Part shown: piece by piece, positions 1-52,995 of the stretch
Numbering within the stretch: the first letter of the stretch is position 1
How the letters are laid out: each line of letters starts with the position of its first letter
Assembly (NCBI GenBank): GCA_009782785.1
Contig: WRIJ01000011.1
Location: 1 to 52,995 of the forward strand
Length of the DNA: 52,995 nt
Reading direction: 5' to 3'
From: Propionibacteriaceae bacterium
GTDB taxonomy: Bacteria > Actinomycetota > Actinomycetes > Propionibacteriales > Propionibacteriaceae
Translations under genes and position numbers: made by a program
Notes under the pieces: model-generated
Told to the model about the DNA's origin: nothing
Database searches by the model: none
What the model saw: the letters and a program-made list of their open reading frames with translations, nothing else

Positions 1-286
1 TGCGGAGCACTGCGAGTCGCCCTGGCGGGCTCCGCAGCACCACGACGCAGGTTGAGCGGAGAGTGCGCTTGCGCACTATCCCGAAACCAAGGAAGTGGTT
101 GACGAACGAAGTGTGGAACACCACGACGCAGGTTGAGCGGAGAGTGCGCTTGCGCACTATCCCGAAACCAAGGAAGTGGTTGACCAACGAAGTGTGGAGC
201 ACCACGACGCAGACCGAGGCAGGGATGCTTGCATTCATGCTGAGGTCTAGGAAGTGGTTGAACGAACCGAGTGAGAAACAGAATCC
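1..286. repeat. 81-bp tandem repeat, about three copies, next to a dispersed hairpin
   Basis: Copies begin at 40, 121 and 202, an exact 81-bp period; the third is degenerate. Each carries a short inverted repeat: GTGCGC-TT-GCGCAC in copies 1 and 2, and ATGC-TT-GCAT in copy 3, so the pairing is kept although the bases change. A dispersed hairpin (TGCGAG...CTCCGCA) lies at 11-35. Bases 17-113 recur in inverted orientation at 52899-52995. The open frame through this block encodes only the repeat and has no recognisable domain, so no gene is called. Nothing else is seen before the response regulator stop at 293. Confidence 0.9.
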
Positions 287-292
287 ATGAGC

Positions 293-964
293 CTACCCCG
301 GCCTGATCAACCCACCCTCGTACGCTTCAACAACAGCCTGTACCCTGTCGCGACATCCGAGCTTCTCCAGGATCTTCGACACGTGGGTTTTCACTGTCGC
401 TTCAGACAGGAACAGAGCCGTGGCAATCTCCTGATTAGCCATTCCCCCCGCGACAAGCAACAGAACCTCTCGCTCGCGTGCGGTGAGGCAATCGAAGTCT
501 CTGGGGCGACTGGGCATGGGTACGCCAGCGGCCACGAAGTCTATGAGTCTCTTGGTCGATGAGGGGGCTATCACTGCGTCACCATGATGGACAGTACGGA
601 TAGCAGCCAACAGGTCTTGGGGTGGAGCATTCTTCAACAAGAACCCTGAAGCGCCCGCGTGGATGGCGGCCAGAAGGTACTCATCTACATCAAAAGTAGT
701 GAGAATGATGATCTTCGGCCCCTGAGATTCGGGGGGTGCTTGGGCAAGGATGTGCCGAGTCGCTTCGATGCCATCCATGTCGGGCATTCGAACATCCATC
801 AACACCACATCAGCTTCGATGGTGGCCAACAGGGCGACTGCTTCGCTACCGGTGGAGGCTTCACCAACAACCCCCATGTCATCTTGGGAGTCGATGATCA
901 TGCGTACTCCCGCATTCATCAACTGCTGATCATCGACCAGTACGATTCTCAACTTTTGGGGCAT
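293..964 (-). CDS. NarL/LuxR-family response regulator
   Basis: DNA-binding response regulator, 223 aa, cytoplasmic. Receiver domain about residues 5-120, with the acidic pair D11-D12 and phosphoacceptor D57 in LMDVRMPDMDG. A LuxR-type helix-turn-helix occupies about 155-215 (LTAREREVLLLVAGGMANQE, then TVKTHVSKIL). It follows the kinase gene by 8 bp on the same strand and is surely its partner. The operon starts with phosphofructokinase, so a link to glycolytic flux or the cell envelope is possible, but the stimulus and targets cannot be read from sequence. The family assignment is firm; the regulon is unknown. Confidence 0.93.
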   Translation of the reverse strand: MPQKLRIVLVDDQQLMNAGVRMIIDSQDDMGVVGEASTGSEAVALLATIEADVVLMDVRMPDMDGIEATRHILAQAPPESQGPKIIILTTFDVDEYLLAAIHAGASGFLLKNAPPQDLLAAIRTVHHGDAVIAPSSTKRLIDFVAAGVPMPSRPRDFDCLTAREREVLLLVAGGMANQEIATALFLSEATVKTHVSKILEKLGCRDRVQAVVEAYEGGLIRPG

Positions 965-972
965 GTGTTCTC

Positions 973-1905
973 CTATGCGAGTTGGTCGGCGAGGGTGATA
1001 CCCCGCTGTGACGGTTCCCTAGACTCTGGGTGAGTGTCGAGGACAGTGGTTGTGCCCGGTGTGGTTTCATCCTCTAGGTTTTTTGGTGACGGTTTGGGTG
1101 GAACGAGGAGGACCGGTGGTGCATCTGGGTCGGGTACGGGAAGTACCAGACGTACTCGAAATCCGTCCTCGTAAACCCCTGCCGCGAGCGTACCACCTAC
1201 GGCCGCAGCTCTCTCTTTCATCCCTAGGACACCCATTCCTGAACCTGCCGACATCTGCGGCACATCATGATTGACAGTATTGGTGATCGTCACAATGACC
1301 TCGTCTGGTTTCCAATTCTCGGTCACCGTCACCTCAGTGTCCTCTCCGGCATGGCGCATGGCATTAGTCAATGCCTCTTGGCAGATCCGGTACAAAGCCA
1401 GCCCCAACCCAGCTGGCACAGTACGCAACTCACCCAATCGAATCAGGTAGACGTTCATCCCGGCAGTTTTCATCGTGTGTACGAGGTGATCAATGTTGTG
1501 TTGATCGGGTACAGGCTGGAGTGCCAAAGAATCTTGTGAAGCTGAGAGCATGCCCAAGACCCGGCGAGTTTCATCCACTGCTGCTCGCCCAGTTTCGGCA
1601 ATAGTTTCAAAGACCCGTTTCGAAGCTTCAGGGTCAGTGGAGACGAAGGAGCCCCCATCAGCTTGAGCGACCATGACCGCGAGAGAATGGGCGATGATGT
1701 CATGCATTTCTGTGAGAATGCGGCGACGCTCCGACTCGATCGCGTCCTGTTCAATGCGAGCCTTGTCAGCTGCCATCGCTCCGGTTCTCGCTTGGTCGAG
1801 TGCCTTGCGTTGCACCCGAGTGAACACCAGGGCTAGTACGGCGATGGCGAGTCCTATCGCGAGAATAATCGCGAGGGCACCCAGGAGGAAGAGTTTCGTG
1901 GGCAT
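973..1905 (-). CDS. DesK/NarX-type sensor histidine kinase
   Basis: Membrane sensor kinase, 310 aa from the ATG at 1905. One strongly hydrophobic N-terminal segment (residues about 5-28) anchors a protein without an obvious sensory domain. A HisKA_3 dimerisation domain follows, with H68 in EMHDIIAHSL as the likely phosphoacceptor, then an HATPase_c domain with a glycine-rich loop (SGSGMGVLGMKERAAAVGG). A proline/threonine-rich tail of about 55 residues ends the protein. I preferred this start over one 19 codons upstream because its ATG overlaps the phosphofructokinase stop by one base (TGATG), typical of translational coupling. It should phosphorylate the response regulator encoded immediately downstream. 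Confidence 0.9.
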   Translation of the reverse strand: MPTKLFLLGALAIILAIGLAIAVLALVFTRVQRKALDQARTGAMAADKARIEQDAIESERRRILTEMHDIIAHSLAVMVAQADGGSFVSTDPEASKRVFETIAETGRAAVDETRRVLGMLSASQDSLALQPVPDQHNIDHLVHTMKTAGMNVYLIRLGELRTVPAGLGLALYRICQEALTNAMRHAGEDTEVTVTENWKPDEVIVTITNTVNHDVPQMSAGSGMGVLGMKERAAAVGGTLAAGVYEDGFRVRLVLPVPDPDAPPVLLVPPKPSPKNLEDETTPGTTTVLDTHPESREPSQRGITLADQLA

Positions 1906-4154
1906 CAGTGGGTGCTCTGTTCCCGGTTGAGGCTGTCGAGGATAGATTTCAGTGGCATCCACCAGGGGTCTTGGGGACGCTGGGCATCAGGATCCATGGC
2001 GGCCATGGCTTGGTCGATCGGTGTGAGGGTGATGGCGTTGTGGGAGGTGCCGACGCAGGTGATGGACGTGTCGTGGTTGGTGATCTGTGTTGCGAGGTGG
2101 GTGATGGCTGTTTCAGTGAGCCGCGTCGCGAGTAGTCGATCCGCTGGGGTGGGTGTCACTCCTTGTTGGGTGTGTCCAATGATGAGAGTACGAGTGTCGT
2201 ACCTCCCCTGGCCCTCCTCATCGAGCAGGTGGGCAATCGTGTCGGTCGTGTAATTCTTGGAGGCATTCTCGTTGCGTACTGCTAAGAAAAACGAGCGACC
2301 ATTGTCATCGAAACTCTTCTTGATCCAGGTGATGTCCTGCCCCAAGGATTCCATGGTGATCGGTTTTTCGGGAAGATAAACCTGCTCGGCACCACCGGCG
2401 AGTCCACCCATGAGCGCGAGGAAACCCGAGTTGCGACCCATGGTTTCGATGACGAAACAACGCCTGTTTGCTGAGGCGGACATCCGTACCTGATCGATAG
2501 ATTCGACCACATGATTGAGTGCTGCATCAGCACCCACAGCCATGACCGTGCCGGGGAGATTATTGTCGATAGCTACCGGTATCGCCGCAATAGGGATCTG
2601 GAGTCCAGGGTAGCGGGAACGCTCAATGTTGATGATGGATGCTGTATTGTAACCCGTCCAGCCGCCGATGATGAGCAAGGCGTCAATCTTGGCGGTTTCC
2701 AGGGCCCGTGAGATGGCGTAGAGTTCCTCAACTACTGGGGTGTGGCGGCGCGTACCCAAGGTTGCACCGGCTTCGTACGCCCAAGCGTCGACGTCCTTCC
2801 ACGCCAGTTCCTGGAGTCGGCCCTCCGCCAGGCCGACGAAAGAGTCGTTGATCCCCACCATCTGGAATCCTCGCGAGATACCCAACCAGGTCGCTGTTGC
2901 GGCAGCGGTGTTCATTCCCGGTGCAAGGGCACCAGCGTGAATGATGCCGATTCTCTTGTCGGTCTTTTTAGGTTCCGTACGCTCGGGGTTGGTCAGTTCG
3001 TTGAAGACGCCCAGCAGGTGGCGATATTCCGTACCGCGCATATCCAGGACCTGGTCGTACTGAGCGTCGTTGATGAGGGTGGCGACACTGCGAGTTTCAG
3101 GTATGGCTTTATCGAGTGGCAGACGTACGATCTGCTCGCCGCGCAGCCCGAAGACCTCTGGTGGCTGAGTGCACGTCGCGGTCAGTACGTGGGCGGTTGC
3201 TTCGAAACCGAGCCAGGTGGGTGCCCAGCGATCATAGGCGCTCGGGGTTCCACCGCGTTGTACGTGCCCGAGGATGGTGACCCGTACCTCCTCATTGAGA
3301 CCCTGCTCAAGGGTTTCGCGTACTTGGTTGGTGGTGATCGGCTGCCCGTCGCGGGTCTTCGCGCCCTCCGCCACCACCACAATCGAATCCTTGTGACCTG
3401 CTTGGCGTGATCGTTTGAGCTGATCGACCATGGTCTGCTCCCAATGGTCTTCGGGTGGAACCTCAGGGATGAGCAGATAGTCACCCCCACCGCACAGTGC
3501 TGCTGCGAGGGCGAGATATCCACAATTTCGGCCCATGATTTCTACGACGAAACAGCGCTGATGTGAGGCGGCAGTCGACGAGATCGCGTCCATAGCGTCA
3601 CGTATTCTGTGCAGAGCGGAATCGACCCCGATCGTCATGTCGGTCCCCACGAGATCGTTATCGATGGAGCCCATGAGCCCAGCGCAGATGAGTGCGGGGT
3701 GGGCTTTGGCCTGGTCGGTGGTGATTCTGTTCTGGTCGGTCAGTTCTTCGATGAGGTCCGGCCAGTTCTCGTGGAATTCGTTGAGGCCCGCCAGTGATCC
3801 GTCACCCCCGATGACGATGAGTCGGTCGATGCCTTTCTCGATGAGATTGGCTGCTGCAGTGAGTTGCCCCTCCCGGGTGGTGAACTCTTTGCAGCGGTAC
3901 GTGCCAATAGCCGTACCCCCCTTGCCGAGGATCCCCGAACCGTCCTCCCAGGAGAGTTGGGTGATCCCGTCACCCCCATCAATCATGCCCTGGTAGCCTT
4001 CACGGACCGCGTACGGTGTGGCTCCGGCGAAAAGGGCGGTCCGCATCACAGCCCTGATCGCAGCGTTCATCCCTTGAGCATCACCCCCGCTGGTGAGCAC
4101 CCCAATACTTGTTCCCGTGGCAGTATTCCGCAGCTCCTCAGGTTTCATGTGCAT
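1905..4154 (-). CDS. pfkA: Tandem (double-length) 6-phosphofructokinase, eukaryote-like
   Basis: Phosphorylates fructose 6-phosphate in glycolysis. At 749 aa it is about twice the usual bacterial length: two PFK domains (about 15-385 and 400-720). The N-half looks catalytic: GGDGS at 116-120 (ATP-type rather than PPi-type), SIDND at 163-167 with base D165, MGRNCG, and LGHVQRGGTPSAYDR. The C-half is degenerate: GGWTG replaces GGDG, IDNN replaces IDND, and GHTQQG replaces GHVQRG. The same division into a catalytic N-half and an allosteric C-half, with near-identical motif wording, is what I recall for animal and fungal PFKs. A TACGAT box 6 nt before the ATG suggests leaderless expression and fixes the start. 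It heads an operon with a two-component system. Confidence 0.93.
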   Translation of the reverse strand: MHMKPEELRNTATGTSIGVLTSGGDAQGMNAAIRAVMRTALFAGATPYAVREGYQGMIDGGDGITQLSWEDGSGILGKGGTAIGTYRCKEFTTREGQLTAAANLIEKGIDRLIVIGGDGSLAGLNEFHENWPDLIEELTDQNRITTDQAKAHPALICAGLMGSIDNDLVGTDMTIGVDSALHRIRDAMDAISSTAASHQRCFVVEIMGRNCGYLALAAALCGGGDYLLIPEVPPEDHWEQTMVDQLKRSRQAGHKDSIVVVAEGAKTRDGQPITTNQVRETLEQGLNEEVRVTILGHVQRGGTPSAYDRWAPTWLGFEATAHVLTATCTQPPEVFGLRGEQIVRLPLDKAIPETRSVATLINDAQYDQVLDMRGTEYRHLLGVFNELTNPERTEPKKTDKRIGIIHAGALAPGMNTAAATATWLGISRGFQMVGINDSFVGLAEGRLQELAWKDVDAWAYEAGATLGTRRHTPVVEELYAISRALETAKIDALLIIGGWTGYNTASIINIERSRYPGLQIPIAAIPVAIDNNLPGTVMAVGADAALNHVVESIDQVRMSASANRRCFVIETMGRNSGFLALMGGLAGGAEQVYLPEKPITMESLGQDITWIKKSFDDNGRSFFLAVRNENASKNYTTDTIAHLLDEEGQGRYDTRTLIIGHTQQGVTPTPADRLLATRLTETAITHLATQITNHDTSITCVGTSHNAITLTPIDQAMAAMDPDAQRPQDPWWMPLKSILDSLNREQSTH

Positions 4155-4160
4155 ACCCCC

Positions 4161-4166
4161 ATCGTA
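4161..4166 (-). promoter_or_regulatory. -10 box of leaderless pfk promoter
   Basis: TACGAT on the minus strand, separated by exactly 6 nt (GGGGGT) from the pfk ATG, so transcription should begin at the start codon. The same geometry recurs at several other genes in this window. Confidence 0.6.
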
Positions 4167-4214
4167 GTGTGCCCACCACCAACAGACTCAACGTCAAGCA
4201 ACTCTACTACCTGG

Positions 4215-4255
4215 ATTCGTGAGTCGTGCTAGCGCGCTCCGCAGAATGACAGGGG
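4215..4255. repeat. Dispersed hairpin repeat copy
   Basis: Copy of the intergenic hairpin: GAGTC, then GCGCTAGCGC as a self-complementary core, then CTCCGCAGAATGACA. It lies between the divergent pfk and quinone oxidoreductase genes. Its left outer arm is eroded. Confidence 0.8.
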
Positions 4256-4307
4256 ATTGAGGTAACCACAAAGGGACGTACCTTGTGTGTTGTGGGAGGA
4301 TGGTTGC

Positions 4308-5282
4308 ATGTTTGCTATTACTGTTGATGCCCCAGGTGGAGCTGAGGTTCTCCACTTCACCGAGGTCGTAGACCCTGAACCTCACCCAGGAGAGGTACGG
4401 ATCGCGGTACACGCTGCTGGAGTCAACCGTGCCGATATCCTCCAACGTAAAGGTTTCTATCCTCCACCCCAGGGGATCACCGACATCCTTGGTCTGGAGG
4501 TAGCTGGTGTTATTGAGTCTACGGCGGGTGATAGTCGGTGGAAGGTTGGTGATGAAGTCGTTGCCCTCCTTGCTGGTGGAGGTTACGGCGAATTTGCGGT
4601 CGTTCCCGATGGGCAGTGCGCACCCCTACCGCAGGGTTTGTCGATGATCGAAGCAGCGGCCATCATGGAGATCGCCGCGACTGTGGTGTCTAATTTCAAC
4701 CATATTCGCCTGTGCCCAGGCGAAACTATTCTCATCCATGGCGGTGCAGGCGGGATAGGAAGTTTCGCTATTCCGTACGCCAAGCATCTCGGGTTAACGG
4801 TCATCACAACAGTGGGGAACCCCACTAAGGCAGACCATGCACGCAATCTGGGAGCAGACGCAGCTATCGATTACCACGAGGACTGGGAGAGTCAGGTACG
4901 CGACGTTGCCCCCGCAGGTGTGGATGCCATCGTCGACATCATGGGTGCAAAGTATCTCGAAGCCCATGTGAACCTTCTTACTCGCGGTGGGCGAATGGTC
5001 GTTATCGGACTCCAGGGTGGAACTAAGGGGACCCTTGACCTGAACAAGCTCTTGGGCAAGTCGGGCACTATCACAGCAACGAGTTTGCGGTTCCGCCCAG
5101 TCGAGGAGAAAGCAGCTATAGTCACCGAGGTTGTCCAGGACATCTGGCCCCTGTTCGAAGCAGGTACGATTCCCCTACCCACCATCACCACCTTCCCTTT
5201 GGCTGATGCTCGGCTTGCCCACGAGCGCCTCGAATCTGGCGAGAATGTGGGCAAGATCGTATTGGTGAACTCCGCACTCTAA
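4308..5282 (+). CDS. PIG3-type NAD(P)H quinone oxidoreductase
   Basis: Zinc-independent medium-chain dehydrogenase/reductase, 324 aa, probably reducing quinones with NADPH in the cytoplasm. The N-terminal GroES-like domain has VNRADILQRKGFYPPP and DILGLEVAG, wording typical of the PIG3/TP53I3 branch. A Rossmann domain begins near residue 140 with HGGAGGIGSFAIPYAKHLG. The zinc-binding cysteines of alcohol dehydrogenases are absent. The ATG at 4308 has GGGAGG 9 nt upstream and is preferred to a GTG seven codons earlier. It appears to be a single-gene unit, divergent from pfk. The physiological substrate cannot be told from sequence. Confidence 0.9.
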   Translation: MFAITVDAPGGAEVLHFTEVVDPEPHPGEVRIAVHAAGVNRADILQRKGFYPPPQGITDILGLEVAGVIESTAGDSRWKVGDEVVALLAGGGYGEFAVVPDGQCAPLPQGLSMIEAAAIMEIAATVVSNFNHIRLCPGETILIHGGAGGIGSFAIPYAKHLGLTVITTVGNPTKADHARNLGADAAIDYHEDWESQVRDVAPAGVDAIVDIMGAKYLEAHVNLLTRGGRMVVIGLQGGTKGTLDLNKLLGKSGTITATSLRFRPVEEKAAIVTEVVQDIWPLFEAGTIPLPTITTFPLADARLAHERLESGENVGKIVLVNSAL

Positions 5283-5330
5283 GAACACAGGGGCAGCACA
5301 GGGGGACGTACGGAAGGAAATGGGGAAGTC

Positions 5331-6488
5331 TCACTGACAGAATTCTTCGATGAGGGAAACGAGTCGGGCTGTGTTCCCGCTTTGAAACTCAATCTCCCGA
5401 TCAATGAATGTTGAGATGGCGTCGAGATCGTACTCATCTGCTTCAATCGATCGCAGAACTCCCTGCGCCTGTGCGTAACGCCCCCCAGGAAACTCACTTG
5501 GCGGGGTATAGAACCCACGTTCAGACTCATAGGATTCTGCGTCGAATTGATAGAAGAACACTGGCTTGCCCAACAGGAACATTTCGAAGGTGACTGCTGA
5601 ATAGTCAGTGATCATGTAGTCACAGGCTGACAGAATTTCGAGGGTGGAGAAGTCATCAATTTTGAGTGTACGGGGATCCTCGTACGACAACTCCGTGAGA
5701 GGGTGGAGGCGAATGATCAGATTGTAGTTCGTATAATCCACTTCATCCGCTAGAGCTCGAATCGGGGCCTCCATGGAGCCAAGGTGGCGAAAAGTTGGAG
5801 AGAAAATGATGTTCTTCTTACCGATGAGGGCTGGGTAGGCCGCTTCGAGGCGAGTACGCATTTCAGCAACACTATGGGGATCACACAGCAGGTCAACCCT
5901 GGGAAGTGAGGCAACCATGATCTTCTCAGGATCGATATGAAAAGCTTGGGCATAGTGCGGAACATGGTGTTGACTACTTGCGATGACCACATCATAGTTT
6001 TCATGTTGATGCATGAGTTCAGCCATGCGACGGGCATCCAGTGGGGTAGGCCCTCTTTGACCCTCAGCGACGTCATGGACGGAGTAACCGAATTTCTTGA
6101 ATGCTCCCAGCCCATGCCACAACTGGATGACTTTGAGTGATTTCTTGTGCTTCAAGACACAGGCCGACACAGAATAGGAATCCAGAATGGCCACCTTCGA
6201 TGTGGCCAGATGATAAGCCTGAGCAACAAAGTGAGGATAGTATCTAATAAGCGCCCAAAATCCCTGATCAAGTTTTCGGCATAGAACCTTGACCTGGATA
6301 TCTGGATCACGCAGGTGTAGCTCATCAATGATCAACTGGAAATCCAAGGGGGTGTCTTCTCCCTGTCGGCTCAAGAAAACCACCTTATGCCGTACAGGAA
6401 ACAGCTTCATCAGCACATAGGTCATTCTTGCCATAGCAATGATGCAGTGGATTCCAAATTCCACCAATCCATGCTTCACTGCTTTCAT
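5331..6488 (-). CDS. CDP-glycerol/ribitol phosphotransferase family protein (second copy)
   Basis: TagF/TarL-family polyol-phosphate transferase, 385 aa, acting at the cytoplasmic face of the membrane to extend a teichoic-acid-like polymer from CDP-glycerol or CDP-ribitol. Family motifs: QLWHGLGAFKKFGY, IIRLHPL, and the C-terminal ITDYSAVTFEMFLLGKPVFF followed by SERGFY. The first 30 residues are hydrophobic or basic and may associate with the membrane. Its start overlaps the end of the upstream transferase by 4 bp (ATGA). It is the last gene of a five-gene minus-strand run from the cytidylyltransferase-like gene. The two transferases differ enough to suggest primase and polymerase, or two substrates; which is which is open. 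Confidence 0.88.
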   Translation of the reverse strand: MKAVKHGLVEFGIHCIIAMARMTYVLMKLFPVRHKVVFLSRQGEDTPLDFQLIIDELHLRDPDIQVKVLCRKLDQGFWALIRYYPHFVAQAYHLATSKVAILDSYSVSACVLKHKKSLKVIQLWHGLGAFKKFGYSVHDVAEGQRGPTPLDARRMAELMHQHENYDVVIASSQHHVPHYAQAFHIDPEKIMVASLPRVDLLCDPHSVAEMRTRLEAAYPALIGKKNIIFSPTFRHLGSMEAPIRALADEVDYTNYNLIIRLHPLTELSYEDPRTLKIDDFSTLEILSACDYMITDYSAVTFEMFLLGKPVFFYQFDAESYESERGFYTPPSEFPGGRYAQAQGVLRSIEADEYDLDAISTFIDREIEFQSGNTARLVSLIEEFCQ

Positions 6489-7735
6489 CGTCCGCCACCT
6501 GTCATGTCCAGTGTACGACGAGTTGCCGGCGGGACATCAAAAATTTCTTTCATGAACCTTGAGGTGGCTTGTCCATCACAGCCATCCAGGAATAGTTCAC
6601 AAAAGTTCTCCCGTTTCTTCTTGTCTATCTTCGTGGTGTCGAGGTGAGCGATCAAGGCATCCTGGTCACTGACCACTGGCCCATAGGTATAGGTCTCAAA
6701 AGGATAATAGAATCCACGAGCTCCATCATAGGTATCAAGGTCTGGGGTATAGAAGAGTACGGGTTTATCCATCAAGGCATAGTCAAAGATGGCAGAAGAG
6801 TAGTCGGTGATCAGAAGGTCGGTAACCACGAGTACATGATTAAACTCCGGATATGTCGACATGTCTATAATCTTGTCGGCACAGGAGGGAGGAATCTCCC
6901 AGGGCCTGCGAACAAAAGGATGGAACTTCAAGACAAGAAGATCCTTCTCCCCCAAAGCTTCCCCCATACGAACCAGATCAAGAAACTCAGCCTCATAACC
7001 AAAAGATCCATCCGCAAGAACCCGGTAGGTTGGGGCAAAGACCAAAACTCGTCGATCTTTGAGCGCCGGAACCGATTCCCACACCAATCGGCGTACCTCG
7101 TCCATAGCCTCTTCATCAAAGAAAAGATCAGAGCGCGGAGAACCCCATCCATGGATCTTCTCAAGGGGAACCCGGAAAGCCTGCGAATAATGGGGCCGCA
7201 TCTGATCAGAACTGACAACAACATCTGTGTAGTTGCGGTGAATCAATGAGGTGGCCGGTGGAGCATTCGACCCACGACCCTCTCGGGAAAACCCCATCTT
7301 CTTCATCGCCCCCAACCCATGCCAGACCTGTACCACCTGGGTGCCTCGACGGATTTTCAGTGCGTGGATGAGATGCAGGTAGTCGTCCATGAGTACGTAC
7401 TTCGCTTGAGCGACAGCCACCACCAAACGATATCGCTCACTCATTTTCTGCAAGAAACCACCCCACGATGACGGGAAAAACTCCCAGGTGTGAAACTCGT
7501 CCCCCATAGCCTCGCGGATAGAGCGAAGATTCCCACTCAGGTGCGAACCCACACCCGAAATAAAAACAACCCCCGTCGAACGAACAGGTTTCACCCAACA
7601 CATCACCCGATAAGCGACAAGGTAGGGGAACCACCTCAGGCGCTGAACCACGGGAACAAGTGGTTCGGGGATCAGATATTTCACGGCGTACTCTTTCACC
7701 AATGGTCTCTCGCGGTGAGGCGAAAAGTCTCTCAC
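6485..7735 (-). CDS. CDP-glycerol/ribitol phosphotransferase family protein (first copy)
   Basis: 416-aa paralogue of the next gene, same TagF/TarL family. Visible motifs are VQVWHGLGAMKKMGFS, LVLKFHPFVRRP and LITDYSSAIFDYALMDKPVL followed by GARGFY. The GTG at 7735 sits just after the SDR stop; no strong Shine-Dalgarno sequence is visible, so a GTG 15 codons later remains possible. It is predicted to transfer polyol phosphate units onto a lipid-linked carrier before export by the TagGH-like transporter encoded upstream. The substrate (glycerol versus ribitol) is not decidable here, although the TarI-like neighbour favours ribitol for at least one of the pair. Confidence 0.87.
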   Translation of the reverse strand: MRDFSPHRERPLVKEYAVKYLIPEPLVPVVQRLRWFPYLVAYRVMCWVKPVRSTGVVFISGVGSHLSGNLRSIREAMGDEFHTWEFFPSSWGGFLQKMSERYRLVVAVAQAKYVLMDDYLHLIHALKIRRGTQVVQVWHGLGAMKKMGFSREGRGSNAPPATSLIHRNYTDVVVSSDQMRPHYSQAFRVPLEKIHGWGSPRSDLFFDEEAMDEVRRLVWESVPALKDRRVLVFAPTYRVLADGSFGYEAEFLDLVRMGEALGEKDLLVLKFHPFVRRPWEIPPSCADKIIDMSTYPEFNHVLVVTDLLITDYSSAIFDYALMDKPVLFYTPDLDTYDGARGFYYPFETYTYGPVVSDQDALIAHLDTTKIDKKKRENFCELFLDGCDGQATSRFMKEIFDVPPATRRTLDMTGGGR

Positions 7736-7739
7736 ACCA

Positions 7740-8798
7740 TCATGCCACGATGTCTTTCAGAATCATGATCGTGCGTTCAATTCCCTGCGGTATGTCATAG
7801 AGTGGACTCCAACCCAGGGCTGCGATCTTCGAGCCATCCATGACAGCTTTATCAGCAGCCGAAAACCCGCGCTGTTCTACCTCTGAAGGCAGTTCAAAGA
7901 CCACTTCTCGCCCAACACTGGCAGCAACCAACCCCGCAAGATCTTTCAACACAATGTCACCTGAGCGGTGAGCAATGTTGTAGGCCTGACCAGCTTCACC
8001 ACTGAGCAAACAGGTCAATAGGCCACTGACACTGTCAGCAACATGGAGATAGGAATAGTGCTGATGGCCTGCCGACTTCAAGACAATATCCTCCCCGCCC
8101 ACAGCTTTCAACAGGAATTGCGACAGCGCCTTAGTGTCGGTCAGTTTCATTGTTGGGCCGTACACCCGAGGAAGTCGCGCAATGACCACATCCAACCCAT
8201 GGTGAGCACGAAAAGCCTGACACAGGGCCTCCCCGGTTCTCTTCGATTCCGGGTAGCCCGCACGCAAAGTGTTGCAGTCAATGTAACCCATGTCGTGTTC
8301 AGCAAAGCTCTCCAAGTTTCCGCGATTATCGCCATAGATTTCCACCGTCGACAGGAAACACATTCGCCGAGCCTGCGTACGAACAGCTAATTCCAGCATC
8401 GCAAAGGTGCCTTGGACATTAGTCGTGATCGTACCAATCGGATCAGTGGCATAAGCAACAGGATGAGTATTGGACGCTGCATGGATCACATAGTCGCCAC
8501 GAGGAATATCCAAAGAATCACTCACCAGATCTGCTTTCATGATGACCAGATTCTTGTCCTGGTAGTACGGCGCAAAGCGTTCCTCCAAGCCAGCGCGGTT
8601 GCGGGCGAGAGCTGTGATCGTACAATTCAATTGGTCGTCAAGGTTTTTCTTCATCACCACATCAACCAGGAAACTCCCGATCATTCCTGATGCTCCGCTG
8701 AGAACAATCGACGAGTCAGCTAACCGATCCCAACCAAGGTCCAGTGCAGCGAGGGCCGCAACGTCATCACGGTACGTGGGGTTGTCGAGCAGATGCAT
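7740..8798 (-). CDS. NAD-dependent epimerase/dehydratase (extended SDR)
   Basis: 352-aa extended short-chain dehydrogenase/reductase. The N-terminal Rossmann motif is GASGMIGSFL (about residues 33-42) and the catalytic pair is in YPESK. The reading frame opens 26 codons earlier inside the cytidylyltransferase gene; I chose the ATG at 8798, 4 bp after that gene's stop, because the protein from there begins like the family and avoids a long overlap. Placed between the cytidylyltransferase and two polyol-phosphate transferases, it probably makes or modifies a sugar or polyol nucleotide for the same polymer. It is not a TarJ-type medium-chain alcohol dehydrogenase. The exact reaction is unknown. 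Confidence 0.82.
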   Translation of the reverse strand: MHLLDNPTYRDDVAALAALDLGWDRLADSSIVLSGASGMIGSFLVDVVMKKNLDDQLNCTITALARNRAGLEERFAPYYQDKNLVIMKADLVSDSLDIPRGDYVIHAASNTHPVAYATDPIGTITTNVQGTFAMLELAVRTQARRMCFLSTVEIYGDNRGNLESFAEHDMGYIDCNTLRAGYPESKRTGEALCQAFRAHHGLDVVIARLPRVYGPTMKLTDTKALSQFLLKAVGGEDIVLKSAGHQHYSYLHVADSVSGLLTCLLSGEAGQAYNIAHRSGDIVLKDLAGLVAASVGREVVFELPSEVEQRGFSAADKAVMDGSKIAALGWSPLYDIPQGIERTIMILKDIVA

Positions 8799-8802
8799 GG
8801 TT

Positions 8803-9549
8803 TTAGGTGTCCTCACGGTTTCCCACCTTGGTGGGTGGGAGAGTCTTCCCGAGAACATAAGCATGGAAGAGTGCAAGATCGTCAGGGGTGGTCAACTTAA
8901 TATTCTTGTCCGATCCAGCAGCGAAGTGCAGTCGAACACCCAAATCAACCATCATGGTGTTGGCATAAGATGAGGCCCCAATGCCGACCCCCGTCTCGAA
9001 GGCTTCCTGATATCTCGATGCGAGCAGGTCGTAGCGGTACGCCTGGGGAGTCGACACTCGCCGCAGTGTTTCGCGCGGTACGTAGTGAGTCGTTGTGTTG
9101 GGATCTGAAGGATCGATCGTGAATATTTGTTCGTTGTACGGCAAGGAGGTGACCGCATTGCCATGTTCGTGACAGACAGCCAACACATCAGAAACGACAG
9201 CTGGATCAACCAAGGGACGGATTCCATCGTGAATCATCACCACATCATCATCCTTGCAGTGACCCTGGAGGCGCTGAACACCGAGATAAATGGATTCCTG
9301 AGCAGAGTCTCCACCAGAAATCACCCAGTCCAATTTCGTGACCCCGTACCTCGTGGCATAGTCCTGCAAGATCTCATGCCAACCATCGATGCACACCACA
9401 CCAATCGACGAAATACTGGGATGATCCTGAAAAGCTTCCAGGGTGTACAGCAAGATCGGTTTATTCTCCACAAGGTGGAACTGCTTGGGCACTTCAAGCC
9501 CCATGCGCGTACCTGAACCACCTGCAATGATGATTGCTGTTGTTGCCAT
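8803..9549 (-). CDS. IspD/TarI-family cytidylyltransferase, probably TarI-like
   Basis: 248-aa nucleotidyltransferase that transfers CMP from CTP to a sugar or polyol phosphate. The N-terminal IIIAGGSGTRMG and VPKQF form the nucleotide-binding loop; HDGIRPLVD lies mid-protein. IspD (methylerythritol phosphate) and TarI (ribitol 5-phosphate) share this fold and cannot be separated by motif alone. The neighbours are teichoic-acid-type transferases and a TagGH-like exporter, which favours D-ribitol-5-phosphate cytidylyltransferase. However ispH occurs at 32445, so a methylerythritol pathway exists and IspD must be encoded somewhere. GAGGAA lies a few nt upstream of the ATG. It leads the five-gene run. 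Confidence 0.82.
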   Translation of the reverse strand: MATTAIIIAGGSGTRMGLEVPKQFHLVENKPILLYTLEAFQDHPSISSIGVVCIDGWHEILQDYATRYGVTKLDWVISGGDSAQESIYLGVQRLQGHCKDDDVVMIHDGIRPLVDPAVVSDVLAVCHEHGNAVTSLPYNEQIFTIDPSDPNTTTHYVPRETLRRVSTPQAYRYDLLASRYQEAFETGVGIGASSYANTMMVDLGVRLHFAAGSDKNIKLTTPDDLALFHAYVLGKTLPPTKVGNREDT

Positions 9550-9692
9550 AGATTCCTCGCCTTCGGTGGGAAGTCACCAACCCAACATTTTCCTCACCAG
9601 ACTACCCCGCGCTGACAAGGTGCACCAAGTCTTTTTAGTGTTCAACCTCACGCCCATCGCATCGCTCCACCACAAGGATCGCAGCATGCACC

Positions 9693-10463
9693 TCAGTTAG
9701 TGGAGTTGGTATAAAACTCAATACCCTCATCAATGGGGCCGTCAAAGAGCAGCTTTCCGTGATCGATCACCAGTGCCCTCTTACAGAATTCTGCTGCCTT
9801 TTCCAGGGAGTGGGTGACGAACAACAACGTGACCTTATCCCCAGTCATGATCTCTGTCATGCGCTCCAAACTCTTAGCAGAGAACCGGCGGTCACCCACA
9901 GCGAGCACTTCGTCCAAGATGAGAATCTCTGGACGCAAAGACGACGAGAAAGCGAAACCCAATCGTGCCTTCATCCCCGAGGAGTACGTACGCATCGGCT
10001 GGTCGATGTACTGACCGATCTCTGCAAAATCCGTAATTTCGGGGAGCAGTTCAAGAATTTCACTGGTGGACAAACCCCACAGTCGCCCTCTGAGCATGAG
10101 GTTTTCCCTGCCAGTGAGTTGTGAATCAAAACCTGAAGTCAGATCGAGTAGTGCGGAGACTCTCCCATTCACTTCGACTCGCCCCGATGTTGGGCTAGCG
10201 ACACCGGTGGTGATTTTGAGAGCCGTACTCTTTCCAGCGCCATTAGACCCTAAGAAGGCGACCGACTCACCTCTTTTAATGGTGAAGCTCAGATTGTTGT
10301 TGGCGTGAACCTTCTCGTTTTTCACCTTTGGCCAGATAGCAGCCAAGAGCCGTGCTCGATCATTCTTGTACAACCGGTAAGTCTTTGTGACATTGGTGAA
10401 CTTCACCGCAATAGGATTCTCACCGTCGTTGGTTTGAATAACTGTTGAACCTCTAGAGGACAT
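9693..10463 (-). CDS. tagH: ABC transporter ATPase, TagH/polysaccharide exporter type
   Basis: 256-aa nucleotide-binding subunit that powers export of a lipid-linked wall polymer. Walker A is GSNGAGKST, the signature is YSSGMKARLGF, and Walker B is ILILDEVLAVGD. The spacing and the FDSQLTGRENLMLRG segment match the TagH/KpsT/Wzt exporter group. It lacks the C-terminal carbohydrate-binding extension of some O-antigen exporters. Its start overlaps the permease stop by 11 bp, indicating coupling. A 143-bp gap follows before the cytidylyltransferase gene; I see no clear terminator there, so the whole 11259-5331 stretch may be one transcript. Confidence 0.9.
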   Translation of the reverse strand: MSSRGSTVIQTNDGENPIAVKFTNVTKTYRLYKNDRARLLAAIWPKVKNEKVHANNNLSFTIKRGESVAFLGSNGAGKSTALKITTGVASPTSGRVEVNGRVSALLDLTSGFDSQLTGRENLMLRGRLWGLSTSEILELLPEITDFAEIGQYIDQPMRTYSSGMKARLGFAFSSSLRPEILILDEVLAVGDRRFSAKSLERMTEIMTGDKVTLLFVTHSLEKAAEFCKRALVIDHGKLLFDGPIDEGIEFYTNSTN

Positions 10464-11259
10464 CGGGCACCTCCGGTCCTAGGCGGAATTGAACCCTGAC
10501 ACTCAAGACAAACATCACAGCGAAGACAAGGAAGAATGGCCAAATCAACTTCGGGTGATCCCATATCCAGTAATGATCACACAGTGAAGCTCGGAAACTC
10601 GTGGCAAAAAACGTGATCGGGTTGAAGGCAAGGATCCACTCGGCAGTCGGGGGAAGATTAGAAATATTGAAGATGATTCCTGAGAGCCAAAACAGCGGGA
10701 GAGAAAAAGCCTTAATGAGGTTGTGGAAGTCACGACTGATAGCTGACAGCGGGGATGTCATCATGGACCAGGTGACCCAGAACAAGTACATCAAGATCAC
10801 GAGAAGCGGTAGTTGTAGGGCATAGATCGTGAACGGAACTTTCATGACAAACATGACAGCAAACACCACGAGAAAATTCATGAAAAAGATGATCAGGTGT
10901 CCAGCAGCAAAAAAGCTGGAGATGACTGGCACCGGAAATCGCAGCCTATTGACCAGATAGGAGTAACGGGAATAAACATTCGATCCTTGGGTGAGCATGC
11001 TCCGCATGAAGAACCAGGGAATGAGCCCAACAGTGAGCCAGACAATGAACGGTGTTTCACCAGAGACTTTCCCCGCTCGAAGACCGATGTTGATGGCGAA
11101 CCAGAAAACAAAGACGTATGTGATCGGTGTGATGAAAAACCAGATCCACCCGAGCGCAGCTCCTCGTACCTCTTTTTGAAGCTCTGTCTTAGCTAACTGC
11201 CAAATCTTGGTACGCCACATCCAATTATCACGGAAGATTCCTTGAACTGTCTGAAGCAT
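10453..11259 (-). CDS. tagG: ABC transporter permease, TagG type
   Basis: 268-aa ABC-2-type membrane permease with about six hydrophobic segments (for example LGWIWFFITPITYVFVFWFA and FFMNFLVVFAVMFVM). It should form the channel for teichoic-acid-like polymer export with the adjacent ATPase. The frame extends 22 codons further upstream, but AAGGA lies 6 nt before the ATG at 11259, and the protein from there starts with the usual short amphipathic helix before the first membrane segment. It is the first gene of the cell-wall polymer cluster. Confidence 0.88.
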   Translation of the reverse strand: MLQTVQGIFRDNWMWRTKIWQLAKTELQKEVRGAALGWIWFFITPITYVFVFWFAINIGLRAGKVSGETPFIVWLTVGLIPWFFMRSMLTQGSNVYSRYSYLVNRLRFPVPVISSFFAAGHLIIFFMNFLVVFAVMFVMKVPFTIYALQLPLLVILMYLFWVTWSMMTSPLSAISRDFHNLIKAFSLPLFWLSGIIFNISNLPPTAEWILAFNPITFFATSFRASLCDHYWIWDHPKLIWPFFLVFAVMFVLSVRVQFRLGPEVPDVL

Positions 11260-11599
11260 GGAGGATCCTTGACTCATAAGAATAGGCCGATGTGCTATCC
11301 AGCACAGGGAGTTTATCACGAGCAAGGATGAACAGAATCCAAGTCTGTGTGCATGGTTGAGACCAATTCAGTAGACGAGCTTGGCACCTTTACTTGATTC
11401 TCCCAGTCCGAGACCTTGGGGAGGTAGGGACGTACGTCCCACATGCTTCCTGGGCTCACAGTGGCAATTTCGGCCCAAATTCAGGGGGATGCCCCCCACT
11501 ATGCTGTGAAAAACCGCCACGATGTCAGGGTTGTACGGTAGAATAATTGAGTTGGAAATCCATCGATTTCCATCCCTAATCGATTCCCCGAGGAGACAG
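11260..11599 (+). promoter_or_regulatory. gyrB upstream region: palindrome and -10 box
   Basis: A 340-bp gene-free stretch between divergent tagG and gyrB. GGGACGTACGTCCC (11427-11440) is a perfect 14-bp palindrome and a candidate operator. TAGAAT at 11539-11544 is a plausible -10 box for gyrB, giving a leader of about 50 nt; no convincing -35 box is seen. No ORF in the gap is supported. Confidence 0.45.
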
Positions 11600-13651
11600 A
11601 TGGCAGACGAATCACAACCCGTGGTCGAGGAGGATATCGACGATCTCCCACCAGTCGATGATTCTATCGAACTTAGTGATGACCAGATCACAACCAAAGT
11701 CGACGAAGGCGCCTACGACGCTGAAGCCATCACTGTGCTGGAAGGATTAGAGGCAGTACGAGTTCGCCCAGCAATGTACATCGGCTCCACTGGTGAGCGT
11801 GGACTCCACCACTTGGTTTATGAGGTGGTCGACAACGCCGTCGACGAAGCTCTCGCCGGTTATTGCGACACCATTGACATACGCATTCTGAACGACAGCG
11901 GGATTCGAGTCACTGATAATGGGCGAGGAATCCCAGTCTCTGAACATCCCACCGAGCAAATGTCCGCCCTCACTGTGGCGCTGACCAAGCTCCATGCTGG
12001 TGGAAAGTTTTCTGGTTCCGGATACAAGGTCTCCGGCGGACTCCACGGTGTGGGGGTTTCTGTCGTCAATGCTCTGTCAACATCGCTCACGGCTACCGTG
12101 AAACGTGATGGATACACCTGGACGCAGTCTTTCGCCCTGGGCGAACCGGATGCTCCCCTCGAACAAGGTGAGCCAACCAACGACACTGGGACATGCATCG
12201 AATTCTATGCTTCAGGCGATATTTTTGAGACAACAATGTACTCATACGAAACCCTCGCTTCTCGATTCCGCGAAATGGCCTTCCTCAACAAGGGGCTCAC
12301 CATCTCGATCACTGATGAGCGCCGCAACCATCTCGATGAGGACGGAACCCAGGTCGCCACTATTTTCAAGTACGACCGCGGGCTCATCGATTACGTTAAA
12401 TATCTGATTGGCTCTAAGGATGTGATTCACCCTTCCACTATTGCCATGGAGGCTCAAAATGTTGAGGCCAATATGAGCCTCGAAGTCGCTATGCAATGGG
12501 CGAACGGGTACGCCGAGTCAGTTCACACCTTCGCCAACACTATTAACACCCATGAGGGTGGCACCCACGAGGAGGGTTTCCGTGCTGCTCTGACTAACAC
12601 AGTCAACAAGTGGGGAGAAGTCTGGGGGCTGATCAAAAAGCGTGAAGACAGGGTCTCTGGTGACGACATCCGTGAAGGCCTCACCACCATCTTGTCGATC
12701 AAGATTTCTGAACCCCAGTTTGAAGGCCAAACGAAGGCAAAGCTGGGCAACACAGAAGCCCGCTCCTTCGTACAAAAAGTAGTCAATGATCGCCTCGGTG
12801 ATTGGTTCGAGCAAAATCCGAATGAGGGGCGAGAGATCGTACGCAAGGCTCAAGCTGCAGCGTCCGCTCGCCTCGCCGCCCGTAAAGCTCGTGACCTAGC
12901 CAGGTCAAGAAAAGGCCTGCTCGGTGGGGGTTCACTGCCCGGTAAACTTGCAGACTGTCAATCGAATTCACCCGAAGAATGTGAGATTTTCATTGTTGAG
13001 GGCGATTCCGCTGGTGGCTCAGCCAAGGGTGGACGTGACCCGAAGACTCAGGCCATCCTTCCGCTGAGGGGAAAGATCCTCAATATTGAGAAAGCCACGA
13101 TGGAGAAGATTCTCCAAAACCGTGAAGTGGAAGCCATCATCAATGCTTTGGGTACGGGGGTTCACCAAGAGTTTGATCCACAGCGTCTGCGCTATCACAA
13201 GATAGTCCTCATGGCGGATGCCGATGTGGATGGTGCCCACATCCGTACACTGCTACTCACCCTCCTGTTCAGGTTCATGAAGCCACTCATCGACGCTGGC
13301 AATGTTTATCTGGCCCAGCCTCCGCTCTATCGCATCCGCTGGACGAATTCTCCACACGAACTCGCCTACACTGATGAGGAACGTGATGAGATTCGCCAAC
13401 AGGGTCTCAATTCGGGGAAGAAACTCCCTCAAGTGAACCCGATCCAGCGGTACAAGGGTCTCGGCGAAATGGACGCCTCAGACCTTTGGGAAACCACCAT
13501 GGATCCGCAGCGGCGTACTCTGCTTCAAATCACTCTCGATGACGCAGCAGCAGCATCCGACATGTTCTCCATCCTCATGGGTGAGGATGTGGACCAGCGC
13601 CGCGCCTTCATTCAGCGTAATGCTAAAGACGTTCGCTTCCTCGACATCTAA
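11600..13651 (+). CDS. gyrB: DNA gyrase subunit B
   Basis: 683-aa ATPase subunit of DNA gyrase, which introduces negative supercoils as an A2B2 complex. The GHKL ATPase domain includes [20 protein letters not shown] and the DNGRGIP loop; the TOPRIM domain has [14 protein letters not shown] and [12 protein letters not shown]; the C-terminal tail has QRYKGLGEM and ends VRFLDI. Length is normal for actinobacterial GyrB. The ATG at 11600 has GAGGAG at the right distance; the frame runs 26 codons upstream without a second site. An acidic 40-residue N-terminal segment precedes the ATPase domain. gyrA follows after 21 bp. Confidence 0.98.
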
Positions 13652-13672
13652 CCAACGAAAGAAGAATCAACC

Positions 13673-16351
13673 ATGGCTGATGATCCCTTGGATATCGATA
13701 CCGAGATAGATGACACTGAGGAGGATCAAGGACTCTCTGCGGCTGCACTGACTGGAAAGACAGAAGCGATTGATCTCAACACTGAGATCCAGCGCTCGTA
13801 CCTTGACTATGCGATGTCAGTCATCGTGGGGCGCGCTCTTCCCGATGTACGCGACGGACTCAAACCCGTCCATCGGCGAGTCATCTATGCCATGTACGAC
13901 GGGGGATATCGCCCTGATCGCGGGTGGCACAAGTGTTCACGCGTCGTCGGTGAGGTCATGGGTAACTATCACCCCCATGGTGATTCCGCGATCTATGACA
14001 CTCTTGTACGCCTCGCCCAACCGTGGGCGATGCGTCATCCACTGGTTGCAGGTCAAGGTAACTTTGGTTCCCCCGGTAATGACCGTGCAGCTGCCATGAG
14101 GTACACCGAGTGCAAGATGGCACCCTTAGCCATGGAAATGGTTCGAGACATCACCGAAGACACGGTTGACTTCCAACCAAACTACGACAATCGTGAGACC
14201 GAACCTACGGTGTTACCAGCCCGCTTCCCTAATCTTCTGGTGAACGGTTCAACAGGGATCGCCGTCGGCATGGCCACCAATATTCCTACTCATAATCTTC
14301 GTGAAGTCAACGATGCCATCCAGTGGGCTTTGCAAAACCCTGAAGCATCAACCCAAGAGCTGCTGGACGCTGCCATTGCGCGGATCAAAGGGCCAGACTT
14401 CCCCAGTGCTGGACTCATTGTCGGACGCAAAGGGATCGAGGATGCCTACCGTACTGGTCGTGGACTTGTCACGATGCGAGCAGTCATCGACATTGAAGAG
14501 GAACGCGGTCACACGAACCTTGTCGTCACCGAACTGCCATACATGTGCAACCCTGACAACCTCGCGGTGAAGATCGCAGAGCTGGTGAACTCGGGCAAAA
14601 TCACGGGAATCTCTGATATCCGAGACGACACGTCAGCGCGTACCGGTCAACGCCTGGTCATCCAGCTCAAGCGTGATGCTCAGCCTCGTGTAGTGATGAA
14701 CAATCTCTACAAACACACTCCACTCCAGGACACGTTCGGCTGCAATATGCTCGCGCTCGTGGACGCAGTCCCTCGTACTCTGCGCCTTGACCAATTCATT
14801 TCTTATTGGGTCAAACACCAAATTGAGGTGATCCAACGCCGAACAAGTTTCCGTATCGCTCAAGCCGAGCGTAATGCCCATTTGTGGAGGGGGTACGTTG
14901 CTGCCCTGGATCAGCTCGATGCAGTGATCGCACTGATTCGTGGCTCGAAGGATGCAGAGATCGCTAAGCAAGGGCTCATGGATCTTCTCACCTACACTGA
15001 CCCTGCTACAAACAAAGAACGCCACATTGATGAGGATCAAGCAACAGCTATCCTCGATCTTCAATGGCGTCGCCTCGCCGCTATGGAACGTCAGCGGATC
15101 ATTGACCGTCTCGCTGAGCTGGAGCGTGTCATCGCTGACCTTCGCGACATTCTCGCCTCCGACGAGCGCCAACGCCAGATCATCTCCACAGAGCTACAAG
15201 ATATCGTCGACAAGTACGGCGATGAGCGTCGTACCCGCATCATTTCAGCTGATGGGGATCTGTCTGAAGAGGATCTCATTGCGCGCGAAGACGTGGTGGT
15301 GACAATCACTCACGGTGGGTACGCGAAGAGAACCAAAGCTGATCTTTATCGTCTACAAAAACGTGGAGGTAAAGGAGTCAAAGGGGCAACACTGCGCGCA
15401 GACGATGAGGTTGCCCATCTGTTTTCCACCAACTCCCACGAATGGTTGCTCTTTTTTACCACGAAAGGTCGGGTCTATCGTACGAAAGTATGGCAGCTGC
15501 CTGAAGGTGGACGCGAGGCGAAAGGTGGACACGTTGCCGGATTGTTGAGCTTCGCTCCTGACGAGAAAATCGCTCAAGTCCTGACCTTGGGCACCTATAG
15601 CGATGCTGACTATCTTCTCTTGGCGACACGCAAAGGGTTGGTGAAGAAAACTGTTCTCACCCAGTACGATTCTCCGCGCCAAGCAGGGTTGATTGCTGTG
15701 AACTTCCGCGATGAGGATGATGAACTCATCGGTGCCGCACTGTGTAATGCAAGCGATGATGTTCTGCTCATTTCCATCAAGGGCCAGTCCATTCGTTTCG
15801 CTGCTGACGATGAGCAACTTCGACCCATGGGTAGGGCTACCTCTGGTGTGACCGGTATGAGATTCCGTGGAAGTGACGCGCTATTGTCGATGGCTGTCAT
15901 TGGGTCAGATACTGGTGAAGATGATCGACATGTTTTCACAGTCACTGATGGGGGTTTCGCCAAACGTACCACTATTTCGGAATATCGTACGCAGGGAAGA
16001 GGCGGATTGGGCATCAAGGCCATGAAACTCAATGAGGACCGCGGCAAGCTCGTAGGTGGCCTCATTGTGAGCGAAGACGATGAGGTGATCGCGATCAAGA
16101 CCTCTGGGCAGATCATTCGTTCCAGTGTCAGTGATGTGGCTGTCAAAGGCCGCGACACTATGGGGGTGAAATTCGTTGGCCTGCGAGGTGACGACCAGGT
16201 GGCGGCTATCGCGCTGTACCCCGATTCTGGAGAAGAAATGGAGGCGGATGACACCCCTGGGATCGACACTGAGACCGCCACTGACAACAACGAGGGTGGC
16301 AGTGAGAGCATTGGACAAGACGATGGTGATCTCAGTACGGTAGAGTCTTAA
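13673..16351 (+). CDS. gyrA: DNA gyrase subunit A
   Basis: 892-aa breakage-reunion subunit of gyrase. Catalytic Y144 lies in [11 protein letters not shown]. The quinolone-determining region reads [10 protein letters not shown] (S105 and D109, equivalent to E. coli S83 and D87), the residues usually associated with quinolone susceptibility, unlike the natural alanine of M. tuberculosis. The C-terminal six-bladed wrapping domain starts with a gyrA box (QKRGGKG), and a long acidic tail (about 860-892) follows. An acidic N-terminal extension of about 30 residues precedes the core. It is co-transcribed with gyrB. Confidence 0.98.
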
Positions 16352-16357
16352 GCGACC

Positions 16358-16382
16358 GAGACGAGCGCACGCGCTTGGTCTC
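16358..16382 (+). terminator. Hairpin after gyrA, terminator-like
   Basis: GAGAC-G-AGCGC pairs with GCGCT-T-GGTCTC around a 2-nt loop, 6 bp after the gyrA stop, with one G.T pair and one bulge. There is no T-run, so termination (or attenuation before the DUF3566 gene) is an inference. Confidence 0.5.
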
Positions 16383-16444
16383 AACACGGTGCGGGTGACA
16401 TCAGTATACGCTCCCGCAGTTACTGGAAGAGCAGGAGTGCTGTG

Positions 16445-17347
16445 ATGGCCAACAACGAGCAGACAGGGTCGGGAACTGGTCCGTCAGCGGGAGGCATCGG
16501 GAAGAGTATCACCCAGAGTTTTCTCAATCGGGTCAACCGTGTCAAAGGTGAACTCGACCCAGAGGTGGATATGGGTAGCGCTGGAACACCAGCCCCTCTC
16601 GAACCACCCCTCCAGGGGCTCAATTCAGTAGACAAGGCCACCACACCTGTGAGTGGAGACTCTTCTCCTGTGGACGTACTTGCCACACCAGTTTCTTCCG
16701 CTGCTTCATCGGTTGCTTCCAGTACGCCAGCAACAGCATCTGAGGTGAGTCCCACCTCGGCCTCGACACCAGGACCTACCCCCGAGATAGAGTCACCTTC
16801 TCTAGGATCTGGTTCGTCTGTGAGCTTAGGGTCAATGATGAACCCCACATCCACACTGGAAGAGGATGCTGCCGCAGAGACGACCGAGCTCAAGACTGAT
16901 ACGAAGGCTACTGAAGTGGTTCCGGCAAAAAAGCCCAAGATAACAGTGTCATCGAGTCGGCCCAAGGCTTCACGCCAAACTCGCCGTGCGCGTCTTCGCA
17001 TCTCTCGGGTTGATCCGTGGTCAGTAATGAAGACCGCTCTGCTTTTCGGTGTTGCTGGGTGGATCATGTTCATTGTCGCCACCTGGATTGTCTTCGGTGT
17101 CTTGGAGATGACCGGTCTCTATGAGGCTGTCAATTCAACAGTCGCTCAGATTTTCGCTTCCCCCGACCAAACTGATGACTTCAACATCACAGATTTCATT
17201 AACACTACTCGTGTCACAGCACTTGCTGCACTGATTGGTGCTGTCAATGTCGTGATCTTGACAGCTCTAGCCACTATTTTCGCCTTCCTCTACAACTTGA
17301 CCGCAATAGTCATGGGTGGAGTCGAAGTAACAATGGCAGAGGATTAA
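16445..17347 (+). CDS. DUF3566 membrane protein
   Basis: 300-aa protein of the family conserved downstream of gyrA in Actinomycetota. Residues 1-165 are a low-complexity Ser/Thr/Pro/Ala-rich, probably disordered cytoplasmic region. Residues about 175-300 form the DUF3566 domain, starting RRARLRISRVDPWSVMKTAL, with two hydrophobic segments (WIMFIVATWIVFGVLEM and VNVVILTALATIFAFLYNL). AGGAG precedes the ATG by 7 nt; an adjoining GTG one codon earlier is less well spaced. Its function is not established; position and conservation suggest a role in division or envelope maintenance. It ends about 40 bp before a dispersed hairpin repeat. Confidence 0.92.
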   Translation: MANNEQTGSGTGPSAGGIGKSITQSFLNRVNRVKGELDPEVDMGSAGTPAPLEPPLQGLNSVDKATTPVSGDSSPVDVLATPVSSAASSVASSTPATASEVSPTSASTPGPTPEIESPSLGSGSSVSLGSMMNPTSTLEEDAAAETTELKTDTKATEVVPAKKPKITVSSSRPKASRQTRRARLRISRVDPWSVMKTALLFGVAGWIMFIVATWIVFGVLEMTGLYEAVNSTVAQIFASPDQTDDFNITDFINTTRVTALAALIGAVNVVILTALATIFAFLYNLTAIVMGGVEVTMAED

Positions 17348-17387
17348 GAGTTACCCCACTCCCGTCACCCCGCGGACCGCGCTAGGG

Positions 17388-17442
17388 CGACCCAACCTCG
17401 TCATTCTGCGGAGGGCGCCAGCCCGACTCGCAGAATCCATAC
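17388..17442. repeat. Dispersed hairpin repeat copy
   Basis: GTCATTCTGCGGAG, then GGGCGCCAGCCC, then GACTCGCAGAATCC. The outer arms ATTCTGCG and CGCAGAAT pair perfectly. It lies between convergent genes, where it may also work as a bidirectional terminator. Confidence 0.85.
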
Positions 17443-17462
17443 CAACCACCAGAGGGTTGTAG

Positions 17463-18539
17463 TCACACCATGGGGAAACTGAGTGCGAAGGTCGTACCCT
17501 TGTCAGAGGTTTCATCCACCTTCAAGTCACCGCCAAACCGCTGAGCAACTTCAGAGGACAACGCCAACCCGAGTCCGAAACTGCGTTTCCCTCCTGTCTC
17601 ACGACCGTGTGAGAAGCGCTCAAAAATTCTGTCCTGATCCACTCCAGAAATACCTGGGCCCTGATCTCGGATTCTCATGATAATCGAGCTTTCCCAGATC
17701 TCAGTGGACACTTCCACCACGCACTGTGCAGGCGAATGCTGAATAGCATTATCAATAATGGCAACGACAGCTCTCTTGAGTGAAGTTTTCGGTACCCCCA
17801 CTCGTACTTCTTCTCCTGGTAGAAGCCGTACAGAAACCTCTGCTTGCTCGGCGAGAGAATCCAAGGATTCCACTGCTTCCTGCAAGGTCTGTTGTACGAA
17901 GGTTTGCGTCTCAGGCCCAATGTTTTCACCTTCAACAGTGAGCAGCATGTCGTCGAGAACATTCGCCATATTGGCGGTGTCCATCGATAACTGGGACACC
18001 ACATCATCGATCGGTTTACCTGCGTCCAGTCTCCTTTGCAGTATTTGCACTCGCGATGACAGAGCAGTCAGTGGGGTACGCAGTTCATGGCTAGCGTCAG
18101 CGACGAAATGGCGTTGAAGCTGCAGTGCTTGGCTCAAAGGTTTGACAGCACGTCGAGCCGTTGCCCAAGCAACAAAAGGTGTGAACACTAAGCTGATCAG
18201 AGCGACGATTGAAACAGTCCAAATCACATCGTTAGCACTCAACCACCCATATTTGGGTGGTGGTGGTGATTCGGGATCTGAAGGGATTTCTATAGGAACA
18301 GCCGTAGCAGCAGCGATAGTAATGAGTGCGAGACACCCGAGCATGACGATACCGGCCGTGGCAGCAGCAACCGCCGTACCCACAGACAGAGCTGCCTCAT
18401 GAACCTTGGCGTCGTCCCCCGAGGCTGCCACCACAGTTTTTGATTTCGGTGCTGGTTTCTTCACTGCTGGAGGAGGCGCAGGTGGTGTGGCCTGTAACCG
18501 CGCCTGCCTCTTTGTTACTCGAGGGTGATCCTCGCTCAT
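17463..18539 (-). CDS. HisKA-type sensor histidine kinase
   Basis: 358-aa membrane sensor kinase. A basic/proline-rich cytoplasmic N-terminus (1-45) is followed by two membrane segments (about 50-80 and 105-127) that flank a short proline-rich external loop of about 20 residues, so there is hardly any extracytoplasmic sensor. No clear HAMP domain is present. HisKA has H151 in DASHELRTPLT; HATPase_c has DNAIQHS and SFGLGLALSSEVAQRFGG. It overlaps the regulator gene by 4 bp, so the pair is coupled. The short loop suggests intramembrane or envelope sensing, or an accessory sensor protein. Confidence 0.92.
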   Translation of the reverse strand: MSEDHPRVTKRQARLQATPPAPPPAVKKPAPKSKTVVAASGDDAKVHEAALSVGTAVAAATAGIVMLGCLALITIAAATAVPIEIPSDPESPPPPKYGWLSANDVIWTVSIVALISLVFTPFVAWATARRAVKPLSQALQLQRHFVADASHELRTPLTALSSRVQILQRRLDAGKPIDDVVSQLSMDTANMANVLDDMLLTVEGENIGPETQTFVQQTLQEAVESLDSLAEQAEVSVRLLPGEEVRVGVPKTSLKRAVVAIIDNAIQHSPAQCVVEVSTEIWESSIIMRIRDQGPGISGVDQDRIFERFSHGRETGGKRSFGLGLALSSEVAQRFGGDLKVDETSDKGTTFALSFPMV

Positions 18540-19195
18540 GAACCCAACCCCAACCTGTACCCTTGCGAACGTACAGTCTCGATGATACCGTGTTCTGCTT
18601 TGCGGCGAATATAGTGGACATAGGTGTCAACTGTTCCAGGGGTGTCATCAACAGAGAAGATCGCCTTCAGTATTTCTGTTCGAGAAAAAATGTGCTCTGG
18701 CGATTCCGCCAAGAGTGCCAAGACAGCAGTTTCGGTGGATGTCAGCGAAACGCGATCCCCATAAGGGTTGTACAGCGACTGGGTTTCAGGAACGAGCAGC
18801 CAATCCCCAATATAGGTCTTCCCAGTTTCAGCCGCAAAACCTCGCCGAAGAGCACGCAAGCGGGCGAGGAGCTCATCAAAATCGAAAGGCTTCGTCAGAT
18901 AGTCGTTGGCCCCACCATCGAGACCAGAGACCCGATCATCAACAGATCCTAATGCTGTGAGCATGAGTACGGGAGTGGTGATTCCTGCACGGCGTACGGA
19001 TCGAATGACCTCGATACCGTCAATTCCTGGAAGTCGGCGATCGATGAGCATGAGGTCATAGTGTGTACTCAAGGCCAGGTCGAGACCCTTCTCACCAGTA
19101 GGGGCATGGTCGACCGTGTAGTGGTCTTGAAGGACTTCCACCACCATGTCAGCAATGGAGGGATCATCTTCGATGAACAGCAACCGATCATTCAT
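18536..19195 (-). CDS. OmpR/PhoB-family response regulator
   Basis: 219-aa response regulator. The receiver domain has acidic D10-D11, phosphoacceptor D52 (LMLIDRRLPGIDG) and K in YLTKPFDFDEL. The C-terminal winged helix has VSLTSTETAVLALLAESPE and TVDTYVHYIRRK. TAGAAT lies 7 nt before the ATG, so the mRNA is probably leaderless and the start is well supported. It is transcribed away from nifJ; a dispersed hairpin lies between the two. Target genes are unknown. Confidence 0.94.
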   Translation of the reverse strand: MNDRLLFIEDDPSIADMVVEVLQDHYTVDHAPTGEKGLDLALSTHYDLMLIDRRLPGIDGIEVIRSVRRAGITTPVLMLTALGSVDDRVSGLDGGANDYLTKPFDFDELLARLRALRRGFAAETGKTYIGDWLLVPETQSLYNPYGDRVSLTSTETAVLALLAESPEHIFSRTEILKAIFSVDDTPGTVDTYVHYIRRKAEHGIIETVRSQGYRLGLGS

Positions 19196-19202
19196 GCCTC
19201 TG

Positions 19203-19208
19203 ATTCTA
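19203..19208 (-). promoter_or_regulatory. -10 box of leaderless response-regulator promoter
   Basis: TAGAAT on the minus strand, 7 nt before the ATG at 19195. A transcription start at or next to the first base of the codon is expected. Confidence 0.6.
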
Positions 19209-19289
19209 TCCCCGAGTACGTTGTGGGTTGGGTCGCTGTGTGCAGTTGAGCGGTGGAAATCCAGACTCCACTGTCAGACAAATGTGATT

Positions 19290-19333
19290 CCTGGACCCTG
19301 CGAGTCGCTTCGCTCCGCAGGGTGACATCTGAT
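19290..19333. repeat. Dispersed hairpin repeat copy
   Basis: ACCCTGCG...CGCAGGGT arms around GAGTCGCTTCGCTC, a perfect outer stem. The copy lies between the divergent regulator and nifJ genes. Confidence 0.85.
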
Positions 19334-19393
19334 GTGACAGTGGTGCCTGTCCTCTCCTGTTAAAACCGGTCATGGGAGCGGGGGAAAAAGTGG

Positions 19394-19399
19394 TAAAGT
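19394..19399 (+). promoter_or_regulatory. Candidate extended -10 box for nifJ
   Basis: TGG-TAAAGT forms an extended -10 element about 55 bp before the nifJ ATG. A small hairpin (GGTTG-AAA-CAACC, about 19416-19428) lies in the predicted leader, ahead of AGGGAAGG. No clear -35 box is visible. Confidence 0.4.
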
Positions 19400-19452
19400 C
19401 ACGTAGCGGCATCAATGGTTGAAACAACCAACCAAACAGGGAAGGTTTTGCG

Positions 19453-22400
19453 ATGAGCGAGAAGCCCAAATACCCCGGGGTCCCCGAAGTTATTAATGGG
19501 AACGGAGCTGTCGCCTATGTCATGGGGCACGTCTGTGGCGGTGTGATCGGCTACCCCATCACGCCTTCGACCGAGATCTCCGAAATCTTTGAAGCCTCCA
19601 GAGCTGATGGGCAGCTCAATGTCTGGGGAAAACACCCCTTCTTTGTTGAAGCTGAAGGTGAGCATTCCGCTCAATCTGGTGCTCTCGGAGCGGCACTGAC
19701 TGGGGGCAAATTTATCTCCAATGCCAGCTCTGCACAAGGAATCCTCTACGCACTGGAATCCCACTATGTCACTGCTGGAAAGAAGATTGGTGGTTTTGTC
19801 CTGCACGTGGCTGCTCGCGTTGTCACGAAGCATTCCCTCAATGTCATGGCTGGTCACGACGACATCTATTCACTTCTTCCCGCCGGTTACACTATTCTGT
19901 TCGGTTCCGACCCTCAGGAAGCTGCTGACCTTGCAGCCATTGCCTATCGCACCAGTTCACTGTCACTGATTCCTGTGGCTAACGCTATGGACGGATTTGC
20001 CACCTCCCATGTCATGAGTGAGGTGCAACTTCCTGAACCTGAACTGTTGGCCACCTATGTGGGCGATCCCGCTAGTCGTATACCGTGCCCAACAGTGGCC
20101 CAAGAGGTTCTTTTTGGGGCCAAGGGCCGAGTCGAATACTTGACGAAATGGGTGAAAGATCATCGCGATGAATTGAGTGCAGAAAACTTCACTGCACTCC
20201 ACCTCATTTTGAATCAGAATGTTGAAGCTATCGAAGCTGACAACGAAGGTGAACTCATCTCCAAGGTGGAAGAGTATCTCCCCGAGTCTCTTCGCGGCGC
20301 CTGGAAGAGGGCCTGGAAGGGTGCTTGGGCTAAAGGTACGCGCCAACTCGTACCGGCCATTGTTGATCCCAACAATCCTGGCCTCGCTGGTGGGGTTCAA
20401 AACCAGCCCGATTTCCAAGCCGGTGCAGCCGATCACCGTACGCACTTCGCTGCCGCAGTACCGCAACTGGTTCGCCAAGCCATGGAGGAATACTCCGAAC
20501 TCACTGGGCGTACCTATTCTCCCGTGCAGAGGTACGGTCCAGAAAATGCTGACCTGGTGCTCATTGGTTTAGGTTCCATCACCCAAGATGCCCGCGCACT
20601 CTTGCCGTACTTCGAATCCCAAGGGATACGCGTGGCAGTTGTGTCGATCAAACTCCTGCAACCCTTCCCCACCCAGGATTTGATCAATGCGATTCGTGGA
20701 GCGCGTTATGCCACTGTTTTGGAGCGTTCCGAAGATACCCAACTCACGACATCAGTGAAACGGGCACTGTTTGAAGTGGGTGTCTCGTCGAGAGATATTC
20801 ACTTGACGACTGCCATTTTCGGTCTGGGCTCCCATGACGTACAACCGCGCGATCTCATTGCTGTGGTCAAGAAGATGGTTGATGGGGATAAGACGCCGCT
20901 GGTCTATGTGGGTTCTCAATTCTTCGTCAAGAACCCTGCCACTCCGGCCTTGGAAGACATCCAGAATCGGATGAAAGAGGCCTATCCTGAGACCCAAAAG
21001 ATGGAATTGGTCACTGGTGAAAACCCTTCTGGTCTACTCCCAGAATCTGCGGTACGGATTCGATTCCACTCTGTGGGAGGGTACGGGACTGTGGCTACGG
21101 GCAAACTGCTCACCGACATGCTCTCTTCGATGCTGGGGATGCATTCCAAATCTTCACCCAAATACGGATCCGAGAAATCGGGGGCACCCACCAATTTCTA
21201 TATCACCCTCTCGCCTGAGGAAGTGCTGTTCACTAACGCCATGCTGGAAGAGGTTGAGGTTGTCATCTCCCCGGACCACAAAGTGTTTGAGCATGACCGT
21301 CCTTTGCATGGGCTCGTGGATGGTGGAACCTTCATCCTTCAAGCGGATCGTCCCGCCTTGGATTTGTGGAAGTCCCTGCCCGCGTACGCTCGCCAAGAGA
21401 TTCGGGACAAGAACATCCGCTTCCTGATCATTGATGCTTTTGCCGTTGCGAAAAAGAACGCCCCCACAGCTAGTCTCGAAACCCGCATGATGGGTATTGC
21501 CTTCATTGGTGCAGCCTTTGGGCATGTGGATCGTATCTCTCGGGGAGCAGAACTTGGGCAAGTGGAGAAGCTTATTCGCCGAGAACTGGAGAAAAAGTTT
21601 GGTTCCAAAGGTGGAGCAGTGGTTGAGGGCAACATGTCCACCATTGTTGACGCTATTGCAGCGACCACTGCGGTGGACTACACCCAACCGGAGTACGCGG
21701 AATCCGAGACTGAGGTCGCCACGAAGGTGCCCGTACTGTCGTCACGGGTGGGGCCGTCAACCGGTTTCACCCCAGCGCGCCTCTATGATCCTGAATACTT
21801 CGAGGACATCATGGGTCGGCCCTTCCAGGAGGGAACCCCAGGGGATGGGCCGGTCCTTCCTGGTACGGGGTTATTCCTACCCTCTGCCACAGCTCGAGGA
21901 AAAAACAAGGGTTTGTTCCGCCGCGATGTACCTGTCGTTGACTTGGAGAAGTGCACCGCCTGTTTGGAATGTGCTATAGCATGCCCTGATTCTGCGATAC
22001 CGAATCAGGCTCACGAAATTGCTGATGTGATTTCTCGTGCCATTCGGGCCACTCGGCTCCAAGACGAACACAAGGCCTATCTGCTTGGGTTTGCTGACCA
22101 GTGGGCAGAACAGGTACGCGCCGGTCTGAAAGAAGACACCTCTATTAAGTCTCTCGGTGAGGTGCTGCGAACAACCGCTGCTACCGTACCGAGCATCCCT
22201 TTGGCCCACCTTGATGCGATCATCGCTGAAATGGCGGCCTTCCCCGTAGCACGTATCCGTCCCATCTTTGACCAGATGGAGAAAAAGAAATCTGGGACTG
22301 GAGCAATGTACTCGGTGGTGGTCGATCCTTGGAAGTGTACGGGATGTCTCCAATGTGTGGATGTGTGTGGTCCTGGGGCTCTGGCACCAGCACCGCAAAA

Positions 22401-24423
22401 TGACTTGCTTGTTGCTGGAATGGAAGCCACCTTCGCTCGCTTCACCAAGATGCCCAACACTCCTGCACGTTTTACTGCCGGTGCTGCAGCTCCTGGCGGT
22501 GATGCTAAGCGCATCCTCATGGATCATGACAACTATTTCGCTCTCACTGGTGGGCATGGTGCCTGCCGTGGTTGTGGCGAAGTCACAGCCACACATTTAC
22601 TGACGGCTCTGGCACAGTCGGTCTCTAAAGAGAAGAAGGCCGAACACATTGCGTACCTCCATTCGCTGATTTATTCCCTCACTGCGAAAGCTAGTGGGGT
22701 TGAGCCAGTACGCGCACAGCGAATCCAGCGCGTCATCGAGCATCTCGAAGCAAGCCTGTGGCGTTATGAGGCTGGGCCCACTGGTCAAGGACCAGCGTCA
22801 GCTGTTGTCGTCAACTCCACAGGATGCTCATCGGTGTACGCCTCGACATTCCCGTACAACCCCTTCACCCAGCCATGGGTGAACTCCTTGTTCCAGGATG
22901 CGCAAGCATCAGCCGTGGGTGTCTTCGAAGGTATTGCTTCCCAGTATCTTGAAGAGATTCAAGCCTGCCGTATTGCACAGCTCGAACTTGATGACGAATA
23001 CACCCCCGGGGTCCATGATGTGGGCTTAGCCACTCTTACCTGGCGAGAGTTCACCGCTGATGAAATGGGTAGACTCCCGATGATCCTCACGATCTCTGGT
23101 GATGGTGCGGCCTATGACATTGGTTTCGGTGCCATGTCGAGGGTCATGGCTTCTCAGACTCCGGTGAAAATGCTCGTTCTCGACACGGGAGGGTATTCCA
23201 ACACTGGGGGGCAGGTGTCGACTGCATCCTTCACTGGGCAGAATGCTGACCTGGCCCGCCATGGGAAGACCCACCCAGGCAAGACTGAGAAACGCAAGGA
23301 ACTCGCGTTGCTGGCAGCTTTGCACCCGAGTGTTTTTGTTGCCTCGGTTTCGACGGCTATGCATGCACACTTCCTGGCTGCCTCAGCCAAAATGATCGCT
23401 TATGGTCAAGGATCTGGGCTCCTCCAGGTTTACACTCCTTGTGGTTTCGAGCAGGGTTTTGCTGATGATTTGTCGAATGCGCGTGCCACAGAAGCCGTAC
23501 GCTCTCGTATGGCACCCCTCTTCGTCCATGATCCTGCCGGTGGTGACACGATTTCTGAGAGGATCTCTTTGGAGGGCAACCCGGAGATCGACAAGCCGTG
23601 GGCGACGAGAAACCTCAAGTACACTGATGAGTCCGGGGAGACAAAGATCTTGTCGACACCATTGACTCCTGCAGAATTTGCCTACAACGAGGTACGCTTC
23701 GCGAAGCAATTCCGAGTCTTGGATGCTGGTGCCATTGGTCCGACCCCGATCTCCGACTACATTGAGCTTGACGACGATGCACGCCTCGACTCGACACCGT
23801 ACATTGTGGTGTCGGAAGGTGGCGTACTCAAACAGATCGAGGTGTCGCAATCTATTGTTGAACTCGTCGAGGAGCGCCAGACGTACTGGCAGATGCTGAG
23901 ATTCCTTTCTGGGCAGACTTCTGAAATCATTGCTCGCGATGCTGACAAGGTTGTGAAAGCTCTCCGCGATGAACTCGAACAGGCTCACTCAGATCGTGAA
24001 GAGGGCATCGATGCTATTGCCCACGCTTTGGCTTCCCTCGCTACTGCGAAGGATCCCAGTGCGGTGGGGCTGCCGAGCTTTGGTACCTCAACACCGGCGA
24101 CACCAGCCGCTAGTGGTGAGTCACCAGCTTCACCCGCCCAGACTCCCGCTGCGGTAGCACCATCAGCTTCTGGACTGGGCCCCAAACCGGAGGGTGCACC
24201 TATTTGGTTGGCAGAACAAGATGTTCCCCAATGTACGGATTGTGCGACGTGCTATCAGGAGTTGCCAGCCATTTTCGAACAGACCTCTATCGTGGTCAAC
24301 GGTGAAGCCAAGGATGTGTCGAAGATGAAAGAGGGTGCCCTCGAAGGTCTCACGATCACTCCACAGTTGGAAGCTGTGATGAACCGGGTACGGGACACTT
24401 GCGATGCGGAGATTATCCAATGA
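19453..24423 (+). CDS. nifJ: Pyruvate:ferredoxin (flavodoxin) oxidoreductase, enlarged single-chain form
   Basis: Oxidatively decarboxylates pyruvate to acetyl-CoA with reduced ferredoxin as product. It is 1656 aa, against about 1200 for usual single-chain enzymes. In order: pyrimidine-binding domain (IGYPITPSTE near the start), transketolase C-like domain, gamma-type domain (VGGYGTVATGKLL), a ferredoxin domain with cysteine sets at 834 (CTACLECAIACP) and 962 (CTGCLQCVDVCGP) separated by an unusually long spacer, then the TPP domain with GGHGACRGCGE near 1035, TISGDGAAYDIG, and TPCGFEQGF near the end of that domain. A Pro/Ala linker (about 1543-1580) joins an extra C-terminal cysteine module (CTDCATC at 1594). 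It is coupled to the next gene by an ATGA overlap. It implies anaerobic pyruvate metabolism. Confidence 0.95.
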   Translation: MSEKPKYPGVPEVINGNGAVAYVMGHVCGGVIGYPITPSTEISEIFEASRADGQLNVWGKHPFFVEAEGEHSAQSGALGAALTGGKFISNASSAQGILYALESHYVTAGKKIGGFVLHVAARVVTKHSLNVMAGHDDIYSLLPAGYTILFGSDPQEAADLAAIAYRTSSLSLIPVANAMDGFATSHVMSEVQLPEPELLATYVGDPASRIPCPTVAQEVLFGAKGRVEYLTKWVKDHRDELSAENFTALHLILNQNVEAIEADNEGELISKVEEYLPESLRGAWKRAWKGAWAKGTRQLVPAIVDPNNPGLAGGVQNQPDFQAGAADHRTHFAAAVPQLVRQAMEEYSELTGRTYSPVQRYGPENADLVLIGLGSITQDARALLPYFESQGIRVAVVSIKLLQPFPTQDLINAIRGARYATVLERSEDTQLTTSVKRALFEVGVSSRDIHLTTAIFGLGSHDVQPRDLIAVVKKMVDGDKTPLVYVGSQFFVKNPATPALEDIQNRMKEAYPETQKMELVTGENPSGLLPESAVRIRFHSVGGYGTVATGKLLTDMLSSMLGMHSKSSPKYGSEKSGAPTNFYITLSPEEVLFTNAMLEEVEVVISPDHKVFEHDRPLHGLVDGGTFILQADRPALDLWKSLPAYARQEIRDKNIRFLIIDAFAVAKKNAPTASLETRMMGIAFIGAAFGHVDRISRGAELGQVEKLIRRELEKKFGSKGGAVVEGNMSTIVDAIAATTAVDYTQPEYAESETEVATKVPVLSSRVGPSTGFTPARLYDPEYFEDIMGRPFQEGTPGDGPVLPGTGLFLPSATARGKNKGLFRRDVPVVDLEKCTACLECAIACPDSAIPNQAHEIADVISRAIRATRLQDEHKAYLLGFADQWAEQVRAGLKEDTSIKSLGEVLRTTAATVPSIPLAHLDAIIAEMAAFPVARIRPIFDQMEKKKSGTGAMYSVVVDPWKCTGCLQCVDVCGPGALAPAPQNDLLVAGMEATFARFTKMPNTPARFTAGAAAPGGDAKRILMDHDNYFALTGGHGACRGCGEVTATHLLTALAQSVSKEKKAEHIAYLHSLIYSLTAKASGVEPVRAQRIQRVIEHLEASLWRYEAGPTGQGPASAVVVNSTGCSSVYASTFPYNPFTQPWVNSLFQDAQASAVGVFEGIASQYLEEIQACRIAQLELDDEYTPGVHDVGLATLTWREFTADEMGRLPMILTISGDGAAYDIGFGAMSRVMASQTPVKMLVLDTGGYSNTGGQVSTASFTGQNADLARHGKTHPGKTEKRKELALLAALHPSVFVASVSTAMHAHFLAASAKMIAYGQGSGLLQVYTPCGFEQGFADDLSNARATEAVRSRMAPLFVHDPAGGDTISERISLEGNPEIDKPWATRNLKYTDESGETKILSTPLTPAEFAYNEVRFAKQFRVLDAGAIGPTPISDYIELDDDARLDSTPYIVVSEGGVLKQIEVSQSIVELVEERQTYWQMLRFLSGQTSEIIARDADKVVKALRDELEQAHSDREEGIDAIAHALASLATAKDPSAVGLPSFGTSTPATPAASGESPASPAQTPAAVAPSASGLGPKPEGAPIWLAEQDVPQCTDCATCYQELPAIFEQTSIVVNGEAKDVSKMKEGALEGLTITPQLEAVMNRVRDTCDAEIIQ

Positions 24424-27104
24424 GTCCCCATTCGGCCGAATTAGCTCTCATTGCCCGGCGTCTGGATTCAGACCCGAGGGCTTTCCGCGACATGTTCATC
24501 CGTGACGGGATCTCTTCAATTGCTTCCCAATTCTCTGGGGAACTTGACTCAGAATTTGTCACGAAAGCCTGGGAAATTCTTCTCGCTGACGGGGATCCAG
24601 CGAAAGCTTTGATGAGATTCCTGTGGCATCTTCCTGTTGCTAAACAGCGCCTGTGGCTTCGCGGCGTTGATGCTCACCTCTCTCAGCGCTATCCAATGTT
24701 TGCCGGGTTGTCGCAATCATGGCCAGCATCCAATGGGATGGGGCCGTACATCCGTATGGCTGAAGAACGTACCCACGATTTCGATCTGGTCAACAAAGGA
24801 TACATTGGCTATCTCGAGGTGGGGTATTCTTTGCGTGAAGTTGAGCTGTTTGTGTGGCTCGAAGCTCTACGCGACAAGCAGTGCTCAGAGAAACCTTGCG
24901 AAATTGGCAAACTCATCGAGGGCAAAGAGGAGCGCAAGGGCGGCTGCCCGGTGCAGATTCACATCCCGACCATGTTTGAGTTGATCGGTTTGGGCAAATT
25001 CGATGAAGCCCTAGCCATGTTGGAGGAGTCCAATCCTCTTCCCAATGTCACTGGGCGGGTATGTCCACAGGAACTCCAATGCCAGGGAGTGTGTATTCAC
25101 AAGTTCCCCATGTCGATCGGGCAGGTTGAATGGTTCCTTCCCGAATGGGATAAGGCTGCCCATCCTGGTGCTGCTCTTGCCCGGCTGGAGGGTGTTGAGG
25201 ATCCTTGGATTTCTAGTACGAAACCCCCGGTCGCCATTGTGGGATCTGGCCCAGCAGGGTTAATCAACGCTTATCTTCTGGCCCGAGCCGGCCACCCTGT
25301 CACTGTGTTTGAGGCCTTCCATGAACTTGGCGGGGTGCTGAGATTTGGGATCCCGGAATTCCGCTTGCCGAACGAACTCATTGATGATGTGGTCAACATG
25401 ATCAAGGCTCTCGGTGGACGATTCGTTACCAACTTTGTGGTGGGCAAAACCGCAACCCTCCAGGATCTTCAAGATGCTGGATTCTCGAGAATCTTCGTTG
25501 GATCAGGGGCAGGTCTGCCGATGTTCCTCAATGTTCCTGGTGAAGAGCTGCTCAATGTGATGAGTGCCAACGAGTTCTTGACGCGAGTGAACCTCATGCA
25601 TGCGAACCATCACGAATATAAGACTCCGTTGCCGTACGTCGAGGGACGCAGTGTCCTGGTCATTGGTGGGGGTAACACTGCGATGGATGCTGCTCGTACT
25701 GCTCGTCGCCTGGGTGGCAATGTGACGATCGTCTATCGGCGTACGAAAGCTGAAATGCCGGCCCGAGAAGAGGAACTCCACCATGCGCTCGAAGAGGGGA
25801 TCGAAGTCGCAGAGTTGAGAAATCCCATCCAGTTTTTGGGCAATGAAGACCATTTTGTCCACAAAGCCATCTTGGATGTGATGAAACTCGGCGAACCTGA
25901 CGAGTCGGGGCGCCGCCGCCCAGAATCAGCTGGGGGTACGGAAACCATGGATGCTTCCCTCGTGATCATGGCTCTCGGCAACTCGGTCAACCCGATCATT
26001 CGCGAATCAGAACCACGGTTGGATGTCACCAAGTGGGGTACGGTGATTCTGCGCAAGGACGCTCAAGAAACCTCACTCGATGGAGTGTTCTCTGGCGGTG
26101 ACGCAGCCCGAGGTGGCTCAACTGCTATTCGTGCAGCCGGTGATGGGCAAAGTGCTGCCAAAGAGATCATGGCTTCTCGTGGTCTTCCCGGTCATCGCCG
26201 CCGGGCACTAGCGTTCACCGAACGCGCTCAAACTGTGCCAGTGATCATGGAGAAAAGAGAGTTGACTCCAGGGATCATGGAGTTCAAGGTGAAGGCTCCC
26301 GCTATCGCTTCCTCTGCTCAAGCAGGGCAATTTGTTCGTGTCCATCCTCGTGATCGTGGCGAACTGATTCCCCTGACCTTGGCTGATTGGAATGCTGAGG
26401 AGGGTTGGATTGTCTTGGTTGTCCAAGCCATGGGTGTGAGTTCGATCGAAATCAATGCCATGCAAGTTGGGGAATGCTTTGAGGGCATCGCTGGTCCGCT
26501 AGGTCGGCCATCGCACCTGGAAAAGACACCTGACGACCAGACTGTTGTCTTCACTGCTGGAGGACTCGGATTGCCACCGGTGTATCCCATCATGAGAGAG
26601 CATCTCCGCTTGGGGAATCACGTCACCCTGGTTGCTGGTTTCCGCTCACAAGAGTTGATGTTTTGGACTGACGAAGACGACTATGTGGGCCGCTTGGAGG
26701 CCGAGTACGGGGATCAACTCGAAGTGATCTACACCACCAACGATGGGTCCTATGGGATTGAGGGTTTCGTGACCGTACCTCTCAAAGAGATGCTGGATTC
26801 GGATCATCCCATTTTCAAGGTGGTCACTATTGGGCCGCCGATGATGATGCGATCAGTATCTGACTTGACGAAGCCTTTTGGTGTGTTCACTGAAGCTAGT
26901 CTTAATGCGCTCATGGTTGATGCTACGGGAATGTGTGGAGCATGCATGGTCCCCTATGAAGAGGACGGCAAGCTCGTACGCAAACATGCGTGTGTGGATG
27001 GGCCAGAATTGGAGGCTCACCGCATTGATTGGGACAAGTTCCTTCCCCGATTTAACCTATTTAAGACCCAAGAGATGGAAGCCAGGAGTCGCCACGGGTA
27101 CTAA
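24420..27104 (+). CDS. Fused Nfn-like oxidoreductase (GltD-like domain plus ferredoxin-NADP reductase domain)
   Basis: 894-aa flavin/iron-sulfur enzyme, probably moving electrons between ferredoxin and NAD(P)H. A unique region (1-160) is followed by a GltD-type [4Fe-4S] domain (about 160-265; GGCPVQIHIP, GRVCPQELQCQGVC), then two FAD/NAD Rossmann motifs (VGSGPAGL near 272, IGGGNTAMDAAR near 414). From about 605 comes a PyrK/FNR-type domain with GQFVRV and TAGGLGLPPVYPI, and a [2Fe-2S] site DATGMCGACM...HACVDGPEL near 834-860; a DxxxMCGxC site followed by a third Cys is typical of NfnA/SudB. Nfn normally has two subunits; here both are in one chain, large part first. It overlaps nifJ (ATGA). 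Electron bifurcation is inferred, not shown; a sulfide dehydrogenase-like role is the alternative. Confidence 0.88.
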   Translation: MSPHSAELALIARRLDSDPRAFRDMFIRDGISSIASQFSGELDSEFVTKAWEILLADGDPAKALMRFLWHLPVAKQRLWLRGVDAHLSQRYPMFAGLSQSWPASNGMGPYIRMAEERTHDFDLVNKGYIGYLEVGYSLREVELFVWLEALRDKQCSEKPCEIGKLIEGKEERKGGCPVQIHIPTMFELIGLGKFDEALAMLEESNPLPNVTGRVCPQELQCQGVCIHKFPMSIGQVEWFLPEWDKAAHPGAALARLEGVEDPWISSTKPPVAIVGSGPAGLINAYLLARAGHPVTVFEAFHELGGVLRFGIPEFRLPNELIDDVVNMIKALGGRFVTNFVVGKTATLQDLQDAGFSRIFVGSGAGLPMFLNVPGEELLNVMSANEFLTRVNLMHANHHEYKTPLPYVEGRSVLVIGGGNTAMDAARTARRLGGNVTIVYRRTKAEMPAREEELHHALEEGIEVAELRNPIQFLGNEDHFVHKAILDVMKLGEPDESGRRRPESAGGTETMDASLVIMALGNSVNPIIRESEPRLDVTKWGTVILRKDAQETSLDGVFSGGDAARGGSTAIRAAGDGQSAAKEIMASRGLPGHRRRALAFTERAQTVPVIMEKRELTPGIMEFKVKAPAIASSAQAGQFVRVHPRDRGELIPLTLADWNAEEGWIVLVVQAMGVSSIEINAMQVGECFEGIAGPLGRPSHLEKTPDDQTVVFTAGGLGLPPVYPIMREHLRLGNHVTLVAGFRSQELMFWTDEDDYVGRLEAEYGDQLEVIYTTNDGSYGIEGFVTVPLKEMLDSDHPIFKVVTIGPPMMMRSVSDLTKPFGVFTEASLNALMVDATGMCGACMVPYEEDGKLVRKHACVDGPELEAHRIDWDKFLPRFNLFKTQEMEARSRHGY

Positions 27105-27139
27105 TCCTGATGGGGGAAGTGTCCGTAGCAAGGAGGATC

Positions 27140-28585
27140 ATGGACAAGATTTGCCAGAGTTGTCAGACGCTCTGTGACCAGGACGCGGCCAGTTGTCGGA
27201 ACTGCGGGACACCTTTCGACGCAGTGTTTTCGTGGGCCCCAGGTGAAGATGTCCCTCTGACTGCTCCAGATTTTGCTCCACCACCAGGTGGTACCCTTTT
27301 TGATAATCCTGCCCCTACCCCGGCTCCGGCCCCTCCAGTTGAGATGCCATCATTCCAGGAGACTCCACCAGTGACTCCGCCGGTGGCTTCCCCACACCCT
27401 TGGGCAATCGTCCCCCACCAGATTCATGCCCCAGGGCCACCGATACCCCATGATCAGAGAGGGAGTTCGCCAGGTGGCGTCAGTACTCCACTAGTTGGGG
27501 GTCCTCCACCAGCAGCAATCAGCACTCCACCAACAGTAGTGAATCCTGCCCCAGTGACCACAACCGTCGTACCACAACCGTCATATCCCGTAGGGCCGAT
27601 CAATTCTGCTCCTGGGTACTTGGCACCAACAAAAACGAAATCCAAGACCCCACTGATTGTGGGAATCCTTTTCAGTGCTCTTATCGTGGCCCTGATCGTC
27701 TATGCAGGGTTCATGATCGCGAATCCCGGGGAAGTCCCAACGACCCAGCCAACTGATTTCACCTCCCAAACCACAGAGAAGGACTTTGAGGAAGCGGACT
27801 TCTACGACGTGGGCCAAGACAAGATACCCTCGGTCAAACATGTCTTAGGCTCACCGCGTACCGTAACTGATGCGGATGTCATGGACTGGGGCCATGGAAC
27901 TATCTACATCGACCTCCAGTTCCAGGCTCTGGGTGGAACCGATCCTCGGGAGGACATGAAAAACTATATCCACTATCTCGTTGACGAAGAAGGATTTGAA
28001 CTCACCCAGTATCCGAATTCCCAAAACAATTACGGAATCACAATATTGTGGAGATTGTCTGAGTCGACGAGGAGTCTCCTCGAGGTCGAAGTCCAATTCA
28101 CTGACTCTACGTTTTCCCTCTACCTTAGCGGCTATTCAGATTATGAAATATCGGAAACCGGTAGTGACGAAGAAACAAGCGGGAGCTTCTCCGATATTGA
28201 TTATGTCCTTCCCCCAGGATGGGTCAACATCAAACACCTCAGCCTACAGGCCTATCGTCACGGCAGCGCCAGGATTGCCATCACCAACACCTACACTAGT
28301 GGCCCAGACAAAGCAGCATATATGGAGGAAAGGCGCGCTGCTTTGATCGACAACCAGGTCGCAACCGATCTTGGTCCGGTGAGTACCGTGAGCGTCGCCA
28401 AACAGGATGGGTGGAGATTCACCTACAGTGATATTCGAAAGAATGAAGAGGTGATCGTTGTCGCCTTTTTCAAAGACTACATTGAGTACGACATCCAGTG
28501 CAGTGCTCCGCGTGGGGATCCTCAACTGTTGACAAAGGTCACACAAGATTGCCAAGCAGTCATCGACTCTGTGATCTTCAAATAG
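27140..28585 (+). CDS. Zinc-ribbon, proline-rich membrane-anchored protein
   Basis: 481 aa, function unknown. The N-terminal zinc ribbon is ICQSCQ...SCRNCG (residues about 4-25). A Pro-rich cytoplasmic region runs to about 165, then one transmembrane helix (LIVGILFSALIVALIVYAGF) and an extracytoplasmic C-terminal domain of about 280 residues, which appears to hold two related modules; the last ends with a C...C pair (YDIQC...DCQAVIDS). AAGGAGG lies just before the ATG at 27140, preferred over a start ten codons upstream. The next gene has the same architecture. A zinc ribbon plus single membrane helix suggests a cytosol-to-envelope signalling or scaffold protein, which is inference only. Confidence 0.85.
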   Translation: MDKICQSCQTLCDQDAASCRNCGTPFDAVFSWAPGEDVPLTAPDFAPPPGGTLFDNPAPTPAPAPPVEMPSFQETPPVTPPVASPHPWAIVPHQIHAPGPPIPHDQRGSSPGGVSTPLVGGPPPAAISTPPTVVNPAPVTTTVVPQPSYPVGPINSAPGYLAPTKTKSKTPLIVGILFSALIVALIVYAGFMIANPGEVPTTQPTDFTSQTTEKDFEEADFYDVGQDKIPSVKHVLGSPRTVTDADVMDWGHGTIYIDLQFQALGGTDPREDMKNYIHYLVDEEGFELTQYPNSQNNYGITILWRLSESTRSLLEVEVQFTDSTFSLYLSGYSDYEISETGSDEETSGSFSDIDYVLPPGWVNIKHLSLQAYRHGSARIAITNTYTSGPDKAAYMEERRAALIDNQVATDLGPVSTVSVAKQDGWRFTYSDIRKNEEVIVVAFFKDYIEYDIQCSAPRGDPQLLTKVTQDCQAVIDSVIFK

Positions 28586-28595
28586 TGTAGATCGC

Positions 28596-28601
28596 TACAA
28601 T
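28596..28601 (+). promoter_or_regulatory. Candidate -10 box for the second zinc-ribbon gene
   Basis: TACAAT in the 57-bp gap between the two zinc-ribbon genes, about 42 bp before the ATG. There is no strong -35 box; read-through from the upstream gene is equally possible. Confidence 0.35.
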
Positions 28602-28642
28602 AGCTCGGTATCGATCATAACCTCTCACAAGGAAAGGTCCCC

Positions 28643-29686
28643 ATGGGTGAAAGGCGATGTGCAACGTGCCGTGTTCTGAACCTGGACACTGAGTTTTATT
28701 GTGATGCCTGCGGGCGCCCCTTGTGGAGTGTCGAATCGCCGCGCGATATTGCGTACGACCAATCGTACGAGGGATACGACCTCACTGATCCCTACGAACC
28801 GGCGAGGCCACAGTGGGAGTCATCACTACCGCCATCATGGGATGCTTCCAGGCGGTGGTATCCACAGGAATCTGCGAAGCACTCTTCGGCTCGTGGCGAG
28901 CGTTACTTCTTTGACGAAGTCAAGGGCGAGGATCCGTACCTTGCACGAGAGCCCGAGCCGTACACCCAAGAATCGACTCAGCAATGGGAACAGCGAGTAC
29001 GCCGCGATGCGGGCTATCCACCAGTGGAGGAGGATATCGATGGCGATGCCCTCTTCGAGCTCCCCGCCAGCTCGCGGAAACCGGGAGTCTTCAGCTCAAT
29101 TTTTGCTGGTTTGTCGAAGGTCATCACATCGATCCCCATGGTTGTAAAAATTCTTGTCCCTGCGGCTATCATCTTCCTTGGACTCATTGCACTCATTGTT
29201 GTGTCCTTCCTGAAATCTGGGGAGCCCTCTCCCGTACCATCGCTCTCCCCCAGTGTTACTGAAACTCCGCTAGATGAGCCCACTCACAGCGTAGGTCCGC
29301 TTTCTATTACTCCCCAACCTGGCTGGGATTATGTTGAGACCACCCGTGATGATCTTGAATACCGCTCGTCCACAGGGAGTTTCACACTGAGAGCCATCCA
29401 TTTAGCTAGCAGTGAGTTGACCCCGCAGCAGTACGTGGAGGCTAGTCGAGGATTATTGGAGACATCCGGGTTCACGGTCTCAAAGTTGAAGGACGCTAAG
29501 GCTGCCGGATTTGGTGGATGGGAATATTCAACGACCACACCGAGCTCCCACACACTCACCGTCTTCCTCGTCAACGGTCAATCCCTCTATCAGGTCGGAT
29601 GTACGCTCCACATTCCAGATCCAGAGACAGAAGTTGATGAAGGAGATTGTCGTACGATGATGAATTCCCTCAAAATATCCAGGTGA
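28643..29686 (+). CDS. Zinc-ribbon membrane-anchored protein, paralogous architecture
   Basis: 347 aa, function unknown. Zinc ribbon RRCATC...YCDACG (residues about 4-23), a Tyr/Glu/Pro-rich linker to about 145, a single transmembrane helix (VKILVPAAIIFLGLIALIVV, about 168-190), then an external domain beginning PLSITPQPGWDYVETT and ending with a C...C pair (YQVGCTLHIP...DCRTMMNSL). The external domain matches, in length and terminal pattern, the last part of the preceding gene and the lipoprotein at 52237. GGAAAGG precedes the ATG. It lies beside tRNA-Ser on the opposite strand. Confidence 0.85.
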   Translation: MGERRCATCRVLNLDTEFYCDACGRPLWSVESPRDIAYDQSYEGYDLTDPYEPARPQWESSLPPSWDASRRWYPQESAKHSSARGERYFFDEVKGEDPYLAREPEPYTQESTQQWEQRVRRDAGYPPVEEDIDGDALFELPASSRKPGVFSSIFAGLSKVITSIPMVVKILVPAAIIFLGLIALIVVSFLKSGEPSPVPSLSPSVTETPLDEPTHSVGPLSITPQPGWDYVETTRDDLEYRSSTGSFTLRAIHLASSELTPQQYVEASRGLLETSGFTVSKLKDAKAAGFGGWEYSTTTPSSHTLTVFLVNGQSLYQVGCTLHIPDPETEVDEGDCRTMMNSLKISR

Positions 29687-29707
29687 TGGTACGAGTCCCA
29701 GTGCTTA

Positions 29708-29795
29708 TGGCGGCGAGACAGGGATTCGAACCCTGGAGGCTGTGACACCTGGCCGCTTTCAAGGCGGCTGCACTAGACCACTATGCGATCTCGCC
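29708..29795 (-). tRNA. tRNA-Ser (anticodon TGA)
   Basis: 88-nt class II tRNA on the minus strand. The acceptor stem GGCGAGA pairs with TCTCGCC, followed by discriminator G and an encoded CCA (29708-29710). The anticodon loop is CTTGAAA with anticodon TGA. A long variable arm (about GCCAGGTGTCACAGCC region) and the T-arm GGTTCGAATCC are present. It reads UCA/UCG serine codons. Confidence 0.96.
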
Positions 29796-29845
29796 CAACG
29801 AGGGACTATCATACCTGGTTCAGCCACAAAGGGGACGGTTCCTTT

Positions 29846-30715
29846 TCACGGAAGCCTCAGCGCTTCGTCCTCGCGTACGGCCAAACCATCAGCAACCAGT
29901 GACTCGATAGCTTCTGCGAGAAGGAGATCAGTCGAAGGAAGAACCATCAGAGTTTCGATAGGTACGAGCTCGCCTTCGGCTTCGCGTAAGAGCGCCAAGA
30001 TTCGTCCGCGTGCTTGACGATGGGTCCCCTCGTACCCTTGGGCCTTGCGTTGTCCCGCATAGAGGTCTGTCGGATATCCGGCCGTACGCCACTGGCAGAG
30101 ATCACTGAGGGGACATTTCTCGCAATTGGGATTTTTCACCCGGCAGATGAGCGCCCCCAACTCCATGGCAGCCTGATTCCAGATGACTGATTCTTTGGTG
30201 TCGCTGGGGAGCAACTCGTACCCAAGACAGCGCTCACCAGCAGTGAGGTGAGGAGTCGGAAGGGCCTCACCTGTATGAACGCGAGCGATTACCCGTCGTA
30301 CGTTCGTGTCGAGTACGAGACTGCGTCCCCCGTAAGCGAAAGCCACCACAGCTGCTGCCGTGTAATCCCCAATCCCAGGAAGGGTTTTCAGTGTCTGATC
30401 ACTATCGGGTACGACACCGCCGTACTGCTCCACAATGATCCTGGCCGACTCGTGAAGTCGTAGCGCGCGCCTCGGGTAACCCAATCTCCCCCAGGCACGA
30501 ATCACCTCCCCGGGGAGAGCATCAGCGCAATCCTCGGGTTCGGGCCAGGTCTCCATCCACGATTCCCAGGCGGGAATCACTCTTGCTGCCGGTGTCTGCT
30601 GAAGCATCACCTCCGACACGAGAACCCCCCACGGTGTGACATCGCTTCGCCGCCACGGGAGATCCCGCCCATGGGCAACAAACCACTCGGCAAGGAGCTC
30701 AGCGTACGGATTCAT
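29846..30715 (-). CDS. mutY: A/G-specific adenine glycosylase MutY
   Basis: 289-aa base-excision repair enzyme that removes adenine mispaired with 8-oxoguanine. The catalytic Glu lies in SEVMLQQTP; the helix-hairpin-helix is LPGIGDYTAAAVVAFAYG with the family Asp in VLDTNVRRV; the [4Fe-4S] loop C-x6-C-x2-C-x5-C is CRVKNPNCEKCPLSDLC. It is shorter than E. coli MutY and lacks a full C-terminal MutT-like domain, as is common in Actinomycetota. The start at 30715 is preferred over one 19 codons upstream: TACAAT lies 8 nt before this ATG, so the transcript is nearly leaderless. Confidence 0.95.
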   Translation of the reverse strand: MNPYAELLAEWFVAHGRDLPWRRSDVTPWGVLVSEVMLQQTPAARVIPAWESWMETWPEPEDCADALPGEVIRAWGRLGYPRRALRLHESARIIVEQYGGVVPDSDQTLKTLPGIGDYTAAAVVAFAYGGRSLVLDTNVRRVIARVHTGEALPTPHLTAGERCLGYELLPSDTKESVIWNQAAMELGALICRVKNPNCEKCPLSDLCQWRTAGYPTDLYAGQRKAQGYEGTHRQARGRILALLREAEGELVPIETLMVLPSTDLLLAEAIESLVADGLAVREDEALRLP

Positions 30716-30781
30716 CAGGCTCCATTGTACGGTGGGAAACACTGGCTGATCTGTTGGCACCAAAGAATGCATTCGCGAACG

Positions 30782-30810
30782 GGGTTAACGGTCATCATCA
30801 CCGTTAACCC
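30782..30810. promoter_or_regulatory. Perfect 11-bp inverted repeat between divergent genes
   Basis: GGGTTAACGGT, 7-nt loop, ACCGTTAACCC. It lies in the 190-bp gap between divergent mutY and the small membrane peptide gene, 53 bp beyond the mutY -10 box. A related inverted repeat sharing GTTAACGGTC is at 42781-42817. It could be an operator or a mobile hairpin; no partner protein is identified. Confidence 0.55.
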
Positions 30811-30904
30811 AGTACGCGAGGTGGCAAAGCCATCGATTAACCTAGCCGCTGTCTCGACGTTTATTGCTTCCCACACCAATGTTTACTTGTGAGAGGATGT
30901 ACCT

Positions 30905-31021
30905 ATGAGATTCGAAACATGGGACCCCAACTTACTGGCAGTAATTTATTTGGTCGGAGCGATCATCATTGTCACCCTGGTGATCATTGGTGTGGTCATC
31001 GGTTTCAAGAAAATGAAATAA
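30905..31021 (+). CDS. 38-aa single-pass membrane peptide
   Basis: Short ORF beginning ATG AGA TTC GAA and ending AAA TAA. The peptide has an acidic/polar N-terminus, one long hydrophobic helix (LLAVIYLVGAIIIVTLVIIG, about residues 10-31) and a basic C-terminus (GFKKMK), a clear single-span membrane peptide with the C-terminus inside. AGAGGA lies about 9 nt upstream. It ends 4 bp before the methyltransferase ATG, so the two are probably co-translated. I do not recognise a family. Support comes from the hydrophobic pattern, ribosome site and tight spacing. Confidence 0.62.
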   Translation: MRFETWDPNLLAVIYLVGAIIIVTLVIIGVVIGFKKMK

Positions 31022-31025
31022 CCCC

Positions 31026-31745
31026 ATGGAGTTGGTGGCACTCGAAGGATTACACGCGGTCAAACATGCTCTGCGGTTCGGAGCAAATATCAACGAGATT
31101 CTTAGTGACAACAAGGACCGAGCCTTGGGGTTAGCTGAAGGGATCTGCCCTGATCTGGTGCCTGCGTTGAGGGAGCGGATCCAGCCCATGACCGCAGCTG
31201 AGATGAAGCAATGTTCCACACAGCCGATACCCACCCATGTGTTGGGGTTCGCTGAACCACCACAGTGGAGTTTCGAAGCCTGTTTGCCGACCGATCAGCC
31301 AACGATTCTACTTGATGATCCACGCAATTCGAAGAACCTGGGTGCAGTCGTACGGCTTGGCGCGGCCGCGGGTGCCGCCGGCGTACTCGCCACGTCGGGG
31401 GTCGATTTCTTCAACCCGATGGCGGTACGCGGAGCCGCTGGTTTGCAGTGGGCAATCCCCTGCTGGTCGAGTGAGACCCTTGTCGATGATCTTCAAACCG
31501 TACGCACCAAGCGAGATCTCACGATTGTGGGACTCGACGCTGATGGGGAACCCTTCGTACCTGGTGATTTCCCGGGCCCCACCATTTTCGCTTTCGGTTC
31601 GGAGCGTACCGGCCTATCAGATCCAGTACGCGCCGTGTGCGACCACATCGTCTCCCTACCCATGGAACCCCACGTCTCCAGCCTCAACCTCGCCACCTCA
31701 GTGAGCGCAGTGATGTATTTGAGGCGATACTCACCCAGGATTTGA
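31026..31745 (+). CDS. TrmH/SpoU-family (SPOUT) RNA 2'-O-methyltransferase
   Basis: 239-aa AdoMet-dependent RNA ribose methyltransferase. The SPOUT knot motifs are all present: LDDPRNSKNLGAVVRLGAA (motif 1), FAFGSERTGLS (motif 2) and VSLPMEPHVSSLNLATSVS (motif 3). The N-terminal 75 residues resemble the substrate-binding part of RlmB-type enzymes but are short. tRNA versus 23S rRNA as substrate is not decided by motif. It is followed by a 700-bp repeat field with no gene. Confidence 0.9.
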   Translation: MELVALEGLHAVKHALRFGANINEILSDNKDRALGLAEGICPDLVPALRERIQPMTAAEMKQCSTQPIPTHVLGFAEPPQWSFEACLPTDQPTILLDDPRNSKNLGAVVRLGAAAGAAGVLATSGVDFFNPMAVRGAAGLQWAIPCWSSETLVDDLQTVRTKRDLTIVGLDADGEPFVPGDFPGPTIFAFGSERTGLSDPVRAVCDHIVSLPMEPHVSSLNLATSVSAVMYLRRYSPRI

Positions 31746-32444
31746 ATGCTGCGCTCAAACTCACGTCACCCTGCGGAGCGACTCGCAGTGCGCACACGGG
31801 GGAGTCCCCATATTCCCGTCACCCTGCTCAGCGAAGCCTTCCCCACCGTCACCCTGAACAGATGAACCCCTACCGTCACCCTGCTCAGCGGAACCATCCC
31901 CTACCGTCACCCTGCTCAGCGGAACCATCCCCACCGTCACCCTGCGGAGCGAAGCGACTCGCAGGGTCCAGAAATCACATTTGAATAGCTGTGGAGTCTG
32001 GATTCCTGCCAAGTCGTGCTGGTGCCCTCCGCGGAATGACATTTGAGAGTCACATACCGACCGCTACTGTTTAGCGGTGAATGCTACAAACGTCGCGTAG
32101 TGACCGCTTGCGCACTGGTCACTCTACTCCGCGCACTGATCCAGTGAGGTGCATACGATGAGTCACAACGCAACGATCTTGCGAGCACGCCGCCAAGGGG
32201 TTGCGGACACGGAATAGCCAGTCATGTCACCCTGCTGAGCCCGCTAGGGCGACTCGCAGGGTCCAGATATCATACTGACCATGGTGGTGACCGTCGGTGA
32301 TACATGATCACCCACAGACTCTCATGCGGGGAACTCGTTAGTCTGGATTCCGCGAGTCGCTTCGCTCCGCGGAATGACACTGTTGGGTTGTCATTGCCAA
32401 GCGAAGACACAGGGTGGTCGCGTCACACGCAGATGGGAGTGGCG
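31746..32444. repeat. Gene-free repeat field: 30-bp array and several hairpins
   Basis: About 700 bp without a supportable gene. A hairpin copy lies at 31764-31790. An array of about 30-bp units sharing CCGTCACCCTG starts at 31816, 31846, 31873, 31904 and 31934 (spacings 30, 27, 31, 30). Hairpins follow at 31941-31974 and 32009-32041 (arms ATTCC/GGAAT type), then a second two-hairpin set at 32226-32262 and 32346-32378; the latter has perfect ATTCCGCG/CGCGGAAT arms. Unit types (CTGCTCAGCGGAAC, CTGAACAGATGAAC, CTGCGGAGCGAAG) are the same as those inside ispH. Confidence 0.9.
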
Positions 32445-33704
32445 CTAGCGAACCTCAGGGGGTAGGGCGAAAGTGAGGGTTTCGTCGATACACTGGTTTT
32501 CGATGACCTCGTTAAAACCTGAAGTTTGGAGGAAATCAACGACCTCGCGTACGAGATAATCAGGGACGGATGCACCCGAGGTCACACCGACCGTACACAC
32601 ATCACTCATCCATTCAGGAATAATCTGGGTCACATCATCAATGAGTTGAGCACCACGAGCACCCGCATCCAACGCGACCTCAACCAGCCGTACTGAATTG
32701 GATGAATTAGCTGAGCCCACCACGAGTACAAGGTCACACTGCGGGGCAACCTCCCGTACTGCTGACTGACGGTTCTGCGTGGCATAACAGATGTCCTGAC
32801 TGGGTGGATCGGTGAGCGCCGGGAACCGTGAGCGTAAACGAGCGACCGTTTCTCGGGTCTCATCCACACTGAGTGTTGTTTGTGACAGCCACGCGAGGCG
32901 AGCAGGATCCGCCACCTCGACAGTATCGGCATCACCCTGTTCGATAATGCGGATCGAATCCGGAGCCTCACCCTGGGTGCCCTCGACCTCCTCATGGCCT
33001 TCATGCCCAATGAGTAGGATTTCCAAACCTGCTTTGGCGAGACGCTGGGCTTCCTTATGTACCTTGGTGACCAATGGGCAGGTTGCATCAATTGTCACCA
33101 GGTTGCGCTGCTGGGCGGCAATACGCACCGCTGGGGACACTCCATGGGCCGAGAACACAACCACACTGCCGATGGGTACCTCATCGACTTCATCAACAAA
33201 AATCGCGCCCTTACCCCGGAGCGTGTTCACCACATGCTTGTTGTGGACGATTTCTTTACGTACGTACACCCCTGGACCATGGATATCAAGCGCCCTCTCC
33301 ACGGTCGCGACAGCGCGATCCACCCCAGCACAGTATCCGCGCGGTGACACCAGGATCACCCGACGAGTTTCCCCACCGTCACCCTGCGGAGCGAAGCCTT
33401 CCCCACCGTCACCCTCCCCACCGTCACCCTGAACAGATGAACCCCTACCGTCACCCTGCTCAGCGGAACCATCCCCACCGTCACCCTGCGGAGCGAAGCC
33501 TTCCCCACCGTCACCCTGAACAGATGAACTCCTACCGTCACCCTGCTCAGCGGAACCATCCCCACCGTCACCCTGCGGAGCGAAGCGACTCGCAGGGTCC
33601 AGAAACCCCACTCGCTCAACTGTAGAGTCTGGATTCTGTAAATCCGGGCAGAAAGACGAGCGGGACTGCCCCACTGTCTCGTCTCTACTGTCCCTCGAAG
33701 TCAT
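32445..33704 (-). CDS. ispH: 4-hydroxy-3-methylbut-2-enyl diphosphate reductase with repeat-encoded N-terminus
   Basis: Last enzyme of the methylerythritol phosphate pathway; makes IPP and DMAPP using a [4Fe-4S] cluster. The catalytic part runs from about residue 115 to 419: [17 protein letters not shown] and [14 protein letters not shown] hold the first two cluster cysteines, CYATQNRQ the third, and [11 protein letters not shown] binds substrate. Residues about 35-113 are encoded by a dispersed 30-bp repeat ([19 protein letters not shown] units). No in-frame ATG, and no GTG with a ribosome site, lies between the repeat and the GYCAG motif. TAGGAT 6 nt before the ATG at 33704 supports leaderless translation from there. 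All unit spacings are multiples of 3. Confidence 0.9.
33371..33660. repeat. 30-bp repeat array and hairpin inside the ispH coding region
   Basis: CCGTCACCCT units start at 33376, 33406, 33421, 33448, 33478, 33508, 33535 and 33565 (spacings 30, 15, 27, 30, 30, 27, 30), followed by a hairpin copy (33571-33603) and part of the spacer (GTAGAGTCTGGATTCTG). It is the same element as at 31816-32041 but with only in-frame spacings. Confidence 0.92.
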
Positions 33705-33710
33705 ACCCAA

Positions 33711-33716
33711 ATCCTA
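33711..33716 (-). promoter_or_regulatory. -10 box of leaderless ispH promoter
   Basis: TAGGAT on the minus strand, exactly 6 nt (TTGGGT) before the ATG at 33704. It decides the ispH start and thereby implies that the repeat is translated. Confidence 0.6.
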
Positions 33717-33725
33717 CCGTGGCGC

Positions 33726-33731
33726 TACACT
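33726..33731 (+). promoter_or_regulatory. Candidate -10 box for the 89-aa membrane protein gene
   Basis: TACACT on the plus strand, 31 bp before the ATG at 33763, back to back with the ispH promoter 10 bp away. A GAAGGA ribosome site lies in the predicted leader. Confidence 0.4.
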
Positions 33732-33762
33732 GGTGACCTCAACCCTGCAACGAAGGATCATC

Positions 33763-34032
33763 ATGAAATTCCCCGAGAAGTACGCGCAATGGATGGATAA
33801 AGCAACAGCACTATGGAATTCCATGCCACCAATCTGGCATACGATCCTCATCATTTCTGCCATCATCCTTCTTGTCTTATTGATCTTCGGTTGGGTGAAG
33901 AGCTTCCTGAAAACCTGGATCAAGATCATTCTCATTGTCGCCATCGTGGCCGTGGTGTGTATCGCCTTCCCCTGGGCTGGTGCATCCTTCATGGCCCTCG
34001 TCGACTGGGCGTGGTCCGCCATCTTCGGTTGA
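33763..34032 (+). CDS. Small two-helix membrane protein of unknown function
   Basis: 89 aa. A charged N-terminus (MKFPEKYAQWMDKATALWN) precedes two hydrophobic helices (about 28-50, TILIISAIILLVLLIFGWV; and about 56-80, IKIILIVAIVAVVCIAFPWA) joined by a short basic turn, and a Trp-rich end. GAAGGA lies before the ATG at 33763; the frame extends ten codons upstream but that start would be on top of the promoter. Divergent from ispH. No family recognised. Confidence 0.72.
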   Translation: MKFPEKYAQWMDKATALWNSMPPIWHTILIISAIILLVLLIFGWVKSFLKTWIKIILIVAIVAVVCIAFPWAGASFMALVDWAWSAIFG

Positions 34033-34063
34033 TCCTGCAGCCATCGGCAAACAGATTCTGTGA

Positions 34064-34069
34064 TATCAT
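34064..34069 (+). promoter_or_regulatory. Extended -10 box, leaderless GTG gene
   Basis: TGA-TATCAT followed by 6 nt (TAGAGG) and GTG at 34076. The paralogous gene at 34756 has the same arrangement, which supports both starts. Confidence 0.65.
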
Positions 34070-34075
34070 TAGAGG

Positions 34076-34666
34076 GTGGACACTTATTATCTCAGTAAGT
34101 CCGGTGGCCTAGTGCGAAGCTATTACAGCATTCACGACGCTAACCACCAGGAGTGCTTCACGGCCGAAACCAAAGGGACTAGTCACGTCATCCTTGATTC
34201 GCAAGGAATAGAATTGGCTGAATCAAAAAATCGATGGCGGGAGGCAACGAAGTTCGCGCGCTTTGTGGATTTTTATCAAGATGGTGTTGTCACATCGACC
34301 CTCCAATGGAATCCACGTGAATATCAGGAATGTGTTCTCACCACTGAGGGTGGTCGTTGGTCAATAATCCGCCAAGAGCGCAACCAATATGAGGTTTCTG
34401 GTTTCGGAGGGGAGAGGTATGCGCAGATACATCGCATAGCGAAACTCAAAGAACCCAGGGATTTCCTCGATTTCATACGGGAAGCTACCGATAGGTATCG
34501 CATAGAGATCGAGGAAGAAGTATCAGTTTTACTCGTTGTGCTGATCGCTCTTCACATCAATCACATGTGGACACTTGAGAGGCAACATCAGCGTTATCTC
34601 GACAATAACCGCCTTGCCAACATTGAAGACAAGATAAGAAGACGACGAAAAGCTCGGAACCAGTAG
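34076..34666 (+). CDS. Putative LURP-one/YxjI-like protein, paralogue 1
   Basis: 196 aa. The N-terminal 125 residues show a beta-hairpin pattern (YYSIHDANHQECF, ILDSQGIELAES, VDFYQDGVVTSTL, WSIIRQERNQYEV) like the LURP-one-related/tubby-C fold, in which blocks of the form D..G.ELA recur. A hydrophobic stretch follows (EVSVLLVVLIALHIN, about 152-166), then a very basic tail (KIRRRRKARNQ). The fold call is from pattern memory and is tentative. GTG start chosen because a -10 box lies 6 nt upstream. The next gene is a diverged duplicate. Confidence 0.6.
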   Translation: MDTYYLSKSGGLVRSYYSIHDANHQECFTAETKGTSHVILDSQGIELAESKNRWREATKFARFVDFYQDGVVTSTLQWNPREYQECVLTTEGGRWSIIRQERNQYEVSGFGGERYAQIHRIAKLKEPRDFLDFIREATDRYRIEIEEEVSVLLVVLIALHINHMWTLERQHQRYLDNNRLANIEDKIRRRRKARNQ

Positions 34667-34743
34667 TATCGCAAGACAAAGCGGGACGGAGGTGTTTGTG
34701 TCACCAAGAACAGCTCGTGCCACTGTACCCAGCAGCCGGCTGA

Positions 34744-34749
34744 TATCAT
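34744..34749 (+). promoter_or_regulatory. Extended -10 box, leaderless GTG gene
   Basis: TGA-TATCAT followed by GAGAGG and GTG at 34756. The 18-bp segment before the codon is nearly identical to that of the upstream paralogue. Confidence 0.65.
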
Positions 34750-34755
34750 GAGAGG

Positions 34756-35430
34756 GTGAAGTCGTATTATCTGCGTGAGTACACCAAGAATCTGCTCCGA
34801 TGGCATAGCATCACTGATGTCGATCACCAAGAGTGTTACGTGGTGAAACCTCAACTTCTCACAGGGTCATCCTTATTCCTGATGGACATGGAGGGAACAG
34901 AATTGGCGCAGATAACACCTGACTTTGAGGACCGACGTACTCTCACTCTGGATATTGCACAGGACGGGGTCCATGAGGCACGCTTCCAGATGAAAATGGG
35001 CTTCGAGTACGAGAGCCTCGTCACTGTTGGGGACTCCCATTGGGCTATCACCGGAAACTCCATTGGCTCCCAGTACGACATTACTGACCCTCACAAGGGC
35101 ATCCTTGCGCACATATGTTACTGGGATGAAGAGGTCTCTTCGGAAGAGAGTCCGGACATTGTGGAGGATGCCAAGCCTGGTGAACACGAAAACCTGGATG
35201 ATAATTCTGGTTTCCTACAAAGTTTCGGATTCGCGACAATGGGAGGCTCCCCAGACACCCATGATGGCTTCCCCACTAGTTGTTGGATCGACATCGAAGA
35301 AGGGGAACCAGAGATTCTTCTGTTATGTGTCAGTGTCTGTTTCATGAAAGCTCAGAATTACCAACGCCGCATGACGCAACTGGGCCTCCGTACGGGCCTC
35401 CGAACACAACCCAACAATCGCCGACGATAA
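34756..35430 (+). CDS. Putative LURP-one/YxjI-like protein, paralogue 2
   Basis: 224 aa, a diverged tandem duplicate of the preceding gene: shared YYL start, H.I.D.DHQEC, LMDMEGTELAQI, ITGNSIGSQYDI. An acidic insert (about 125-160, EEVSSEESPDIVEDAKPGE) is unique to this copy, followed by a hydrophobic segment (EILLLCVSVCFM) and a basic tail (GLRTQPNNRRR). Fold assignment is tentative as for its partner. The GTG start is supported by the conserved leaderless promoter. Function unknown; members of the fold include membrane-associated scramblase-like proteins. Confidence 0.6.
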   Translation: MKSYYLREYTKNLLRWHSITDVDHQECYVVKPQLLTGSSLFLMDMEGTELAQITPDFEDRRTLTLDIAQDGVHEARFQMKMGFEYESLVTVGDSHWAITGNSIGSQYDITDPHKGILAHICYWDEEVSSEESPDIVEDAKPGEHENLDDNSGFLQSFGFATMGGSPDTHDGFPTSCWIDIEEGEPEILLLCVSVCFMKAQNYQRRMTQLGLRTGLRTQPNNRRR

Positions 35431-35484
35431 GGGGCCACTATCCCGTCGGCCAGCTAGTACCGTCCCACAGCTGACCCACACCCA

Positions 35485-35545
35485 CCACCGTCACCCCGCG
35501 GAGTACTGCGAGTCGCGCTAGCGCGCTCCGCAGAATGACCGGGTG
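35485..35545. repeat. Dispersed hairpin repeat copy
   Basis: A partial GTCACCCCGCGGAG arm, then CTGCGAGTC, the self-complementary GCGCTAGCGC, and CTCCGCAGAATGAC. It lies between convergent genes. Confidence 0.8.
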
Positions 35546-35557
35546 ATGGATAAAACG

Positions 35558-35583
35558 ATGTGCCCCAGTTTCCCGGGGCACAT
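35558..35583 (-). terminator. Rho-independent terminator of glpK
   Basis: ATGTGCCCC and GGGGCACAT form a 9-bp perfect stem with an 8-nt loop. On the minus strand it is followed by CGTTTTATCC, a short T-run, 45 bp after the glpK stop. Confidence 0.75.
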
Positions 35584-35627
35584 TGCGAGCGGATACTTCT
35601 TAACGTACGCTTTGCGCGTACTGTTCA

Positions 35628-37142
35628 TCACTCAGTCACGTCATCGTCGACCCAGTCGAAGGTCTTCGAGACAGCCTTCTTCCAATTGCGATAGAGCCGG
35701 TCGCGTTCACTGATTTCCATCTCAGGCAACCAGCGCTTGTCTTCAGCCCAATTGTCGATGACATCTTGTTCACCATCCCAATAGCCGACTGCAATACCGG
35801 CGGCATAAGCAGCACCGAGTGCCGTCGTTTCCGGAACCACAGGACGTACAACAGGAACACCAACCATGTCAGCTTGGAACTGCATGAGTGTATTGTTGGC
35901 GGTCATGCCACCATCCACCTTCAGCTCGGCAAGCTTCGCACCCGAGTCAGCTTCCATAGCGTCGAGCACCTCACGGGTCTGGAAAGCGGTTGCCTCCAGT
36001 GCTGCGCGTGCAATGTGGCCACGATTCACATAGCGGGTCAGGCCCACGATTGCGCCTCGAGCATCACCACGCCAATAGGGGGCAAAGAGTCCCGAGAAGG
36101 CGGGTACGAAATAGGCTCCACCGTTATCATCGACCGACATGGCGAGTTTCTCCACCTCAGGGGAAGAGTCGAACATACTCAGGTTGTCGCGCAACCATTG
36201 AATGAGTGATCCGGTGACAGCGATCGAACCTTCGAGGGCATAGACAGGCTTGCGACCATCGATCTGATAACACAGGGTCGTGAGCAGTCCATTCTTGGAA
36301 AAAACCGGCTTCTCACCAGTGTTCATTAACATGAAACAGCCGGTACCATAAGTGTTCTTGGCTTTGCCAACCTCGAAGCAGGCTTGCCCGAAAGTAGCAG
36401 CTTGCTGATCACCCAGGTCACCAGAAACGGGGAGACCCGCAACCACTGGCTCTTTTGCAGTGCCGTACACCATTGACGAAGGTTTGATCTCAGGCAGCAT
36501 CGACTCGGGGATCGTCATGTCTGCCACAATGTCGGATGCCCATGACAGCGTACGGGCATCCATGAGCATGGTACGCGAGGCATTGGTCACATCAGTGATA
36601 TGGATGCCACCATCCACACCACCAGTCAAATTCCAAATCAGCCACGTATCGATATTGCCCATGAGCAGTTTTCCTGCTTCAGCGGATGCGCGAGCGCCCT
36701 CAACATTGTCGAGGATCCATTTCACTTTCGGGCCTGAGAAGTAGGTCGCTAGGGGGAGTCCCACCCGCGAGGCGTACTTGTTCTGATCTCCACCGCCGAG
36801 TTCGTCGACGATGGCTTGGGTACGGGTGTCCTGCCACACGATGGCGTTGTACACCGGTTGACCAGTGGTCTTATCCCAAACCACAGTGGTCTCGCGCTGA
36901 TTGGTGATGCCAATGGCAGCTATGTCGTCTTTGGTGACCTTGGCTTCATTGAGGGCACCAGTAATCACCTGAACAGTACGGGTCCAGATCTCGATCGGAT
37001 CGTGCTCCACCCATCCAGCACGCGGGAAAATCTGCTCATGTTCGAGCTGATGGCTTCCCACTGAGCGACCGGCATGGTTGAAGACGATGGCGCGAGAGCT
37101 GGTCGTACCTTGGTCAATAGAAAGGATGTATTTGTCTGACAT
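35628..37142 (-). CDS. glpK: Glycerol kinase
   Basis: 504-aa FGGY-family kinase converting glycerol to sn-glycerol 3-phosphate with ATP. The N-terminal phosphate loop is [36 protein letters not shown] and [15 protein letters not shown] are typical family segments. Length equals that of E. coli GlpK. GGAGGA lies before the ATG. It lies downstream of glpF on the same strand but a strong hairpin (37279-37310) separates the two, so partly independent expression is likely. Glycerol 3-phosphate could also feed the CDP-glycerol polymer genes at 5331-7735, by inference. Confidence 0.97.
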
Positions 37143-37278
37143 TGTTCCTCCGTTGGATTCGTGTCGTTACGTTAGTTGTGAAAGTCGTGAGTAATTGCGT
37201 ACTCATCAAGTCTGAGTGTGGGTAGTTTCATACTAGGCCACGTTGCCGAAGATGAAACCACATGGATGTTAGTCGTGT

Positions 37279-37310
37279 GGTGCCGGAGGTACGGGCGTAC
37301 TTCCGGCACC
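37279..37310 (-). terminator. Strong hairpin after glpF, terminator-like
   Basis: GGTGCCGGA-G-GTAC pairs with GTAC-T-TCCGGCACC (14 bp including one G.T) around a 4-nt loop, 27 bp after the glpF stop. It lacks a T-run. Confidence 0.6.
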
Positions 37311-37336
37311 CGTTGACCAAGGTCGGGCTAGACAGG

Positions 37337-38152
37337 CTACGAAACTGTCCAGGCAACCCCGGAAACTGCAAGATAGGCGAGGCCCGCAAGGACACCACCC
37401 AGTATGGGCCCAAGAATCGGCACCCAGGAGTAACTCCAGTCGGAGTCACCCTTGCCCTTGGTGGGCATTACTGCATGCCAGAGTCGTGGCCCGAGGTCAC
37501 GTGCTGGGTTGATAGCATAACCAGTGGGTCCACCCAAGGACGCACCGATGGCGACAATGAGGAAAGCAACACCGAGGGCATTCAGCCACCCCATGTTTGC
37601 CACACCACTGCCAGCACCAGCTGCATACCCACTGATCAGGACAACAAACACCAGAACGAAGGTCGCGATGATCTCTGTGACCAGATTCCATCCGTACGAT
37701 CGTGACGCTGGTCCTGTGGAGAAGACGCCCAGCTTTGATCCTTCTGGTTGCTCAATGTCGAATTGCTTTTTGTAAACCAGCCACGCAAGTGCGGCACCCA
37801 AGAAAGCACCCGCCATTTGAGCCAGGATATAGAAGCCGATCACACTTGCGGTGATAGGAATATCGCACTCGGCACCCGTACCACGGAAGCATGGGTTTTC
37901 TGTGCCCACCTTTGACGCAGCGATGCCCAAGGTCACCGCAGGGTTGAGATGGCCACCAGTTTGGAAGGCAACAAGGACGCCGGAGAAGACCGCGAGGCCC
38001 CATCCGAAGTTGATCAGCAACCAGCCGCCACCTTGTCCTTTGCTCTTGTTGAACGAAACGTTCATACACACACCAGCACCTAAAAGGATCAGCATGGCTG
38101 TGCCCATGAACTCGGACAGGAAGATCTGTCCAAGAGATACTGCAAGAAGCAT
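37337..38152 (-). CDS. glpF: Glycerol uptake facilitator (aquaglyceroporin)
   Basis: 271-aa MIP-family channel for glycerol diffusion. The two half-helix motifs are GGHLNPAVTLG and YAINPARDLGPR; Asp after NPAR marks the glycerol-conducting subgroup. Six membrane segments are apparent, and an insert between helices carries two Cys (ENPCFRGTGAECDIP), possibly an external disulfide. The frame runs 66 codons further upstream but that part is unlike the family; the ATG at 38152 begins MLLAVSLGQIFLSEFMGTA with a GAGAG site ahead. A palindrome (38168-38185) lies just upstream. Divergent from the SorC regulator. Confidence 0.94.
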   Translation of the reverse strand: MLLAVSLGQIFLSEFMGTAMLILLGAGVCMNVSFNKSKGQGGGWLLINFGWGLAVFSGVLVAFQTGGHLNPAVTLGIAASKVGTENPCFRGTGAECDIPITASVIGFYILAQMAGAFLGAALAWLVYKKQFDIEQPEGSKLGVFSTGPASRSYGWNLVTEIIATFVLVFVVLISGYAAGAGSGVANMGWLNALGVAFLIVAIGASLGGPTGYAINPARDLGPRLWHAVMPTKGKGDSDWSYSWVPILGPILGGVLAGLAYLAVSGVAWTVS

Positions 38153-38167
38153 GAGGTCTCTCTTTCT

Positions 38168-38185
38168 GGCATCGTCAGTGATGCC
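38168..38185. promoter_or_regulatory. Inverted repeat upstream of glpF, candidate operator
   Basis: GGCATC-GTCAGT-GATGCC, perfect 6-bp arms, 16 bp before the glpF ATG and in the glpF/SorC-regulator intergenic region. A plausible regulator site or leader hairpin. Confidence 0.45.
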
Positions 38186-38205
38186 TTGTAGTCGGGACCC
38201 CCATC

Positions 38206-38235
38206 TTGCCGAAGACCCAGCATTTCCTCTAGGGT
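38206..38235 (+). promoter_or_regulatory. Candidate promoter of the SorC-type regulator
   Basis: TTGCCG (38206-38211), 18-bp spacer, TAGGGT (38230-38235); transcription start expected near 38242, ahead of a GGGAGG ribosome site. Confidence 0.45.
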
Positions 38236-38266
38236 GTGGGAGAACGTGCAGATGGGAGGCAATATC

Positions 38267-39232
38267 ATGCACGAGCGCTACGATGACATGCACGAAGCAT
38301 GTGTCCGTTACTATGTTCAAGATGAAACGATGGAGTCGATTGCACGCCATCTGAAACTCTCCAGATCCTCGGTGTCGAGGCTTCTGTCTGAGGCTCGAAA
38401 TACCGGGATGGTACGAATATCTGTGGAAGCCCCCTATGGGTCTTCTTCACCGATTGCTCGCAGTGTTTCTGCACTCTTTTCGGTACGCGTCCACCTGGCT
38501 CAAGTCGGTGAAGCTGCTTCGGTGACGACTCGTTTTGAACGGGTTTCTCGCTTAGCTGCTGCCACTTTACGTAATAGCGTGAAAGATGGTGACTTCATTG
38601 GAGTGGCTTGGGGGGTGACGTTGTCCAACATTGTTCCTTTCCTTGATCGCTGCCCACTCCATGATGCGACTATTGTGCAGATGAATGGTGGTACGAATTA
38701 TCACGACACATCGGCTCGCCATGTGGCTGCGATTTTGCAGGCTTTGTCACAGACGTTCGATGCTCGCATCGTCCAATTCCCGGTACCGGCTTTCTTCGAT
38801 TATGCCGAAACGAAGCAGGCTATGTGGAGGGAACGCTCCGTACAGTTTGTCCGATCCCTCCAATCCAAGATTGATGTGGCCATTTTTGGGATTGGTACGA
38901 TCGGTGCCCGCGTACCCTCGTACGTCTATTCTGCAGGTTTTCTCGATGATGAGGACGTTGCACGGATGCGTGAAGATGGGGTGGTTGGTGATGTGTGTAC
39001 AGTGTTGCTGCGCAAGGATGGGAGTTTCGAAGACATTTCGATGAACCATCGGGCTTCAGGGCTGACACCTCACGAGCTGCGCGAGATCCCGACTCGTATT
39101 GGAGTGGTGGCTGATCCGTCGCGGGCTAATTCTCTGCTGGGTGCTCTTCGGGCCAGAACGATCACTGATCTTGTGTGTGACGATACGACTGCTCGGGCTT
39201 TACTGGATTTGATTGATCACAGGGATCACTAG
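38267..39232 (+). CDS. SorC/DeoR-type sugar-binding transcriptional regulator
   Basis: 321 aa. The N-terminal helix-turn-helix (about residues 16-45) is MESIARHLKLSRSSVSRLL; the rest is the SorC-type effector domain, a NagB/RpiA-like fold that binds phosphorylated sugars (DGDFIGVAWGVTLSNIV, DVAIFGIGTIGARVPSYVYS, GDVCTVLLRKDGS). GGGAGG precedes the ATG at 38267; the frame opens 11 codons earlier without a site. Transcribed divergently from glpF-glpK, so control of glycerol uptake with glycerol 3-phosphate or a triose phosphate as effector is the natural inference. Confidence 0.92.
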   Translation: MHERYDDMHEACVRYYVQDETMESIARHLKLSRSSVSRLLSEARNTGMVRISVEAPYGSSSPIARSVSALFSVRVHLAQVGEAASVTTRFERVSRLAAATLRNSVKDGDFIGVAWGVTLSNIVPFLDRCPLHDATIVQMNGGTNYHDTSARHVAAILQALSQTFDARIVQFPVPAFFDYAETKQAMWRERSVQFVRSLQSKIDVAIFGIGTIGARVPSYVYSAGFLDDEDVARMREDGVVGDVCTVLLRKDGSFEDISMNHRASGLTPHELREIPTRIGVVADPSRANSLLGALRARTITDLVCDDTTARALLDLIDHRDH

Positions 39233-39250
39233 ATTCGCGAGATCCTTGAA

Positions 39251-39895
39251 CTACTCTGTCTCCAGGAAGTCGCCGCAGAAATCCGAGATGAGTTGAGCCA
39301 GTAGTGCTGGTTGTGTGGAGAGTAAGTTGGCATCGGTACCTGGAAGAAGACGCTTCATGGCGCACTTGTGTGAAGCAGCCTGCTCAGCGCTGGCTCGACC
39401 CATGGGGTCACCATCAGCAGCCAGGACGAGTGTGGGCGTACTCAATTGTGAAAGATCCACCCACATGTCCGATTCTGCTAGTGCTTCCAGGGCAGCGACC
39501 ACGTGTTCTTTGCTGATGTCTTTGAAAAACATCGAAGGGGTCAGGCGGGCAACCCACAGCTGGCGAGAAAGGACGGCCTGGGCCGGAACCATGGGTGTCG
39601 AGATGAGGACGATGTGCTTGATTTTCTTCGGGTATTGAAGGGCCGTGCGTAGAGCGACGAGTCCGCCAAGGGAGTATCCCACGAGGTCTGCGTGTTCGGC
39701 TCCTCGAGCTTCCATAAGGTCAACGACCGCACCCACAGCGTTGTCCATAGAGAAGCCATGATGCTCTGTGGGTTTGAGCCCTTTGAGCCAGGGTGCAACC
39801 ATGGGTTGATCGGGGTTGATCGCACCCACCACATCCTGCCAGGCGGGAGGGGATTGCCCGGGACCATGGAGGAAGACCAGCAGTGGAGTATCCAT
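39251..39895 (-). CDS. Alpha/beta-hydrolase fold protein lacking the catalytic His
   Basis: 214 aa, alpha/beta-hydrolase fold. Oxyanion loop FLHGPGQSP, nucleophile elbow GYSLGG (Ser), acidic residue in AADGDPM. The C-terminal His of the triad, expected in a PGxGH-type turn, is replaced: the sequence reads LLPGTDANLLSTQP, Ala where His normally stands, and the only other C-terminal His (SHKC) is too early. So it is either inactive, uses a different base, or has a non-hydrolytic role. Convergent with the SorC regulator, 18 bp apart. Substrate unknown. Confidence 0.85.
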   Translation of the reverse strand: MDTPLLVFLHGPGQSPPAWQDVVGAINPDQPMVAPWLKGLKPTEHHGFSMDNAVGAVVDLMEARGAEHADLVGYSLGGLVALRTALQYPKKIKHIVLISTPMVPAQAVLSRQLWVARLTPSMFFKDISKEHVVAALEALAESDMWVDLSQLSTPTLVLAADGDPMGRASAEQAASHKCAMKRLLPGTDANLLSTQPALLAQLISDFCGDFLETE

Positions 39896-40006
39896 GGTCT
39901 TATTGTTCCATGACTAGACAAAATCAGGCATGTGACCGATAGTTACCAGCTGTACCCCTCAGGGACGGGGATGTGGTTTCCGGATTCCTCAGAAAACACT
40001 GATGAG

Positions 40007-40040
40007 ATTAAAGTTTAACTTTAATTTCAGCATATATACT
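40007..40040 (+). promoter_or_regulatory. AT-rich palindrome and -10 box before the DUF4143 ATPase
   Basis: ATTAAAGTTTAACTTTAAT (40007-40025) is a perfect 19-bp palindrome with a central T. TATACT (40035-40040) is a good -10 box, so the palindrome covers the -35 zone and could act as an operator. The patch is far more AT-rich than its surroundings. Confidence 0.55.
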
Positions 40041-40075
40041 GTTCCTATAGCCCACTGGGAATGTGAGGAGGAGCT

Positions 40076-41290
40076 ATGTACATTCCAAGACACCTGGAAC
40101 CAGTCGTACAACAAGCAACCACGACCTTTCCTGTGGTGATGGTTACTGGTCCTCGCCAAGTGGGCAAAACGACCTTGCTAGAATCGCTTGCCGAGCAAGG
40201 AAGAGCCTATGTTTCCTTGGATTCACCACTCAATCGCGAGATGGCAAAAACCGACCCTGAACTTTTCCTCCACCGCTATCCACCACCAGTTTTTATCGAC
40301 GAATTCCAGCACGCCAAAGAACTACTCCCTTACATCAAAATCCATGTCGACAAGCACAAACGCAACGGTGATTTCTGGCTCACAGGGTCCCAAATGTTTC
40401 CCATGATGAAACAGGTTGGCGAATCTTTAGCAGGTCGTGTGGCTGTGATTCCTATGCAAGGACTATCTCACCGCGAAATATCGAAACTTGACCATGCCCC
40501 GTTTAGTGTGAAACCCAAGGAATGGATTAGTCGACTGGCAACGAGCCCCTCGCTCACTGTGCTCGATGTTTTCGAAAGAATATTCCAAGGATCGCTGCCA
40601 AGAACATATAGTGAGCATCCCAACAGGGAACTGTTCTATAGCTCCTATGTTGACACCTATCTTCAGCGCGATATCCGAGAAATGACAGGTATTGGCAATG
40701 AGCTTGCTTTCCTGCGTTTCATGACAGCTTGCGCTGCGAGAACGGCTCAACAAGTCACCTATACCGAGCTCGCGCGGGATGTAGGAATCAGCTCACCCAC
40801 TGCCAAACAATGGTTGTCATTACTTGCTACCTCGGGAATCGTGATGCTCGTGGAACCGTACTTCAACAATGCACTCACCCGAATCGTGAAATCCCCCAAA
40901 ATGTATTTCATGGACACGGGACTGGCGACTTATCTGACCCGCTGGGAATCTCCGGCCACTCTCGAAGTCTCGATGATGAGTGGTGCGCTCTTTGAAACCT
41001 ACGTCATGTCTGAGATCGTCAAAAACTACTACAACTCCGCTCGGCGTCCACCCATCTATTACTATCGCGACACTCAGCAACGAGAAATCGACTTGATTAT
41101 TGAGGCCGACAACGTTCTTCATCCTTTCGAAATCAAAAAGTCAGCATCACCTGGGAGAGGATCCATTCGCCATTTCAATGTTCTCGAAAAAACACAGAAG
41201 AAGATCGGTGCTGGTGGTGTGATCTGCATGACAGACACCGTCATCCCCATTGATTCACAGAATCACTTCATTCCGGCTTGGCTGATGTGA
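40076..41290 (+). CDS. AAA_14/DUF4143 ATP-binding protein
   Basis: 404 aa. P-loop ATPase domain with Walker A GPRQVGKT (25-32) and Walker B VFIDEFQHA, then a winged-helix-like middle and a C-terminal DUF4143 domain (about 200-380) with EIDLIIE and FEIKKSAS resembling the PD-(D/E)XK nuclease-like core seen in this group. GGAGGAG precedes the ATG. The biochemical role of the family is poorly defined; members are patchily distributed and often near toxin-antitoxin genes, as here. An AT-rich promoter with a 19-bp palindrome suggests acquisition. Confidence 0.88.
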   Translation: MYIPRHLEPVVQQATTTFPVVMVTGPRQVGKTTLLESLAEQGRAYVSLDSPLNREMAKTDPELFLHRYPPPVFIDEFQHAKELLPYIKIHVDKHKRNGDFWLTGSQMFPMMKQVGESLAGRVAVIPMQGLSHREISKLDHAPFSVKPKEWISRLATSPSLTVLDVFERIFQGSLPRTYSEHPNRELFYSSYVDTYLQRDIREMTGIGNELAFLRFMTACAARTAQQVTYTELARDVGISSPTAKQWLSLLATSGIVMLVEPYFNNALTRIVKSPKMYFMDTGLATYLTRWESPATLEVSMMSGALFETYVMSEIVKNYYNSARRPPIYYYRDTQQREIDLIIEADNVLHPFEIKKSASPGRGSIRHFNVLEKTQKKIGAGGVICMTDTVIPIDSQNHFIPAWLM

Positions 41291-41700
41291 TGAGACTCCC
41301 CTTGCTACTTTCGCCCCGAATCGATGAAGGAAAACATCATCTCATCAGTGACCACTCCGGTTTGAACTCTCGTCATGCCAGATAGGGGTGACGCTCACCG
41401 ACCCCGTCTTCCTAGGCAAGCCAAGCCCACCAGCCCCGTCTTCCTGCGCGGAGAAAGCCCCACCAACCCTGTCACCGCGTACGGGCGAAGCCCCACTCAC
41501 CTTGTCATGCTGTGTGCGGACGAAGCCCCATTCACCCCGTCTTCCTGCGCGCGGAGCGTCGCAGGATCCAGATATGTGGTAAACCATCATTGGTGAGACT
41601 GGCGTGGTTGACGTTCACCCACAGACTCTGACAGGCGATACATATGGTGTCTGGTTTCTGCGAGTCGCCCTGGCGGGCTCCGCAGAAAGACGGAGACCGG
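41291..41700. repeat. Repeat array and two-hairpin element left of parDE
   Basis: Part of a 565-bp gene-free stretch. Units of about 33-35 bp sharing CCCGTCTTCCTGCGC or CTGTCACCG...GAAGCCCCAC run from 41400 to 41570. Then GATCCAGATATGTGG, a spacer with CACAGACTC, and a hairpin (41653-41691; arms TTTCTGCG/CGCAGAAA, loop GCCCTGGCGGGC). Bases 41532-41663 recur at 42528-42659. From 41700 to 41820 nothing else is recognised. Confidence 0.85.
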
Positions 41701-41820
41701 ATGCTGCTGTCATCACGACACTGTGTCGAGCAAGTGCTTCTCTATAAGGATGCCCCCCCCGCAAAATAGCAATCCGGCATGAGACAAATGTGAGCCCACA
41801 AGGGCAAACATCTGAGCTAT

Positions 41821-41849
41821 GGCAAAGCTTGCCAAAACAGAGATAGGCT
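41821..41849 (+). promoter_or_regulatory. parD operator-like repeat and leaderless -10 box
   Basis: GGCAA-AGC-TTGCC (41821-41833) is an inverted repeat suited to antitoxin autoregulation. TAGGCT (41844-41849) lies exactly 6 nt (AGTGTC) before the parD ATG, so the mRNA is probably leaderless. Confidence 0.5.
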
Positions 41850-41855
41850 AGTGTC

Positions 41856-42077
41856 ATGCCAACCATGAATATTTCACTCACGGACGATCTTCGGACATTT
41901 GTCGATGAGCAAGTGACCCAAGGAAGCTTCCAAAGCACAAGTGAGTATGTGAGAACAGTCCTCAGACGCGAAAAAGATATCGCTACACTGAGAGCGAGTG
42001 TTCTCGCCGGAGCAACTGGCCCCTGGACCCCCATGGATGAGGCGTACTTCACCTCTTTGAGATCCGCAATCAGGTGA
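41856..42077 (+). CDS. parD: ParD-like antitoxin (ribbon-helix-helix)
   Basis: 73 aa type II antitoxin. The N-terminal ribbon-helix-helix (MNISLTDDLRTFVDEQV...TSEYVRTVLRR) is the CC2985/ParD form; the C-terminal part wraps the toxin. It should neutralise the adjacent toxin and repress its own promoter. The ATG at 41856 is set by a -10 box 6 nt upstream. The toxin gene begins 7 bp after its stop. The cassette lies between 132-bp direct repeats. Confidence 0.9.
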   Translation: MPTMNISLTDDLRTFVDEQVTQGSFQSTSEYVRTVLRREKDIATLRASVLAGATGPWTPMDEAYFTSLRSAIR

Positions 42078-42084
42078 ATCCCGC

Positions 42085-42441
42085 GTGAAACCAGTCGTTC
42101 ACAGCGCGCAAGCAATAATTGATGTTCGTGATGCCGTCGCCTACTACCACCGAGAAGTTGACCGTCACCTTGCTGATGATTTCATTAACGAACTGGAATC
42201 CGCTATACAACAAATCAGATCGTGGCCAGGCAGCGGTTCGCACAGGTTTTCGGAGCTACTAGATATTTCGGGACTGCAAACCTACTCCCTGAAGAAGTTT
42301 CCGTACCTCATCTTCTACATCGAACACCCAGGGCACACTGCAGTGTGGCGCATCCTCCACATGAGCCAGGATATTCCATTGACACTCCATGAGGATTCGC
42401 TGTCACTCGATTCCAACATTACTTCGGACGATTCCACATAA
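42085..42441 (+). CDS. parE: ParE/RelE-superfamily toxin
   Basis: 118 aa type II toxin. ParE-like features: VHSAQAIIDVRDAVAYYHRE, ADDFINELESAIQQIRSWPG, SLKKFPYLIFYIEH. ParE members poison gyrase, RelE members cleave mRNA; the FPYLIFYI segment and ParD partner favour ParE. GTG start, 7 bp after the antitoxin stop. The C-terminal 20 residues are polar and probably disordered. It ends before the right-hand copy of the flanking repeat. Confidence 0.9.
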   Translation: MKPVVHSAQAIIDVRDAVAYYHREVDRHLADDFINELESAIQQIRSWPGSGSHRFSELLDISGLQTYSLKKFPYLIFYIEHPGHTAVWRILHMSQDIPLTLHEDSLSLDSNITSDDST

Positions 42442-42459
42442 GAGACTTGCCCCTAACAA

Positions 42460-42745
42460 CGATCCCGTCGAGCCACGCACGGGCAAAGTCCCACTCACCC
42501 TGTCACCGTGTACGGTCGAAGTCCCACTCACCCCGTCTTCCTGCGCGCGGAGCGTCGCAGGATCCAGATATGTGGTAAACCATCATGGGTGAGACTGGCG
42601 TGGTTGACGTTCACCCACAGACTCTGACAGGCGATATTTATGGTGTCTGGTTTCTGCGACTTCGCGCAGGGTGACGAGGAAATGTCATTCTGCGGAGCCC
42701 GCTAGGGCGACTCGCAGTGCGCAGAAAGACGGTGGTGGGTTTAAC
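42460..42745. repeat. Repeat array and hairpins right of parDE
   Basis: Within a 384-bp gene-free stretch. Two array units share CCCACTCACCC. The 132-bp copy 42528-42659 matches 41532-41663 with about three differences and no gaps by eye. A short hairpin TGCGA-CTTCG-CGCA and a further dispersed hairpin (about 42690-42730, TTCTGCGGAG...GACTCGCAG) follow. Confidence 0.88.
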
Positions 42746-42780
42746 TCAGAAGGGGACGCACCCTTGACGTATTGCTCGCG

Positions 42781-42817
42781 TCCACAGTTAGCAGTCATCA
42801 CGACCGTTAACTGTGGA
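42781..42817. terminator. Inverted repeat after vapC, terminator-like
   Basis: TCCACAGTTA and TAACTGTGGA, 10-bp perfect stem with a 17-nt loop, 9 bp after the vapC stop on the minus strand. There is no T-run. The loop side shares GTTAACGGTC with the inverted repeat at 30782-30810. Confidence 0.5.
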
Positions 42818-42825
42818 AGGGAATG

Positions 42826-43269
42826 TCACGTTGGATTCCGTGGGAGTACAGTCTTCGTCAGCACTTCCAACCGTACTCCGCATGCTTCATAGGTTGACAG
42901 CGCTCGAGCATCGCGGGTGACCAGAACAATATTGTTCTCTCGAGCCGCCAAAGCTACAAGGCCATCGTACGTTACGCCACCGGATATTCCCAGCTGACTA
43001 AGTTCGTCGTGAACTCGGTGAGCTAACTCGGTTGGAATCATCCAGCACATGGTGAAGCTATCGTTGATCAACATGGCAGCATCTGTTGAGTCCAACCGAT
43101 TGGCGCCAGGTAACCGGGTGAGAACAGAATATGTTTCTGCTAGGGCATGACCACACAGTCCAAGCTTGCGCCCCTGTGCCCAGTGGGCAACCTGCTCATG
43201 GGCTCCATGAGTGTTCATCAACAAGGGAACCGCGACACTCGTGTCAAGACCGTACTGAATGTCACTCAC
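42826..43269 (-). CDS. vapC: PIN-domain toxin (VapC type)
   Basis: 147-aa PIN-domain ribonuclease, predicted toxin. The acidic metal site is complete: D9 (GLDTSV), E45 (ALAETYSVL), D102 (TYDGLVALAA) and D120 (LVTRDARAL). Its start overlaps the antitoxin gene by 4 bp, so the two are coupled. Such toxins cleave tRNA or rRNA; the target here is unknown. Confidence 0.92.
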   Translation of the reverse strand: MSDIQYGLDTSVAVPLLMNTHGAHEQVAHWAQGRKLGLCGHALAETYSVLTRLPGANRLDSTDAAMLINDSFTMCWMIPTELAHRVHDELSQLGISGGVTYDGLVALAARENNIVLVTRDARALSTYEACGVRLEVLTKTVLPRNPT

Positions 43270-43505
43270 CGTCGACCTGCATCGATCAGGGAAAACATCA
43301 TGTCATCAGTGAGAGCCTCGTCCGAGGTGGCCACCAACCTTCCATCCGCATTTCTCACCAGTACGGCAGTACGTCCCGCCGGAGTGATCTGCAGACCACG
43401 ACCGTACGGCGACACATCAACAGTCGCCCCAGCGGTCAAACCGAAAGCTTGCCGGTATTGCTTGGGCAAAAGAACTCTGCCACCAGAATCAATCTTCGCT
43501 TCCAT
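43266..43505 (-). CDS. vapB: AbrB/SpoVT-type antitoxin (VapB role)
   Basis: 79 aa. The N-terminal swapped-hairpin AbrB domain is KIDSGGRVLLPKQYRQAFGL...VDVSPYGRGLQI; the C-terminal tail should bind the toxin. TAAGAT lies exactly 6 nt before the ATG, giving a leaderless mRNA. ATGGGA...TCCCAT arms flank this promoter and could be its autoregulatory operator. Confidence 0.92.
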   Translation of the reverse strand: MEAKIDSGGRVLLPKQYRQAFGLTAGATVDVSPYGRGLQITPAGRTAVLVRNADGRLVATSDEALTDDMMFSLIDAGRR

Positions 43506-43532
43506 GGGACTATCTTACCATTTAATTCCCAT
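43503..43532 (-). promoter_or_regulatory. vapBC leaderless promoter with operator-like arms
   Basis: On the minus strand, AATGGGA...TAAGAT-AGTCCC-ATG: the -10 box (43512-43517) is 6 nt from the start codon, and the flanking ATGGGA and TCCCAT form an inverted repeat across it. Confidence 0.55.
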
Positions 43533-43689
43533 TTTCGATTGGCTTACCCTCACTGCCTGTCTTTCGGCGGATCAGTCTCCATGAGAGAGTCACCACGGTG
43601 GAGAGTCGATGGATTCTGCGACTTCGCGCAGAAAGACGGGGGCGGGGGCAACAATGCTGTTCCACCCTCGCAGTCTCGCTTATCTAACA

Positions 43690-44298
43690 TCACCTTGTGG
43701 AAGTCCAGACTTCGTCAGTACGGAAGGTGTCCCTAGGGAAGTTAGCAGGAATGGTGAGGGTGAAGGTGCCTTTAGGCCAATCGTCGCGGAGAAACCAACT
43801 GAATTCACCTGTCACCGTATAAGCAATACTTCTATCAAACTCGTATTGTCCGTCTTCTCTCTGAACGACGTTAAGATCCGTAAATTTAGCTACTATACGT
43901 ATAGTCGAAAATGTGCTATTGTCTGTCATAGCACTATTCGGATTTGCTACCAACATGTCGCTGTACTGGTGGGCATGGCCATTGACCATCAAATCATCTA
44001 TAACAATCGCCACTTGTTTGTCATTGGTATTGACAATTTTATAGTATATGTAGATCCAAGCAGATTCCTCGCTGCTGTTGGGCACGAACATCACGCTGCT
44101 TGCATAGATCCTTACTCCATGGTCGTCATAAACCAACATACGCCCTTCACCCTCATCGACGATAGGATCGCTCACTGTGGAGTTGGGCACCTCACCCTCG
44201 GGGGATTCCAGTGTTGTACCCACACCCCCACAAGCACTCAACGTACCCATCATCAGGGCCAGAACCAGCACTGGCAGAATTGCGCGTACCTTCTTCAT
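43690..44298 (-). CDS. Putative lipoprotein of unknown function
   Basis: 202 aa from the ATG at 44298, chosen for GAAGGAG 8 nt upstream; a longer frame adds 19 residues without a site. A lipoprotein signal (MKKVRAILPVLVLALMMGTL, lipobox LSAC) anchors a secreted domain rich in Tyr, Ile, Asn and Thr with a beta-rich look (VRIYASSVMF, AWIYIYYKIVNTNDKQVAIV, SFTLTIP-like end), reminiscent of DUF4352/DUF5067-type immunoglobulin-like lipoproteins. Codon use is more AT-rich than the neighbours, which suggests acquisition. A 13-T tract lies about 85 bp upstream. Confidence 0.82.
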   Translation of the reverse strand: MKKVRAILPVLVLALMMGTLSACGGVGTTLESPEGEVPNSTVSDPIVDEGEGRMLVYDDHGVRIYASSVMFVPNSSEESAWIYIYYKIVNTNDKQVAIVIDDLMVNGHAHQYSDMLVANPNSAMTDNSTFSTIRIVAKFTDLNVVQREDGQYEFDRSIAYTVTGEFSWFLRDDWPKGTFTLTIPANFPRDTFRTDEVWTSTR

Positions 44299-44378
44299 AT
44301 CATTTACTCCTTCGTGGCAGTCATGAGGTCTGAATAGTCGTTCATGGTGCCTCACTTTCGCCAGTTAGGCTACCTCCG

Positions 44379-44391
44379 TTTTTTTTTTTTT
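44379..44391. repeat. 13-bp homopolymeric T tract
   Basis: An uninterrupted run of 13 T (A on the strand of the lipoprotein gene), 81-93 bp upstream of its start. Such runs are prone to slippage; it is the longest homopolymer in the window. Confidence 0.85.
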
Positions 44392-44780
44392 GTCCATTTT
44401 GGTTTGTATGGAGAGTTGGTGGTTGGTGATGACGGTCAGACTCCACAACTGTGGATAACCCAGTATCTGGATTCTGCGAGTCGCTTCGCTCCGCAGAATG
44501 ACATTGAGAGAGTCACCACGGTGGAGAGTCGATGGATTCCGCGAGTCGCCCTAGCGGGCTCCGCAGAAAGACGGGGTTAGTGTCACCCTGCGGAGCGCGC
44601 CAGCGCGACTCGCAGGGTCCAGATATCACATCAAGTGCGATGGTGGGCCTGTCGAACGTGGTCACCACGAACAGACTCTTCTTGGTGGTTGGTCGCTGAT
44701 TCTGGATTCCTGCCAAGTCGGGCTGGCGCCCTCCGCGGAATGACCATCTGGGTGGGGAGCGCGGAATGACTGGGTGAGTG
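44392..44780. repeat. Cluster of four dispersed hairpins in a gene-free stretch
   Basis: The 700 bp between the lipoprotein and the fab leader hold no supportable gene. Hairpins lie at about 44464-44497 (ATTCTGCG/CGCAGAAT arms), 44532-44573 (core GCCCTAGCGGGC), 44585-44622 (ACCCTGCG/CGCAGGGT, core GCGCGCCAGCGCG) and 44703-44742 (core GGGCTGGCGCCC). AGTCACCACGGTGGAGAGTC, between the first two, also occurs near 43583. Confidence 0.88.
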
Positions 44781-44914
44781 GTGGTAGCACGGGGACTGAC
44801 GGTGAAAGAGAGCCACAACGCAACGATGACCCACGGTTACCATCGCATAGTTGCGACCAATGGGTGACGTGGTAGGGAGTCAATGGATGACTTGGGGTAT
44901 TTGACCAGGGGTAT

Positions 44915-44943
44915 TTGACTTGGGGGTCGTAGTCCATTAGGGT
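44915..44943 (+). promoter_or_regulatory. fab operon promoter
   Basis: TTGACT (44915-44920), 17-bp spacer, TAGGGT (44938-44943). Start expected near 44950, inside the palindromic operator. GGGGTATTTGAC is duplicated at 44894 and 44908, giving an alternative upstream -35-like TTGACC. Confidence 0.6.
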
Positions 44944-44966
44944 TTAGATAGTTAGACAAACTAAAC
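44942..44966. promoter_or_regulatory. Operator for the FabT-like regulator
   Basis: Nested inverted repeats: GTTTAG...CTAAAC outer arms, TAGTT-AGACA-AACTA inner arms (44949-44963). It overlaps the -10 box and transcription start, as expected for MarR-type autorepression of the fab operon. Confidence 0.6.
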
Positions 44967-44999
44967 ACATGTTGATAGACGGCCAGCGCAACCAACGAG

Positions 45000-45116
45000 A
45001 TGAAAAACAACCAGGGCCAACGGAACAACCAGGGCCACGAAAACGACCAGGATCATGGGAATCAGGATCAACGGAACAACCAGGAACATGAGAAGCAACC
45101 ACCATCATGGAGGTGA
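45000..45116 (+). CDS. Possible 38-codon leader ORF, Asn/Gln-rich
   Basis: ATG to TGA in the fab leader, ending 3 bp before the MarR ATG. The peptide is almost wholly hydrophilic (MKNNQGQRNN...), with about 8 Asn, 9 Gln and several His, Glu and Asp, ending PPSWR. The DNA consists of loosely repeated GGAACAACCAGG blocks, so it may be only a low-complexity leader. No good ribosome site is seen before the ATG. If translated, ribosomes would run over the MarR ribosome site (TGGAGGTGAG), a layout suited to coupling or attenuation. Confidence 0.3.
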   Translation: MKNNQGQRNNQGHENDQDHGNQDQRNNQEHEKQPPSWR

Positions 45117-45119
45117 GAG

Positions 45120-45602
45120 ATGACCGCAGCTACAGCACCCCAAGCTGATTTCGAGCTACAGCTCAATGATCTGCTCGTGGACACCTTCTCCACGATCCTC
45201 AAGTACGAAGCAGCAGCCCTCACCACTTTCATGGGGGTATCGCTCACTATTGCCGAGGCGCACATGATCGACGCCATTGCTCGACTCAGTGAGAAAGCCA
45301 AAGCGACCGTCTCCCAGATCGCCGCGCACATGCAGGTCGCCGTACCCACCGCAACGATAGCCATCAAGAAAATGGAACAGAAAGGGTACCTCACCAAAGT
45401 ACCCTCAGACACCGACAAGCGCAGTACGTGGATCCAACTCACCGACCAAGGTCGCGTCATCGACCGAGCACACACAATCTTCCACCAAAAAATGGTACGA
45501 GATGTCTCCAGCGAATTCGCACCAGAAGAACAAGGCGTACTTCTCAAAGCAATCAACCGCCTCAACGAGTTCTTCTCCCAAGAAGCAAAGGCCTCAGCGT
45601 GA
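45120..45602 (+). CDS. MarR-family regulator, FabT-like
   Basis: 160-aa MarR-family winged-helix repressor, first gene of the FASII operon. The recognition region is KATVSQIAAHMQVAVPTATI followed by the wing (YLTKVPSDTDKRSTWIQLT). In streptococci and relatives FabT occupies this position and represses fab genes with acyl-ACP as co-repressor; the same role is inferred. GGAGGTGAG precedes the ATG. Its stop overlaps the fabH GTG (GTGA). A palindrome at the operon promoter is the likely binding site. Confidence 0.9.
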   Translation: MTAATAPQADFELQLNDLLVDTFSTILKYEAAALTTFMGVSLTIAEAHMIDAIARLSEKAKATVSQIAAHMQVAVPTATIAIKKMEQKGYLTKVPSDTDKRSTWIQLTDQGRVIDRAHTIFHQKMVRDVSSEFAPEEQGVLLKAINRLNEFFSQEAKASA

Positions 45603-46573
45603 CCCTCTCTCTTTCAGGGATCGGACTCGCCCTGCCTCGCCGCCGTGTATCCAATGATGAACTCGCCCAGATCACCGGTATCGACACCACCGATGAGTGG
45701 ATCCAAACCATGACCGGCATCTCGAGTCGCTACATGACCACAGACGAAACACTGATCGAACTCGCCGAGCAAGCCGCCACAGATGCGCTCGCTGATGCGC
45801 ACATTGATCCCAGTGAGGTCGACTACATTATCGCCGCCACCATGGGTTGCGAAACCTCGACCCCTTCACTGGCTTGCCATGTCGCTGAACACATTGGCGT
45901 GCAGTGCCCAGCCGTCGACCTTAATGCCGCGTGCGTGGGGTTCCTCTATTCCCTTGATTACGCTGCCGGCCTCATCGAACGCGGTCGTGCGCGCAACATC
46001 CTCATCATCACCGGTGAACGCATGTCAGCCCATGTGGATTGGACTGACCGCCGTACCTGCATCCTTTTCGGCGACGGCGCTGCTGCAGTAGTCGTACGCC
46101 CAGGGAGCGCCCTGCAGTACCTCAACCTGCAAACCCGCCCCGACACGGAAGTCATCAACCAATACCGCCGAATGTGCGGCAACAGCCCACTGTCGACTCC
46201 CGATGAGGAAACCCCGATGCACTTAGAGGGCCAGAAGGTTTTCAAGTACGCCGTCTCGCTCATGGAACAAGAGATCACCACTGCTCTCGACACACTCCAA
46301 CTCCAAGCAGACCAGATCGACCACTACCTCATCCACCAGGCGAACCGTCGCATCATCGACTTCGCTATCGAGCGCCTCGGGATCAGTCCGGACAAGTTCC
46401 CCATGAACATTGATCGGTACGGGAATATGTCAGCGGTCTCCATCCCCGCCCTCCTTCACGAGATGCGGAAAAACAACACAATTCAGCCGGGGGACACACT
46501 TCTCATGTGTGCCTTTGGTGCAGGAATGACCTGCGGAAGTTCGGTTATCCAGTGGGACCCTCCCACGACCTAA
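45599..46573 (+). CDS. fabH: 3-oxoacyl-ACP synthase III
   Basis: 324-aa KAS III: condenses an acyl-CoA primer with malonyl-ACP to start fatty acid synthesis. Catalytic Cys112 in NAACVGFLYSLD, His in YLIHQANRRI, Asn in DRYGNMSAVSIP. A frame open much further upstream is a shadow within the MarR gene; the GTG at 45599, overlapping the MarR stop, gives the family start (SGIGLALP). The primer preference (acetyl versus branched) cannot be read from motifs. Confidence 0.95.
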   Translation: MTLSLSGIGLALPRRRVSNDELAQITGIDTTDEWIQTMTGISSRYMTTDETLIELAEQAATDALADAHIDPSEVDYIIAATMGCETSTPSLACHVAEHIGVQCPAVDLNAACVGFLYSLDYAAGLIERGRARNILIITGERMSAHVDWTDRRTCILFGDGAAAVVVRPGSALQYLNLQTRPDTEVINQYRRMCGNSPLSTPDEETPMHLEGQKVFKYAVSLMEQEITTALDTLQLQADQIDHYLIHQANRRIIDFAIERLGISPDKFPMNIDRYGNMSAVSIPALLHEMRKNNTIQPGDTLLMCAFGAGMTCGSSVIQWDPPTT

Positions 46574-46594
46574 CCCACGAAACAAAGGAAAAAC

Positions 46595-46810
46595 ATGCTG
46601 GAACAGATCGAAAAAGTGATCAAGGAATACATGAACAAGGATGATCTCACGATCACAGAAGAGACAACCTTCGCCTCCCTTGATCTTGATTCACTCGAAT
46701 CAGTAGAACTCGTCATGAAGATCGAAGAAGAACTCGACACGACCATCGACATGAATGGTGAAGTGAACTCGATTGGTGACGTCCTGGCTCTCGTCAGTGC
46801 CAACAACTAG
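46595..46810 (+). CDS. acpP: Acyl carrier protein
   Basis: 71-aa acidic four-helix protein that carries the growing acyl chain. Ser33 in LDLDSLESVEL is the phosphopantetheine attachment site. The DSL motif and helix II are standard; the protein is slightly short at the N-terminus compared with E. coli ACP. AAAGGAAAAAC precedes the ATG. fabK starts 2 bp after the stop. The phosphopantetheinyl transferase at 51446 is a candidate activator. Confidence 0.96.
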   Translation: MLEQIEKVIKEYMNKDDLTITEETTFASLDLDSLESVELVMKIEEELDTTIDMNGEVNSIGDVLALVSANN

Positions 46811-46812
46811 TC

Positions 46813-47760
46813 ATGATCAACTCCAAGATCTGTGACCTGTTGGGGATCACGTACCCGATCTTCCAGGGCGCCATGGCCTGGATCTCTGACGCACAACTCG
46901 CGGCAGCGGTCTCCAACGCTGGGGGATTGGGCATTATTGCGGGCGGGAATGCACCCGTGGAGTACGTACGCGAGCAGATCCACGCGGCACGTCACCTCAC
47001 CGACAAACCGTTCGGTGTGAACGTGATGCTCATGAGCCCTCATGCACCCGCGATCGCTGAGATGCTTAGCGACGAGAAGGTGCCAGTCATCACCACGGGG
47101 GCGGGCAGCCCTGCTCCCTACATGAGTTCCTGGCTGGAAGCTGGTTCTGCGGTGATCCCGGTCGTACCCTCCTCAGGTATAGCCAAGGTAGTGGAGCGCT
47201 TAGGGGCGAGCGCGGTCGTTGCTGAGGGTGGTGAATCGGGTGGACACGTCGGTGACCTCACCACGATGGCGCTCATTCCCCAAGTACGCGACGCCGTGTC
47301 GATCCCTGTCCTCGCTGCTGGTGGTATTGGTGATGGACGCGGGTTTGCTGCTGCGCTCATGCTTGGCGCTGACGGCGTACAAATGGGAACACGGTTCCTC
47401 GTCGCTGAAGAAAACTCGATCCACCCGACGTACAAGGCGAAAATCCTGGCTGCGAAAGACATTGACACGATCGCCACCGGTAAGAGGCTCGGTCATCCCG
47501 TACGCTCGCTCAAGACGACCTTCTCGAAGTCCTTCTTTGCCAAAGAGTACGACTCGTCGATCACGGATGAAGAACTGGAGAAACTCGGGGAAGGTGCGCT
47601 CAGGCTCGCCGCACATGATGGTGACGAAGAGGCGGGATGTTTCATGGCTGGTCAGATTGCTGGTTTGGTACGAGCTGAACAAACCGCCGAGCAGATCATC
47701 ACCGAGATCATCGGTGAAGCTGAAGCCCTGCTCAGAAAGGCACCCTCGTGGGTGGTGTAG
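46813..47760 (+). CDS. fabK: Enoyl-ACP reductase II
   Basis: 315-aa FMN-dependent enoyl-ACP reductase, performing the last step of each elongation round. Phosphate-binding and core segments read YPIFQGAMAWISDAQLAAAV, NAGGLGIIAGGNAP, GGESGGHVGDLTTMALIPQV and AAGGIGDGRGFAAALMLGA, closely like streptococcal FabK as I remember it. It replaces FabI, so triclosan-type FabI inhibitors would be expected to have little effect on this step. The gene overlaps fabD by 13 bp. Confidence 0.94.
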   Translation: MINSKICDLLGITYPIFQGAMAWISDAQLAAAVSNAGGLGIIAGGNAPVEYVREQIHAARHLTDKPFGVNVMLMSPHAPAIAEMLSDEKVPVITTGAGSPAPYMSSWLEAGSAVIPVVPSSGIAKVVERLGASAVVAEGGESGGHVGDLTTMALIPQVRDAVSIPVLAAGGIGDGRGFAAALMLGADGVQMGTRFLVAEENSIHPTYKAKILAAKDIDTIATGKRLGHPVRSLKTTFSKSFFAKEYDSSITDEELEKLGEGALRLAAHDGDEEAGCFMAGQIAGLVRAEQTAEQIITEIIGEAEALLRKAPSWVV

Positions 47761-48689
47761 CACTAGTTTTCGCGGGCCAGGGTGCCCAGACCCCGGGAAT
47801 GGGCAGCGAGCTCTATGAGTCATCCCCGGCTGCCCGAGCTATCTTCGATGAGGCAGAGACTCTTCGCCCAGGAATCAAGGAGCTCTGTTTTTTGGGCCCG
47901 GCTAGTGAACTGAATCTCACAGTCAACACCCAACCGTGCCTGTTCGTTGTCGATTATGCCTGCGCTGTTGCCCTCGAAGAGGCCATGGGGGAGAAACTCT
48001 GCGGCACCCATGTCACTGGTGCGGCAGGGTTTTCGTTGGGTGAGGTTGTGGCCTCGAGTTTCACCGGCATCATGGATTTTCGCACTGGCTTTGACTTCGT
48101 GTGCGCTCGCGGTGAGGCGATGAATCGCGCCGGGCAGGACCATCCAGGAGTGATGTACGCAGTGGTCAAACTCGACTCCACCGAGGTTGAAGAGATTGCT
48201 GACTCCATGGTTGGGGTTTATCCGGTCAACTACAACTCACCCACCCAGACCGTGGTTGCCTGTGAAGCCGCCCAGGGTGACCAGTTCGTGAGCGCAGTTG
48301 CGAATCGCGGAGGCAAGGCACTCAAACTGCGTGTCAGTGGAGGATTCCACTCCCCGCTCATGGAAAGTGCCACGGCAGAACTCGCCGAGCTGACCCAGGT
48401 GATGTCCTTCACTCAACCCACGATCCCGCTCTATTCCGCCATGACCACGAGGCCCTATGACAACCCACGAGAGCTTCTCCCCAGCCAAGTGAACTCTCCA
48501 GTTCTCTGGGCGCAAACTATTGAAGCCATGGCCACCGACGGTTTCGACACTTTCATTGAGGTGGGCCCAGGTCGTACCCTCTCCAATTTCATCAACCAGA
48601 TCGACGACACTCTGACCACCTGGCAAGCCAGTGACGCAGAGTCAGTCAACCAGGTGGCAACACAGCTCATGAACAGGAAAGGCAACTGA
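47748..48689 (+). CDS. fabD: Malonyl-CoA:ACP transacylase
   Basis: 313 aa; loads malonyl groups on ACP. FAGQGAQTPGMG at the N-terminus, catalytic Ser96 in GFSLGE, Arg in FVCARGEAM, and His in SGGFHSPLM. The GTG at 47748 lies inside the fabK end and follows AGAAAGG; coupling is certain. The stop overlaps the fabG ATG by one base (TGATG). Confidence 0.95.
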   Translation: MGGVALVFAGQGAQTPGMGSELYESSPAARAIFDEAETLRPGIKELCFLGPASELNLTVNTQPCLFVVDYACAVALEEAMGEKLCGTHVTGAAGFSLGEVVASSFTGIMDFRTGFDFVCARGEAMNRAGQDHPGVMYAVVKLDSTEVEEIADSMVGVYPVNYNSPTQTVVACEAAQGDQFVSAVANRGGKALKLRVSGGFHSPLMESATAELAELTQVMSFTQPTIPLYSAMTTRPYDNPRELLPSQVNSPVLWAQTIEAMATDGFDTFIEVGPGRTLSNFINQIDDTLTTWQASDAESVNQVATQLMNRKGN

Positions 48690-49429
48690 TGCTGACAACG
48701 AGAACAGCGGTGATCACGGGGGGCTCTCGGGGGATCGGGCGAGCCATCGCTACCGAGTACGCCCGTCAAGGGTGTGACATTGCCCTGGTTTACCACGGCA
48801 ACGAAGAAGCAGCCACTGAGGTCGTACGTCAAGCTCAACAGTGTGGGGTACGTGCGCAGGCCTACCAGTGTGATGTCTCTGATTGGGCAGCAACCCAGAC
48901 CACCTGCCAGAGGATCCTCGCTGATTTCTCTGCGGTCGACATCCTGGTCAACAATGCGGGGATCGTCCATGACAACCTGTTCATGCGGATGAGTGAGGCC
49001 GACATCGATGAGGTGCTGGGCGTCAACCTCAAGGGAGCTATGGCGATGACTCGCCACCTGACGCCGACCCTGCTGAAGTCCGCCCATGGTCGCGTCATTA
49101 ACATTTCTTCCGTGGTGGGTCTCATGGGTAACCCTGGCCAGGCTAACTACGCGGCAGCCAAGGCGGGGTTGATCGGTTTCACGAAATCGATTGCCCGAGA
49201 GTTCGCTTCACGATCCGTGACCTGCAATGTGATCGCCCCGGGGTTCATCGCCACGGATATGACTGCTGGGTTGCCTGAGTCAGCGACCGAGAAGCTGACC
49301 TCGCTTGTACCCTTGAAGAGAACTGGTGCACCCGAAGATGTCGCTGGCGCAGCAGTGTTTCTCGCCTCCGATCAGGCGAGTTACATCACAGGGCAGGTTA
49401 TCCAAGTCGACGGCGGAATGAGGATGTGA
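48689..49429 (+). CDS. fabG: 3-oxoacyl-ACP reductase
   Basis: 246-aa NADPH-dependent SDR that reduces beta-ketoacyl-ACP. TGGSRGIGRAIA cofactor loop, NNAG, Ser in NISSVVGLMG, and the Tyr-Lys pair in NYAAAKAG. It ends in the typical VDGGMRM. No separate promoter; coupled to fabD and fabF. Confidence 0.95.
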   Translation: MLTTRTAVITGGSRGIGRAIATEYARQGCDIALVYHGNEEAATEVVRQAQQCGVRAQAYQCDVSDWAATQTTCQRILADFSAVDILVNNAGIVHDNLFMRMSEADIDEVLGVNLKGAMAMTRHLTPTLLKSAHGRVINISSVVGLMGNPGQANYAAAKAGLIGFTKSIAREFASRSVTCNVIAPGFIATDMTAGLPESATEKLTSLVPLKRTGAPEDVAGAAVFLASDQASYITGQVIQVDGGMRM

Positions 49430-49431
49430 TC

Positions 49432-50664
49432 ATGAAACGAGTAGTCGTGACAGGAATGGGGTGCGTGACCCCCATCGGACTGGGCGTCAATGAGTTCTGG
49501 GATTCACTGGTCGCGGGCCACCACGGGATCGCCCCCATCACCAAGTTCGATCCAACAGACGGAAAAATCGCTCTCGCCGCGGAAGTGAAAGATTTCGATC
49601 CAAGCCAGGTGATGGAAAACTCAGAGATTCGCAAAACTGATCTCTATGCCCAGTACGCGCTGGTCGCTGCTCACCAAGCCATGGAAGATTCCGGACTTGC
49701 TGACAAGATTGAGCCTTCGCGGTTCGGCTGTTACGTGGGTTCAGGCATCGGCGGGCTCGGTACCATGATCAAAGAGACAGAAGTTCTCCTCAACAAAGGG
49801 CCGAACAGAGTCTCGCCCTTCTTCGTACCCATGATGATCGCCAACATGGCCTCAGCGTTGATCGCTATGCGATATGGTGCTCAAGGCCCGAACCTTCCCG
49901 TCGTGACCGCGTGCAGTACGGGTACGAACGCACTCGGTGAAGCCTTCCGCGCGATCAAAGCTGGCGGGGCCGATGCGATCATTGCTGGTGGGGCCGAGGC
50001 GTCCATCAACCCTCTCGCAGTGGGTGGTTTCGCGAACTGTATGGCGCTGACGACCACCACTGATCCTGATCGATCATCGATCCCTTTCGATGCGGATCGT
50101 TCAGGGTTTGTCATCAGTGAGGGGGCTGGGATCCTCGTACTCGAAGAACTCGATCATGCGCTGGAGCGCAATGCCCCGATTTATGGGGAGATCCTTGGGT
50201 ACGCGAACACCTGCGATGCGTACCACATGACAGCACCCCATCCGGAAGCCGAGGGCAGTGCAGCGATGATTCGTGGCGCTTTCGCTGAGGCTGGGATGAC
50301 ACCTGATGAGTCGCTCTATATCAATGCTCACGGTACGTCGACCCCGCTCAACGACAAGACGGAGACCCTAGCGATCAAAAAGGCGCTCGGGGAGATGGCC
50401 ACCAAGGTTGCAATCAGCTCCACCAAGTCGATGACTGGGCATATGTTGGGCGCTGCGGGCGCGGTGGAAACGATTGCATGTCTCCAAGCGCTGCGCACCG
50501 GGATCATTCCTCCGACTGTGGGGTTGACCAACCCCGATCCTGATTGTGACCTGGATTATGTCCCTGGTGTTGCCCGCGAAGCCCACCCGCAAACAGCCTT
50601 GACGATCTCGCTGGGTTTCGGCGGGCACAATGCCGGTTTGCTGATGAAATCAGGTGTGAAATGA
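49432..50664 (+). CDS. fabF: 3-oxoacyl-ACP synthase II
   Basis: 410-aa KAS II elongating acyl-ACP with malonyl-ACP. Cys161 in VVTACSTGTNA; His residues in NAHGTSTPLND and MTGHMLGAAGA. The ATG at 49432 is used rather than the GTG two codons earlier because it gives the family N-terminus MKRVVVTGMG with GAGG at a good distance. It overlaps fabZ by 4 bp. No accB lies between fabF and fabZ, unlike in Streptococcus. Confidence 0.96.
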   Translation: MKRVVVTGMGCVTPIGLGVNEFWDSLVAGHHGIAPITKFDPTDGKIALAAEVKDFDPSQVMENSEIRKTDLYAQYALVAAHQAMEDSGLADKIEPSRFGCYVGSGIGGLGTMIKETEVLLNKGPNRVSPFFVPMMIANMASALIAMRYGAQGPNLPVVTACSTGTNALGEAFRAIKAGGADAIIAGGAEASINPLAVGGFANCMALTTTTDPDRSSIPFDADRSGFVISEGAGILVLEELDHALERNAPIYGEILGYANTCDAYHMTAPHPEAEGSAAMIRGAFAEAGMTPDESLYINAHGTSTPLNDKTETLAIKKALGEMATKVAISSTKSMTGHMLGAAGAVETIACLQALRTGIIPPTVGLTNPDPDCDLDYVPGVAREAHPQTALTISLGFGGHNAGLLMKSGVK

Positions 50665-51068
50665 ATCGCGACGAGATCAGGGCGATCCTGCCGCATCGTG
50701 AGCCGATGCTGCTCGTGGACGAGGCTCGCGTGGAGGGCGAGGAGTCGATCGGGAGTTATACAGTACGCGGGGACGAGTTCTTCCTTCAGGGGCATTTTCC
50801 CGATAACCCGGTCGTACCAGGGGTGATTCTGTGCGAGATGATGGCCCAATCGGGGTGTGTACTTTTCGCTGAGCAGGTGAGCGGCAAGACCCCGTACTTT
50901 TCTGGCTTGGACAAGGTCAGATTCAAGCGCAAGGTAACACCAGGGGACACCATCGAATTCCGATGCCACCTCACGGCCACTAAGGGTCCTTTCTTTTTCG
51001 TCAGTGGTACGGGTACGGTCGCTGGTGAGGTGTGCGTCAGCGCTGAGATGTCTTTCGCTCTCGCATGA
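50661..51068 (+). CDS. fabZ: 3-hydroxyacyl-ACP dehydratase
   Basis: 135-aa hot-dog-fold dehydratase. Catalytic His45 in GHFPDNPVVPG and Glu59 in CEMMAQSG. N-terminal NRDEIRAILPHREPMLLVD is typical. Last gene of the operon; the acetyl-CoA carboxylase genes that follow in Firmicutes are absent, so malonyl-CoA must come from elsewhere. CGGCCCATGGGCCG (51078-51091), 9 bp downstream, is a perfect palindrome that may end transcription. Confidence 0.95.
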   Translation: MNRDEIRAILPHREPMLLVDEARVEGEESIGSYTVRGDEFFLQGHFPDNPVVPGVILCEMMAQSGCVLFAEQVSGKTPYFSGLDKVRFKRKVTPGDTIEFRCHLTATKGPFFFVSGTGTVAGEVCVSAEMSFALA

Positions 51069-51445
51069 CACATGGGTCGGCCCATGGGCCGCAACTGCAT
51101 TGGGAGTATTCGTGGGAACGTGGCGTGATGGCGGCATCCCCACCCGCTCACTGGGCACACGATGGCCCGACGTCACCCCGCGGAACAAACACCACCAACC
51201 CCGTCACCCCGTGGAGCGCGTCAGCGCGACGCGCAGGGTCCAGATATCACACTGACCATGATGGTGACCGCTGGTGATGAGTGATTGCCCACAGACTCAC
51301 TTTCGTGGTTGATCGCTTGTCCGGATTCCTGCCAAGTCGCCCTGGCGCCCTCCGCGGAATGACCATCGGGGTGTGGAACGCAGAATGACATGGAAACAGA
51401 GTTACAACGCGACGATCCTGTGGGTACGTCGCTAGGCAGTTGCGG
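51069..51445. repeat. Two-hairpin repeat element after fabZ
   Basis: 377 bp without a gene. Palindrome at 51078-51091; array fragments (ACCCCGTCACCCCG); hairpin at 51204-51241 (GGAGCGCGTCAGCGCGAC with GCAGGGTCCAGATATCACA); spacer with CACAGACTC; second hairpin at 51326-51361 (GTCGCCCTGGCGCCCTC, arms partly eroded). A further copy starts at about 51451 and runs into the next gene. Confidence 0.85.
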
Positions 51446-52174
51446 TCAATGGATTCCGCGAGTCGTACTGGCGCACTCCACGGACGGGGTTAGTGTCATC
51501 CACGCTGCGGCGATGATGATCCCGTCGTTGACAGTCCAGCGTACCTTCCACGCTTCAGGGAGATCAGCGGGTACCTCGCGCAGGAATCGTATCTGCCCCG
51601 AGGTATCGGCTTCAAGAAACACCTCCACATCAAGGAAACCCAAACCCGTGCGAGTCAGTGGGTACCACGCTTTGAAGATGCTCTCTTTGACGCAGAACAG
51701 CACCCGGTCCCAGGGGACATCGGCGCGCTCGTGAGCAAGGGAAGCAACCCGATCCTGCTCCGCAACCGAACTGATGCGCGCCAAAACTCCTCGCGGCAAT
51801 TCCTCCGCTACCTCAGCGTCGATCCCTATCCCAGCAATGAGCGCGGAAGGCCCAACCACAGCAGCGCGGTATCCCCGACAATGGGTCATACTCCCCACAA
51901 CGGATTCACCCCAGATCGGACACCCAGATTCATCGTTGACAATCGCTGTATTCACAAGACCCAGGTCACTCAACCCTCGCCGGGCACAATGGCGTACGGT
52001 GGCGTACTCGCGGCGTCGGCGCTCGGAGAAGGAAGCAGCGACGTCCCTCTCTGGCGGCAGGAGTACGTCGAGTGAAACATCACCGCGAATGTCATGGAAG
52101 ACCACACCATCAGGCAGTAGCTCGTGCGGTGCCGGGTGCCCAGTGATCATAGTTTCATGGTACCCAACATCCAC
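51446..52174 (-). CDS. 4'-phosphopantetheinyl transferase (Sfp/EntD type)
   Basis: 242 aa; transfers phosphopantetheine from CoA to a carrier protein Ser. EntD-like motifs: GSMTHCRGYRAAVV, GIGIDAE (metal) and FCVKESIFKAWYP. In this genome it may activate the FASII ACP encoded 5 kb away or another carrier protein. The C-terminal 16 residues (TLTPSVECASTTRGIH) are encoded by a dispersed hairpin repeat copy. Start uncertain: the GTG at 52174 lies 9 nt after a TATTCT box (nearly leaderless); an ATG at 52150 is the alternative. Confidence 0.87.
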   Translation of the reverse strand: MDVGYHETMITGHPAPHELLPDGVVFHDIRGDVSLDVLLPPERDVAASFSERRRREYATVRHCARRGLSDLGLVNTAIVNDESGCPIWGESVVGSMTHCRGYRAAVVGPSALIAGIGIDAEVAEELPRGVLARISSVAEQDRVASLAHERADVPWDRVLFCVKESIFKAWYPLTRTGLGFLDVEVFLEADTSGQIRFLREVPADLPEAWKVRWTVNDGIIIAAAWMTLTPSVECASTTRGIH

Positions 52175-52182
52175 TCCTGCGG

Positions 52183-52189
52183 TAGAATA
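52183..52189. promoter_or_regulatory. Overlapping divergent -10 boxes
   Basis: TAGAATA contains a plus-strand -10 (TAGAAT, 52183-52188) for the lipoprotein gene and a minus-strand -10 (TATTCT, 52184-52189) for the transferase gene. The lipoprotein leader also holds CCCGTTG/CAACGGG (52194-52219), a 7-bp stem. Confidence 0.45.
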
Positions 52190-52236
52190 GGTCCCCGTTG
52201 TCGAAACTCAGGCAACGGGTGACAGAGAGGTGTCTC

Positions 52237-52827
52237 ATGCGGGGCAGGAAATTACTCATGGGTCTTATGGCTGTGGTGAGCATAGGCATGGTTGCTGCGG
52301 GTTGTGCGGAGAAACCAGAGGATCTACCATCACCGACCGAAACGGCCACTGGAACACCATCACCTACCGAGACTGGTGAAGAAACACATGAGAAGGGCGC
52401 CATAGCTATGCTCCTGCCTGTGGATGGGTGGGAGGCTCCAACAGATCCTGACTTGGCGGCGGAATTCGATTACGTCTCTCAGTCTGCCGCGATTGCGATC
52501 AACGTAGTCAGCCTTGAAGAAGTCAACAAACAAACCGGGACCAAATGGGAAGTCCAAGACTATATGGAAAAAGAAATCTTCCAGGGGCTTCGTGAGGTTC
52601 CGGGGCTGACCTCCACCTCCCCGGTCCCTCTCACTGGCGGAAATTTTGCGGGGTACGAATTAACTTTCATCATGACAGCAGATGACCGTCCCACTCAGTA
52701 CGGGCTTATCGCCGCGGTCGATAATGATAAGTGGGTTTATGAAGTGTATTGCGTGTCGTACATGAACCCCCCGGATTCTGACTGGGAAGAGTGCCGTGAA
52801 ATGATCCGCAATATCGCCCTCTTCTAG
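52237..52827 (+). CDS. Putative lipoprotein with the C...C external domain
   Basis: 196 aa. A signal peptide with lipobox MVAAGC is followed by a Thr/Pro/Glu-rich linker (PSPTETATGTPSPTETG) and a domain of about 145 residues that starts MLLPVDGWEAPTDPDL and ends with a Cys pair (VYEVYCVSYMNPP...EECREMIRNIALF). The domain layout matches the external parts of the zinc-ribbon membrane proteins at 27140 and 28643. AGAGAGG precedes the ATG at 52237; a TTG 13 codons upstream is rejected. Function unknown. Confidence 0.85.
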   Translation: MRGRKLLMGLMAVVSIGMVAAGCAEKPEDLPSPTETATGTPSPTETGEETHEKGAIAMLLPVDGWEAPTDPDLAAEFDYVSQSAAIAINVVSLEEVNKQTGTKWEVQDYMEKEIFQGLREVPGLTSTSPVPLTGGNFAGYELTFIMTADDRPTQYGLIAAVDNDKWVYEVYCVSYMNPPDSDWEECREMIRNIALF

Positions 52828-52864
52828 AAACGGTCCAGTACGCACTGTCCCTACGGTGGTGACT

Positions 52865-52995
52865 GGTGGACCCTGCGAGTCGCGGAGCCTGTGTTCCTCA
52901 CTTCGTTCGTCAACCACTTCCTTGGTTTCGGGATAGTGCGCAAGCGCACTCTCCGCTCAACCTGCGTCGTGGTGCTGCGGAGCCCGCCAGGGCGA
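52865..52995. repeat. Terminal repeat, inverted copy of the window start
   Basis: A degenerate hairpin (GGACCCTGCGAGTCGCGGAG) and then 97 bp (52899-52995) that are the exact reverse complement of 17-113, including the GTGCGC-TT-GCGCAC type palindrome. The match runs to the last base of the window, so it continues beyond. Confidence 0.93.

Follow-up and report, generated by a model that had tools for sequence, protein, structure and literature searches.

Palindromic repeats lying in frame within ispH and other core genes of a Propionibacteriaceae bacterium suggest long, tolerated protein extensions

The ispH gene of this Propionibacteriaceae genome (G000), located in a 52,995-nt stretch of DNA that was analysed whole (the window), carries a palindromic element and a tandem array of head units of that element between its first codons and the conserved enzyme core. 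Our preferred account, which we consider highly probable, is that the palindrome entered in frame and grew into an array, that translation begins upstream at a leaderless start, and that the resulting extension is tolerated. To judge from its sequence, the cell would produce enzymes bearing long unstructured extensions that derive from selfish-looking repeat DNA. An earlier sequence-only reading of this DNA had described the repeats in ispH; absent from it were the dispersed hairpin element of CGTC-REP type, an insertion likely older than the split from a sister species (G005), and the other core genes that were hit.

The ispH gene (4-hydroxy-3-methylbut-2-enyl diphosphate reductase) lies at 32445–33704 on the minus strand and encodes 419 amino acids from the ATG at 33704 (NCBIfam NF002189, E = 3.4e-152; Pfam PF02401 at residues 116–392). 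It gave a single match in the G000 genome. Matches to the IspH family start only at residues 114–118 of the open reading frame. The stretch preceding the PRGYCAG motif is 120 residues long, compared to a median of 20 residues in the 113 proteins, from 116 other loci, with signal-supported starts; the longest among these 113 were 111 residues, in the sister species G005, and then 66. Cysteines 125, 209 and 306 were invariant in an alignment of 40 sequences, and such cysteines bind the Fe-S cluster of IspH. Structure prediction with AlphaFold, based on 40 sequences, gave a pLDDT below 50 for residues 1–108 and an intact core with 253 residues at a pLDDT of 90 or higher: the N-terminal region is predicted to be disordered and the core well folded.

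Codons 1–15 of the gene (33660–33704, minus strand) are native and lie upstream of the repeats. These codons are followed by a palindromic element of 91 nt (33567–33657, minus strand), made up of two inverted hairpins with tails inward and one arm degenerate, which encodes 30 residues, and then by a tandem array of seven head-only units (33371–33566, minus strand). The array codes for a Gly/Asp/Gln/Ser-rich stretch, in agreement with the composition given earlier for the extension. The repeat-derived stretch, previously placed at about residues 35–113, is real and its true extent is wider: residues 16–111 (ATG 33704 = residue 1), or 96 residues of the 419. Units starting with CCGTCACCC were located within ispH at 33376, 33406, 33421, 33448, 33478, 33508, 33535 and 33565 (spacings 30, 15, 27, 30, 30, 27 and 30). 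Downstream of ispH, an intergenic head array with an element (31816–32041, plus strand) has unit starts at 31816, 31846, 31873, 31904 and 31934 (spacings 30, 27, 31 and 30), the array itself covering 31816–31945. The sequence-only reading had placed both sets of repeats correctly and had both spacing series right. Part of the ispH array (33478–33563) is 97% identical over 86 nt to the intergenic stretch 31816–31901, and TRF scores of 175 and 337 indicate that the arrays did not arise by chance. An additional hairpin copy is situated between ispH and the intergenic array (32340–32379, minus strand), and cores of further copies are found in the window at 19300–19318 and 44476–44494, both on the minus strand. 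No Rfam family matched the region 31700–33800 at E values up to 1.

Other tandem repeats were seen in the window. An 81-nt repeat at 38–212 (CACCACGACGCAG...AACGAAGTGTGGAA) resembles by eye a second module within a hairpin copy at another locus (L007) and within the inserts of gcvT (L323) and one dnaE2 gene of G005 (L275). At 41426–41555 there is a tandem array of GC-rich units of about 35 nt (CCCACTCACCCCGTCTTCCTGCGCGCGGACGAAGC), which are possibly head-like.

In-frame start candidates of ispH are ATG 33704 and the GTG codons at 33674, 33611, 33359 and 33350; CTG codons at 33602 and 33353 are also present. A distance of 6–7 nt between box and start codon is the mark of a leaderless gene. The -10 element TAGGAT was found at 33711–33716 (minus strand), 6 nt before ATG 33704, as had been claimed. 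The pattern TANNNT-N6/7-start marked an in-frame start codon ahead of the IspH core in 17/17 genus loci (window included), 20/20 other loci of the family and 77/79 named loci. Overall the signal was seen in 114 of 116 scored loci, at least one of which was counted twice (L031 = L121) and from which one more named locus was dropped for want of a motif match, compared to 43 of 3871 (1.1%) of all ATG and GTG codons in the genus loci. As there are 81 in-frame starts across the 17 genus loci, the chance of a match is roughly 5% per locus and not 1%. A TANNNT box at -10 is found in most mycobacterial promoters (PMC3898074). In both insert-bearing species, G000 and G005, the upstream ATG still follows the box directly. 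GTG 33611, which falls within the element, is also preceded by a TANNNT box (TACAGT) at 7 nt; a start at this codon would still leave the array within the protein. The conserved signal supports the earlier claim that the start lies upstream of the array, and translation very probably starts at ATG 33704. With a leaderless start signal both upstream and conserved, the doubt whether an N-terminal insert is translated is settled as far as sequence can settle it. The gene looks leaderless in nearly all the actinobacterial loci scored, and in most of the 20 family loci TAGACT stands 6–7 nt before the ispH start.

The ispH gene of G005 (L112) carries an in-frame insertion at the same site, with different contents and a total length differing by 27 nt. 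Common to both inserts, and at the same place, are QNPDST(V/L)E(R/Q)(V/L) and 14 further residues. The sequence-only reading had proposed an array in an essential gene under selection for frame, with length changes among related ispH genes in multiples of three. The G005 insert agrees in its frame and total length; at the level of single units the agreement is incomplete, one G005 ispH spacing being 26 nt. Selection for frame was also supported by the distance between successive heads 9–45 nt apart: 18 of 20 spacings within insert-bearing genes were divisible by 3, compared to 55 of 118 elsewhere, that is, in the rest of the fetched stretches, which may include unrecognised genes (Fisher p = 0.0002). 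The in-gene spacings came from ten genes, truB and gcvT of G000 yielding none, and the 30 + 15 of ispH appears as 45 because the head pattern used here misses one unit. The two in-gene exceptions were the 26-nt spacing of G005 ispH and one of 22 nt in a dnaE2 gene; the commonest spacing outside insert-bearing genes was 26 nt. Across 25 shared codons of the ispH inserts there were 2 synonymous and 4 non-synonymous changes, compared to 97 and 42 in the core (Fisher p = 0.08). These comparisons hint that the frame of the insert is constrained and its sequence is not. In-frame insertions of several tens of residues also interrupt the central part of IspH in two other members of the genus, G017 and G018; neither genome contains a copy of the element core pattern, and these insertions are therefore a separate matter.

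A 19-nt core of the element, with up to one mismatch, had 97 copies in G000, 84 in G005 and one in G003, and was absent from 16 other genomes of the genus, so that each of the 17 members besides G000 and G005 holds at most one. A reversed control pattern gave 0 copies in G000. In a sample of 396 genomes of the phylum, which did not include G005, an exact 17-mer was present in four: 85 copies in G000 and one each in the other three, which argues against a wide spread of the element in the phylum. Neither phage carriage nor mobilisation by a RAYT found support: viral contigs gave no exact match to the 19-nt core, and the draft genomes of G000 and G005 gave no match to the Y1 transposase family PF01797. 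PF01797 is present in two other members of the genus.

The element has a 13-nt loop, GAGCGAAGCGACT, between 8-bp arms; the loop was included in the search pattern, hence one loop size was sought. Perfect outer five-pair stems were found in 69 of the 97 G000 copies, compared to a mean of 18.6 and a maximum of 31 in 2000 shuffles, and in 34 of 40 fetched G005 copies (shuffle mean 15.3, maximum 25). The inner stem pairs were fixed by the search pattern and give no evidence of pairing. The first outer pair was A-T in 74/97 G000 copies. The stems vary yet stay complementary, as a covarying 8-bp stem. The tag in G000 was CGTC in 46/97, TGTC in 31/97 and GGTC in 15/97, and a CCA tail followed in 72/97; in G005, where 40 of the 84 cores were fetched from stretches partly chosen for long open frames, the tags were CGTC 30/40, TGTC 3/40 and GGTC 4/40, and the tail was present in 38/40. 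Inverted pairs with tags outside made up 35/97 in G000 by one pattern.

By sequence features the element resembles the CGTC-tagged REPs (Di Nocera, De Gregorio and Rocco 2013, PMC3733652), with a differing loop and head arrays. Shared with that family, as described there, are a CGTC or TGTC tag, an 8-bp stem beginning A-T, complementary stem changes, a CCA tail, dimers with tags outside, and copies inside coding genes, those of DnaE2 and TruB among them; in G000 and G005, too, no Y1 transposase match was found. The G000 element differs in its 13-nt loop, compared to the usual 4–5 nt (exceptions are reported), in its tandem head-only arrays and in its actinomycetotal host, and the GGTC copies of G000 and G005 fall outside the CGTC/TGTC rule. 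Head-to-head (HH) dimers are stated to predominate in the CGTC-tagged family, compared to the 35/97 found here. The 96 repeat-encoded residues of IspH exceed the 43–82 that REP clusters, called rare, are reported to add to proteins (PMC3733652). Intragenic CGTC-tagged REPs have been described, including RPE-4 and RPE-6 of Rickettsia conorii and copies in DnaE2 and TruB of several species, and truB is decorated by REPs in several Proteobacteria; the main text of that paper does not contain the word 'Actinobacteria' and mentions untagged REP-like sequences in M. tuberculosis (PMC3733652). A table in RepRanger 2025 holds three Actinomycetota genomes, Acidipropionibacterium among them; REPs themselves are thus already known from the phylum. 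In the open-licence literature, no case of in-gene palindromes in Actinobacteria or Propionibacteriaceae was among the matches listed.

The Rickettsia palindromic elements RPE-1, RPE-4 and RPE-6 are likewise palindromes that sit in frame within numerous unrelated genes, truB among them. Unlike the present element they belong to another phylum, and the likeness is one of description and not base by base; the accounts of RPEs drawn on here contain no counterpart of the tandem head arrays. The RAYT-associated GTAG REPs are also short hairpins, often inverted pairs and mostly intergenic, but no GTAG tag was seen in the element copies and neither G000 nor G005 has a Y1 transposase match. In ordinary intragenic tandem repeats of local origin, the unit length keeps the frame inside open reading frames. 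The ispH unit differs from these in being the head of a dispersed genomic element and not locally born.

Sequence comparison places the element in frame in mnmA, tsaB, truB and gcvT of G000 besides ispH, and in tsaB, truB, two dnaE2 genes, cydDC and an AGE epimerase gene of G005 besides ispH. Between fixed motifs, MnmA of G000 has 81 residues compared to 27 in five relatives, and TsaB has 154 in G000 and 82 in G005 compared to 42, 28 and 44 in three relatives. MnmA residues 38–102 had a pLDDT below 50 in the AlphaFold prediction; mnmA was not found in G005. In truB the element supplies a C-terminal tail in both species, and gcvT of G000 has an internal insert. By eye from translations, each of the two dnaE2 genes of G005 is interrupted by inserts at two or three sites; a single insert lies in a linker of cydDC, and the AGE epimerase has two. 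Domain matches, together with inspection by eye, flank the insert on both sides in gcvT, dnaE2, cydDC and the AGE epimerase. The inserts of ispH, tsaB and truB lie at the same place in G000 and G005, their contents and lengths differing and the frame kept; shared sites in these genes suggest that the insertions are most likely older than the split. The two dnaE2-like genes of G005 (L274 and L275) encode error-prone polymerases, and the sole polymerase match listed for G000 was a distant DnaE with 30% identity.

In G000, open reading frames were surveyed for the 97 cores with up to one mismatch, and overlapping frames of at least 180 aa were read. Four of the 97 cores lie within confirmed genes (ispH, mnmA and tsaB), and 51 overlap a mechanical open reading frame of at least 100 aa, mostly of unconfirmed reality. 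Four of 97 would be far fewer than random insertion in a gene-dense genome should give. The list of in-gene inserts is a lower bound, since the truB and gcvT inserts of G000 fall outside the 97 cores. Genes whose start possibly lies downstream were left out: galK (L222) and DUF2207 (L224), PrsW-like (L229) and Imm5-like (L211) genes in G000, and ilvD (L284) and, by eye, an aldo/keto-reductase-like frame (L276) in G005. Recurrence of gene families, at least 2 of 8 falling on a list of 40 out of 1600 genes, is only suggestive (p = 0.016, with assumed list and numbers).

Array and element could instead form a 5' untranslated region, with translation from GTG 33359 or GTG 33350 and an open frame that is a by-product of stop-poor, GC-rich units; we regard this as unlikely. 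GTG 33359 (33357–33359, minus strand), immediately before the conserved core, is in frame and could start an enzyme of near-normal length. Two of the three frames on the coding strand of the array are open, the second as an 87-aa frame at 33356–33619, and reading through the repeats without a stop is therefore not unusual; mis-annotated starts lie behind many N-terminal REPs by the warning of Di Nocera et al. (2013, PMC3733652). However, GTG 33359 stands 5 codons before PRGYCAG, whereas none of the 113 signal-supported starts in other loci lies closer to this motif than 8 codons, and no evident Shine-Dalgarno precedes it in this genome or at the corresponding position of G005 (by eye). None was obvious for GTG 33350 between the array and GYCAG in this window. 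The sequence-only reading had stated that no supported start lies in this interval: the two GTG codons do exist there in frame, and neither looks supported. The leaderless box that both insert-bearing species keep ahead of the upstream ATG argues for the longer protein, as do the mnmA, tsaB, gcvT and dnaE2 inserts, which are internal and so cannot be 5' leaders.

An extension retained in two species, rich in Gly, Asp, Ser and Gln and paralleled by element-derived tails at the TruB C-terminus of both, might also be a module selected for its function, such as a tail for solubility, localisation or regulation. This is very improbable: the contents differ between species, the substitution counts in the shared codons lean away from the pattern of the core, the same sequences occur in unrelated proteins, few cores lie in confirmed genes, and the extension is predicted to be disordered. 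Least credible of all is an artefact of assembly or binning in which collapsed or joined repeats make the array only seem to lie within ispH. G000 is a draft of 26 contigs with an estimated contamination of 6.48%, and several contig ends match repeats: window positions 52855–52995 and the starts of contigs C3, C4, C7, C9 and C18 match element-encoded peptides, a sign that breaks in the assembly are probably due to the element family, and the exact copy number of the ispH array is uncertain and may be misassembled. Against an artefact stand the homologous insertion in a separate genome, G005, the non-repeat sequence on both flanks and the intact frame.

Under the preferred account of in-frame insertion and a leaderless upstream start, a CGTC-REP-like element would have entered ispH at a tolerant N-terminal linker, in an ancestor shared by the G000 species and G005, and would have been kept because it was in frame and free of stops. 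Its head end would then have grown into a tandem array in the G000 lineage, perhaps through recombination with the near-identical intergenic array about 1.3–1.7 kb away, or conversion by it. With a leaderless start upstream and IspH single-copy, changes that are not multiples of three would have been purged. The product would be a normal IspH with a disordered N-terminal extension of roughly 110 residues, tolerated rather than useful, and the same process may have given other core proteins of both species in-frame elements at their loops, linkers and termini. Translation, stability and neutrality of the extension are inferred, as are the way in which the array grew and the movement of the element.

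It is a tentative and rather doubtful suggestion that CGTC-type palindromes recur in a small set of genes across distant phyla: truB and dnaE2, joined here by the tRNA-modification genes mnmA and tsaB. If true, a common mechanism of targeting or a common benefit would lie behind the recurrence, and the tandem head arrays would illustrate the continued growth of inserts within core proteins. A 2024 review of MITEs singles out the RPEs as the prime example of in-frame fusion and considers it conceivable that something similar happens elsewhere (PMC10969869); selfish-looking palindromes that invade core protein genes in Actinomycetota would be such a process outside Rickettsia. A sister species with shared, diverging inserts would offer a natural test of how far repeat-derived protein is tolerated in an essential enzyme.
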